Below, one piece after another: positions 1-46,137 of a stretch of 46,137 bases of DNA. This DNA is from Candidatus Competibacter sp. (lineage in GTDB: Bacteria > Pseudomonadota > Gammaproteobacteria > Competibacterales > Competibacteraceae): positions 1-46,137 of the forward strand of contig JARSSH010000065.1 in assembly GCA_029624815.1 (NCBI GenBank), read 5' to 3'. How positions within the stretch are numbered: the stretch's first letter is position 1; the number at the start of each line of letters is the position of its first letter. Both the position numbers and the translations under genes were made by a program. The notes beneath the pieces are model-generated. The model searched no databases. It was not told the origin of the DNA and was given only the letters and a program-made list of their open reading frames with translations.

Positions 1-103
1 CCGGCAGGATGCATCCCGCTCCTTCACTTTTCCAGCAAGTCTAGGACTTCACCGCAGGATGCATCCCGCTCCTTCACTTTTCCAGCAAGTCTAGGACTTC
101 ACC
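1..103. repeat. Left-end repeat: 50-bp unit in tandem, also terminal inverted repeat
   Basis: Positions 4-53 and 54-103 are two identical 50-bp copies in direct tandem. Positions 1-53 are also found, perfectly and inverted, at 46085-46137. Read on the minus strand, outwards from the window, the unit has AAGGAG four bases before an ATG, so it looks like the 5' end of a gene that continues beyond the window. A mobile-element end at an assembly break is my inference; no transposase is visible. Confidence 0.85.
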
Positions 104-360
104 GCCGTGCAATTCCTGGTTCGTGAGCGATATATCACGGGGAGCGTTTTGGATGTTGATGGAGGTGTCCGTCTCGGTTGATGGGATCTACGTTCAACAA
201 AAGGTTCCAGCCGATTGTCTAAAGTGCCGCTCGCACCACTTTGGTTAGCGGCGGACCCCTGCGTTGTCGCGGACGCGAAGCGTCCGTGACAACAGGGCGA
301 CATTACGTCAGCGAACACGCCGATTACACTTTTCCCTTCGCGAGGATTTGAAGGAACGGT
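104..360. other. Leader region of the left gene cassette, with a strong hairpin
   Basis: No gene seen on either strand. A long imperfect hairpin lies at about 256-297 (loop GAA at 277-279, a two-base bulge and one mismatch in the stem). A smaller one at about 206-247 pairs CTAAAGTG with CACTTTGG. They could be terminator-like or remnants of a recombination site; neither has the full attC core pair. The bases before 361 contain GAAGGAAC, a usable ribosome-binding site for the next gene. Confidence 0.4.
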
Positions 361-1002
361 ATGTATCTACCTGAGTACTTTGAAGAAAGACGGGAGGAAG
401 AGCTTCACCGCGTGATACGGGAGTACCCTCTTGGGGTGCTTGTACTCAATGGGCCGAACGGCCTGAATGCGAATCATCTGCCCTTCGAGCTCAGCCAGGA
501 TGATGGCAAGCGTGGACGTCTGCTCGCTCACGTCGCGCGCAACAATCCCTTGTGGCAGGAGACGAAGGATGGCGACGAGGTTCTTGTAATCTTTCGTGCC
601 GCCAATGCCTATATCTCACCCAACTGGTATCCGAGCAAGCACCAGTTTCACCGGCAAGTCCCAACTTGGAACTACCAAGCTGTGCACGCTCACGGAAAGA
701 TTAAGATTCGCGATGACGAAAGATTCGTGCGTGGGGTCGTGGCACGTCTCACGCGGGTGAATGAGGCACGCACAGGATCTGACAAGCCTTGGAAGATGAC
801 CGATTCCTCAAAGGAATACATAGACCAGATGCTGACCTCCATCGTCGGCATCGAGATTGAGATTGCGAAGATGATCGGCAAATGGAAGCTCAGCCAAAAC
901 CGGGAGGAGCGAGATCGCATCAACGCCGCCGAAGAGTTGCGGAAGCGTGGCGAGCAGATCACTTCCGCAGCTATGCTGGCCGCTTTAGACAACGGAAGCT
1001 GA
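361..1002 (+). CDS. PaiB-like FMN-binding protein
   Basis: A 213-residue protein of the PaiB/FMN-binding split-barrel family. The start MYLPEYFEE, the segment GLNANHLPFEL near residue 35 and SPNWYPSKHQ followed by VPTWNYQAVHAHG (residues 85-112) are family hallmarks for FMN/flavin binding. The length matches the family, about 205-215. PaiB proteins are described as transcription or protease-synthesis regulators in Bacillus, but most bacterial copies are uncharacterised. Start chosen from GAAGGAAC upstream. The stop is only four bases before an attC-like site, so the gene looks like the cargo of an integron cassette. Base composition is less GC-rich than the core genes further in, in keeping with acquisition. 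No operon partner is present. Confidence 0.85.
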   Translation: MYLPEYFEERREEELHRVIREYPLGVLVLNGPNGLNANHLPFELSQDDGKRGRLLAHVARNNPLWQETKDGDEVLVIFRAANAYISPNWYPSKHQFHRQVPTWNYQAVHAHGKIKIRDDERFVRGVVARLTRVNEARTGSDKPWKMTDSSKEYIDQMLTSIVGIEIEIAKMIGKWKLSQNREERDRINAAEELRKRGEQITSAAMLAALDNGS

Positions 1003-1006
1003 TGCC

Positions 1007-1084
1007 GCCCAACAACGCGATGCACCTGACCGTCAACGACCGGCTTCACTACCTGTTTCCGGCAGGTGATCGCAAGCGTTGCGC
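1007..1084 (+). mobile_element. attC-like recombination site after the PaiB-like gene
   Basis: The 5' core GCCCAAC (1007-1013) fits RYYYAAC. The 3' core GTTGCGC (1078-1084) fits GTTRRRY except for one base. Inside, GCGATGCACCTG (1017-1028) pairs with CAGGTGATCGC (1063-1073), leaving one extrahelical G, a structural hallmark of attC sites. Length 78 bp is within the attC range. It starts four bases after a stop codon, as in integron cassettes. No integrase gene is in the window. Confidence 0.7.
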
Positions 1085-1281
1085 GGACGCTTGGCCCCCG
1101 CGACAACGGGGTGGCGGATGGCTCCACTGATTGCTTGGCGCTTCGCGCTGCACAACCACGCGGATCAAACCGACATCGGCCGCCCAGAATTGTGTTTGTC
1201 CGGACTCACCGGTTATCCGTTACCCCGCCAGGCTGCCCCGCTTCGCACGCTGATCTGGGATGCTGATCCAAAAAAGAAAAG

Positions 1282-3405
1282 CTATTGCCATTTCAGCCGT
1301 TCCAGCCGCCACCAAGCCTCCAGGACGCAGGCTACTGACCAGGCTTGAGCGGGCGCGCCGCGCGGGACGTGGGGCGGGGCGCCGTCGAGGATTTCGCTGA
1401 CTGTGCCCAAGCCGGCATCCAACAAGTGATCGCGGACGGGGTGCAGGCGGGCTTGGGCCGCCGCCGCGTTGCCGTGGATGCGATACTCCGCCAGGGCATA
1501 ATGTCCCAGCAGCCAGGCCCAGACCGGTCCCTGATGATAACCGCCGTCGCGTTCCCAAACCCCGCCGAGATAGTAGGGGCGATAATCGGGATGGCTGGGC
1601 GCCAGCGAGCGCAAACCGTAAGAAGTCAGCAACTCTTGCCCACAAACGCGGACCACAGCCTGCTGAACCTCCGGCTCCAGCGGACTGTGCGGCAGACTGA
1701 CGGCGAAAATCTGATTGGGGCGGACGGTGGGATCGTCACCGCTAGGACCGTCCAGCACGTCGAACAGGCCGGCGGCGTCGGGACGAATGAAGCGCCGAAA
1801 GCCTTGCCGGGCTTGAGTGGCGAGGTCTCGGTAGGAGGCAGACGGTTGCCCCAACTGCTCGGCAAAGTCGGCCATGATTGCCAAGGCGTTGTACCAAAGC
1901 GCGTTAATCTCGACCGGCTTGCCAATGCGCGGCGTCACCACCCAGTCGCCGACCTTGGCGTCCATCCAGGTCAGTTGCACGCCCGGTCCGCCGGCATGCA
2001 GCAGGCCATCAGCCAGGTCCATACCGATTCGGTAGCGTGTCCCCTTGACATGCCAGTCGATCATCTCGGCCAGCACCGGGAAGACTTTGGCCAGTGCTGC
2101 CTGATCGTCGCTGGCTTCCACATAGGCCCGCCATGCCTCGAAATACCACAACGCGGCATCGACGGTGTTGTAGTCCGGCGTCTCGCCCGCGCCGGGGAAG
2201 ACGTTGGGCAACATACCCTGATCAACAAAGCGGGCGAAGGTCAGCAAGATGCGCCGGGCGCTGTCGAGCCGTCCGGTCGCCAGCGTCAGTCCCGGCAGGG
2301 CGATCATGGTGTCGCGGCCCCAATCGCCGAACCAGGGATAGCCGGCAATCACCGATTCGCCGTCAGGCAAAGCCGGCACCGGGCGAGCGAACAAGAAGCT
2401 GTCGGCGGCCAGCACCAGTTGATCGATCCAGTCGGGCGGTGAAATCCCCCCGGCTTCGCCATCCCCCTTTGGTAAAGAGGGGTTGGGGGGGATTTGGAGG
2501 GATGGCCGAGCGTGTTCGATCAATGCCACCTCATGGTCGAGAAACCGTTGCAGTGCGGCATCCAAATCGGCGGATGCTTCCTCGCGCAGGCTGGCGACCA
2601 CGCCGACCCAGACGCCGGGGCGCAGCGTCAACAGCGCATGGCCAATGCACAGATGCGCGTCCCGCTCCGGCAAACCGCGTTCCCGCTCCAGCGGTAGGTC
2701 GAAGTTTTCGATCCAGTCCCACTCAGTTTGAAACTGACCGCCCGCCGCCTGAAAATTGAGTTTGAACCGGTCGGGACAGACGACATGCAGTTGTTGCTCA
2801 ACGATCTCCACTTGCGGCGCAAAGCCGCCGGGATTCATACCGACGTGATGGTCGCGGGCGTTGACCAGCAAGCGGACGCGCAAAGATAAATCCCCCGTAA
2901 CTCCCCGTTTTCCAGAGGGAGAGACGAAAATCCCCCCGGCTTCGCCACCCCCCTTTGCCAAAGGGAGGTTGGGGGGGATTTCCAGCCGCCAGGCGATATA
3001 AACCGTGTTCGCACCCGGTTCCAGCCAGATACGCTGTTCAACCGTCCGGTCGCCCAGGGCGTAACGCCATACCGGCATCCGGCCATGCAGGTGGAAGGAT
3101 TCCAGATGAACGTGGCCTTCGGGGCTCACCACTCCGCCGCCCCAGCGGTTGCTGAACAGCGGGATTTCCCGGTCGCCGTCGAGTAGGGTGGCATCAGCCT
3201 TGGTGAACACCAGCCAACGGCCCAGCGGCGGAAAAACGGGCGCGATGAGCAGGCCGTGATAACGCCGGGTCAGCGTGCCCGCGATGGTGCCGGCGGCATA
3301 AGCGCCCAGGCCGTTACCCAGCCACCATTCGCGCCGCTCGGCTTGAGCGAGATCGCCGCAAATGGCCCGTCCGAAACGAATGAAATCAGGAAGTTGATCG
3401 TTCAT
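1282..3405 (-). CDS. Glycogen debranching enzyme (amylo-alpha-1,6-glucosidase family)
   Basis: A 707-residue protein of the bacterial/archaeal GDE family. The N-terminal domain holds WWLGNGLGAYAAGTIAGTLTRRYHGLLIAP (split here as WWLGNGLGAYA and TRRYHGLLIAP). The C-terminal (alpha/alpha)6 catalytic barrel has PWFGDWGRDTMIALPG, NTVDAALWYFEA and the tail WERDGGYHQGPVWAW. It would hydrolyse alpha-1,6 branch glucose in glycogen. The start at 3405 is preferred over an upstream ATG at 3453 because it overlaps the GMC oxidoreductase stop in an ATGA arrangement and has GGGAG upstream. Two in-frame 18-codon insertions, from a palindromic repeat, lie at about residues 142-159 and 304-321. It is last in the SDR-cyclase-GMC-GDE operon. 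Confidence 0.9.
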   Translation of the reverse strand: MNDQLPDFIRFGRAICGDLAQAERREWWLGNGLGAYAAGTIAGTLTRRYHGLLIAPVFPPLGRWLVFTKADATLLDGDREIPLFSNRWGGGVVSPEGHVHLESFHLHGRMPVWRYALGDRTVEQRIWLEPGANTVYIAWRLEIPPNLPLAKGGGEAGGIFVSPSGKRGVTGDLSLRVRLLVNARDHHVGMNPGGFAPQVEIVEQQLHVVCPDRFKLNFQAAGGQFQTEWDWIENFDLPLERERGLPERDAHLCIGHALLTLRPGVWVGVVASLREEASADLDAALQRFLDHEVALIEHARPSLQIPPNPSLPKGDGEAGGISPPDWIDQLVLAADSFLFARPVPALPDGESVIAGYPWFGDWGRDTMIALPGLTLATGRLDSARRILLTFARFVDQGMLPNVFPGAGETPDYNTVDAALWYFEAWRAYVEASDDQAALAKVFPVLAEMIDWHVKGTRYRIGMDLADGLLHAGGPGVQLTWMDAKVGDWVVTPRIGKPVEINALWYNALAIMADFAEQLGQPSASYRDLATQARQGFRRFIRPDAAGLFDVLDGPSGDDPTVRPNQIFAVSLPHSPLEPEVQQAVVRVCGQELLTSYGLRSLAPSHPDYRPYYLGGVWERDGGYHQGPVWAWLLGHYALAEYRIHGNAAAAQARLHPVRDHLLDAGLGTVSEILDGAPPHVPRGAPAQAWSVACVLEAWWRLERLKWQ
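2442..2495. repeat. 54-bp palindromic element inside the debranching gene, copy 2
   Basis: The element starts AAATCCCCCC and ends GGGGGGATTT, so its ends are inverted repeats. It differs at a few positions from the copy at 2928-2981. At 54 bp it is an exact multiple of three and keeps the host frame, adding 18 residues that include PKGDGEAGGIS. Confidence 0.85.
2928..2981. repeat. 54-bp palindromic element inside the debranching gene, copy 1
   Basis: Same element and orientation as 2442-2495, ends AAATCCCCCC and GGGGGGATTT, central part CTTTGCCAAAG. It adds IPPNLPLAKGGGEAGG to the protein. A related but diverged half element (starting AAATCCCCC at 2888) lies directly beside it, so the inserted stretch here is longer, roughly 2888-2981. 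Confidence 0.85.
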
Positions 3406-4844
3406 GCGGGCTGCTCCCGGCGCGACAGTTGTTCCGCCACCCGCAGCGCCCAAGCGTAGATGGTCAGCGATGGATTAACCCGGCTGGAACGGGGCAAGAT
3501 GCTGCCGTCCACTACGTACAGATTGTCCAGGCCATGCACCTTGCCATTGGCGTCCACCACCGACGTCTCGGGATCGTGGCCAGCGACCAGGGTGCCGCAG
3601 GCGTGGGCGGTGCCGGCCAGCGGAATGGTCTTGGCCGCCGCCGGCAGTCCGATCCTCAACAGAGATTGATTGAAGTCGCGCACCAGCCGCCGATGTTCTT
3701 CCCGCGCCGCTGGCAGCCGCGCCGGATCGTAGTCAAGCTGGGGATACTGAGCGCCGTTGGCTTTGGCGACGACTCGGTTGGCTGGATCGGAGCCGTCTTC
3801 GGTTTGCAGGAAGAAGCCATAGGCACGATGACCGAGGGTGCGGGCAAACCAGCGGGGGACAAATCCGGGAATCAGCGTGCTGAGCAGTTCACCGTCGAAA
3901 CCCAGCGGCTGGATGCTGCTGTGCGGCAGGCGTTCGTTGAGCAGCAACAGGGTCTTGCGCAGCAGATCGGTCTTGGGTGTGGCGGAAAACGCCAGCACCG
4001 CGCTGAGCAGGTGGCTCTTATAGTTTCGTCCCACTGTTTTGGCGCACGGCAGCCGTTCGGCCAGACCGGTGGTCGTCAAATAGTTCTGCAACAGGCGCGG
4101 CGAGTGCAGCGCGCCCGCCGCCAGCAGGACGGTCTCCGCCTGGAATTCGCCGCCGTCTTCGCCGCGAACGCCGATCAGGCGCTCGGACCGATCCGGATCG
4201 GCGATGAAATCGCGAACCGTCTGCCCCGTCAGGATGGCGAGGTTGGGTAGATGTTGAACCCGCTCCAACAAAGCATGCTGACCGTCGGCCTTCAGGTTCT
4301 TGACCGAGGCGAAGGCGTCGAAATGGGCGGCTTCCTCGGGATGTTGAACAATGCTCGGGTCCAGCGCCAGCGCCAGCGGCCGGGCGTGCCAGCCGGCGCC
4401 GTTGCCGGTCAGCTTGCCGACGATGGCACGCAGATCCGGTTCCGGCTCGAAGCGATGGACGCCCAGCAACTCCTCGGCCTGTTCGTAGTACGGCGCCAGT
4501 TCCGGGTAGGCCAGCGGCCAGGGCAGACATTGATGCGCCGGCTCGGCCTCGAATTCGTGTGGTTCGAAGCGCGCCAGAGCCGCGCCGTACCATTTGGTCT
4601 TGCCGCCCAGGTTGAAATACTCCTCCGGCTCGAAGGCGCGACCCTTGCGGTCCAGCCACGGCTCCTTGCTCTTGAATATCCCTTGCCGGATGACCTTGTC
4701 CACGTCCAGGGTGCTGCCGTCGCGCGGCAGTTCCAGGCCCTTTTCCAGCAACAGCACCCGCCGGCCGTCGCTCGCCAGACGGTAGGCGGCGGCCGAACCG
4801 CCCGCGCCGGAGCCGACGATGATGCAGTCATAGCGTTCGTTCAT
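3402..4844 (-). CDS. GMC-family oxidoreductase
   Basis: A 480-residue FAD-dependent glucose-methanol-choline oxidoreductase. The N-terminal dinucleotide-binding motif is CIIVGSGAGGSAAAYRLA (residues 7-24), followed by LLLEKG. The C-terminal GMC signature region has GTAHACGTLVAGHDP, DNLYVVDGSILPRSS and NPSLTIYAWALRVAEQL, with the usual asparagine after the proline-rich turn. The substrate is not predictable; sugars, alcohols or sterols are known for the family. No signal peptide is visible, so it is probably cytoplasmic or a peripheral membrane protein. It sits 13 bases after the cyclase-family gene and overlaps the debranching gene by four bases, so the genes are co-transcribed and translationally coupled. 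Confidence 0.88.
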   Translation of the reverse strand: MNERYDCIIVGSGAGGSAAAYRLASDGRRVLLLEKGLELPRDGSTLDVDKVIRQGIFKSKEPWLDRKGRAFEPEEYFNLGGKTKWYGAALARFEPHEFEAEPAHQCLPWPLAYPELAPYYEQAEELLGVHRFEPEPDLRAIVGKLTGNGAGWHARPLALALDPSIVQHPEEAAHFDAFASVKNLKADGQHALLERVQHLPNLAILTGQTVRDFIADPDRSERLIGVRGEDGGEFQAETVLLAAGALHSPRLLQNYLTTTGLAERLPCAKTVGRNYKSHLLSAVLAFSATPKTDLLRKTLLLLNERLPHSSIQPLGFDGELLSTLIPGFVPRWFARTLGHRAYGFFLQTEDGSDPANRVVAKANGAQYPQLDYDPARLPAAREEHRRLVRDFNQSLLRIGLPAAAKTIPLAGTAHACGTLVAGHDPETSVVDANGKVHGLDNLYVVDGSILPRSSRVNPSLTIYAWALRVAEQLSRREQPA

Positions 4845-4857
4845 GATGGCTTTCCTC

Positions 4858-5913
4858 TCAATACACCGCCGCCGGGGCGATCACCGCCGCCGTGGAGCCA
4901 CGAGTCTTGGCATGAGTTACGGTGAACAGGAACTCGTGGACGCCGCGCCGGGCCAGTTCCTCGGTCGCCAGATTCTCCAGGCCGAACAGGCCCATTTTCA
5001 CGTACATGGTTTGGGGCACCAGGAACGGACGCTCCGGGTCCTCGCCGGGCACCGGTCCGTAGCTCCAGGTATCGGCGCCGGTCAGAGCGATGCGTTGCGC
5101 GTACAACCAGTTCACCACTTCCAGACCAGGCCCCGGCTCGCCGGAGAGAAACTCGGCGTTGTTCTTGCCCCACAGTCCGCCCCAGCCGGTGTGAAACAGC
5201 ACCGCGTCGCCGGGTTTGACGGTCACGCCCTGTTTCTTTAACGCGCCCTGGACATCGGCCAGTGTGATCACATAACCCTTGGCCAGCCGCTCCACGTCCT
5301 TGTAGGCCGCGATGTCGAGGAGCACGCCGCGAGTGACGATGGGTGGCACGGTTTCCATGCCAAAGCGATTCAGGCCCCAGGACTCCACCACATCACGCGT
5401 GGTCCAGCCGTTATAGAAACGGTTGCCGATCTGAATGTGGCCGATGGAATCCAACTGGGTGCCGACCTGGAAGGTGCCCGCCTGGATTTCGGTGATCCAG
5501 TTGATCCGGTTTTTGCCCCAGCCCTGGCCGTCGCTGTCCGGGCGGCGCGGGTTGGTGAAATGCGGGGAAACGTCAGCGGTCTGGTGCCAGTAGCGGCCGG
5601 GAAACTTGGGGGCGTCCTCGTCCAGCACCCGACCCAGATCCACCACTGTCCCAGTTTTCACCAACGCGGTTGCGGCTTTTACCGCGTCTGGGGTGATCTC
5701 GTTGAGGGTGCCGAGTTGATCGTCCGCTCCGTAGCGGCTCGGCCACCACGGTTGCACGTCGGCGGGCAGACCGGTCCGGTCAGCGCGGGAATCCGTGGCA
5801 ACCGGCGTTCCCACCTCGTTGGCGGCCCAGCCGCCGGGCGCTTGCGCTACCAGGTACAGACCGAACAGCGCCAACCACAGGGAATGGGCGTGACGTGAAG
5901 AAATCCGCTTCAT
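4858..5913 (-). CDS. Secreted cyclase-family (kynurenine formamidase-like) hydrolase
   Basis: A 351-residue member of the cyclase family (PF04199 type), which includes metal-dependent kynurenine formamidases and related hydrolases. The N-terminus MKRISSRHAHS followed by a hydrophobic stretch and GGWAANE looks like a Sec signal peptide. The metal site motif appears as FQVGTQLDSIGHIQIG (near residue 150), where the usual GTHxD histidine is glutamine, as in a known subfamily. A later motif DAVLFHTGWGGLW and ALTGADTWSYGP are also typical. Start set at 5913 because ATG follows the upstream stop as TGACATG. Its role in the operon is unclear; a lactone or ester product of the neighbouring dehydrogenase is a conceivable substrate. 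Confidence 0.82.
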   Translation of the reverse strand: MKRISSRHAHSLWLALFGLYLVAQAPGGWAANEVGTPVATDSRADRTGLPADVQPWWPSRYGADDQLGTLNEITPDAVKAATALVKTGTVVDLGRVLDEDAPKFPGRYWHQTADVSPHFTNPRRPDSDGQGWGKNRINWITEIQAGTFQVGTQLDSIGHIQIGNRFYNGWTTRDVVESWGLNRFGMETVPPIVTRGVLLDIAAYKDVERLAKGYVITLADVQGALKKQGVTVKPGDAVLFHTGWGGLWGKNNAEFLSGEPGPGLEVVNWLYAQRIALTGADTWSYGPVPGEDPERPFLVPQTMYVKMGLFGLENLATEELARRGVHEFLFTVTHAKTRGSTAAVIAPAAVY

Positions 5914-5914
5914 G

Positions 5915-6736
5915 TCAGCCGCCCATGTCAAAACCGGGATAGAGGGTCATGCCGCCGTCCACATACAGGGTCGCACCGGTCACATAGTCGGAATCGTCCG
6001 AAGCCAGCCAGACCGTGGCGCGGGCGATGTCTTCCGGCTCGCCAACCCGGCGAGCGGGAATCAGCTTGAGCAGTTCCGCCTCGGCTTCGGGGGTCATCCA
6101 AGCGGCGGTATTGATCGGGGTCTTGATCGCGCCGGGCGAGATGGCGTTGACCCGGATGCGCTGCGGCGCGAGTTCCTGGGCCATGGTCTTCATCATCATG
6201 CTCACCCCGCCCTTGGAGGTGGCGTAGTTGACGTGTCCCGCCCATGGAATCACGTCATGCACGGACGAGATGCAGATAATCTTGCCGGCGACGTGCGACA
6301 GTTCCGGCACGACGCCGCGATGGAGGAATTCGCGGACCGCGGCGCGGGAGCAGAGGAACTGGCCGGTCAAGTTGATATCGATGACCTGTTGCCAGTCGGC
6401 CAGACTCATTTCGACCAGGGGCGCATCCTTTTGCAGACCCGCGTTGTTGACCAGAATGTCAACGCTGCCCCAAGTTTCGATCATTTGGGCGAACATCGCT
6501 TCGACCTGATCTTCCCGGCTAACGTCAGCGCGGATCGCCAGCGCCTCGCCGCCGTCGGCCTGGATTTGGTTGACCACCGTGTGCGCTCGCTCCGCGCCGC
6601 CGGCGTAGTTGACGACGACCTTCGCGCCGGCCGCCGCCAGCGCCTTGGCGATGGAAGCGCCGATGCCGGAACTGGCTCCGGTGACCAGGGCGCGTTGGCC
6701 TTTCAGAACATGTTGGTTGGCGCTGATCAGCGGCAT
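5915..6736 (-). CDS. Short-chain dehydrogenase, glucose 1-dehydrogenase-like
   Basis: A 273-residue classical SDR. Cofactor motif TGASSGIG (residues 19-26), structural motif NNAG, catalytic Ser in ICISSVHD and the Tyr-Lys pair in NYATSKGG, then ISPGAIKTPIN. The C-terminus YVTGATLYVDGGMTLYPGF is like glucose 1-dehydrogenases (beta-D-glucose to gluconolactone, NAD(P)+). Substrate assignment rests on resemblance only. A strong AAGGAG lies eight bases before the ATG. It is the first gene of a four-gene operon with a secreted hydrolase, a GMC oxidoreductase and a glycogen debranching enzyme, which fits a role in glucose or oligosaccharide oxidation. Confidence 0.85.
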   Translation of the reverse strand: MPLISANQHVLKGQRALVTGASSGIGASIAKALAAAGAKVVVNYAGGAERAHTVVNQIQADGGEALAIRADVSREDQVEAMFAQMIETWGSVDILVNNAGLQKDAPLVEMSLADWQQVIDINLTGQFLCSRAAVREFLHRGVVPELSHVAGKIICISSVHDVIPWAGHVNYATSKGGVSMMMKTMAQELAPQRIRVNAISPGAIKTPINTAAWMTPEAEAELLKLIPARRVGEPEDIARATVWLASDDSDYVTGATLYVDGGMTLYPGFDMGG

Positions 6737-7046
6737 GGGTATTCTCCTTAATTAAAAGGTTCAGGGAATGATTCGAGGGGACGGGGTAACTTTGGTCGCC
6801 GGGAGGCGCAATGGAAACCGCTTGGTCTTGTTACGGGCCGTCAAACTGAGCAAAGCCGGTGATATATCCAGACTCAGTACACCCCCTATTCTCCATTTTC
6901 TGGAATAAGCCTGATTGGCGCTTGTGGAAGCAGAAACAGATGACTGGTTCATGACATCACCTCACAACGAAATACGATTCGCGATCGAGTCGCCGCCAGA
7001 TCATTCACTCGGAAAGATCCGGCTGGCGATTTCGAGGCGCCGGGAT
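6737..7046. other. Non-coding gap upstream of the SDR operon
   Basis: About 310 bp between the SDR start and the end of the small secreted-protein gene. I see no convincing gene. It must hold the promoter of the minus-strand SDR operon, but no clear -35/-10 or -24/-12 pair stands out. The octamer GATATATC at about 6860 recurs in the palindrome at 7508-7519. Confidence 0.5.
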
Positions 7047-7349
7047 TTAGCCGCGATCGTTAAAACCGCTCGCGATGCTCGACAGCATTCTGGAGATGGC
7101 GGTTTCACCAACGATCCTGGAGTTGGCCGTTTCATTTGTGGCCGGCTCCCGGTCGTTAAAACCAATTGCCGTCACCGTCGTGTCGGCATACCGGACGCCC
7201 GGCGCGCTCGGCGTGTTTTGGCTCGATCCGACATTGCTGATGGCGTTCGTATAGGAACTGCCGTGATTGAAAGGCTCCGCGCGGGCGGTTGCGCTTAGGG
7301 TCAGGCCGGAAGCCAGAACCAACAAGGCGGTCGTGATGGTCTTGTTCAT
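7047..7349 (-). CDS. Small secreted protein of unknown function
   Basis: A 100-residue protein. MNKTITTALLVLASGLTLSATARA is a clear Sec signal peptide with cleavage after ARA. The mature part is about 76 residues, rich in Ser, Asn and Thr, has no cysteine, and contains the short repeats IGFNDRE and ASGFNDRG at its end. I do not recognise a family. AGGAG lies eight bases before the ATG. A sigma-54 type promoter is placed about 55 bases upstream, and the next gene upstream encodes a sigma-54 activator, so expression is probably switched by that regulator. No stable operon partner downstream. Confidence 0.7.
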   Translation of the reverse strand: MNKTITTALLVLASGLTLSATARAEPFNHGSSYTNAISNVGSSQNTPSAPGVRYADTTVTAIGFNDREPATNETANSRIVGETAISRMLSSIASGFNDRG

Positions 7350-7403
7350 GGGGTACTCCTCATGGGTTGGTTTAAAGATCTCGTTGACTGACGATCTCTA
7401 ATT

Positions 7404-7419
7404 AGCAACCCTCATGCCA
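7404..7419 (-). promoter_or_regulatory. Sigma-54 (-24/-12) promoter for the small secreted protein
   Basis: On the minus strand the bases read TGGCAT-GAGGG-TTGCT, matching the sigma-54 consensus TGGCAY-N5-TTGCW at every key position, with GG at -24 and GC at -12 correctly spaced. The predicted start of transcription is near 7392, giving a leader of about 43 bases before the ATG at 7349. The neighbouring gene 7697-9673 encodes an activator that such promoters need. Confidence 0.75.
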
Positions 7420-7507
7420 CATCGAACTATCTAATAAATAATTTTAAATATCATTAGGTTGCGGTTTATCCAAAAATCCATGAGAGATTAGCGATAGAGT
7501 AAGTCCC

Positions 7508-7519
7508 GCGATATATCGC
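7508..7519. promoter_or_regulatory. Candidate activator-binding palindrome
   Basis: GCGATATATCGC is a perfect 12-bp palindrome about 90 bp upstream of the -24 element, a usual distance for an enhancer-type site of a sigma-54 activator. A second imperfect palindrome, GCGGCTGTTAAAACCGC, lies at 7585-7601. Which protein binds is inferred from proximity only. Confidence 0.35.
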
Positions 7520-7696
7520 AAAGCCATTAAATAACGCGGTGGCTGTTATCGCTTGAAGAGGCGCAACCGACAATTTGGTTTCCAGCGGCTGTTAAAACCG
7601 CCTTCAGCCGAATTTGGTGGAGGGAGATTCGCAAGGAGGCCACCGGTCGGAAACCGATGGCTGAGAGAATAAAAGCGAGAAAGAGGGGGTTCCGAC

Positions 7697-9673
7697 TCAG
7701 GCCGGGAATTTAGGCTTGCGGATGTTCAGTTTCTGCATGCGGGAACGCAAGGTGCTGGGATTGAGATCCAAAATTGCCGCCGCGCCTTGCTCGCCCTCGA
7801 TCACCCAGCGAGTACGCTCCAGCACCTTAAGAATATAGGCGCGCTCCATGGCTTCGAACGAACCGAACTGCTCTTGCTCAGGAGCATCCGCCGCCGGCTG
7901 ATCGTCCAAACGCAAATCCAGCGCGTTGCCGATTTCCAACAGGGAACCTCGGACCAAGATGGTGGCGCGCTCGATAACGTTTTGCAGCTCCCGGATATTG
8001 CCCGGCCAAGAGTAACGCAGTAGTTGCTCGTATGTCCGTTGGGAGAGATCGTGGACCGTCTTGCCCATCTTCTTTGCAAACTTGTCCAGGAAATGTCGCG
8101 CCAGCAGAGGAATGTCGGTCGGACGCTCGCGCAGCGCCGGCAATCGAATGGGAAATACATTCAACCGGTAATACAGATCGGCGCGAAAAGTCCCGTCCTT
8201 GACCATCCGGGCCAGATCGCGATTGGTGGCCGCCACCAGCCGTACATTGACTTTCAAGGTCTGCGTGCCGCCGACCCGCTCGAATTCCTGATCCTGCAGC
8301 ACCCGCAGCAACTTGGCTTGGGCGCTGGCGGTCAGCTCGCCGACTTCGTCCAGGAACAGGGTGCCACCATCGGCCAATTCGAAACGGCCCTTGCGTTGGG
8401 CGGTCGCGCCGGTGAACGCGCCTTTTTCGTGACCGAACAATTCGCTTTCCACCAACTCGCCCGGCAAGGCGGCGCAATTAACATTCACAAACAGCTTGTC
8501 CCGCCGTTCACTGAGATCATGTATGGTGCGGGCAATGACGCTTTTGCCGGTGCCGGTTTCTCCGGTCAGCAACACGGTGGAATCGGTGGCCGCCACCGGT
8601 TCGGCTTGGGCGAACACCGCCTGCATGGCCGGCGAGTCGCCGACGATGTGGCCGGGCGTTTGCCGGGTCTTGATCTCTTCGTGCAGATACAGGTTTTCCA
8701 ATTGCAACTGCTGGAGCGTTTCCGCGGAACGCCAGCGTTCGGTGACGTCGCGCAGAATCAGGGTGTAGAAATGGCGACCGCTCATCTCCAGCGGCGACAG
8801 CGTGGCCTCGACCAGGAATTCCTCGCCGTCGCCACGCCGGGCGGTCAGTCCCTCCGGCGCCCACAACTGCCGGGAGTTGACCGTGGCCGGCTGGACCGCC
8901 AGACAATAGCCCTTAAGCAGGTTGGCAAAACGCTTGGAAAGAAACGGCTCGAACGAACAACCGATGACCTCCGCCGCCGAACGGCGGAACACCTTTTCGG
9001 CGGCCGGGTTGAACAGGGTAACCCGCTGCTCGGCGTCGAGGGTAACGATGGCGTCCATGGCGCTGGCCAGCACGCTGGCCAAACGTTCCTCGCTCTGGCG
9101 TAGCGCCTGCTCGGCCCGCTTGCGCTCCAGCTCCACCCGGGCCCGGGCCGCGAAAATCTTCAGCAGCGCCATGCCGCGAAATTCCTTGGCCATGGGCTGA
9201 TCGTGGAACACGGCCAGGTGACCCATCATTTCGTTGCCCGACTCCGACACCAGCGGGACGCCGAAGTAGCTCTCGATCCCCATGTCCCGGAGTTCCGGAT
9301 GATGAGGGAACATCTCGTAAACCTTGTGGGTGTAATAGACCGTTTCGCCGCGGATAACCACTTCGCAAGGGGTGCCGTCCAGATCGAATTCGATGTTGTC
9401 GATGAACTGGCCGTCGAACCGGAACGCCAGGGTACGCACCCGGATCTTGCTTTCCAGCAACTCGCTCACGAAGGCGTAGCGCACACGCAGCGCCAGGGCC
9501 AACTCCCGCACCAGCGCGTAAAAGAAGTCCGTGCCGGTGGCGGTGGCGGTTCCTTCGACGATGGCATGTAGGGCCAAGTGCATGGACTCGTCATGTCCGT
9601 CGGCTGTATTAAGACCGGACTCGTCTCCCAAGGCGAGGGGTTCACTCAAGGATTGCGCGATCGTTCCATTCAT
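7697..9673 (-). CDS. Sigma-54-dependent transcriptional activator (GAF-PAS-AAA+-HTH)
   Basis: A 658-residue enhancer-binding protein. Residues about 30-185 look like a GAF sensor domain; about 190-315 a PAS domain ([18 protein letters not shown]...FNPAAEKVF), then a short coiled linker. The AAA+ domain (about 345-575) has Walker A GETGTGKS, the sigma-54 contact loop [15 protein letters not shown], Walker [13 protein letters not shown] and the sensor [10 protein letters not shown]. The C-terminal Fis-type helix-turn-helix is [17 protein letters not shown]. Layout is FhlA-like, so it probably responds to a small molecule or redox signal rather than a phosphorelay. GAGGGGG precedes the ATG. A sigma-54 promoter lies downstream at 7404-7419, its most likely target. 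Confidence 0.93.
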
Positions 9674-9744
9674 ACACGAACCCCCTCATGGGTACTCGGA
9701 CCCTGCCGAATCTAGACAAGCTGGACGTGGGCCGCGCGGCGGTG

Positions 9745-10374
9745 TCACCGTGCGACGCCCCAAAGCGCTTCGAGCCGTTGATCCCGGCCGCAAGAGTATC
9801 GATAGAATTTATAGCGCACCGGGTTCTTTCGATAATAGTGCTGGTGGTAGTCCTCGGCTGGATAAAAGGTCGATGCCGGTTCGATCGCCACCACCACCGG
9901 TTGCTGGAATCGCCCGGATTGATCCAGCGCCTGCTTGGATTCCTCGGCCAAGCGCTTTTGTCCGTCGCCGTGATGGAAAATCGCCGGGCGGTACTGTTGG
10001 CCCCGGTCGCAAAACTGTCCCCCGGCATCGAGCGGATCGATGTTACGCCAAAAGATATCCAGTAACTGAGCATAGCCGATCCGGGCGGGATCGTAGACGA
10101 TCTCCACCGCTTCGGCGTGTCCCGTGCCGCCGGCCGAGACTTCTTCGTAGGTCGGGGTCGCCTTGCGGCCACCGGTGTAACCGGAGATCACCGAAATCAC
10201 GCCGGGCAACGACGCGAACGGCGGTTCCATGCACCAGAAACAACCCCCAGCGAAGGTGGCCCTGGCGAGTTCGCCGCCGGTGGCGGGCCGATCGGCGCCG
10301 CGAACCGGACCGAACACGGCCAAAAGCAGCAGGCCACCGATCGGAAGTAACCGCCAGATATCGGAAATTCGCAT
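9745..10374 (-). CDS. msrA: Exported peptide methionine sulfoxide reductase A
   Basis: A 209-residue MsrA, reducing methionine-S-sulfoxide in proteins. The catalytic motif is FAGGCFWCMEPPF, with the reactive Cys in GCFWC near residue 45, followed by VISGYTGG and GHAEAVEIVYDP, and AEDYHQHYY near the end. An N-terminal hydrophobic segment (IWRLLPIGGLLLLAVFGPVRGA) suggests export, so it would act in the periplasm or be membrane-anchored. Start at 10374 has GGAGG seven bases upstream; the ATG at 10380 directly abuts it, and further upstream codons come from a repeat. Its position between the sigma-54 regulator and the buf operon suggests envelope oxidative-stress repair. Confidence 0.93.
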   Translation of the reverse strand: MRISDIWRLLPIGGLLLLAVFGPVRGADRPATGGELARATFAGGCFWCMEPPFASLPGVISVISGYTGGRKATPTYEEVSAGGTGHAEAVEIVYDPARIGYAQLLDIFWRNIDPLDAGGQFCDRGQQYRPAIFHHGDGQKRLAEESKQALDQSGRFQQPVVVAIEPASTFYPAEDYHQHYYRKNPVRYKFYRYSCGRDQRLEALWGVAR

Positions 10375-10397
10375 CGTCATCCCTCCGCCGAGAAACG

Positions 10398-10424
10398 CCC
10401 TCTCTCCCTTCGGGGAAGAGAGGG
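10398..10424. repeat. Palindromic repeat, possible terminator
   Basis: CCCTCTCTCCC and its near-complement GGGGAAGAGAGGG form an inverted repeat around TTC, in the gap between msrA and the upstream secreted-protein gene. It is a typical dispersed intergenic palindrome and could stop or attenuate the minus-strand transcript. Confidence 0.55.
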
Positions 10425-10447
10425 TTTGCACGGCTTTTGGCCCATGC

Positions 10448-10945
10448 CTACTTCATGTCCCAACCGGCGGTGTCCCAGTAGCCGGGAGGGTTGGTGTCCT
10501 GCATGGTTTCCGATCCCGCATTGGCGACCATCAGCACCAGTTCCGACCCGCCCGTCACCGTCTTGCCGTACCCTTCGACAGTCACTCCTTCGGGAACCTT
10601 GAGCCCGATCACCGCATGGTTCCGCACTTTGTCCGCCGACATGGCGAAGTACTGGGAAGCGTTCATAAAGCTCGACATGAACGCGCTATTCTTGGCCTGC
10701 TCCTGGGCATAGGCGGGTTCCAGCAGTTTGATGCTGGAGCCGGGCACGGTCACGATGGAGCCTCCCTTCATCACCTCGCCCTTCTTGTTGGTGACGGTGA
10801 CCCCCTCAGGCACGAGAAACCGATACATCATGTCCGATTTTCCCAAGCCGTTTGGGAAACTTTTCATATTGAACCCTTGGGCGTAAACGGTTGTGCCACT
10901 CAGGAACAACGCCAGAACCGCGATCGTAATGCGCAACAGTTTCAT
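10448..10945 (-). CDS. Secreted protein of unknown function
   Basis: A 165-residue protein with the signal peptide MKLLRITIAVLALFLSG...VYAQ. The mature part has two related segments, VPEGVTVTNKKGEVMKGG and VPEGVTVEGYGKTVTGG, each followed by a hydrophobic strand, suggesting two copies of a small beta module; between them is a Met/Ala/Ser-rich helix region. I do not know the family. Start: GAGG is nine bases before the ATG at 10945; ATGs at 10951 and 10960 are also in frame but too close to it or beyond it. It is followed by the exported MsrA and preceded by the buf operon, all on the same strand, so it may belong to the same envelope-stress unit. Confidence 0.7.
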   Translation of the reverse strand: MKLLRITIAVLALFLSGTTVYAQGFNMKSFPNGLGKSDMMYRFLVPEGVTVTNKKGEVMKGGSIVTVPGSSIKLLEPAYAQEQAKNSAFMSSFMNASQYFAMSADKVRNHAVIGLKVPEGVTVEGYGKTVTGGSELVLMVANAGSETMQDTNPPGYWDTAGWDMK

Positions 10946-11146
10946 CTTCATTGACCTCATCGATAGATATAGGTGATTTCAGAGCCGAGGCAACCGCCTC
11001 GCCCTCCAACGCGGGCCGCGATCTCCCGTCGCGGACCAACGCCACGAATCCCCGACGGCCGATCCCTGTCGGTGGGGGTTGCCGCTCCATCCTCTTGGCC
11101 AGCACCGAATTGCCTGGCGATTGCCGGCTTCCTTTATGCTGGTCGC

Positions 11147-11722
11147 CTACCACAATCCCTCCTTGACATACAGCTTGCCCAGCAGGGTGGCTTGCAGGAG
11201 GATGGCCTTGAGCAAGGCGTATTGCATGCGCTCAATTTCAGTGTGATCGTTGCCGCTGGCGACGAGAAACGGACGCGCCGTCATTACCAGAGGGAAAACC
11301 AAGGCAACGACATAGCGAAATCCGGGCAGTGGCGCCGAAACCGGTTGCGCCGGCGAGTTCATCTCCACTTGCCGCAGCCAGGGAGGATCTTGGGGAAACA
11401 CACAGGTTTCGAACAACCACTGCCGGAACCAGCGACGTAAAGTAACGGAATCGTCTACCGTACCTCTTTCCCAACACTCGCCGCGCAGCACGGCCAATTC
11501 GGCGGCCAAAGCGGGATAGGCCGCCACCATGCCCAGCAGCCGATCCAGGTAATCGTCGGTCTGCCCTTTCAGAATTCGCCAGACCTTGCGCAGCGCGCGC
11601 GCATCGTCGGCCGAAAAAAGACCGATACGCCAAAGCAGATCAATGTCGTTCCGATCAGGAAACCAGGGCGGAACGGCCGCGGCGGTCGCTTCGTCGCCGG
11701 GGGCCTGGGCCAGATGGCTCAT
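11147..11722 (-). CDS. Helical protein of the buf operon, possibly protoglobin-like
   Basis: A 191-residue, soluble, mostly helical protein with no signal peptide. The early segment DIDLLWRIGLFSADDARALRKVW, about 25 residues in (written here in part: LLWRIGLFSADDA), resembles the start of protoglobin or globin-like sensor domains, but I cannot name a proximal heme histidine with certainty. Later hydrophobic segments ALVFPLVMTARPFLVASG and ALLKAILLQATLLGKLYVK are amphipathic helices. It starts 36 bases after the DoxX-like gene, with AGAGGA upstream, and is the last gene of the buf operon. A heme- or redox-linked role in making the peptide is a guess; otherwise a conserved unknown. Confidence 0.6.
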   Translation of the reverse strand: MSHLAQAPGDEATAAAVPPWFPDRNDIDLLWRIGLFSADDARALRKVWRILKGQTDDYLDRLLGMVAAYPALAAELAVLRGECWERGTVDDSVTLRRWFRQWLFETCVFPQDPPWLRQVEMNSPAQPVSAPLPGFRYVVALVFPLVMTARPFLVASGNDHTEIERMQYALLKAILLQATLLGKLYVKEGLW

Positions 11723-11758
11723 GGTGACGTAATCCTCTCCGGTATGGGGCGGAATCGG

Positions 11759-12316
11759 TCAGCGACGGATCAGCCGATCGATCAGATGGTCCATGGACAG
11801 TTTGCCGGGGCCGTGGCAAAGCGTGATCAACAGCAGCAGACCCCATACCTGATGCTGCGCCAGGCCAGCGTCGTTCAGGTCCGGATAGGACAGGACCGCC
11901 ACGATATTGAATACGAACAGCACCAGCGCGGCGTAGCGCGTCCCCAAGCCCAGGAACAGAAACACCGGCAGCAGCAGTTCCGTCGCCGTGCCCAGATAAG
12001 CCGCTAAAGCGGACGGCAGCAGAGGCACGTGATACTCGTACTCGAACAGGGTGAATGTGGTCTCGGTTGGCAGCAGGCTGAGCGGATAGCCGAAGCTGTG
12101 TCCAAACAGGGTGAAGCTGCCGCTCACGGTCTTGGTCAGCCCAGAGCCGAAAAAGGCGGCGGCGACCCAGTAACGGGCCAGGAAATCGGCGACCGGCGTG
12201 AGCAGATCCGCGGCCTTATGGAACAGGGTGTTGGCTTTGCATAGCAGGGGGGCGGTTCTTGCCCACCAGGAGCGTTGGAGCGTGGGGTTGGCGTAAGCGT
12301 CGGCGACGGTCATCAC
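11759..12316 (-). CDS. DoxX-family membrane protein (BufD-type)
   Basis: A 185-residue integral membrane protein of the DoxX family with four predicted transmembrane segments: around FLARYWVAAAFFGSGLTK, ALAAYLGTATELLLPVFLFLG (split), YAALVLFVFNIVAVLSYP and VWGLLLLITLCHGP. The family is associated with redox and oxidative-stress functions. DoxX proteins are regular companions of MNIO/bufferin genes. The start is GTG at 12316 with AGGAG seven bases upstream; an ATG follows directly. It lies 15 bases after the bufC stop, so it is in the same operon. Confidence 0.85.
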   Translation of the reverse strand: MMTVADAYANPTLQRSWWARTAPLLCKANTLFHKAADLLTPVADFLARYWVAAAFFGSGLTKTVSGSFTLFGHSFGYPLSLLPTETTFTLFEYEYHVPLLPSALAAYLGTATELLLPVFLFLGLGTRYAALVLFVFNIVAVLSYPDLNDAGLAQHQVWGLLLLITLCHGPGKLSMDHLIDRLIRR

Positions 12317-12331
12317 GGGAGTTCTCCTCGG

Positions 12332-13129
12332 TCAGTGGTTGGAAAATGGTGAATCGGGCAGATCGAAAGCGGTCACGACACCGCGCGCGACATGGCCGCC
12401 AAAGCGGGCTGGCAAATCAAAATCCGGTTGCGCGGCCATGGCCCGCTCGCAGGCGGCGGCGAAAGCGCAACCCTCGGAAAGGGCGCGCAACAGATGGAAT
12501 TCCCCATCCTCCAGGGGTTGAAATTCGATATCCAGGCTCTCGGGCCGGAACACCAGCAGCTTGACTCCACCCTCGGCCAAATCCACGGGGGTGGCGTCGC
12601 CGGAATCCTCTTGGTTGCTCCGCCAGATGCGCAGGATGGGGAAGAACGATTCCAACAGGCGCGCGGCGGGATGCAGCCGAAAGCGCAGGTCACCCTGGCG
12701 CGCGGCCGGCACGCTCGCCAGCACCATGGGATCGAGCGGCGCATGGCGGGCCGCGTGAAAAACCTGGTGATAGCTCCATTCCAGCCGGGCGACATCGGGT
12801 AAATACGCCAGTCCGGCGGCTGGCTCGAACGATTCCAGAAATTCGGGCAAGAGCCCGCCGTACTCGTGCAGATCGCCCGACCGGGACGGGTGGCGAGCGA
12901 TATACTCGGCGGCGGCGTAGCGGAAGAATCCCTCGCCCACCAGCCGGCGCACCACCGGGTAAACCGCTTCCAGCGCTCCCGTCAAACCCAACCGGCTGTT
13001 GTTGCGGTAGACCTGCAAGCGACGCTCGCCGGATAAACCCGCCGCGCGGATGTGGCGCTCGAAACCGCCGTCGTCGCCGTCCAGCACCGCCGCCGCGAAG
13101 CGCCGTTGCAATTCATGCAGCGCGGGCAT
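12332..13129 (-). CDS. bufC: BufC/HvfC-like RiPP partner protein (DUF2063)
   Basis: A 265-residue protein of the DUF2063 family, long annotated as a putative DNA-binding protein. MNIO studies show that such partners bind the precursor peptide and help the enzyme. The N-terminal helical domain carries RLQVYRNNSRLGLTGALEAVYPVVRRLVG (in part: VYRNNSRLGL, AVYPVVRRLVG), GFFRYAAAEYIARHPSRSGDL and the tail of the domain with YLPDVARLEWSYHQVFHA. The C-terminal half is a mixed domain. It overlaps bufB by 17 bases, which shows translational coupling and fixes the start. It would act in the cytoplasm with BufB on BufA. Confidence 0.88.
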   Translation of the reverse strand: MPALHELQRRFAAAVLDGDDGGFERHIRAAGLSGERRLQVYRNNSRLGLTGALEAVYPVVRRLVGEGFFRYAAAEYIARHPSRSGDLHEYGGLLPEFLESFEPAAGLAYLPDVARLEWSYHQVFHAARHAPLDPMVLASVPAARQGDLRFRLHPAARLLESFFPILRIWRSNQEDSGDATPVDLAEGGVKLLVFRPESLDIEFQPLEDGEFHLLRALSEGCAFAAACERAMAAQPDFDLPARFGGHVARGVVTAFDLPDSPFSNH

Positions 13130-13988
13130 GGCGTTCCTCCAAAATGGCGTCGGCCCGGTGTGCTTCCTTCACCAGCACCGCCAGCTCGGGCAGGTCGGTA
13201 TCCCACTCGATCAGGGTGGGCGTGGGACCGAAGCGTTGCACCGCCTGGCGGTACAGCGCCCAGACCGCCGGACAAACCGGCTGGTTATGGGTATCGATCA
13301 GAATCTCGCCATCCTCGAAGCGGTTCACGGTAAATCCAGCCAAGTGGATTTCCTGGACGGCGTGGCGGGGAATCGCCCGCAGGTAGGCGCTGGGATCGAA
13401 GCCGTGATTGCGCGCACTGACGTAGATGTTGTTGACATCCAGCAGCACCCCGCAGCCGGCGCGCTCGGCCAGTTCGGCCAGAAAATCCCACTCCGAAAGC
13501 GCCGATTCCACGAATTGCAGGTAGCTGGAAACGTTCTCGATCAGGATTTGCCGACCGAGCATGTCCTGTACCTGGGAAACCCGCGCGACCAAGTGATAGA
13601 GCGCTTCCCGCGTGTAGGGCAGCGGCAACAAATCGTTCAAATAACGCCCGCCGACCGAACCCCAGGAGAGATGCTCCGATACCAGCGCCGGCTCGAACCG
13701 CTCGATCAGATGCTTGAGCTTGGCCAAATGCAGCTTGTCCAACGGATCGGTCGAGCCGATCGACAGACCGACGCCATGCAGACTGAGAGGGTAATGAACC
13801 CGAATCCGCTCCAGATAATCCAGCGGCTTGCCGCCCGCTCCAAAGTAGTTTTCGCTGTGCACTTCCAGCCAGCCCACCGGTGGTCGGGTTTCCAGTACCG
13901 CATCGTAATGCTCGGCCCGCAGGCCGATTCCGGCGCGAACCGGAATCGAACCGGGGCCAAGCCGGGATGTTGCCGGCTTGGCGCTCAT
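13113..13988 (-). CDS. bufB: BufB, MNIO-family (DUF692) RiPP-modifying iron enzyme
   Basis: A 291-residue multinuclear non-heme iron-dependent oxidative enzyme. TIM-barrel motifs appear in order: LEVHSENYF, LSLHGVGLSIGS, LVSEHLSWGS, LIENVSSYL, LLDVNNIYVSARNHG, EIHLAGF, IDTHNQPV and LIEWDTDLPEL, with the His, Asp and Glu iron ligands in place. MNIO enzymes of bufferin and methanobactin-like clusters convert peptide cysteines into heterocycles using oxygen. Start at 13988 follows GAGGAA, 11 bases after bufA; a longer reading frame upstream only shadows bufA. It overlaps bufC by 17 bases. Confidence 0.93.
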   Translation of the reverse strand: MSAKPATSRLGPGSIPVRAGIGLRAEHYDAVLETRPPVGWLEVHSENYFGAGGKPLDYLERIRVHYPLSLHGVGLSIGSTDPLDKLHLAKLKHLIERFEPALVSEHLSWGSVGGRYLNDLLPLPYTREALYHLVARVSQVQDMLGRQILIENVSSYLQFVESALSEWDFLAELAERAGCGVLLDVNNIYVSARNHGFDPSAYLRAIPRHAVQEIHLAGFTVNRFEDGEILIDTHNQPVCPAVWALYRQAVQRFGPTPTLIEWDTDLPELAVLVKEAHRADAILEERHARAA

Positions 13989-13999
13989 CGGGAATTTCC

Positions 14000-14266
14000 T
14001 CAAGCCTTCGGCTTCAGGCTGCCGCCCACGATTTTGTCGCAGGTGCCCTTGGGGACGTACACCCAGGAATCGCCCTGACCGTCCTTGCTGGCCTGGCCGG
14101 CGCAAGCGTGGGCATTGGTCTGGCAGTCGTTCTTGCCGGCCTTGACGATGCCGTAGCACTTTTCGGCGCCCTTTTCCTCGGCGGCGGTGGCCTGACCGGC
14201 GGCGGCGACCAGACCGAGGGCGAAAACACTGGCCAAGGCCGAATTCACGAGGGTTTTGCTGTTCAT
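14000..14266 (-). CDS. bufA: BufA1-type bufferin precursor peptide (DUF2282)
   Basis: An 88-residue RiPP precursor. Residues 1-29 are an unusually long signal peptide ([20 protein letters not shown]) that also acts as leader in this family. The core has four cysteines at 37, 48, 55 and 76 in the contexts EKCYGI, KNDCQTN, HACAGQ and KGTCDKI, the bufferin-1 pattern. Known bufferins are copper-binding peptides in which the two central cysteines become 5-thiooxazole rings and the outer two form a disulfide. Here that is inferred from family and from the adjacent bufB and bufC. AGGAG is placed ten bases before the ATG. Probably exported to the periplasm to buffer metal. Confidence 0.92.
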
Positions 14267-14376
14267 GGTGAAAAACTCCTAAACGGTTGAGTAAGAAAGC
14301 GAGGGATGTGCCGTCCATCGGATCAATCGAGTTGGATTCGAGAGCTTCAACCGGTGGCGGCGACCCACTCGAAGTA

Positions 14377-14402
14377 TTTCAAACCCCGTGCCAGGTTTGA
14401 AA
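14377..14402. promoter_or_regulatory. Inverted repeat upstream of bufA, candidate operator
   Basis: TTTCAAACC (14377-14385) and GGTTTGAAA (14394-14402) are perfect inverted 9-bp arms around an 8-bp spacer, some 110-135 bp before the bufA start, next to AT-rich DNA. There is no T-run in the right place, so an operator is likelier than a terminator. On the minus strand the spacer gives TGGCAC followed by TTGAA five bases on, a near but imperfect sigma-54 match. Confidence 0.45.
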
Positions 14403-14945
14403 ATTAATTAAAATACCATACCAATCAATATGATATTGCGCGATTGATGATTAGGAGCAATTGGACGGGCTTTCACGAAGCCACGCTATTTCACGGTTGC
14501 CGCGACATGGCGCGGTACTGGTTCCCGGCGGACTTCGGGAAGGGGAATAGAGGGTTGGCGAGGAAAAACCACGGGTTTTCAGCTCAGCGGAGCGACGGGG
14601 CCGACGGCCCGAACACGGTCAGCCGCCGTGGCTGTGGGTGTTTCGGTCGCTGACGGCGACGCCGTCACCATCGCCGGGAGCGGCAAGGAACAGGTCGAGC
14701 GCGTACTTGAGGGGTTTAACGGGCGGATGCGCGATGGCTGTGCGTTTGCCTCCGATACGGCCCACCCGAATGGTGGAAGCAGCGAGAGTGGCGGCGTTAT
14801 ACGCGTGGGCGATCAAGCTTCAGGCAGTCCGGCCCCGTCATACAGGTCCGCCAGCCGGACGGTCAGGCGACGGTCAGAGCAAACGGGGTTTGAGTTGAAC
14901 GAACATGGCAAGACATCTCCTAACCGAAACTCGCGATCGGCAACC
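14403..14945. other. Gap between the buf operon and the S49 peptidase
   Basis: No convincing gene. The first 45 bp are AT-rich, suitable for the buf promoter. A small hairpin AAAACC-ACG-GGTTTT lies at about 14565-14579. A minus-strand frame at 14619-14816 (65 codons, TTG start) reads like protein (for example TLAASTIRVGRIGG) but has no ribosome-binding site or recognised relative; it could be a gene remnant. Confidence 0.4.
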
Positions 14946-15920
14946 TTACCGCCACTGCGCCATTCCATCGATCCCTAACGCCTTGAGCAGCGCCGCGCTC
15001 AGACTGGCTTCCGCGCCATCGAGCAATCGCTCCACCCAACGGGTGCGTTTGGTGTAATCCATAACGGTTTTCTCGCCGATCACGTCCTCGGCCACGTAGC
15101 GGGCGTTGCCCAGCGCGTCCACCAACCCCAGTTCAACACTCTGCTCGCCGGTCCACATCAGCCCGCTGAACAGTTCCGGATTGTCCTTCAGGCGTTCGCC
15201 TCGACCCTGCCGGACCGCGGCGATGAACTGCTGGTGGATCGCATCCAGCATTCCCTGTAAATGCCGAACTTCCGCCGGGTTGACCGGCTTGAACGGGTCG
15301 AGGAAATCCTTGTTGCTCCCCGCCGTGTAGGCCCGCCGTTCGATGCCCAGTTTGGAGATGGCGTCGGTGAAGCCAAAGCTATCCATCCGCACCCCGATGG
15401 AACCGACGATGCTGGCCTTGTTGGCATAGATGTTCTGCGCCGCCGCCGCGATGTAGTAACCGCCCGAGGCGCACACGTCGCTGACCACCGCATGGATCGG
15501 AATTTTGGGATGCTTCCGACGCAATCGCTGGATTTCGTCGTAAACCTCGCCCGCCTGCACCGGGCTGCCGCCCGGACTGTTGATCTGCACGATCACTCCG
15601 GCCGTTTTCTCATCCTCGAACGCCTTGCGCAGCGCCTCGATTACGTTTTTGGCGCTGGCCTCGCTGCTGCTGGCGATCAGCCCATCGACCCGGACCAGCG
15701 CGGTGTGACGCTTGCCTCCGGTGGCGCCGGTATCGAGACTGTCCGGCCAGGCCAGCACCAGCAACAGCAACAGATAGGCGAAAAACAGCAGCTTGAAGAA
15801 AATCCCCCAACGCCGGGCCCGCCGCTGCTCGGTCACGGCGGCAAAAGCCAGCTTGCTCAACACCTCGCGCGCCCAGCGCTCGTCGTCAGGTTGTCTTGGG
15901 TTCTGATTTGGGTCGGTCAT
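14946..15920 (-). CDS. sppA: S49-family signal peptide peptidase (SppA-like)
   Basis: A 324-residue short-form SppA. One transmembrane anchor near residues 38-58 (GIFFKLLFFAYLLLLLVLAW), then a periplasmic protease domain. Motifs: VIVQINSPGGSPVQAGEVYDEI (in part: INSPGGSPVQAG), the catalytic Ser in DVCASGGYYIAAAA, GSIGVRMDSFGF, and the likely catalytic Lys in AGSNKDFLDPFKP. It degrades cleaved signal peptides in the membrane. Start at 15920 gives MTDPNQNPRQ; a much longer upstream frame only shadows rluC. It follows rluC by 14 bases on the same strand, as in many gammaproteobacteria, so they are co-transcribed. Confidence 0.92.
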   Translation of the reverse strand: MTDPNQNPRQPDDERWAREVLSKLAFAAVTEQRRARRWGIFFKLLFFAYLLLLLVLAWPDSLDTGATGGKRHTALVRVDGLIASSSEASAKNVIEALRKAFEDEKTAGVIVQINSPGGSPVQAGEVYDEIQRLRRKHPKIPIHAVVSDVCASGGYYIAAAAQNIYANKASIVGSIGVRMDSFGFTDAISKLGIERRAYTAGSNKDFLDPFKPVNPAEVRHLQGMLDAIHQQFIAAVRQGRGERLKDNPELFSGLMWTGEQSVELGLVDALGNARYVAEDVIGEKTVMDYTKRTRWVERLLDGAEASLSAALLKALGIDGMAQWR

Positions 15921-15934
15921 GGTATGTCTCTCGC

Positions 15935-16903
15935 TTACCTTGCGCGCAAGTTCGCCAAACGCAAGCTTTCCAATACGTCTTTGAGTTCGGTATTGAGCGG
16001 GGCGCTTACCGCGATGTCCCGACCGCCCAGCGGCAGGTTCAAGCTGTGGGCATGCAGAAACAAGCGGCGCAGGCCGCACTGCTCGACCATCGCCCGGTCG
16101 AATACGGAATCGCCGTATTTCGCGTCGCCAGCCAGCGGATGACCGATATGAGCCGCATGAACGCGGATCTGATGGGTACGGCCGGTGGCGATGCTCGCCT
16201 CCAGCAAGGAGGCCAGCTTGAACAGGCTGACCGGGCGAAACCGGGTCAGGGCCGGCTTGCCGTCGCTCACCGCCTCGACCAGCCGCTCGCCGCCGCGCAA
16301 CACGTTGCGGCGCAAAGGCTGGTTCACCTCGCGCGGACCGTGGTTCCAATAACCTCGCACCAAGGCAAGATAGCGTTTCTCCACCCGCCCGGTTCGCAAG
16401 GCGTCCTGAATCGAGCGCAACGCCGCCGGAGTCCGGGCCAGCAGCAAACAGCCACTGGTGTCGCGATCCAGCCGGTGCGCCAGCTCCAGAAACGGCTCTT
16501 GCGGGCGCAGGGCACGCAAGAGTTCGATCACGCCATAATCGACCTCGCTGCCTTTATGCACCGCCAGACCGGCTGGCTTGTCGAGCACCAGCACCTCGCG
16601 ATCCTCATACAGCACGGCCGCCCGCAGGCGTTCCGCCCACTCCGGCGATGGCCGGAACGCTCTTTCGTCTCGCTCGCCCAGTCGCACCGGTGGAACACGC
16701 AATTTATCGCCAGTTTGCAGCCGCCGGCTCGGTTGCGCCCGGCCTCCGTTCAAACGGACTTCCCCCTTGCGCAGGATTCGATAGATCAAGCTCTTGGGCG
16801 CACCCTTCAGCTCGCGCAACAGGAAATTGTCGAGGCGCTGCCCGGCATGTTCCGAAGTAATTTCCAGGTGGCGTACCCCACCGGTGGACACAGAAACAGG
16901 CAT
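15935..16903 (-). CDS. rluC: Ribosomal large subunit pseudouridine synthase C
   Basis: A 322-residue RluA-family enzyme that makes pseudouridine at 23S rRNA positions 955, 2504 and 2580 in E. coli. N-terminal S4 RNA-binding domain (AGQRLDNFLLRELKG...IYRILRKGEVRLNG), catalytic motif LAHRLDRDTSGCLLLA with the essential Asp, and ATGRTHQIRVHAAHIGHPLAGD. The start at 16903 (MPVSVSTGG) places residues where RluC homologues begin; the frame extends upstream without support. Divergent from rne, the usual gammaproteobacterial arrangement, and co-transcribed with the S49 peptidase. Confidence 0.93.
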   Translation of the reverse strand: MPVSVSTGGVRHLEITSEHAGQRLDNFLLRELKGAPKSLIYRILRKGEVRLNGGRAQPSRRLQTGDKLRVPPVRLGERDERAFRPSPEWAERLRAAVLYEDREVLVLDKPAGLAVHKGSEVDYGVIELLRALRPQEPFLELAHRLDRDTSGCLLLARTPAALRSIQDALRTGRVEKRYLALVRGYWNHGPREVNQPLRRNVLRGGERLVEAVSDGKPALTRFRPVSLFKLASLLEASIATGRTHQIRVHAAHIGHPLAGDAKYGDSVFDRAMVEQCGLRRLFLHAHSLNLPLGGRDIAVSAPLNTELKDVLESLRLANLRAR

Positions 16904-17006
16904 CGTTTGAAGCGTACCAGTCGGACTGTTATAGTTCGGGAAGTTGTCGCCGATTGGCCCGAAAGGCCGGCGAAACGCGATTCGCACACGATATCGGTTT
17001 TCACAT

Positions 17007-17033
17007 CCGCACGCCAGTGACACAGGCGTGCGG
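17007..17033 (+). promoter_or_regulatory. Hairpin in the rne leader region
   Basis: CCGCACGCC (17007-17015) and GGCGTGCGG (17025-17033) form a perfect 9-bp stem with a 9-base loop, in the 339-bp gap (16904-17242) between divergent rluC and rne. No gene lies in this gap. E. coli rne has a long 5' leader whose hairpins let RNase E control its own mRNA; this may be an analogue, by position only. Confidence 0.4.
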
Positions 17034-17242
17034 GATTTGTTAAACGGGTTTATTCGCCGCTCGCCCGACCTGTTCCAAGCGGCTCTTGACCGCGCTCCCA
17101 GCCGACTGGTTACGACCTCGCGGCGTATCTGGACTTGCCCGACGCACTGTATTTCAAATCCCCGGGTCTTTTGTTGTTCCAGCTACGCCTCGGCGACAAC
17201 CGCGTCACCGCCGGTGATGGTTGAGCGCAGGGAATCTTTTTG

Positions 17243-20200
17243 ATGAAACGCATGCTGATCAACGCGACTCAGCAGGAAGAGTTGCGCGTGGCCCTCGTGG
17301 ATGGCCAGAAACTTTACGACCTCGACATTGAAACTCCCGCTCGGGAGCAGAAAAAATCCAATGTCTACAAAGGCCGCGTCACCCGTGTCGAACCGGGACT
17401 GGAAGCGGCGTTCGTGGATTACGGCACCGACCGACACGGGTTTCTGCCCTTCAAGGAAATCACCCGCAACTATTTCGACCCCCAATCCATCGCCGACGGC
17501 GGCCGGCCGAATATCCGGGAAGCCATCAAGGAAGGCCAGGATCTGGTGGTCCAGGTGGAAAAGGAAGAGCGCGGCAACAAGGGCGCAGCGCTGACCACCT
17601 TCATCAGTCTGGCCGGCCGCTATCTGGTGTTGATGCCCAACAACCCGCGCGCCGGCGGCGTATCGCGGCGAATCGAAGGCGACGATCGCCAGGAAATTCG
17701 CGAGGTGATGAGCAGTCTCGACATTCCCGACGGCATGGGCCTGATCGTCCGCACCGCCGGCGTGGGCCGCTCGCAGGAAGAATTACAGTGGGATCTCGAT
17801 TACTTGCTGCACCTGTGGCAAGCGATCGAAACCGCCTCTTCCCAGAAGAAAGCCCCATTCCTGATCTACCAGGAAAGCAACATCATCATCCGGGCCTTGC
17901 GCGATTACCTGCGCGCCGATATCGGCGAAATCCTGGTGGACAACCCCACCGTTCACCGTCAGGCACAGGATTTCATGCAACAGGTGATGCCGCACAACCT
18001 GAACAAACTCAAACTGTATCAGGACAACGTGCCTCTGTTCACCCGCTATCAGATCGAATCGCAGATCGAAACCGCCTACCTGCGCGAAGTCGGACTGCCC
18101 TCGGGTGGCGGGATCGTCATCGACTACACCGAAGCGTTGGTATCCGTCGACATCAATTCGGCCCGCGCCACTCGTGGCGCCGATATCGAGGAAACGGCGC
18201 TGACCACCAACCTGGAGGCCGCCGAGGAAATCGCTCGGCAGTTGCGGCTGCGCGATTTAGGCGGTCTGATCGTCATCGACTTCATCGACATGAACGCCGC
18301 CCGCAACCAGCGCGAGGTGGAAACCCGGCTGCGCGAAGCGTTGAAAATGGATCGTGCCCGGGTACAAGTCGGCCGGATTTCCCGGTTTGGCTTGCTGGAA
18401 ATGTCGCGGCAGCGGTTGAGCCCGTCGCTGGACGAAGCCAGTCACATGATTTGCCCGCGCTGCAACGGTCAAGGCACCATCCGCAACATCGACTCATTGG
18501 CGCTCAGCGTGCTGCGGCTGATTCAGGAAGAAGCGATGAAGGACAAGACCGGCCGGGTCGTGGTGCAGTTACCGGTCAAGGTCGCCACCTTCCTGCTCAA
18601 CGAAAAGCGCGAAGCGATCCGCGCCATCGAACAACGCCATCGGGTCGGCGTCATGCTGGTGCCGAACGAATCGCTGGAAACCCCGCACTTCAAGCTCAAC
18701 CGGCTGCGGGTGGACGAACTGTCGGAAACCCAGTTGCCGTCGTACACCCTGGCCGAGGACTTCGAAGAACAATTCGAGCCGGCGGCGGGCACGGCGGCAC
18801 GGGGCGCGGACGAGGAACCAGCGGTCAAGGGCGTCGCGCCGACCACACCGGCCCCGCTTCCCCCGCCCGCGCCGGCGCCCAAGCCCGAAATGAGCCCGAG
18901 CTTCTTTCGCTGGCTGTGGAGCAATCTCTTTCAGCAAGCCCCGCAACAGCAAGCTCAGCCAGAACGAACCGGTCGGTCGGGAGGAGCCCGTTCCGCCAAA
19001 CCGGAGCGGCAGCGGCGCGATCGCGTCGGCCGGCGGCCCGAGACCGAGCCCGCCATGGAAACCGCCACGGTCAAGGACAGTGGTGCACCGGTCATTGCCG
19101 CGACGCCTCCCACCGTGGCCACGCCACCGATCGAGGATTCGCGGCCAGAACCCAAGCCCGATGCCGAAGCCTTGGCGCCGGTTCCCAGCGAAGCGGCGAG
19201 CGAGCATCCCACCAATCCTGAAACCGAAGAGGAAAGCTCCGGTGCGCGCAATCGGCGTGGCCGGCGCGGCGGCCGACGGCGGCGGCGCGGTGAAGCAACC
19301 TCGACGGAAGCGGCCCCGACCAGCGTCGATTCCGGCGGCGAACCCGATGAATCCGATCAAGCGACCGTGTCCGGCTCTGACGACACGGAATCGCACGACG
19401 CGGGCGATTCCGCCGCCGCGCCCGCCGAGACGCCATCGGCCACACCGCAACGGCGCATCCGCAGTGGCCGCCCTCGCTTGCCTCAGGGAACAACCGCCGT
19501 TGTCAAAATTCGATCCACGGGCGCCGTACCGCCGCCGCCATCCGAAGCGCTGACGCCGCCATCGCCTCTACTCATGGAATATCCGGTGGTTGAGGAAAGG
19601 ACGGAACAGCCGGCGAGCCAACACGAAACGGCCCCGTCTCCGACGCAGGCCGAACCGCTGGGTGTGGAACTTGCGCCTTCCCCGGATGAACCGGCTAAAC
19701 CTTCCGAACCGGCGACTGCCTCGATGGAAACGGCGGCTGACCCCACCGACCCCGTACCGGCTCTGCTCGAAATCCCTACTCCGGCAACTTCCGGCACAGT
19801 GGCGACAGACCCGCCAGCATCCGCCGCCGCGGAAATCGCCGCTAGCGAAGTCGAAAACGCCGTGGCCGCACCAGCCACAACCGAGACCGAAGCCATCGCC
19901 ACGCCCGGCGCCGAGGATGCGACGACACTATCGGCCGAAGCTCCAGAACCCAACTCCTCGGCACCCGACGCGACGCTTCCGGTGGCGGTAACCAGCACCG
20001 AGGCTGCTCCAACCGCATCGCCCGACATGGTTGCCGCGGAGTGCGAACCCGAATTGCTGGAAACGACGATTCCGGCGGAAACCATCCTTTCCCCACCGGA
20101 CCACGATCCGATCGCCCCCACGCTTTACCAGGAAGACACGATTTCGGTCGAAGTCGAGGGCGAAGTCGTGGTGGCAACTCTCGCCGCGGTCGATGACGCC

Positions 20201-20299
20201 GGACGGGTGGAGCCCACCCCGGATGAGCCGCAATCCGGCGGATCGGCCGATCCGCCACAGCCGGACTCCGACCTCGATCGGAAGTCAGTCCCTGATTGA
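17243..20299 (+). CDS. rne: Ribonuclease E
   Basis: A 1018-residue endoribonuclease E, the degradosome core. The start [20 protein letters not shown] is nearly identical to the E. coli protein and fixes the ATG at 17243, although a TTG precedes it. The S1 domain is at about 36-120; the catalytic region has VDINSARAT (Asp 303 type) and [15 protein letters not shown] (Asp 346 type), then the zinc link CPRCNGQGT. The C-terminal half from about 510 is low-complexity, rich in Ala, Pro, Glu and Thr, with Arg-rich patches ([14 protein letters not shown] near 675) for RNA binding; it should be disordered. Divergent from rluC. A hairpin terminator follows. Confidence 0.97.
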
Positions 20300-20304
20300 C
20301 CGAT

Positions 20305-20337
20305 AAAAAAAGCGGGGCTGGATACCGGCCCCGCTTT
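20305..20337 (-). terminator. Terminator between rne and the phosphatase
   Basis: AAAGCGGGGC (20309-20318) pairs with GCCCCGCTTT (20328-20337) around an 9-base loop. On the minus strand the stem is followed by a run of seven T, so it ends the phosphatase transcript; it may work on rne too, as the genes converge here. Confidence 0.85.
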
Positions 20338-20373
20338 CCGCCGGAGAAGCGCTCGGCCACTGCCGGCTCAACG

Positions 20374-20853
20374 TCAAATCCGATAGCGTTCGCGCAGATG
20401 AAGCAGCAGGCCCTGAGCACCTTCCTCGACCAGATCCATGATCCTTTCGAAACCGGTCGGACCGCCGTAATAGGGGTCTGGGACTTCCCGCTCCGGCAAG
20501 GCGGGAGCAAAATCCATGAACAAGCGAATGCGGGATTGCAATTTCGCGTCCTGACACGCCGCCAGCAGATCCCGGTAATTGGCGCGATCCATTGCCAGCA
20601 GGTAATCGAACTCGACAAAATCGGCCGCCACCACCCGTCTGGCGCGGAGGTTGCGCAAATCCACGCCCCGGCTCAGCGCGGTGGCTTGGCTGCGGCTATC
20701 GGGCGGCGCGCCGATGTGGTAGGAATGGGTGCCGGCCGAATCGACATAGACCTGTTCGACTAGGCCCACTCCTTCCAACATGCGCCGGAATACCCCCTCC
20801 GCCATCGGAGAGCGGCAAATATTACCCATGCACACGAACAATACCTTAACCAT
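20374..20853 (-). CDS. Low-molecular-weight protein tyrosine phosphatase
   Basis: A 159-residue LMW-PTP. The P-loop VCMGNICRSPMAEGVF gives the C(X)5RS signature at residues 8-15, and the general acid loop is PDPYYGG. It removes phosphate from protein tyrosines and in bacteria often controls exopolysaccharide synthesis kinases (Wzb/PtpA type), though no such kinase is here. The start at 20853 (MVKVLFVCMGN) is where the family begins; a longer frame upstream is not supported. It lies beside kdsB and rne as PtpA-type genes do in Pseudomonas. Divergent from the 89-residue gene. Confidence 0.93.
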   Translation of the reverse strand: MVKVLFVCMGNICRSPMAEGVFRRMLEGVGLVEQVYVDSAGTHSYHIGAPPDSRSQATALSRGVDLRNLRARRVVAADFVEFDYLLAMDRANYRDLLAACQDAKLQSRIRLFMDFAPALPEREVPDPYYGGPTGFERIMDLVEEGAQGLLLHLRERYRI

Positions 20854-20948
20854 CGCCTTCGACCTCGCCGCCTCCAAGCGCCGCGGGAAACCGAACACCG
20901 CGCGCATCGTTTGCATTACCCTGACCTCGATCATCCTGGCCGCCGACC

Positions 20949-21218
20949 ATGCCTCGAATCGATCCCGAAAAACTGAAAAAACTGCTGGGCCAGATCCTGC
21001 TTTACCAAGGCCAGGCTTGTCAGGTCATCGAAATCCTGAGCGAGGAGTCGGCGCTGGTATTGCGCGACCACCGGGACCGCAAGGTTTTGCAAGCCAACCA
21101 ATACGGCAATGCCAGCGGCTGGGCGCCGCGAACCTTCACCGTTGCCTTATTGGATGCTCGTCGCGACCGTCTCAATCCCGATTTACCGAGGCTGGCCGAC
21201 CTCGATCTGCTGGTCTGA
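20949..21218 (+). CDS. Small conserved-looking protein of unknown function
   Basis: An 89-residue protein, MPRIDPEKLKKLLGQILLYQ at the start, then QACQVIEILSEESALVLRDH and [24 protein letters not shown]. It reads as a compact helix-plus-beta domain, perhaps a nucleic-acid or SH3-like fold, with no signal peptide. I do not recognise a named family. The ribosome-binding site is weak. Its 3' end overlaps the end of convergent kdsB by 36 bases. Its reading is supported by plausible protein composition rather than by homology I can name. Confidence 0.6.
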   Translation: MPRIDPEKLKKLLGQILLYQGQACQVIEILSEESALVLRDHRDRKVLQANQYGNASGWAPRTFTVALLDARRDRLNPDLPRLADLDLLV

Positions 21219-22001
21219 ACGTTCGAACTCCGCCGCCACCCGCGCCAAGTCGGCTTCGGTGTCGATTCCAGGAGGTGGCGCTTCGGTGGCCTCGATGACG
21301 TGAATGCGGATGCCGTGCCACAGGGCGCGTAACTGCTCCAGCGATTCGGCCTGTTCGGCCGGCGCCGGCGCCAAACGGGGATAGCGGCGCAACACCGCCG
21401 CCCGATAGGCGTAAATCCCGATATGGCGAAAATAAGCAGCGCCGTCGTCCGGCGGATCGGCCGAACCGCCCACACCGATCGCAAAGGCCTCGCGATGCCA
21501 GGGAATCGGAGCGCGGCTGAAATACGACGCATCGTTCCGTGCGTCCCGCACCACCTTGACCACGTTCGGGTCGAACACCTCATCCAGCCGCCGGATCCGG
21601 GCGCAGGCCGTGGCGATGCCGGCTTCGGGACATTCCTCCAGCGCCGCCGCCACCTGCCGGACCAGCGAAGCCGGCATCTGCGGCTCGTCACCCTGCAAGT
21701 TGACGATGATATCGTCATCCGGCCAACCGCGCCGGTTCGCCACTTCCGCCAGCCGGTCGGTACCGGACGGGTGTTCGGGCGCGGTCATGCACACCGCCGC
21801 GCCAAATCCCTCGGCCACCTCGCGGATGCGGGGATCGTCGGTGGCGATTACCACCTCCAGGGCGCCGCTGGCCAAGGCCCGCTGATGCACATGCTGGAGC
21901 AGCGGCCGACCGGCCAGCAGGCGCAGCGGCTTGCCCGGCAGGCGGGTCGAAGCGTAACGGGCCGGAATCGCCACGCGAAACCGGGGAGCGCTCTCACGCA
22001 C
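21183..22001 (-). CDS. kdsB: 3-deoxy-manno-octulosonate cytidylyltransferase
   Basis: A 272-residue CMP-KDO synthetase activating KDO for lipopolysaccharide. Motifs [64 protein letters not shown] and [15 protein letters not shown] are all family-specific. The GTG at 22001 is preferred: GAGG lies nine bases upstream, it overlaps the Trm112 stop for coupling, and it leaves few extra residues before RVAIP. An ATG at 22019 is possible. Part of the lpxK-trm112-kdsB envelope operon; its 3' end overlaps the convergent 89-residue gene. Confidence 0.95.
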
Positions 22002-22182
22002 TCGGATCGACCTCGTCATCCGCCAGCCGTCGCGCCTCGGCTTCCAGCATGACCGGAATGCCGTCGCGCACGGGATAGGCCAGACGACTCTCCCAGCAGA
22101 TCAGTTCCTGTCGCGCCTTATCGTAGGTCAGCGGCGCCTTGCTGACCGGACAAACCAGAATATCCAGCAATTTCTTATCCAT
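21994..22182 (-). CDS. Trm112-family small zinc-ribbon-like protein (YcaR type)
   Basis: A 62-residue Trm112/YcaR protein: [20 protein letters not shown], then [20 protein letters not shown]. Eukaryotic Trm112 activates methyltransferases; bacterial copies sit beside kdsB and lpxK, and their role is open. The family's zinc cysteines are mostly replaced here (one CPV and one ICW Cys), as in other gammaproteobacterial copies. The start at 22182 is chosen from homology; a long upstream extension in frame shadows lpxK. It lies ten bases after lpxK and overlaps kdsB. Confidence 0.88.
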
Positions 22183-22192
22183 CTCGTTTATC

Positions 22193-23248
22193 TCATCCTC
22201 CGGAAGCATCGAGTTGGGGATGCGTGCCAGCCCCTCGGCCCGGTTTTCCTCGTTCGCGTCGTATGCCTTTGGCCAGAGCCACCGCCGCCAGCCGCTTGAG
22301 AAAGTGCTCCTCGAAATCCGGATCGAGCCGGGCATCCACTGGAATATACCAGTACCCCTCGGCCGCGAACGTCCGACATTTGACGGCGTCCTTCTCGGTC
22401 ATCAGCACCGGCAAATCCTGTCGAAAATGCAGGTCTTCGGGTTTAAAGCGATGATGATCCGGAAAGGGATGCTCGATCAGCCGCAACCGGGCGTGCCGCA
22501 AGTGATCGAAGAACCGCCCCGGATCGCCGATGCCGGCCACGGCGTGGACGGTGCCGTGACGGAACCCGGTCAGCGCGCTGCTGACACAGGGATCGCCCAA
22601 ATTCACGGCGGTTTCACCGCGCAGGGACATCAGATATTCCCCGCCGCAAGCCGCGCCGTTGCCGACCACGAAATCAACCTCGCGCAACCGGGACGGCGGT
22701 TCCCGCAACGGCCCGGCGGGCAGACAGGCCCCGTTGCCCAGCCGGCGAAAACCGACCACCGCGATTTCAATGTCGCGCCGCAGGCGATAATGTTGCAAGC
22801 CGTCGTCGCTCAGGATCACGTTGCATTCGTAAGTCTCCAACAGAACCCGCGCCGCCGCAACCCGGTCGGGATCGACCACGACCGGGCAGCGACAGCGCCG
22901 GGCCAGCATGACCGGTTCGTCACCCACCTGGCTTGGATCGCCGTCGATCGTGACGTGGCGCGGCCATTCGGCGGACTGACCGCCGTAACCGCGACTGACG
23001 ATACCGGGTTTGTAGCCGGATTCCCGCAGCAGTTCCACCAGGCGGGCCACCAGCGGCGTCTTGCCGGCGCCACCGACGCTGATGTTACCCACCACAACCA
23101 CCGGCGCGGCGACCGCTTCGCTGTACAGGAAACCGTGCTTGTACAACAGCCGCCGCCCTCGCACCACCGCCCCGAACAACAGGCTGAACGGCCACAACAA
23201 CACGGCGACCAGATTCAGGGAATACCCATGGCGATCCAGCCAGTTCAT
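22193..23248 (-). CDS. lpxK: Tetraacyldisaccharide 4'-kinase
   Basis: A 351-residue LpxK, phosphorylating the lipid A precursor at the 4' position at the inner membrane. N-terminal membrane-associated helix ([19 protein letters not shown]), Walker [22 protein letters not shown] (in part: [12 protein letters not shown]), GIVSRGYGG, and the family motif [19 protein letters not shown] (in part: DDGLQHYRL), then MTEKDAVKC near the end. It is two bases after exbD. The tail after residue 330 is Gly/Arg/Pro-rich and probably flexible. Confidence 0.95.
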
Positions 23249-23250
23249 GA

Positions 23251-23732
<482 letters not shown>

Positions 23733-23736
<4 letters not shown>

Positions 23737-24359
23737 GGCCGCTGCGCCCCCGCATCTGTCCCGCCATCCAGCAAGTCGATCAATTGCAGGGTCTCCTGCT
23801 CCATGCGCACCACCAGTTCGTCCACCCGGCCCTGGAAATAGCGGTAGAACAGCAGGCTGGGAATGGCGACGGTCAACCCGGCCGCCGTCGTCACCAGCGC
23901 CTCGGCGATCCCCACCGACAGTAGGCTGAAATTGCTGTTGCCCTGCACGGAAACCACCTGAAAGATCTTGATCATGCCGGCCACGGTGCCCAACAGGCCC
24001 AATAGCGGACTGATGGCCGCGATGGTGCCCAGGGTATTGAGAAACCGCTCCAACTCATGCGCGACATGGCGCCCAGTGTCTTCGATCCGCTCCCGCAAAA
24101 CTTCCCGGGACCGGCCGCGGTTGGCCAAACCCGCCGCCACGATTCGGCCCAGCGGCGAAGTCAGCGGCAACGTTTGCACCTCCCCCGGACTAATCGCCCC
24201 GAGTTCCATCCAGTGCTGGAGAATCGCCATCAACCGCCCAGGCAGCACCCGCGCCCGCCGCAGCGCCAGCAGACGCTCGAAGATGATGATCGCCGCCACC
24301 AGCGAGCAGACTAGAATCGGCACGATCAGCCAACCGCCAGCCTTGATCAGCTCAGGCAC
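23733..24359 (-). CDS. exbB: ExbB/TolQ-type proton channel protein
   Basis: A 208-residue MotA/TolQ/ExbB family protein with three transmembrane segments: GGWLIVPILVCSLVAAIIIFE near the start, TIAAISPLLGLLGTVAGMIKIF (in part: SPLLGLLGTVAGM) and GIAEALVTTAAGLTVAIPSLL (in part: IAEALVTTAAGL). These last two carry the family's channel motifs. The start is GTG at 24359. The gene is upstream of exbD with a four-base overlap. It lies 99 bases after comEC; no gene is in the gap. Confidence 0.93.
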
Positions 24360-24458
24360 GCTACTGTCTCCATCCTGCTTTGCATCGTCGCTTTTCCCGG
24401 TGTCCAGTAGGCGCTCATCATACTGGATTTAAGGTGCTTGTCGCAGCACCGCCTCCAG

Positions 24459-26774
24459 TCAGGGCGCGGTCCAGTAACGACGGTGGTCGCGCCGGTATCG
24501 CTCGGGCGCCAGCGGCCGGTCCGGCTCCAGCCGGAAGGTGAGCGCCCCTTCATGAGAGGCGTCGAGCAGCGTGGCGCCGCTGGCCTGATAGCGGGTCGCG
24601 GTTTCCGGGCGGGGATAACCGAACCGGTTGCGGTAACCGGTCGAGAACAATACGTAACGCGGCCGTACTTCGGTTAGAAACGCGGACGCCGACAAATTGC
24701 GCCGGCCCTGATGCGGGGCGACCAACACCTCGGCGGCCAGTCCGGCGCCGTAGCTTGCGGCCAGGGCGGTCTCGGCGCGCGTTTCGATATCTCCCGGCAG
24801 CAACACGCGACCGGCCGACCCGATCACCTGGAGTACGCAGGAAGCCTCGTCGCCAACAAACCCCGTTTCCGGTGGATGCAACAGCCGAAACCGCACGCCA
24901 TCCCATTCCCAGCTCTGGCCAGCCCGACAGTGTTCGGCGCCATCGATCGGCGTCTGCTCCAGTGACGAGGTCAGAATGCGCTCGACCGACATCTCCTCTC
25001 GCAGCGAGCGCACGCCACCGGTGTGCTGTTTGTCGGCGTGGCTAACGACCAACATATCCAACTTGACCACGCCCTGCCGGCGCAAAAAGGGGGCAATCAC
25101 GGCCCGGCCGGCATCCAACGTTTCCCCCAATCGCGGCCCGGTATCGTAAACCAGCACATGGTTCCGGGTCCGCACCACCGCCGCCAGCCCCGGCCCTACA
25201 TCCAACAAGGTGAACCAGACCCCGCCCGACGGAGGAGCGGCGACGGGTGGCCACAGCAAGGGCAGACACAACGGCAAGCCCAGCCAGCGGCCCGGCAGTC
25301 CGCGAGGCCCCAGCAACAGCGCCACGCCCGGCAGGGCGAACGCCAGCGCCCATGGCGGTGGCTCCGGCCGGTACCACACCAGACCCGGCCACCGATCCAG
25401 CCAGAGCAGAACCCGCCAAAGTCCCTCCAGGGTCAGCGCCGCCCCTTCCAGCAATAGCGCCTGCACGGCGGGACCGATCCAGTCCGCAAGCACCGCCAGC
25501 AAAGTCAACGGCAGCACCGTACAGCCCACCCAGGGAATGGCGATCAGGTTGGCCAGCGGCGAAAGCAACGGGAATCGCTGGAAAAAAAGCAGTAACAGCG
25601 GCAACAAAGCCAAGGTGATGCCCCACTGCAAACGGATCGTCCGGCCGAGCGGCCAGTGCTCGCGCCAGCGCCCGCCGACGCTGTAGAGAATCGCCGCCAC
25701 CGCGCCGAACGACAGCCAGAATCCGACCAGCAAGGGTGCTCCAGGTTCGGCGACCAACACCACCAGCAACGCCAGCGCCAGAATGCGGCCAGGCACGGCG
25801 GCTCGCAGGACGATCAACGCGGTCATCGCCACCGCCAGCATGAGGAAAGAGCGCTGCGCCGGCACCGCAAGACCGGACAGCAGCGCGTAGCCGCCCGCTC
25901 CGACCAGAGCGGCCAGAGCGGCCGCCCGCGTGGCTGGCCAGCGCAGGGCCAACGCCGGAATCCGGCTCCAGAATCCCCAGACCAACGCGAACACCATGCC
26001 GGCCACCAAGCCGATGTGCGAGCCGGAAATGGACATCAGGTGACCGACGCCGGTGCGGTTGAACACCTCCCATTGCCAGGACGCGATGCCGCTCTGCTCG
26101 CCCACCGCCAGCGCGGTCAATATCCCGGTTTGCGGATTGTCGGGGAGCAACCGCTCGAAGGTCTCGGCCACGCGCTGGCGGTAGCGATCCAGCGGATAGC
26201 GTTCGGCCCCGGCCAGCAGGCGGGGAGCGGGATGAGAACGAATGGTGCCGGTAGCGACGATGCCTTTGGCGTACAGCCAGCGCTCATAGTCGAAACCGCC
26301 GGGATTGAGCAGGCCACGCGGCCTCTTTAGCCGAACCGCGAAGCCCCAACGGTCGCCGACCCGCAAGGGGGGAACTCCGTTCGCCGCATTTTCGATGCCG
26401 GTGGAGTCGTTCCACCACGACAGCCGCAACCGTTGGCCAACAAGAAGAGCGGGCTCCTCGCCTTGCGCCAGCCCCCGATCAATCACGAACTCAAAGCGGG
26501 TGCTGCGTCTCTCGCGATCCGGGATGGCGGCGATCCAGCCCTCCACCCACATCTCGACGCCTTCCAGCTCCGCCGGGAACAGAGTGGGCGACGGCACCAG
26601 CCATAACGCCCACAGAAACCCAGCCACGCTCCAAGCCGGCAACCGCCAGCGGGGCGCGAACGCAAGCACCGCCAGCGCACCGGGCAATCCCAAGATCCAG
26701 GCGCGAGTCGGCAATTCCGGTAGCGCCTGCAAGACCAGTATTCCCAGCAAAAAGGCGACGGCTCCCAAGCGCAT
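24459..26774 (-). CDS. comEC: DNA internalization-related competence protein ComEC/Rec2
   Basis: A 771-residue ComEC. Order: N-terminal DUF4131 membrane region, competence domain with about ten membrane helices including VGHLMSISGSHIGLVAGMVF (in part: HLMSISGSHIGL), and a C-terminal metallo-beta-lactamase domain with WFTLLDVGPGLAAVVRT and VVSHADKQHTGG, then APHQGRRNLSASAFL. The family moves one DNA strand across the inner membrane in transformation. The SHxDxDHxGG metal motif reads SHADKQHTGG, so one Asp is Lys-Gln; APHQG is APHHG elsewhere. It follows lolD by 19 bases. Confidence 0.94.
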   Translation of the reverse strand: MRLGAVAFLLGILVLQALPELPTRAWILGLPGALAVLAFAPRWRLPAWSVAGFLWALWLVPSPTLFPAELEGVEMWVEGWIAAIPDRERRSTRFEFVIDRGLAQGEEPALLVGQRLRLSWWNDSTGIENAANGVPPLRVGDRWGFAVRLKRPRGLLNPGGFDYERWLYAKGIVATGTIRSHPAPRLLAGAERYPLDRYRQRVAETFERLLPDNPQTGILTALAVGEQSGIASWQWEVFNRTGVGHLMSISGSHIGLVAGMVFALVWGFWSRIPALALRWPATRAAALAALVGAGGYALLSGLAVPAQRSFLMLAVAMTALIVLRAAVPGRILALALLVVLVAEPGAPLLVGFWLSFGAVAAILYSVGGRWREHWPLGRTIRLQWGITLALLPLLLLFFQRFPLLSPLANLIAIPWVGCTVLPLTLLAVLADWIGPAVQALLLEGAALTLEGLWRVLLWLDRWPGLVWYRPEPPPWALAFALPGVALLLGPRGLPGRWLGLPLCLPLLWPPVAAPPSGGVWFTLLDVGPGLAAVVRTRNHVLVYDTGPRLGETLDAGRAVIAPFLRRQGVVKLDMLVVSHADKQHTGGVRSLREEMSVERILTSSLEQTPIDGAEHCRAGQSWEWDGVRFRLLHPPETGFVGDEASCVLQVIGSAGRVLLPGDIETRAETALAASYGAGLAAEVLVAPHQGRRNLSASAFLTEVRPRYVLFSTGYRNRFGYPRPETATRYQASGATLLDASHEGALTFRLEPDRPLAPERYRRDHRRYWTAP

Positions 26775-26793
26775 GAGCGGTCACCGATGCCTC

Positions 26794-27507
26794 TTAGCAC
26801 TCTCGCGCCAACGCTCCATCCGTCAATCGCCATACCGCGTCCATTCGCGCCGCCAAGCCCGGATCGTGGGTCACCACTACGAAACTGGTGCCGAGATCGC
26901 GGTTGAGTTCCAGCATCAAATCAAACACCTGTCCGGCGCTGTGCCGGTCGAGATTACCGGTCGGTTCGTCGGCCAGCACGCAGGCCGGCTCGGTGATCAA
27001 GGCTCGCGCCACCGCCGCCCGCTGGCGCTCGCCACCGGACAGTTCCCCCGGCTTGTGCTTCAACCGTTGGCCCAGTCCGACCCGCTCCAGCAGCCCCGCC
27101 GCCCGTCCGGTCGCCTTGGCCGGTGTCTCGCCGCGAATCAGCAACGGCATCGCCACATTCTCCAAGGCCGTAAACTCCGATAGCAGATGGTGGAATTGAT
27201 AGACAAACCCCAGCCAGCGATTGCGCAACCGCCCCCGATTGGCATCTCCCAACCGGCTCAGCTCCCGCCCCGCCACCCACACCGAACCCGCGGTCGGCGT
27301 ATCCAGGCCGCCCAGCAGGTGCAGCAAGGTGCTTTTACCCGATCCGGAACTGCCGACAATAGCCAAGCGTTCGCCACGCCGGATTTGGAAATCGACCTCC
27401 CGCAGCACCTCCAACCGCTCGCTGCCCTGCCGGAACGCCTTAGCCAACTGGCGACATTCCAACACCATCGCACCATCGTCGGTCGCCATCGCCTCGATCT
27501 CATTCAT
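26794..27507 (-). CDS. lolD: Lipoprotein-releasing ABC transporter ATP-binding protein
   Basis: A 237-residue ATPase. Walker [20 protein letters not shown]-loop FVYQFHHLL, signature LSGGERQR, Walker [13 protein letters not shown] and H-loop [24 protein letters not shown] is the usual LolD context. With LolC/E it pulls lipoproteins from the inner membrane for LolA. Start at 27507 (MNEIEAMAT) overlaps the lolC stop by eight bases; a longer frame shadows lolC. Confidence 0.95.
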
Positions 27508-28750
27508 AACGCAGCGCCTCCGCCGGCTGGGTCCGCGCCGCGCGCCAAGCCGGATACAGCGTGGCCAGAGTGGCCAATCCGAACGCCACCAGGCCGATGG
27601 TCGTGACATCGCCCCATTGGACCTGCGAGGGTAAATCACTGATCAGATAAACATCCGGAGCGAGGAATTTAATGCCCAACAGCCGTTCGATGAACGGTAC
27701 CGCCACATCGACATGGGTCGCCAGCGCCACCCCGCCGGCCAAACCCAGCAAGGTGCCGACCAAACCGATGGTAATGCCTTGCACGATGAAGATGCCCATG
27801 ATGCTGAGCGGCGTCGCGCCCAGAGTGCGCAAGATGGCGATATCCGCCTGTTTGTCGGTCACCACCATCACGAGGGCAGACACGATATTGAACGCCGCCA
27901 CCGCCACGATCAGGGTCAGGATGACAAACATCGCGGTTTTTTCGATCTGCACCGCCCGAAAGAAACTGGCGTGATCCTGGGTCCAGTCGCGGGCCAGATA
28001 ACCGTCCGGCAAACGGTCGGCGAGCTGGCGGGCCAAGCGCGGCGCCTGGAACAGATCGCGCAGCTTCAAGCGCACGCCGTTGACCGCTCCATCCGGATAC
28101 TGGAACAGTTTGCCGGCATCCGCGACATGCACCAACGCCAACCCGCGGTCATACTCGTACATGCCGGCCTTGAAGATCCCGACCACATCGAAACGCTTGA
28201 GCCGGGGCAACACTCCAGCCGGAGTCACGGTGGCCTGCGGGGTAATGACCGTCACTTTGTCGCCCAGCATCAGCCCCAGGGCATTGGCCAGCTCCTTGCC
28301 GAGAATGATGCCGAAACCGCCGGGGCGTAGATCGTCCAGCGCGCCCTGCACCATCTTGCCGCCGATATCGGAAACCCGCCGCTCTTCGTCCGGCAGAATC
28401 CCCTGGATCAGGGCGCCGCTGACCAGCGAAGCGTTGTTCAGCATCGCCTCGCCGCGGATAAACGGGGCGCCACCCTGGACTTCGGGATTTTGCAGCACCT
28501 GTTCCCGCACCGCGCGCCAATCCTCCAGCGGCCCGCTCCAGCGGCTGATCGTGGCATGGGCGGTCATGGCCAGGATGCGCCCGCGCAGTTCCTGCTGGAA
28601 TCCGTTCATCACCGACAACACGGTGATCAGCGCGGTAATCCCCAAGGCGATGCCCAGCATCGAAGTCAGGGAAATGAAGGAAATGAAATGATTGCGACGC
28701 TTGGCGCGGGTGTAGCGCAAGCCGATGAACAATTCCAAGGGGCGAAACAT
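27500..28750 (-). CDS. lolC: Lipoprotein-releasing ABC transporter permease LolC/LolE
   Basis: A 416-residue permease with the MacB/FtsX-like layout: an N-terminal membrane helix ([20 protein letters not shown] in part: [17 protein letters not shown]), a large periplasmic domain (about 45-265), then three helices including [22 protein letters not shown] in part, [19 protein letters not shown] and [22 protein letters not shown] in part. The start [20 protein letters not shown] is the family's N-terminus; an ATG at 28768 is less likely. Only one permease gene is present, so it may form a homodimer (LolF type). Overlaps lolD. Confidence 0.93.
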
Positions 28751-28793
28751 GAACACGATCCCGATCATGGGTTGCGGCGGTTGCCGGGAAACG

Positions 28794-28809
28794 CGTCATT
28801 ATAATGACG
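28794..28809. promoter_or_regulatory. Palindrome containing TATAAT upstream of lolC
   Basis: CGTCATTATAATGACG is a perfect 16-bp palindrome about 45-60 bp before the lolC start, with a consensus -10 hexamer in its centre on both strands. No good -35 is visible. It may be a promoter element or an operator for the lol operon. Confidence 0.4.
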
Positions 28810-28833
28810 TCGGCCGCCTTTCGGGCGGCCGAC
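28809..28833. terminator. Strong hairpin after the HhH gene
   Basis: GTCGGCCGCC (28809-28818) and GGCGGCCGAC (28824-28833) form a 10-bp GC-rich stem with a five-base loop, between the end of the HhH gene and lolC on the minus strand. There is no clear T-run, so termination efficiency is uncertain. Confidence 0.5.
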
Positions 28834-28869
28834 GCGATTCCGCGAAAAAATTTGGGACGGCGCGCTGAG

Positions 28870-29292
28870 CTATTGTTTGGCGGGTTCGGCTGGCGCGGCC
28901 GGCATCGCGGGCGCCTTCGGCATCGCGGGCGCCTTCGGCACCGCCGGCATCTCGGGCGCTTTCGGCGTCGCCGGCATCTCGGGCGCTTTCGGCATCGCCG
29001 GCATCTCGGGCGCTTTCGGCATCGCGGCGGCCCCGCCGACCGACAACATTTCTTTGTTGGTGATCAAGGTTTTTTCACCAACGCCAGGCACCTTGGCCAA
29101 ATCCTCCACGGATTTGAAAGGTCCGTTGGTCTCGCGATATTTCACGATTTCGGCCGCTTTTTTCGGACCGATCCCCTTCAAACCCTTCTCCAATTGCTCG
29201 GCGGTCGCCGTATTGATATCGATCGCTTGCGCGAACACCACAGCGGAACAGAAAGCCAGCAACAGGCCAAAAATCACATTTATCAATTTCAT
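28870..29292 (-). CDS. Secreted helix-hairpin-helix protein (ComEA-like) with Pro-rich tail
   Basis: A 140-residue protein. Signal peptide MKLINVIFGLLLAFCSAVVFAQA; then IDINTATAEQLEKGLKGIGPKKAAEIVKYR (in part: DINTATAEQL, LKGIGPKKAAEIV) and LAKVPGVGEKTL, two helix-hairpin-helix motifs as in ComEA, a DNA-binding protein of transformation. After residue 80 the tail is a repeat of MPKAPEMPA-like nonapeptides. AGGAGG is six bases before the ATG at 29292; the ATG at 29298 directly abuts it. ComEC is a few genes downstream, so a periplasmic role in DNA uptake is plausible, not shown. Confidence 0.85.
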   Translation of the reverse strand: MKLINVIFGLLLAFCSAVVFAQAIDINTATAEQLEKGLKGIGPKKAAEIVKYRETNGPFKSVEDLAKVPGVGEKTLITNKEMLSVGGAAAMPKAPEMPAMPKAPEMPATPKAPEMPAVPKAPAMPKAPAMPAAPAEPAKQ

Positions 29293-29486
29293 TCGCATCC
29301 TCCTAAAGTATGAAATTGGAGACAGTGCCTTGCTGACGCGCCTGCGCCAGCACTCTAAAAATAGATAATTAAAATACAAATGCAACCCGGATGAAGCTTA
29401 ATGCCGAAAAAAGCCCCGGAAATCACTCAAAAACGTGTTTTCAATCCACAAAGATCCAACTACTTGCGCCTTGACGATACTGTCCG

Positions 29487-30656
29487 CTAAGCATCGGTTT
29501 TCATGACTAGGTCGGGTATCGGTTTGATTGTGCTCCACTGTAGGCAACTGGGACAACACCAGTGCAGCGATTTAACGACAAAGCCACAGTTACCGCAGCG
29601 GTAGCGGGCGGCATTATTGAGCATCTGAGTACTGATATAGTGCAACGCTTTCAAGTCGCTGTATTCCGCGCCCTCGCCCCGCCCCAGTTTGATCTCGACG
29701 AGCCGACGCAGGCCAAGCAGGGTCGGATATTCTCGTAGTTCGCGTTCGAGAAACCGCAGCGCCGCCTCCTCGCCCTCCTGCCGCAGCAACCACTCGGCCA
29801 GCGCATCCGTGATCCGCCCGCTGTGGTCTCGCTGCTGGACAGCACACAGATAAGCCACCCATTGATCAAGACGATTCAACACACCGTAACATTGACCAAG
29901 GGGCGCAATCACTTCCGGAAAATAGCCACGATCCTGCCGTTCGACCGCCTGAAAAGCCAGGATCGCCGCCTGATGGTCGCCCGCGCGCATCGCCAGATTA
30001 CCTAGCAGCAGGTTGGCCCGCGTGCAATCCGGATCGCGCGCCAGCGCGTCGAGCAGCCACCCTTTTGCTTCGGTAAAGTCGTTGCGCGCGCTCGCCTCCT
30101 CGGCCAGTTCGCAGCAGAAATGCGCGGTCTGCCGCCGCTTGGATTCACCACCGATTTGCCCCAAGCGGTCACAATAGACAATCGCTTGGCGCCAGTCCTT
30201 TTCCTGCTGCAAGATGTGGATCAGTCGGGACAAAGCAACTGCCATGTGATCGGGCTGGTCGACCAATTTCCGAAATAAAGCCTCGGCCCGGTCGAATAAA
30301 CCAGCGCGCAAATAGTCTTCACCCAGTTCCAACATGGCCCGGCGGCGCTGGTCGTCGGTCAGGGTGGTTCGCGCGATCAGGCTGCCATGAATATGGATCG
30401 CCCGGTCCGCCTCACCGCGACGACGAAACAGGTTCCCCAAAGCCAGATGCGTTTCGGCGGTATCCTGGTCCACGTCGGCCATACGGGTAAAAACCTCGAT
30501 GGCCTGGTCCGGTTTGTCGTCGATCAGATAATTCAAGCCCTTGAAATATTCGGCGCTGCGCGCGGTCGCCTCGTCCCGCCGTGCATGGTTGCGCCGGGCC
30601 GCCCACCAACCGGAGGCGGCGGCAACGGGCAATAGCAACCACAGCAATTCCATCAT
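29487..30656 (-). CDS. lapB: LapB (YciM), lipopolysaccharide assembly protein B
   Basis: A 389-residue protein with one N-terminal membrane anchor (MMELLWLLLPVAAASGWW), nine or so TPR repeats, and a C-terminal rubredoxin-like metal site YRCGNCGFVV...WCCPSCLQW. In E. coli LapB with FtsH controls LpxC turnover and thus lipid A synthesis. The start at 30656 is chosen from resemblance to the E. coli N-terminus; a TTG at 30671 is also in frame. It follows lapA by 25 bases. Confidence 0.94.
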   Translation of the reverse strand: MMELLWLLLPVAAASGWWAARRNHARRDEATARSAEYFKGLNYLIDDKPDQAIEVFTRMADVDQDTAETHLALGNLFRRRGEADRAIHIHGSLIARTTLTDDQRRRAMLELGEDYLRAGLFDRAEALFRKLVDQPDHMAVALSRLIHILQQEKDWRQAIVYCDRLGQIGGESKRRQTAHFCCELAEEASARNDFTEAKGWLLDALARDPDCTRANLLLGNLAMRAGDHQAAILAFQAVERQDRGYFPEVIAPLGQCYGVLNRLDQWVAYLCAVQQRDHSGRITDALAEWLLRQEGEEAALRFLERELREYPTLLGLRRLVEIKLGRGEGAEYSDLKALHYISTQMLNNAARYRCGNCGFVVKSLHWCCPSCLQWSTIKPIPDLVMKTDA

Positions 30657-30681
30657 GGTCCAGCGAAGCAACGCCGGTTGA

Positions 30682-30984
30682 TCAACGCATTTCCCGGCCT
30701 GCTTTCCTGATCAACAAATTGATTTCCTGTTCCTTGCCGGATATGGACTGACGCAACTGAGCCACCTGCCAACGCAGTGGCAATACGACGAAAACCCCAA
30801 TCAGAGCGGTCACCAATACGCCGGCGGCGAAAGCACACACCACCACCAACGATAACGGCAGCACGGTCGCGCCCAGCAGGTAGTTGACGGTCACCGGGTC
30901 GGTGTGAAGAGTGGAAAATTCCACTCCCAACAACAACACCACCAGCAAGATCGCAGCAATCAAAATAAATTTTATCCAGAACAT
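30682..30984 (-). CDS. lapA: LapA, lipopolysaccharide assembly protein A domain
   Basis: A 100-residue membrane protein with two helices, MFWIKFILIAAILLVVLLLGVEF (in part: ILIAAILLVVLLLG) and LPLSLVVVCAFAAGVLVTALIG in part, then a C-terminal basic coiled segment (RWQVAQLRQSISGKEQEINLL). LapA accompanies LapB, forming part of the control of LPS synthesis. It comes directly before lapB in the usual ihfB-lapA-lapB order. Confidence 0.92.
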   Translation of the reverse strand: MFWIKFILIAAILLVVLLLGVEFSTLHTDPVTVNYLLGATVLPLSLVVVCAFAAGVLVTALIGVFVVLPLRWQVAQLRQSISGKEQEINLLIRKAGREMR

Positions 30985-31082
30985 CTACTTCCCCCGCCGC
31001 CGGAACGGCTTGAAATCGATGAGGCTGGGTGGTTGACCGCGCAAGCATGTCGATCGTGGCCCATTCTTCCAGACTCTCAACA

Positions 31083-31110
31083 AAAAACCCACTCTATACC
31101 GTGGGTTTTT
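31083..31110 (-). terminator. Rho-independent terminator after ihfB
   Basis: AAAAACCCAC (31083-31092) and GTGGGTTTTT (31101-31110) form a 10-bp stem with an eight-base loop; on the minus strand the stem ends in a T-run. It separates ihfB from lapA, so lapAB should also have its own promoter. It is symmetric and would work on both strands. Confidence 0.85.
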
Positions 31111-31154
31111 GAACGGCCAATGACAGCCGACCACCTGCCGGATTAATGGAGATA

Positions 31155-31469
31155 TTACAAAAACCCATTGCCACCGTCATGATAAGCGTGGTAGTCGTTA
31201 ACTCGTTCGCGCAGTTCCTTACCCGGTTTAAAGTGTGGCACATATTTACCGGTCAGCGTCACGGCATCGCCTGTTTTGGGATTGCGGCCGATCCGCGGAG
31301 GGCGAAAATGCAGCGAAAAACTCCCAAAACCACGAACTTCGATCCGCTCGCCACCGGCCAGCGATTCACTCATCTGCTCCAGCATGGTCTTGACCGCTTG
31401 TTCCACATCCTTGTAGGGAACATCGCTGCGTTTGCGCGCGAGCACCTCGATTAATTCCGATTTCGTCAT
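31155..31469 (-). CDS. ihfB: Integration host factor beta subunit
   Basis: A 104-residue IHF-beta (HU/IHF family). [21 protein letters not shown] starts as IHF-beta does, then [28 protein letters not shown] (in part: [20 protein letters not shown]) with the Pro at the arm tip that intercalates and bends DNA. It forms a heterodimer with IHF-alpha, also needed by many sigma-54 promoters. GGAGG is seven bases before the ATG at 31469. After rpsA and a short repeat; terminator follows. Confidence 0.96.
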
Positions 31470-31485
31470 GAAGCCCCTCCATCGA

Positions 31486-31527
31486 AAAACACCCACCCTA
31501 TCCCTCCCCCGCGGGAGAGGGGGTTTT
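31486..31527. repeat. Palindromic intergenic repeat between rpsA and ihfB
   Basis: AAAACACCCACCCTATCCC to GAGAGGGGGTTTTG, an inverted repeat about a central CCCGCGGG. It resembles in style the repeats at 10398-10424 and the elements in the debranching gene, though the sequences differ. Confidence 0.6.
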
Positions 31528-31538
31528 GCCACAACCTT

Positions 31539-33212
31539 CTATTCGTCCTGCGTGCCCATCTGCTCCTTGAAAATATCCCCCAAGGTCGCACCAGTGCCGG
31601 ATCTGCGGCTATAGTCATGCAGGACTTCCGCCTCCTCGGCCATATCCTTGGCCTTGATCGACAAGGTAATGGTGCGGTTCTTGCGGTCGACGCCAATGAA
31701 TTTCGCCTCGACTTCGTCACCTTCCTTCAACAGCGCGCGAGCATCGTCAACCCGCTCACGCGACAGTTCGGAAGCGCGCAGCGTTCCCTCGACGCCTTGG
31801 CCCAGGTCGACCATGGCCCCCTTCGAGTCCACCGAGACGATGCGGCCCATGATCACGCTGCCCTTGGGATGATCGGCGACAAAATTGGAGAAAGGATCCT
31901 TGTCGAGCTGCTTGATGCCCAGTGAGATGCGCTCGCGCTCGGGATCGACCGCCAGCACCACCGCCTCGACTTCCTGGCTTTTCTTGTACTGACGCACCGC
32001 TTCCTCACCGGGCATGTTCCAGGATATGTCGGACAGATGAACCAAACCGTCGATGCCGCCATCCAGACCGATGAAGATGCCAAAATCGGTAATCGATTTG
32101 ATCTTGCCGGAAACGCGATCGCCTTTGGCGTGGCTTTGGTCGAACTCTTCCCAGGGGTTCTGCTGGCATTGTTTCATGCCCAGCGAAATGCGGCGGCGAT
32201 CCTCGTCGATGTCGAGAACCATGACCTCAACTTCGTCGCCCAGAGCCACCACCTTGTTCGGGTTCACGTTCTTGTTGGTCCAGTCCATTTCGGAAACGTG
32301 GACCAAACCTTCGACACCCTCCTCGATCTCCACGAAGCAACCGTAGTCGGCGATGTTGGTCACCTTGCCGAACACCCGTGTCCCAACCGGATAGCGACGA
32401 GCCAGCGCGATCCAGGGATCGTCGCCCAGTTGTTTGAGGCCCAACGAGACGCGGTTGCGGTCGCGGTCGAACTTCAGCACCTTGACCTGAATATGGTCGC
32501 CGACGGCGACCACCTCGGAAGGATGCTTGACCCGTCGCCAAGCCATGTCCGTGATGTGCAACAGGCCATCGATGCCGCCGAGGTCGAGGAAGGCGCCATA
32601 GTCGGTAAGGTTCTTGACCACGCCTTCGACGATCTGACCTTCCTGCAGATTTTGCAGCAGCGCTTCGCGTTCGGCGCTGTATTCCTGCTCCACCACCGCC
32701 CGGCGGGAAACCACGACGTTATTGCGGCGGCGGTCCAATTTGATGACCTTGAATTCCTGCTCCTTACCCTCCAGATAGGCGGCATCCCGCACCGGCCGCA
32801 CATCCACCAGCGAACCGGGCAGAAAGGCGCGGATCTCACCGATATCCACGGTGAAGCCGCCCTTGACCTTGCCGCTGATCAGGCCCTTGATGATTTCTTC
32901 GCCTTCGAATGCCTTTTCCAGGGCGCTCCAGACACGGGCGCGTTTAGCCTTTTCGCGGGAGAGTCGGGTTTCTCCGAAGCCGTCCTCGAGCGCATCCAGG
33001 GCAACCTCGACCTCGTCTCCAACCTTGACTTCGAGCACGCCCTCCTCGCTGTAAAACTGTTCGAGCGGAATCAGTCCTTCCGATTTCAGGCCGGCGTTAA
33101 CCACCACGGCGTCCGCCCGGATTTCCACCACCAATCCCTGGACGATGGAGCCAGGCTGCATCTGCTTGTCGACCAGGCTCTGTTCAAACAGTTCGGCAAA
33201 ACTTTCGGTCAT
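31539..33212 (-). CDS. rpsA: 30S ribosomal protein S1
   Basis: A 557-residue S1, the same length as in E. coli. Six S1/OB repeats are visible, each with a VKGxVxxIxDxG-type strand pair: for instance [19 protein letters not shown] in part, [20 protein letters not shown] in part, [21 protein letters not shown] in part and [20 protein letters not shown] in part. It brings mRNA to the 30S subunit. The 235-bp gap upstream (33213-33447) holds a hairpin, with no gene seen. Followed by ihfB, as in most gammaproteobacteria. Confidence 0.97.
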
Positions 33213-33311
33213 GGGTTATAGCTCAAGAACCGGCGGCACGAACCGCCTCGGGTTGGTTTGCATAGGGTTCGGCAACGACAGGGCGCCCGAACCGGTTTCG
33301 AGTGACTGTGC

Positions 33312-33327
33312 TTCCGCCACGGCGGAA
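33312..33327. promoter_or_regulatory. Hairpin upstream of rpsA
   Basis: TTCCGCC and GGCGGAA are perfect inverted arms around AC, about 100 bp before the rpsA start. S1 of E. coli controls its own translation through hairpins in its leader; this could be part of such a leader, by position only. Confidence 0.3.
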
Positions 33328-33447
33328 ACCTTCAGGGCTTGTGCCCAGAGCGCCCAGTCCTGGCGCTCGATCAATGCGGTAACGTCAAAGTGCGATTAGT
33401 AACGCCAAAGCGTAGCCAAGGGCGACGCCGACGTAAAGGGCGAAACT

Positions 33448-34143
33448 CTAGGGGATTACCGTTACCGCCAACCGTCGAACCGCGAGCGCCAGCGCCCACT
33501 TGCAGACCTCGGTTACACCTAGTTGGGTAGTATCCAGCATTTCCGCATCGGCGGCGGGTCTGAGCGGCGCCACCGCACGGCAGGCGTCGCGAGCGTCGCG
33601 TTCGGCGATCTCTTCGATAAGACTGTTAAGGTTAGCATCCATGCCTTTTTCAATCAACTGCTTATACCGCCGGCGGGCGCGCTCTTCGGCGCTGGCGTTC
33701 AGGAACAGTTTGAGCCCGGCTTTTGGAAACACCACCGTACCCATATCCCGGCCGTCGGCGATCAGACCGGGAGGGCGGCGGAAATCCCGTTGCCGTTGTA
33801 ACAGCGCGGCGCGCACCGCCGGCAGCGCCGCTACCCGGGACGCGGCATTGCCGACGGTTTCGCCACGCAGCATGTCGCCGACTTCCACACCGTCCAGCAA
33901 TACCCGTGAAGTTCCCGCGATATCGGCCACGAACACCGCATCCAGCGCGGCGGCCACCGCCGCTACCTGGGCTTCGTCTTCCAACGGCAGTCCACGACGC
34001 CGCGCCGCCAGCGCGGTCAAGCGATACAACGCGCCGCTGTCGAGCAGATGCCAACCCAACCGCGCCGCCAGCCATTGGCAGAGGGTGCCCTTGCCAACCC
34101 CGCTTGGTCCATCGATGGCGATTACCGGCGCTTCGTCGCTCAT
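33448..34143 (-). CDS. cmk: Cytidylate kinase
   Basis: A 231-residue CMP/dCMP kinase. P-loop [20 protein letters not shown] in part (GPSGVGKGT), [16 protein letters not shown], the CMP-binding motif [14 protein letters not shown] and [13 protein letters not shown]. Start at 34143 is fixed by the ATGA overlap with the aroA stop; the longer frame lies inside aroA. Gene order aroA-cmk-rpsA is standard. Confidence 0.95.
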
Positions 34144-35459
34144 GCGCCCTCCCGCACCGCCAGCTTCAGCCCGGCGGCGCGGGCCAACGCCACAAAATCG
34201 GGAAAGGAGGTGTCGACATTGGCGCAATCGCGGATCGAAACCGGATCACCGGCGCGCAACGCGGCCATGGCGAAACTCATGGCGATACGGTGATCGCCGC
34301 GGCTGTCGACCGTACCTCCAGACAACGCGCCGCCCCGGATGACGATACCGTCCGTGGTCGGTCCGGCGGCGATGCCGAGCGCCGTCAAGCCATCGGCCAT
34401 CACCTGGATGCGGTCGCTTTCCTTGAGCCGCAACTCCTCGGCGCCGGTTAGCACGGTGATGCCCTCGGCGCAGGCGGCGGCGATAAACAACGCCGGAAAT
34501 TCGTCGATGGCCAACGGCACCAAGCACTCGGGAATTTGAACGCCATGCAGCGGCGCGTGGCGTACTCGCAGGTCGGCCACCGGCTCGCCGCCCGCCAGCC
34601 GCGGGTTCAGCATCTCGATATCGGCCCCCATCAAGCGCAGGATGTCGAGCACGCCGGTGCGGGTCGGGTTGACGCCAACATGCTCCAGCAATAGATCGGA
34701 ACCCGGCGCGATGCTGGCGCCGACCAGGAAGAACGCCGCCGAGGAAATATCGGCCGGCACATCGATTTCGGTCCCCAGGAGCGTCCCGCCACCGGCGATC
34801 GCGACGGTGCGGCCACCCTCGCGCACGAGCGGATAAGCGAACCCTTCCAACATGCGTTCGGTGTGGTCGCGGGTCGGCGCCGGCTCGGCGATCCGGGTGA
34901 TCCCCGCGGCGTAGAGTCCGGCCAATAGCAGGCAGGATTTGACCTGAGCGCTGGCCATCGGCAGCGGGTAGTCGATGCCGCTCAAGCGCCGGCCACCGTG
35001 AATTCGCAGCGGCGCGGTGCCGGCTTCGGTGGCTTCAATACGCGCCCCCATGAGCGCCAGCGGTTCGGTCACCCGCCGCATCGGCCGGCGGTTCAGCGAA
35101 GCATCGCCGGACAGCACCGTATCGAACGCCTGCCCGGCCAGAAGGCCACTCATCAACCGCATCGAGGTGCCGGAATTGCCCATGTCCAGCGCGCCGGTCG
35201 GCGCGCGCAAACCGTGCAGGCCCACGCCATGCACGGTCACACGGCCCTGGTCCGGGCCGTCGATGCGCACACCCATGGCGCGGAACGCCCGCAGCGTCGC
35301 CAGACAGTCCTCGCCTTCCAAAAAGCCGGTTATGGTGGTCGTGCCTTCGGCCAGCGCGCCGAGCATGATGGCGCGATGGGAAATCGATTTATCGCCGGGC
35401 ACCCGTAAGCGCCCGCCGAGAGCGCCGCCGGGTTCGGCGGTCAAGGTCAAGTTGGTCAT
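34140..35459 (-). CDS. aroA: 3-phosphoshikimate 1-carboxyvinyltransferase (EPSP synthase)
   Basis: A 439-residue EPSP synthase, sixth step of the shikimate pathway. Motifs: [58 protein letters not shown], ARTxDHTERML as [10 protein letters not shown], and [37 protein letters not shown]. The sequence LAGQ after the GNSGTS motif resembles class II enzymes (the E. coli form is class I), so it may be less glyphosate-sensitive; this rests on motif look only. It follows tyrA by ten bases and overlaps cmk. Confidence 0.95.
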
Positions 35460-35469
35460 GGGGAAGAGA

Positions 35470-36348
35470 TCAGTCGAGATAGAGATTATCGCGAGCGCGT
35501 TTGGCTCGCTGGAACATGGCGAGAACAGCGGCGCGGTCGTCGGCGCCGATCGCTTCGGCCAGCCGCGTCAGATCGGCGCTGAACAGGGCGATCATTTCCA
35601 GTAATTGCTCGCGGTTGGCCACACAGATATCGTGCCACATTTTCGGGTCGCTGGACGCAATGCGGCTGAAATCGCGGAAACCGCCGGCGGCGTAGCGAAA
35701 AATCTCCGCCCGGTCGTCGAGCCGAGCCAAAGTATCGACCAGAGTGTAGGCCAGCATGTGCGGCAGGTGGCTGGTGGCGGCCAATACCGCGTCGTGATGG
35801 CGCACGCCCATATCCACCACCTCGGCGCCGGTCAGCTCCCACATCCGCCTGATCAAATGGTGCGAAGCGGCGGCGGTTTCCGCCAATGGCGTCAGGATCA
35901 CCCGTCGGCCCTGAAACAGGGTGGCGAACGACGCCTCCACCCCACTCTGCTCGGTACCGGCGATGGGATGACCGGGCACGAAATGCGGCGGGATATGGCC
36001 GTAAATCCGCTCGACGTCCGCCACCACGCTGCCCTTGGCGCTACCGACATCGGTCACCACCGCCGCAGGGGCCAAATGTGGGACGATGGCGCGCAACACC
36101 GATTCGATGGCGCCCAGCGGCACGGCGACGACGATCACATCGGCGCCGGCCACCGCGCGAGCGGGATCGGTGTCATAGCGGTCTATCACGCCCAACCGCA
36201 GGGCGGCGCGCAGATTATCCTCGCCACGCCCGGAACCGATCACCTCGCCCACTTCGCCCGCCTGCCTGAGCGCGCGGGCCAGCGACCCTCCGATCAGGCC
36301 GACACCGATCACGCACAAGCGCTGGATCAACGGCTGCTCCGTCGCCAT
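35470..36348 (-). CDS. tyrA: Prephenate dehydrogenase
   Basis: A 292-residue TyrA, oxidative decarboxylation of prephenate to 4-hydroxyphenylpyruvate. NAD-binding motif LCVIGVGLIGGSLARALR, then DVGSAKGSVV, HFVPGHPIAGTEQSGVEAS and HDAVLAATSHLPHMLAYTLV. No chorismate mutase or ACT domain is attached. The start at 36348 follows the hisC stop as TGATATG. Part of the pheA-hisC-tyrA-aroA cluster for phenylalanine and tyrosine. Confidence 0.95.
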   Translation of the reverse strand: MATEQPLIQRLCVIGVGLIGGSLARALRQAGEVGEVIGSGRGEDNLRAALRLGVIDRYDTDPARAVAGADVIVVAVPLGAIESVLRAIVPHLAPAAVVTDVGSAKGSVVADVERIYGHIPPHFVPGHPIAGTEQSGVEASFATLFQGRRVILTPLAETAAASHHLIRRMWELTGAEVVDMGVRHHDAVLAATSHLPHMLAYTLVDTLARLDDRAEIFRYAAGGFRDFSRIASSDPKMWHDICVANREQLLEMIALFSADLTRLAEAIGADDRAAVLAMFQRAKRARDNLYLD

Positions 36349-36349
36349 A

Positions 36350-37474
36350 TCAACCCCGCAATATGTCGTGCATGGCTTCGATCCAGCGCGCGTTTTCCGC
36401 TTCGGTACCGATGCTGATCCGCAAATGGCGCGGCAAGCCGTAGTTGTCCACCGGACGGGCGATGACACCGCGCTTCAGCAATTCCACGAATACCTCCCGT
36501 CCCGGCTGGCCCAGATCCACGCACAGGAAGTTGCCGGCCGATGGCAGCCAGATCAAACCCCACTGCCGGCAAGCGTCCCGCAACTGCTTCATACCGGCAC
36601 GGTTGGTCGCCCGACCGCGTTCCAAGTGCTCGATGTCATCCAGCGCCGCCGCCGCCGCAACCAGCGCCAGGCTATTGACGTTGAACGGCTGGCGCACCCG
36701 GTTCAACAGATCGGCCACTTGGGGATGGGAAACCGCGTACCCGACCCGCAGCCCGGCCAACCCGTAGGCTTTGGAAAAGGTACGAGTAACGATCAGATTG
36801 GGGAATCGGTCGAGCCAGCGCAGGGCATTGGGACAATCCGTCTCGGTCTCGACGTATTCGTGATACGCCTCGTCCACCACCACGATGACCCGCTCGGGCA
36901 CGGCTTCCAGCAACGCTTCCAGTTCCGCCGCTTTCAGCCAGGTGCCGGTGGGATTGTTGGGATTGGCGACGAACATCACCCGAGTCCGGTCGTCGATCGC
37001 CGCCAGCAAGGTCACCGGATCGTGACCGTGAGGCATGGCATGGTCGGGCGGATTGGCCTTGGCGACGCGCGCGGTCGCGCCAATGGCCTGGGTGACGATG
37101 GGATAGACGGCGAAAGCATGTTCGGAAAATATCGCCTCGTGCTCCGGCGTCAGAAAGGCCCGCGCCGCCAGTTCCAGCACATCGTTGGAACCGTTGCCGA
37201 GCGTCAGCATCGAGGTGGAGATGCCAAGATGGGCGGACAGCGCCGCTTTAAGCTCGAAACCGTTGCCGTCGGGGTAACGGGCCAGTCTGCCCAGCGCTTC
37301 CCGCACGGCGGTCATGGCCTTGGGGCTGGGACCGAGCGGGTTCTCGTTGGAAGCCAGCTTGACGATATCGCTCAAGCCGTATTCCCGGCGCAATTCACTC
37401 TCCGGCTTGCCGGGCTGGTAGGGTTGCAGGGTGCGCACGCCGGAAGCGGCGAGGGAGAGGAAATCGCAGGACAT
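36350..37474 (-). CDS. hisC: Histidinol-phosphate/aromatic aminotransferase
   Basis: A 374-residue class I/II PLP aminotransferase of the HisC2 type. Early motif KLASNENPLGPSPKA, FVANPNNPTGTW, VVVDEAYHEY, PLP-lysine region TRTFSKAYGLAGLRVGYAV, and LRISIGTEAENARWI. In this cluster it probably transaminates aromatic 2-oxo acids as well as histidinol phosphate. Start at 37474 has AAGGA upstream. A 137-bp gap to pheA. Confidence 0.92.
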   Translation of the reverse strand: MSCDFLSLAASGVRTLQPYQPGKPESELRREYGLSDIVKLASNENPLGPSPKAMTAVREALGRLARYPDGNGFELKAALSAHLGISTSMLTLGNGSNDVLELAARAFLTPEHEAIFSEHAFAVYPIVTQAIGATARVAKANPPDHAMPHGHDPVTLLAAIDDRTRVMFVANPNNPTGTWLKAAELEALLEAVPERVIVVVDEAYHEYVETETDCPNALRWLDRFPNLIVTRTFSKAYGLAGLRVGYAVSHPQVADLLNRVRQPFNVNSLALVAAAAALDDIEHLERGRATNRAGMKQLRDACRQWGLIWLPSAGNFLCVDLGQPGREVFVELLKRGVIARPVDNYGLPRHLRISIGTEAENARWIEAMHDILRG

Positions 37475-37611
37475 GGAGAATGAGTTCCTTTGAGCTTGAG
37501 GATTGCGTCTCATCAAGGCGGTGAGGCGACGCCGCGTTCGAACCGCCTCGATGTCATACGCCGATCTCCCTTAATCCGGGGAGGAAAAATTCCAACCACC
37601 GACCGCTGATC

Positions 37612-38697
37612 TCACAGCACACCCTTCGGATACGAGCCCAACACTCGGAACAGGCTAGCCTGCTCGCGCAGTTCGGCGAGCGTGCTGGCGACCGGCTCGT
37701 CCTGCGCATGGCCATCCAGATCGATGAAGAACACGTAATCCCACATGCCGCGCCGCGAGGGCCGCGACTCGATGCGATTCATGCTGACCTTATTCCGGGC
37801 CAGTGGCTCCAGCAGCTTGAACAGCGCACCGGGCCGGTTGAGCGAGGCCACCAGCAGCGCGGTCTTGTCGTCGCCGGACGGCGCGATCGGCTGGGCGCCG
37901 ATAATCAGGAAGCGGGTGGTATTGTTCGGCTCGTCCTCGATGTTGCGCACCAGGGTCGGCAATTGATGGATGTCCGCCGCGCACTGGCCAGCGATCGCCG
38001 CCGCGTCCGCCGCGTCGCGCGCCCGCAACGCCGCCTCGCCGTTGCTGCTCACCTCGATCTGCTCGATCCGGGGCACATTCGCATCCAGCCATTCGCGGCA
38101 CTGCGCCAGCGACTGCCGGTGGGAATAGATGCGGCGAATGGCCGTTAGATCGACGGCGCGGGTGATCAGGTGATGGTTGATGCGGATCTGCACCTCGCCG
38201 CAGATCCGCAGCGGCGATTGCAGGAACATGTCCAGGGTATGGTTGACCACCCCCTCGGTGGAATTCTCCACCGGCACCACGCCGTAGTCGGCGGAACCGG
38301 CCTCGACCTCGCGGAACACCTCGTCGATGGCGCGCAAGGGGATGCTGTGAATGGACTTGCCGAAGTGCTTGAGCGCCGCCGCCTGGGTGAAAGTCCCTTC
38401 CGGGCCGAGAAAGGCGATGCGCAGCGGCTCTTCCAGCGCCAGGCAGGCCGACATGATTTCGCGGAACAGCCGGGCCATTTCCTCGCTGCTCAACGGCCCC
38501 GGATTGGTTTCGATCACCCGGCGCAAGACCTGCGCCTCGCGCTCGGGGCGGTAAAAATTGCCGGTGGCGCCGGCGGCCTGCTTGATCGCGCCCACCTGCT
38601 GCGCGCAGCGCGCCCGCTCGGAGATCAGCGTCTGGATTTGCCGGTCCAGCGCATCGATCCGGTCGCGCAGCGCTCGCAGGCTATCCGCCTCGTTCAT
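37612..38697 (-). CDS. pheA: Bifunctional chorismate mutase/prephenate dehydratase
   Basis: A 361-residue P-protein. Chorismate mutase at about 5-90 ([20 protein letters not shown]), prephenate dehydratase about 93-270 ([51 protein letters not shown]), and ACT domain about 285-355 ([35 protein letters not shown]) with the ESRP motif for phenylalanine feedback. Its ATG overlaps the gyrA stop by four bases. serC, often between these genes, is absent. Confidence 0.96.
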
Positions 38698-41303
38698 GCC
38701 GGCCCCTCGTCGTCCCGAGCGTCCTCCGGCGGCGCGCTTTCGTCATCACCCGGCGCATCGCCGGAAACGTCCACCTCGCCGATGCTTTCGATTTTCTCGA
38801 CCCCGACCAGTTTCTCGTCGCCTTGCAAGCTGATCAGTTTCACACCCTGGGTGTTGCGGCTCACCAGCGAAATCTCCTCGACCCGAGTGCGCACCAGCGT
38901 ACCTCCATCGGTGATCAGCATGATGTCGTGGTCGCTCTCGACCTGCACCGCGCCGGTGACCCGACCGTTGCGCTCGGAGGTCTGAATGGAAATGACGCCC
39001 TGGCCACCCCGACCCCGGCGCGGATAGTCATCGACCGGCGTGCGCTTTCCGTAACCGTTTTCGGTGACGGTCAACACCGTGCCCTCGCCCACCACGATCA
39101 GGGCGATGACCTTCTGTCCGTCGCCCAAGCGGATACCGCGCACCCCACAGGCGGAGCGGCCCGTATCGCGCACCTCGGTCTCGGCGAAACGCAGCACCTT
39201 GCCGGCATCGGTGAACAGCATCACATCGCTCCGACCGTGGGTCAGCGCCACGTTCACCAACTGGTCGCCCTCGCGCAGGTCGATCGCGATGATGCCGCTG
39301 GGACGCGGCCGGGAATAGGCCGATAGCGGCGTCTTCTTGACCGTGCCGTTGGCGGTGGCGAAGAACACGTCATGATCGTCGCTGAATTCGCGCACCGCCA
39401 ATACCGCGTTGATCCGCTCGCCCTCTTCCAGCGGCAGCAGGTTGACGATGGGGCGACCGCGCGCGGTCCGGCTGGCCTGCGGTAGTTCGTAGACCTTCTT
39501 CCAGTACACCTTGCCGTAGTTGGAGAAGCAAAGAATGGTGTCGTGGGTGCTGGCGACAAACAGTTTGTCGACAAAATCCTCCTCCTTGAAGGTGGTGGCC
39601 GCCCGGCCGCGCCCGCCGCGTTTTTGCGCCCGGTACAACGACAAGGGCTGCGCCTTGACGTAGCCGGCATGCGACAGCGTGACCACCATGGCCTCTTCGT
39701 TGATCAGATCTTCGAGATTCAGGCTCTGCTCGTCGGGCCGGATCTCGGTGCGGCGGGCGTCGCCGTACTGGGCGCGCAGCTCCAGCAGTTCGGCGCGGAT
39801 TACCGCCGTCAGGCGTTCCGGCACGGTGAGGATCTCCAGGTAGTCCTGGATGCGGATCAATAGATCCTGGTACTCGTCCAGCAGCTTGCGCTGCTCCAAA
39901 CCAGTCAGCCGATGCAGGCGCAAATCCAAAATCGCCTGCGCCTGGGTTGGGGATAGCCGGTAGCCGGTGTCGTGCAAGCCATACTCCGCCGACAGATCCT
40001 CCGGTCGCGACGCCGCCGCGCCGGAGCGGGCCAACAGCTCGGTGACCGAACCCGGCATCCAGACCTGCTCCAGCAGCGCGACGCGGGCGGCGGCGGGATC
40101 GGAGGCGGCGCGAATCAGCGCGATCAGGGGGTCGAGATTGGCCAGCGCCACCGCCAATCCTTCGACGATGTGGGCGCGCTCGCGGGCCTTGCGCAAATCG
40201 AACACGGTGCGCCGCACCACCACTTCGCGGCGGTGCGCCAGAAAGGCTTCCAGGATCTGCTTGAGGTTGAGCAAGCGCGGCTGGCCTTCGACCAGCGCCA
40301 CCATGTTGATGCCGAACACGCATTGCAGCGAGGTGTGCAGAAACAGGTTGTTCAACACCACATCGGCGGCCTCGCCGCGTCGCAATTCGATATAGATGCG
40401 CAGGCCGTCCTTGTCGGATTCGTCGCGCAGTTCGGTGATGCCCTCCAGCTTGCGGTCCTTGACCAGTTCGGCGATTTTTTCGATCAGCCGGGCCTTGTTG
40501 ACCTGATAAGGCAACTCGGTGACGATGATTGCCTGCCGGCCGCGCAACTCGTCGGTCTCGATTTCGGTTCTGGCGCGCATCCGCACCCGGCCGCGGCCGG
40601 TCTCGTAGGCTTCGCGGATGCCGCCGATGCCGTTGATCAGCGCGGCGGTGGGAAAATCCGGTCCCGGGACGTGGCGCATCAACGCGGCGACGCCCAACAT
40701 CGGATCGTCGATCAGCGCCACGCAGCCGTTCACCACTTCGGTCAAGTTGTGCGGCGGGATATTGGTGGCCATGCCGACGGCGATGCCGGAGGAGCCGTTG
40801 ACCAACAGGTTGGGCAGGCGGGTCGGAAAGACCGAGGGCTCACGCTCCGATTCGTCGTAATTGGGGACGAAATCGACCGTTTCCTTGTCGAGGTCGGCCA
40901 GCAATTCGTGGGCGACGTGGGCCATGCGGACTTCGGTGTAGCGCATCGCGGCCGGGGCGTCGCCGTCGATGCTGCCGAAGTTGCCCTGCCCGTCCACCAG
41001 CATGTAGCGCAGGGAAAAGGGTTGCGCCATGCGCACGATGGTGTCGTAGACCGCGGAATCGCCGTGCGGGTGATACTTACCGATCACGTCGCCGACTACG
41101 CGAGCGGATTTCTTGTACGGTTTATTCCAGTCGTTGCCCAGCTCGCTCATGGCGAACAGGACACGCCGGTGCACCGGCTTCAGGCCGTCGCGCACGTCCG
41201 GCAGCGCCCGCCCGACGATCACGCTCATGGCGTAATCGAGGTAGGACTGCCGCATTTCGTCTTCCAGATTGACCGGCAGGATTTCTTTGGCGATATCAGT
41301 CAT
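38694..41303 (-). CDS. gyrA: DNA gyrase subunit A
   Basis: An 869-residue gyrase A. Catalytic Tyr122 in [11 protein letters not shown]; the quinolone region is [15 protein letters not shown], with Ser83 and Asp87 in the drug-sensitive form. The gyrA box reads QKRGGRG (residues near 560). The C-terminal beta-pinwheel repeats follow, for instance [28 protein letters not shown] and [13 protein letters not shown]; the tail after 835 is acidic ([17 protein letters not shown]). First gene of the minus-strand block to lapB; its promoter must be in 41304-41735. Confidence 0.97.
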
Positions 41304-41735
41304 GCGGAACCCTCGTCAGCACCCGATCCGGTCGTCGCTGGAGCGACCGTCGGCGACGGATTTTAGCACAGCCACGGTCAGGAGTTCTGGCGGCATCATG
41401 GCCCTTGGCACGGGCAAGGCCGCCGTGAGGCTTCCCAGTGTGCCAACGCGGGTGGGCCATGAATACAAGCAGGTGTGAAGCCGTTGAATCATTGACCAAA
41501 CGCCGCCATGTCGCCGTCACCGGCCGGCCTATCGCAAGCCGCCAGCAATCATGGCCAACCAGTGCCTGCATCCACGGCGCGGTGGACAACCGCGAGAGTT
41601 GGCGAGACAGGTTCGCGCCTTTCGTGTATAAAAATTGGGTGTTGCCCCTGACGTCAAAGGCCCTTTGGTGAACCGTTCGCGTTGGGAAACGGTCAATAGC
41701 ATTAGCCCATCAATCCTTGAGAGGTTCAATTTACG
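41304..41735. other. Divergent intergenic region, gyrA / Bax1-type gene
   Basis: No gene seen. It must hold the gyrA promoter (minus) and that of the 41736 gene (plus). Palindrome CAAAGGCCCTTTG lies at 41655-41667; ACCGTT and AACGGT flank a short spacer at about 41674-41696. TATAAA is near 41624. GAGAGG precedes the ATG at 41736. Confidence 0.45.
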
Positions 41736-42419
41736 ATGTTGCAGAAAAACGATGTCCTGGCCAAGGCGCCCATCACGCTGACGCTTGACAAGCCGTCCGT
41801 TGGCAACAAGGTTCTGCGCAATACCTATATGTTGCTGGCGATGACTCTGCTATTCAGCGCGGTTACCGCCGGCATCGCCATGGCCACCAACGCCGCGCCG
41901 CTGCACTGGCTGATCACGATGGGCGGTTATTTTGGCCTGCTGTTTGTGGTCACCCGGCTGCGCGACAGCGTCTGGGGCCTGGCGGCGGTGTTCGCCCTGA
42001 CCGGCTTCCTCGGCTACACGCTGGGGCCGATCCTCAATTTCTACCTCAGCTTGCCGAATGGCTCGCAGGTGGTGATGACCGCGCTGGGCGGTACTGGCGC
42101 GATCTTCCTGGCGCTGTCCGGCTACGCGGTTGTCAGCCGAAAGGATTTCAGTTTCATGGGATCCTTCCTGATGGTGGGCATCCTGGTCGCGTTCCTGGCC
42201 GGGCTGGGCGCGATGCTGTTCAACATCCCGACCCTGTCGCTGGCGGTATCGGGGATGTTTATTCTGCTGATGTCGGGCATGATCCTCTGGCAGACGAGTG
42301 AAATCATCCACGGCGGCGAGACCAACTACATCATGGCCACCGTCAGCCTGTACATCACCCTCTTCAACCTGCTGCTGAGCCTGTTGCAGATTCTCGGTGT
42401 CGTGTCCGGCGACGACTGA
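41736..42419 (+). CDS. Bax inhibitor-1/YccA family membrane protein
   Basis: A 227-residue protein with seven membrane segments, starting after a 27-residue cytosolic stretch: TYMLLAMTLLFSAVTAGIAMA in part, LHWLITMGGYFGLLFVV, LAAVFALTGFLGYTLGPIL, VVMTALGGTGAIFLALSGYA, FLMVGILVAFLAGLGAMLF, LSLAVSGMFILLMSGMIL and VSLYITLFNLLLSLLQIL. The family includes YccA, which binds and restrains the FtsH protease in E. coli, and Ca2+-leak BI-1 proteins. The QTSEIIHGGETNYI motif near 190 is typical. It has its own terminator. Confidence 0.93.
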   Translation: MLQKNDVLAKAPITLTLDKPSVGNKVLRNTYMLLAMTLLFSAVTAGIAMATNAAPLHWLITMGGYFGLLFVVTRLRDSVWGLAAVFALTGFLGYTLGPILNFYLSLPNGSQVVMTALGGTGAIFLALSGYAVVSRKDFSFMGSFLMVGILVAFLAGLGAMLFNIPTLSLAVSGMFILLMSGMILWQTSEIIHGGETNYIMATVSLYITLFNLLLSLLQILGVVSGDD

Positions 42420-42444
42420 TCGCACCAGTCCACCGATCCTACCG

Positions 42445-42468
42445 AACCCCGCTCTCGCGGGGTTTTTT
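42445..42468 (+). terminator. Rho-independent terminator
   Basis: AACCCCGC-TCTC-GCGGGGTT followed by four to six T: an eight-bp GC-rich stem with a tetraloop, 25 bases after the BI-1 family gene. It also lies at the end of the convergent secreted-protein gene. Confidence 0.92.
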
Positions 42469-42478
42469 CCATGGACGA

Positions 42479-43684
42479 CTAACGTGCGCTGGCCTGCCCG
42501 TTCACGATCGCGAAGTTCTGGTAAGGTTCGGACCAGCGCACGGCGATGTCGTTACCGGTGGATGGGAAATTCGACAAGACAAACTCGCCGCTGGCCCCTT
42601 GCAGGTACTCCACGCCCAAGCTAGTCACGGTAAAGTCGACGTTGGCGAACTCCACGCCGTCGGCGGAGACCCGCACATTGTGACTACCGTTGCCGAGCCG
42701 GTTCCAGTTGAAGGTGTAGCCAAAGCCGTTGTCGGCGTCGCCGCAAACCCCAACCGTGTCGGGCCGCGTGGTGCCGTAGGCTACTCGCCGCCGCGCGCCG
42801 CCGTCGATCTGAATTTCCACCGTGCTGGCTTGGCAGACCCATCCCCGGATCAGGCCGATCCCGCTCTCGAAGGAGCCTTGTTGGGGGCTTTCCAGATAAG
42901 CGGGGAATTGCGCCAACGAGACGGTCCTGATCGACCGCGGATCGGTCGAATTTCGGTTGGCGTCGACAATCATGAAATTCTGATGAGGCTCGGACCAGCG
43001 CACGGCGACGTCGTTACCGGCGGATGGAAAATTCGGCAGTACAAACTCGGCGCTGGCCCCTTGCAGGTACTCCACGCCCAAGGTGGTCACGGTAAAGTCG
43101 ACGTTGGCGAACTCCACGCCGTCGGCAAACGCCCGCAAAGTGTGCGGCCCGTCTCCCAATCGATTCCAGTTGATGGTGTAGCCAAACCCGTTGTCGCTGT
43201 CCCCACACGCTTCGACCGTGTCATCTCGCGCGGTGCCGTAACCCACTTCCCACCGCGCTCCATTGTCGATCCGCACTTCCACGGTATTGGCTTGGCAGAC
43301 CCAACCCCGGATCAGGCCGATCCCGCTCTCAAAGGAACCCTGCGTCGGGCTCTCCAGACTGACGTTTGGCGAAGTAGCCAACGCTGGGTAGTGGACTTCG
43401 TTGGAGAAATCGCTTCTGATCGTCCGGGTCGTATCGTAGGCGGCGATCGCAAAGTAGTAAGCCGTCCCCGCTTCAAGGTCCGTCAAGGTATATTGGATCC
43501 GATCACCAACATCGATGCTGTCGGTATAGTTCCGGCTGGCATGACCGTAGTACAGAACATATCCCCCCACACTCGGAGACGTACTAGGATCCCACGCCAA
43601 GGTGAGTTGAACCGCTTGGGCAGCGGAAACACCGGGCAAATACCCCAAAACTCCTACCAGTGCCATCGAGCCGAGAATTTTCAC
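42479..43684 (-). CDS. Secreted protein with FN3 domain and two duplicated modules
   Basis: A 401-residue exported protein. GTG start at 43684 with AGAGGTAGG upstream. Signal peptide MKILGSMALVGVLGYLPGVSAAQA. Residues about 25-103 are a fibronectin type III domain (LTLAWDPSTSPSVGGYVLYYG; TLTDLEAGTAYYFAIAAYD). Two near-identical modules of about 130 residues follow (113-245, 265-400), each with GSFESGIGLIRGWVCQA, YGTxRxDTVxxCGDxDNGFGYTxNWNRLG and LGVEYLQGASxEFVL. Two Cys per module suggest a disulfide. Probably an extracellular binding protein; partner unknown. Confidence 0.85.
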   Translation of the reverse strand: MKILGSMALVGVLGYLPGVSAAQAVQLTLAWDPSTSPSVGGYVLYYGHASRNYTDSIDVGDRIQYTLTDLEAGTAYYFAIAAYDTTRTIRSDFSNEVHYPALATSPNVSLESPTQGSFESGIGLIRGWVCQANTVEVRIDNGARWEVGYGTARDDTVEACGDSDNGFGYTINWNRLGDGPHTLRAFADGVEFANVDFTVTTLGVEYLQGASAEFVLPNFPSAGNDVAVRWSEPHQNFMIVDANRNSTDPRSIRTVSLAQFPAYLESPQQGSFESGIGLIRGWVCQASTVEIQIDGGARRRVAYGTTRPDTVGVCGDADNGFGYTFNWNRLGNGSHNVRVSADGVEFANVDFTVTSLGVEYLQGASGEFVLSNFPSTGNDIAVRWSEPYQNFAIVNGQASAR

Positions 43685-43821
43685 GGTGGCCTACCTCTAC
43701 TTGCCGCTAACCCACCCACCACCCGCGGACTCCGGGAACCCAGAAGTCAACCCGAACACCGCGCTCCCGGTCACACACTAAAGGTTCTTCGGCGGTTTCC
43801 ATTTCTCAGTTGATCTTATGT

Positions 43822-43890
43822 GCCTAACGTGGCGGTCACTGGCGCTGCGCGGCTTTATCGCGCAGCGCTCGGTGGAGCGCGGGGTTGGGC
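43822..43890 (-). mobile_element. attC-like recombination site after the restriction-modification genes
   Basis: On the minus strand it starts GCCCAAC and ends GTTAGGC, both full matches to the attC cores RYYYAAC and GTTRRRY; the plus strand shows GCCTAAC (43822-43828) and GTTGGGC (43884-43890). An inner 10-bp stem, GCGCTGCGCG with CGCGCAGCGC, surrounds a short loop. Length 69 bp. The stop codon of the minus-strand restriction gene is one base away, as in integron cassettes. Confidence 0.8.
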
Positions 43891-43891
43891 A

Positions 43892-44614
43892 TCACTCGAC
43901 CAATTCATCGCAGAAATGACGCGCAATCAGAAACAGCCAGGGAAGCTGGCCGCGCTGGAGTAATGACACGTTGTAGTCGTGACCTACCGTCGCAGTAGAT
44001 ACGATGTCACGCAGATCGGCAATGACGTATTGATGCGCGGCGGAATCAGGGTTTCCAGGTGCAATACATGCGCGGATGAGAGCGGAAAAGACCTCAATAA
44101 AGCAGTTCGGGCCGCCCAAATGCTCCCACCAATCGAGCCCTATGCGAACCGTTACGTCAACGGAGATGCCTTGTTCCTGAAATGCACAGTTCCATCCGTC
44201 AGCGGGATCGACAGTGATAGCTTGCGCCTGTTTCTCTCGAATATTCCGAAGGATATGCCAATCCTTCTTGTTGGATGCCTTGGGTGTTCCGTAGCGGCCG
44301 GCCGACGTTTCCATCGAAGAAAACTGCTTGGCGGGAAGAATGTCACTCTCGATTTCACTGATCCGCGTGTAGCTTCTATTCCGTGCATGGATTAGCAATA
44401 CATAAGGGCTGGTGTTGAACTTCTGAAACCGCGCATCGCCTTCTGGCAAGGACGTGATGTGCGAATCAATCTTTCGCCGAAATTGGTTCTCCATCGCAAG
44501 CACACGTTGACGGCTCTCATCTGAGCTATCGACCGAGACAAGCTGTAGAAGTAGGTTGGCCTTGGAAAGACGCCTCCCAACTGGACGAGGAAGGCCGTTG
44601 TGTCGCCGTGCCAT
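43892..44614 (-). CDS. Type II restriction endonuclease, probably internally deleted
   Basis: A 240-residue protein directly after a cytosine methyltransferase (TAA-T-ATG), so most likely its partner restriction enzyme. The start at 44614 follows from this spacing; the in-frame extension upstream lies in the methyltransferase. Segments SYTRISEIESDILPAKQFSSMETSAG and SNKKDWHILRNIREK, VDVTVRIGLDWWEHLGGPN, and LPWLFLIARHFCDELVE read as parts of a type II enzyme family (each written in part). ETSAGR joins YGTPKASNKK abruptly near 44290; from memory such enzymes carry about 90 more residues here, so an in-frame deletion and loss of activity are likely. Not verified. Confidence 0.65.
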   Translation of the reverse strand: MARRHNGLPRPVGRRLSKANLLLQLVSVDSSDESRQRVLAMENQFRRKIDSHITSLPEGDARFQKFNTSPYVLLIHARNRSYTRISEIESDILPAKQFSSMETSAGRYGTPKASNKKDWHILRNIREKQAQAITVDPADGWNCAFQEQGISVDVTVRIGLDWWEHLGGPNCFIEVFSALIRACIAPGNPDSAAHQYVIADLRDIVSTATVGHDYNVSLLQRGQLPWLFLIARHFCDELVE

Positions 44615-44615
44615 A

Positions 44616-45980
44616 TTATCGCAAGCTCTTAATTTTCTTGACCGTCTTGGGCACTCCATAGGCAGCGCCGCCATTTATCTCGTCATCATCCCAGACGACC
44701 GCCTTACCGTCTTTGAACCATTGTCGAGTGCGGACGTGCGATTGAAGGTAGATGATCCGAGGTTCTGCCGGACGCCGCTGCTCACGACCGATGTCAATGC
44801 GGTGGGTACGGCCAAGATGATCAGCGATTACACCACCAGCAACCCGACCCAAACGGCTTGGAACGGCATTACCCACCTGGGTGTATTGTTCGGCGACCGT
44901 GCCACAGAATTCCCATTCGTCTGGGAATTCCTGAATTCTGGTGTATTCGCGGATCGACAGCGCTCGCGTCTCGATAGGATGACAAAGCGCAGTACTGGCG
45001 TGGTTTGGCATTGTTACTAGGGTTGGACAGGGAAGATCAAACGTTAATCGCCTCCACCAGCCAGAGCGCCCGCCCTTGGCATGCCACGCTTTCCCCATGG
45101 ATTCCCGCTGCAAATCCTCGGGCAAGCTTCGCCAGTTGGAGCCCGGTGGAACAAGGTCAAGGTATTTCTTCTTTCTGGGGCTAAAATCGAGCACGGTTGG
45201 GTTATCGTCCTTGAGCGTTCCGATCGCGTCCCCAATAGTCTTCCACGGTAACAGCCTTGCCTGTTCGAACAGGCCACCTTGAATTTCATCCGATAGAGTT
45301 GGGTCTTCTGGGCCGTGCGTCGGAGGTGGGAAATCAACCTGAAAGCCAAGTCGATTGCCGATAAACAGGGCTCGTTCGCGAATCTGTGGAGCCCCGTAAT
45401 TGACGGCGTTAACCTCGTAGATATCTAGGTGGTAACCAACCCCCGAAAGGCTGGCTAAGTCGTTCGCAAACAAACGGACGACAGAACCGGGTTGCTCATC
45501 CTCGTCTAACGGTGGTCCGCCTTTTTCCGGTCGCTCTGCTATTGGACGGTGTTTCAAAGCCGCTGAAAGCAACCCACGGACGTTTTCCATTAAGAAGAAC
45601 TTGGGTTGGATATGTTCAACAAAGCGCAAGAAATCCCAGAGAAGGGTTCCGCGAGGGTCTTGCGTGGCGCCGCGTTTGCCCGCCGTACTAAACGACTGGC
45701 ACGGAGGACCGCCGATGATTATGTCGATGTCCTCAGGGCGCAGACCGATGCCGCGAAGGACATCCTGTGGTGAAAGCCGTGAGATATCCGCTTCTATGAC
45801 CTTGAGGGTTTCTGAAAGCCGTCCCTTGCGTTGGTTGAGTCTTATCGTGTTGCAGAAAGTTGGCGCCTTTTCGACACAAGCCACGATCTCGAAATGCCCT
45901 GTCGATTCGATGCCCAGGTCGAGGCCCATCCCACCAGAAAATAGAGATAGCGCCTTGAATTTTCGTGTGTTATTCATCAT
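44616..45980 (-). CDS. DNA (cytosine-5-)-methyltransferase
   Basis: A 454-residue C5 methyltransferase of a type II system. Motif I ALSLFSGGMGLDLG, motif IV IIIGGPPCQSFSTAGK with catalytic Cys, motif VI FFLMENVRGL, motif VIII PQIRERALFIGN, target-recognition region about 220-310, motif IX REYTRIQEFPDEW and motif X YTQVGNAVPSRL. It protects a specific site by methylating cytosine at C5; the site cannot be read from the sequence. The ATG at 45980 is likeliest; TTG at 46046 lies in a cassette-junction sequence. Base composition is less GC-rich than the core. Cassette-borne, with attC at 43822. Confidence 0.93.
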   Translation of the reverse strand: MMNNTRKFKALSLFSGGMGLDLGIESTGHFEIVACVEKAPTFCNTIRLNQRKGRLSETLKVIEADISRLSPQDVLRGIGLRPEDIDIIIGGPPCQSFSTAGKRGATQDPRGTLLWDFLRFVEHIQPKFFLMENVRGLLSAALKHRPIAERPEKGGPPLDEDEQPGSVVRLFANDLASLSGVGYHLDIYEVNAVNYGAPQIRERALFIGNRLGFQVDFPPPTHGPEDPTLSDEIQGGLFEQARLLPWKTIGDAIGTLKDDNPTVLDFSPRKKKYLDLVPPGSNWRSLPEDLQRESMGKAWHAKGGRSGWWRRLTFDLPCPTLVTMPNHASTALCHPIETRALSIREYTRIQEFPDEWEFCGTVAEQYTQVGNAVPSRLGRVAGGVIADHLGRTHRIDIGREQRRPAEPRIIYLQSHVRTRQWFKDGKAVVWDDDEINGGAAYGVPKTVKKIKSLR

Positions 45981-46040
45981 CACGCTATTATTGGTCTCGG
46001 TACGGTGATGCCGAATTATCGCATACGGCTCCGTGGTGAT

Positions 46041-46047
46041 GCTCAAC
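46041..46047 (-). mobile_element. Possible 3' core of a preceding attC (cassette junction)
   Basis: GTTGAGC on the minus strand matches GTTRRRY, just before the methyltransferase cassette. The other half of such a site would lie outside the window or be absent, so this is only suggestive. Confidence 0.35.
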
Positions 46048-46084
46048 GACCAAGCTCAGCACCGGTGGCAATGGAGCGCAGCGG

Positions 46085-46137
46085 GGTGAAGTCCTAGACT
46101 TGCTGGAAAAGTGAAGGAGCGGGATGCATCCTGCCGG
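46085..46137. repeat. Right-end copy of the terminal 53-bp repeat
   Basis: Exact inverted copy of positions 1-53. On the plus strand it reads outwards with AAGGAG four bases before ATGCATCCTGCC, the possible start of a gene cut by the window edge. Confidence 0.9.

Follow-up and report, generated by a model that had tools for sequence, protein, structure and literature searches.

Bufferins form a large, recently described class of metal-binding modified peptides. The landscape survey of these systems describes Buf1 (DUF2282) clusters as comprising a signal-peptide precursor with four cysteines, an MNIO enzyme, a DUF2063 partner and DoxX, names sigma factor and anti-sigma genes in such clusters, and reports further conserved genes to be extremely rare (PMC12452194). 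The terms globin, sigma-54, sigma54, enhancer and RpoN had no matches in the main text of that survey, whose supplements may list associations. Control of the Bordetella bufferin operon by BvgAS has been reported in a paper that names bufferin and whose sigma-54 passage concerns another gene (PMC12188742). Among the literature matches listed, no relevant paper dealt with protoglobin and bufferin together.

We analysed a bufferin region in a 46,137-nucleotide stretch of Candidatus Competibacter DNA, referred to here as the window. The hosts are glycogen-accumulating organisms in activated sludge. All seven open reading frames of the region were present on the minus strand at the positions given in Table 1, with bufABC, doxX and a fifth gene spanning 14266-11147. 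The bufA-bufB gap was 11 nt, bufB and bufC overlapped by 17 nt, and gaps of 15 nt and 36 nt separated bufC from doxX and doxX from the fifth gene. Further on, 186 nt lay between the fifth gene and a gene for a secreted protein, 16 nt between the latter and msrA, and 71 nt between msrA and an activator gene.

Table 1. Features of the bufferin region and its upstream sites in the window.
Feature	Position	Strand	Basis or remark
bufA, DUF2282 bufferin precursor	14000..14266	-	Pfam DUF2282 4.4e-25
bufB, MNIO enzyme	13113..13988	-	Pfam MbnB_TglH_ChrH 1.7e-113
bufC, DUF2063 partner protein	12332..13129	-	Pfam DUF2063 3e-25
doxX, membrane protein	11759..12316	-	Pfam DoxX 1.2e-12
Fifth gene, 191-aa protoglobin homologue without heme-ligand segment	11147..11722	-	Pfam, PDB sequence search, model
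Optional secreted 170-aa protein	10448..10960	-	5/18 sister loci
Optional msrA, N-terminal signal-like stretch	9745..10431	-	Pfam PMSR 2.2e-62
Sigma-54-dependent activator, GAF-PAS-AAA-HTH_8	7697..9673	-	Pfam, alignment
Sigma-54 -24/-12-like promoter TGGCACGGGGTTTGAA	14378..14393	-	-12 element GA, not GC
IHF-like site, degenerate in window	14426..14438	.	Family promoter blocks
Tandem palindrome, likely upstream activator site	14485..14515	-	Conserved in aligned promoter blocks

The first four genes were assigned by family models. BufA scored 87.9 bits against DUF2282 (Pfam cut-off 22.4), and its translation has a signal-like N-terminus and four cysteines, at residues 37, 48, 55 and 76. BufB matched NCBIfam MNIO_BufB at 413.7 bits (cut-off 310), bufC matched Pfam DUF2063 at 88.7 bits (cut-off 27.2), and doxX matched Pfam DoxX at 48.7 bits (cut-off 23.6); the NCBIfam models BufA2, HvfC and HvfX were matched by bufA, bufC and doxX, respectively, all below cut-off. 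The Buf1 complement of a DUF2282 precursor with signal peptide and four cysteines, MNIO BufB, DUF2063 protein and DoxX was found in full. A full-length fifth gene was present at 18 other loci (the sister loci), all of them with the order bufC-doxX-fifth gene, so the arrangement is not due to chance; bufB, complete or partial, was found in 17 of them and bufA in 15, with the misses at contig ends. A reading made earlier from the sequence alone had assigned bufA, bufB, bufC and DoxX to a bufferin cluster, and the Pfam and NCBIfam families and conserved order bear this out. Judged on these features, this Competibacter-type bacterium almost certainly carries a Buf1-type bufferin operon.

The fifth protein matched Pfam Protoglobin (9.5e-7; 29.4 bits, cut-off 25) and a PDB protoglobin (phmmer 9.3e-17), and no NCBIfam model. 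Its predicted structure, a model of moderate confidence (pLDDT 66.3, pTM 0.64), returned protoglobins in 14 of 14 Foldseek matches at E <= 0.001. VIA-align 2 placed it on a protoglobin with Z 13.2 and rmsd 4.9 (154 aligned), other globins tying with protoglobins in this comparison (Z 12.1-13.2 over 50 rows). The Pfam match, the phmmer match in the PDB and the predicted fold are consistent with one another and with the sequence-only reading, which had called the 191-residue protein possibly protoglobin-like. The structure prediction that it had proposed gave a globin fold and the co-occurrence of the gene with bufABC was conserved, so that neither finding it had named as contrary (no globin fold, no conserved co-occurrence) was obtained.

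A heme or O2 sensor was the first idea suggested by the Pfam match and was dropped after the alignments. With residue roles taken from the protoglobin literature (PMC4457829), the proximal His(F8) motif was absent from all 19 fifth-protein copies and present in 8/8 canonical protoglobins, and the distal Trp(B9)-Tyr(B10) pair occurred in 0/19 versus 8/8, one canonical protein being judged by eye and 15 of the 19 copies standing in the alignment. Among those 15, the Trp(B9) position held V, L, M, I or T and the Tyr(B10) position L or F. Because the His(F8) motif and the Trp-Tyr pair were lost in every copy, the earlier proposal that this protein supplies a heme/O2 or redox component was not supported. 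It is nevertheless conceivable, if improbable, that another ligand, for instance Cys107, still holds heme and that the protein is a sensor of O2, NO or redox state: the globin fold is there, equivalents of Phe(E11) and Cys(E20) are retained in 15/15 aligned copies, Cys107 is invariant, and some members have a stray His inside or close to the lost segment. Against this stand, besides the missing motif and pair, the replacement of Phe(G8) by Leu in 15/15, the lack of any invariant His position among the 15, and the occurrence of Cys(E20) in five of seven aligned canonical protoglobins, which do carry the His. The fifth protein is very probably heme-free, as far as its residues indicate, and a small-molecule ligand may occupy the former heme cavity.

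Full-length copies of the fifth gene numbered 19 (the window and the 18 sister loci, all in one bacterial family). In each of them the gene immediately follows the doxX of a bufferin cluster and has an open frame. Of 39 family genomes, 18 had a BufB at least 79% identical, and a full-length copy occurred in these 18 and in no others. Purifying selection acts on the gene: dN/dS was 0.16-0.30 in five of six comparisons and 0.41 in the sixth, and 45 of 201 columns of the protein alignment were invariant. (BufC dN/dS with L022, a frame-shifted copy, was excluded.) These values, together with the open frames and kept position, argue against the gene being a passenger, a protoglobin once captured, now decaying and uninvolved in the bufferin pathway, which we consider highly improbable. 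Such a passenger would fit the confinement of the gene to one family among the sampled genomes and a dN above that of bufA, bufB and doxX in all five comparisons in which all were computed. Remnants of the gene in two genomes also fit decay, but no bufferin gene was found around them.

Outside this clade, the fifth gene was missing from 20/20 near non-family bufferin clusters and from the second cluster of the window genome. Protoglobin as a general bufferin partner was considered and rejected: PF11563 and BufB were each searched across one set of 369 class genomes, and the matches listed, inspected by eye, placed a protoglobin within 5 kb of BufB only in the window genome. Apart from the window genome, the family profile A1 retrieved a single protoglobin, of canonical type (G359), from 369 class and 398 phylum genomes, overlapping samples in which at most eight first-look candidates per genome were scored. 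When 14 class-genome globins (L135-L148), L081 and L082 were compared with the family profile, 11 of the 16 scored; ten of these were not significant and poorly aligned, and L136 (G359) alone was retained. Other origins were likewise set aside. For a mobile or phage origin, three viral stretches fitted a pattern and none was confirmed, and the seven plasmid matches were 25-33% identical and of canonical type. A Cupriavidus plasmid protoglobin (L154) was canonical, with no window bufferin protein matched at E <= 1 in the 8.5 kb covered at that locus.

Downstream of msrA is an activator gene whose product has an intact GAFTGA loop by alignment, and rpoN was found in the genome. A match to this gene was present in all 18 sister loci, four being truncated by contig ends. 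Strict TGGCA-N6-TTG was found 98-259 nt before bufA in 14/14 testable family copies, against a background of 0.008 per 300 nt over 27 loci; the family -12 element was GA or GG in 13/14, versus the consensus GC. Ten of the 14 promoter blocks in the family contained an IHF-like site, WATCAANNNNTTR, near -42 relative to the -24 box; the window copy departs from the strict consensus. The tandem palindrome consists of two CCGCG-N6-CGCGG-type units, the second imperfect in the window, and was unique in the 3.6 Mb genome at up to three mismatches (control pattern, 0). Taken together, these elements make sigma-54 control of the operon highly likely.

A similar arrangement was seen elsewhere. Among the 20 near non-family clusters, TGGCAC-N5-TTGC preceded bufA in 3/3 with an activator-like gene and in 1/17 without one; many of these bufA starts were set from the tblastn match end, and the 300 nt may shift by some codons. 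A sigma-54 circuit with textbook promoters thus seems, from these motifs, to recur in bufferin clusters of other families. Individual loci varied: L073 had a related activator with a GAFSGA variant beside bufABC-doxX and no strict motif within 700 nt upstream of bufA, and the 5.6 kb contig of L116 had the promoter and lacked an activator. In L117 the activator-like match was in two pieces, in different frames and 3 kb apart; in L129 it lay 3.5 kb before bufA, and in L131 it was flanked by bufC and a bufA-doxX pair.

The activator gene and sigma-54-type promoter, neither of them named in the sequence-only reading, are more constant than MsrA across the sister loci. Matches to MsrA were found in 9/18, some not intact (stops in L027, a 25-residue piece in L028). 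The secreted 170-aa protein, found in five of the 18, had no family above cut-off in Pfam or NCBIfam and gave a poor structural model (pLDDT 57.8). Both genes are therefore optional, with a secreted EF-hand protein occupying the slot in 10/18, and the suggestion that the region forms a metal and oxidant defence unit is half supported.

By analogy with the known family, BufBC would convert the central cysteines of BufA into thiooxazoles, exported BufA would chelate periplasmic copper, and DoxX would aid the BufA system at the membrane. A stress signal may cause the GAF-PAS activator to bind the tandem palindrome, and the bound activator would then drive sigma-54 transcription of bufABC, doxX and the fifth gene. 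The fifth protein would be a cytoplasmic, heme-free globin acting by protein contact. It could assist BufBC as a maturation helper. Bound in the cytoplasm to BufB, to BufC or to the precursor, it would delay BufA export, or supply iron, electrons or copper, while the thiooxazoles are being made. The position of the gene inside the biosynthetic operon, behind doxX in the window and 18/18 sister loci, would suit a helper, as would its exact tracking of a single BufB clade; no signal peptide was seen in the sequence, so the protein is expected in the compartment of BufBC. A helper role is rather doubtful, given the clusters that do without the gene (20/20 near non-family clusters and the second one of the same genome) and the survey's account of BufBC as the BufA-modifying proteins (PMC12452194).

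Overall, we consider it reasonably probable that the locus is a sigma-54-controlled bufferin system with a heme-free globin as accessory protein or signalling adaptor. As an adaptor, the fifth protein would connect the activator with DoxX or with the bufferin machinery in signalling, much like the RsbR globin in the stressosome; that its partner is the activator or DoxX is possible, if short of probable. More tentatively still, a free-standing, heme-less protoglobin may have become a regulator dedicated to this RiPP copper-buffer pathway, relaying the state of DoxX or BufA maturation to its own sigma-54 activator; the resulting feedback loop would differ from the ECF control in other bufferin clusters. 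An adaptor role would not be general, because L073, L117, L129 and L131 lack the fifth gene.

The locus is a known kind of bufferin cluster with an added gene whose product has kept the globin shape and lost the heme-holding parts; in these Competibacter-group wastewater bacteria the cluster also appears to have a dedicated switch protein and promoter. The gene for a probably heme-free protoglobin, fixed in one BufB clade, and the apparent sigma-54 circuit offer two handles, on which signal switches bufferins on and on the roles of DoxX and accessory proteins. The fifth protein is also a test case for retention of the globin fold after heme loss.

Compared with Methanosarcina acetivorans protoglobin, the fifth protein shares the fold and has equivalents of Phe93(E11), Cys101(E20), Gly62, Trp96 and Trp109; it differs in lacking the His120(F8) segment and in the substitution of Trp60(B9) and Tyr61(B10). 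The non-heme globin domain of RsbR is described as acting in stress signalling through protein contact in the stressosome (PMC6614362). The likeness, a heme-free globin fold in stress signalling, would be a functional analogy only; RsbR has its globin fused to a STAS domain, whereas the fifth protein is free-standing and of protoglobin type. The window genome has a second cluster (G000:C16, L072) of bufA, bufB, bufC and doxX, with a BufB 54% identical. An ECF-type sigma factor and a protein matching RskA_C just under cut-off come after these genes; the cluster contains no protoglobin, and no sigma-54 motif lies within 700 nt before its bufA. Set beside the Buf1 clusters described so far, the present locus has the same four components plus two more, an apparently heme-free protoglobin and a sigma-54 activator.

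The bufferin genes bufA, bufB, bufC and doxX and a fifth gene are packed into 3.1 kb on the minus strand of the window, with successive intergenic gaps of 11, -17, 15 and 36 nt. All five products exceed their Pfam cut-offs, the fifth as Protoglobin (29.4 bits vs a cut-off of 25). NCBIfam assigns BufB to MNIO_BufB, and no NCBIfam model matched the fifth protein. Downstream on this strand come genes for a secreted protein of 170 aa, an MsrA whose N-terminus is signal-like and a sigma-54-dependent activator.

Coordinates of the bufferin operon, its neighbors and related loci
Feature	Location	Position	Strand
bufA	window	14000-14266	-
bufB	window	13113-13988	-
bufC	window	12332-13129	-
doxX	window	11759-12316	-
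Fifth gene (191 aa)	window	11147-11722	-
Secreted 170-aa protein	window	10960-10448	-
Sigma-54-dependent activator	window	7697-9673	-
Secreted 100-aa protein	window	7047-7349	-
Globin-gene remnant	L040	9058-9871	
Globin-gene remnant	L041	7792-8653	
bufC matches in two frames	L022	10707-10714	
Second bufferin cluster (L072)	window genome	G000:C16:14000-27000	

Among 39 Competibacteraceae genomes, including the 3.6-Mb genome of the window (G000), 18 encode a full-length fifth protein (19 copies, two of them in G012) and one further genome, G034, holds only a fragment. The identical set of 18 genomes carries BufB at 79% identity or more; identity is 49-66% for the remaining family bufB copies, beside which no fifth-gene place lies. 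The association between the fifth gene and this BufB clade is exact within the family, among genomes that are related rather than independent. A full-length fifth gene was present in 18 of 20 wider family loci, directly preceded by doxX and bufC in every case, with bufB (whole or part) in 17 and bufA in 15, the misses falling at contig ends. The bufC of one locus, L022, is either frame-shifted or affected by a sequencing error. Outside the family, a profile of the fifth-protein family (A1) found only one canonical protoglobin in overlapping samples of 369 genomes of the class and 398 of the phylum, and the fifth gene was absent from all 20 of the nearest non-family BufB clusters. The same profile returned 18 loci from the GTDB contig collection, 13 titled Competibacter, Contendobacter or Competibacteraceae, four just "proteobacterium" and one cyanobacterium. 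The last (L059, JAAUTD010000038.1) carries the cluster, and its title probably stems from a binning error.

The fifth protein matched Methanosarcina acetivorans protoglobin over residues 25-189 (phmmer, 9.3e-17). With an AlphaFold2 model built from 15 sequences (pLDDT 66.3, pTM 0.64), all 14 Foldseek matches at E <= 0.001 were protoglobins, as were the first four rows in VIA-align (best Z 13.2, rmsd 4.9, 154 aligned), where other globins tie with them at Z 12.1-12.8. A predicted globin fold is well supported by these structural matches; the branch, protoglobin, is told by sequence.

The roles of His120(F8), Trp60(B9), Tyr61(B10) and Phe93(E11) and the position of Cys101(E20) in the M. acetivorans protein are those given in PMC4457829. 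Both the Trp-Tyr pair and the His in the EIGxRH-type segment are retained by 8/8 canonical protoglobins (six plasmid-record proteins and one from G359, aligned, and a Cupriavidus sequence read by eye) and by 0/19 bufferin-linked copies. The F helix region is a gap in the fifth-protein alignment. Its 15 members show V, L, M, I or T at B9, L (14) or F (1) at B10 and L throughout at G8; Phe at E11, Cys at E20 and two Trp do not vary. No His is common to all 15, and some members have a His near the lost segment. The dN/dS values of the fifth gene (0.16, 0.28, 0.30, 0.25 and 0.28 in five comparisons; 0.41 in one pair whose dS is only 0.03) argue that it is not decaying.

L040 and L041 each carry a globin-gene remnant (with stops in L041) beside an intact copy of the gene for the 170-aa secreted protein. 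No bufferin genes were found around the remnants in the retrieved 18.2 and 11.6 kb, respectively. G036, the genome of L041, does have an intact cluster at another place; G034, that of L040, has only a more distant bufB.

The activator contains GAF, PAS, AAA and HTH_8 domains with GAFTGA intact, and rpoN was found in the window's genome. Activator matches occur in all 18 sister loci (family loci with a full-length fifth gene), four of these matches being truncated by a contig end; 17 lie no more than about 1.6 kb from the fifth gene, and the one in L032 lies 5.8 kb away. TGGCA-N6-TTG precedes bufA by 98-259 nt from the start codon in 14/14 copies with enough upstream sequence (the window and 13 loci, not counting L023, L031, L033, L038 and L039), against a background rate of 0.008 per 300 nt (both strands, 27 loci). 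An IHF consensus lies ~42 nt further upstream in 10 of these copies, and 11 have a perfect inverted repeat, belonging to a tandem palindrome, at about -118 to -124. A 31-nt pattern of this tandem palindrome occurs at a single place in the window's genome, a second, reverse match overlapping the first. Counting against a sigma-54 promoter, 13/14 family copies have A or G as the -12 base; also against such control, L073, a family cluster with bufABC-doxX and a related activator, has no strict motif before bufA. Family clusters lacking the globin gene, L073 included, have the motif in 0/7. On balance, we consider it likely that the operon is under sigma-54 control. A secreted 100-aa protein without family is also encoded in the window, and relatives of it recur close to the activator gene of L026, L031, L033, L034 and L036.

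Among the 20 near non-family clusters, an activator-like gene was seen in the retrieved sequence of three: L117 (two pieces in different frames), L129 (3.5 kb before bufA) and L131 (flanked by bufC and a bufA-doxX pair). The split match in L117 slightly lowers our confidence in sigma-54 control and in the explanation as a whole. All three carry TGGCAC-N5-TTGC 84-100 nt before bufA, as does one of the 17 others, L116, on a contig that stops 1.1 kb past doxX. These clusters lend partly independent support to sigma-54 control which, given the textbook promoters of L117, L129 and L131, may extend to bufferins beyond Competibacteraceae.

In L073 (genome G023) the order is bufA-bufB-bufC-doxX-activator, the activator gene coming immediately after doxX. 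The simplest reading is that the activator was present first and the globin gene entered later. The second bufferin cluster of the window's genome, L072 (BufB 54% identical), is followed by genes encoding a sigma factor of the ECF type and an RskA-like protein (28.4 bits, cut-off 29.4) and has no globin gene; a single cell therefore seems to operate two bufferin clusters, each with its own control logic. Immediately upstream of L072 is a masked stretch.

The slot after the fifth gene holds the secreted 170-aa protein in 5/18 sister loci, a secreted ~79-aa protein with two EF hands in 10/18 (L026, L027, L028, L029, L030, L032, L033, L035, L036 and L039) and neither in 3/18; the two were never found together in these loci. 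In several members the mature proteins share a similar GFNM start. MsrA was matched in 9/18 sister loci; the L027 match contains stops and the L028 match covers just 25 residues. The metal-and-oxidant defence unit proposed in the sequence-only reading is plausible for the window's genome but is not a fixed arrangement, given these counts for MsrA and the 170-aa protein. Among the 170 residues of the latter are 13 Met and two VPEGVTV repeats, and it might serve as a methionine sink, given the neighboring exported MsrA.

Onto the observed gene content, conservation, heme-ligand loss and conserved promoter and sites, we place a mechanism in which the activator would drive the operon from the sigma-54 promoter upon a stress signal, and the fifth protein would be a cytoplasmic, heme-free globin acting by contact. 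We prefer a signalling adaptor as its role because the gene sits between doxX and the activator gene and is missing from the genome's other, ECF-type cluster. Nearly as likely, the fifth protein would be a helper of BufBC, which, according to PMC12452194 and PMC13097082, form thiooxazoles on the central Cys of BufA, the peptide binding periplasmic copper. As a whole, a sigma-54-controlled bufferin operon with a heme-free fifth globin acting by contact is the best explanation, and a reasonably probable one.

Further conserved genes are described as extremely rare in bufferin clusters in the landscape paper (PMC12452194), whose main text names neither globin nor sigma-54, a prior listing in its supplements being possible. 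Literature combining bufferins with protoglobin or sigma-54 was not found among the matches listed. A Bordetella bufferin operon is reported in PMC12188742 to be under BvgAS. The adaptor role is also preferred because of a precedent, the non-heme globin of RsbR, which acts in stress signalling and to which the fifth protein may be likened in function; in Listeria, according to PMC6614362, the membrane protein Prli42 makes contact with this globin.
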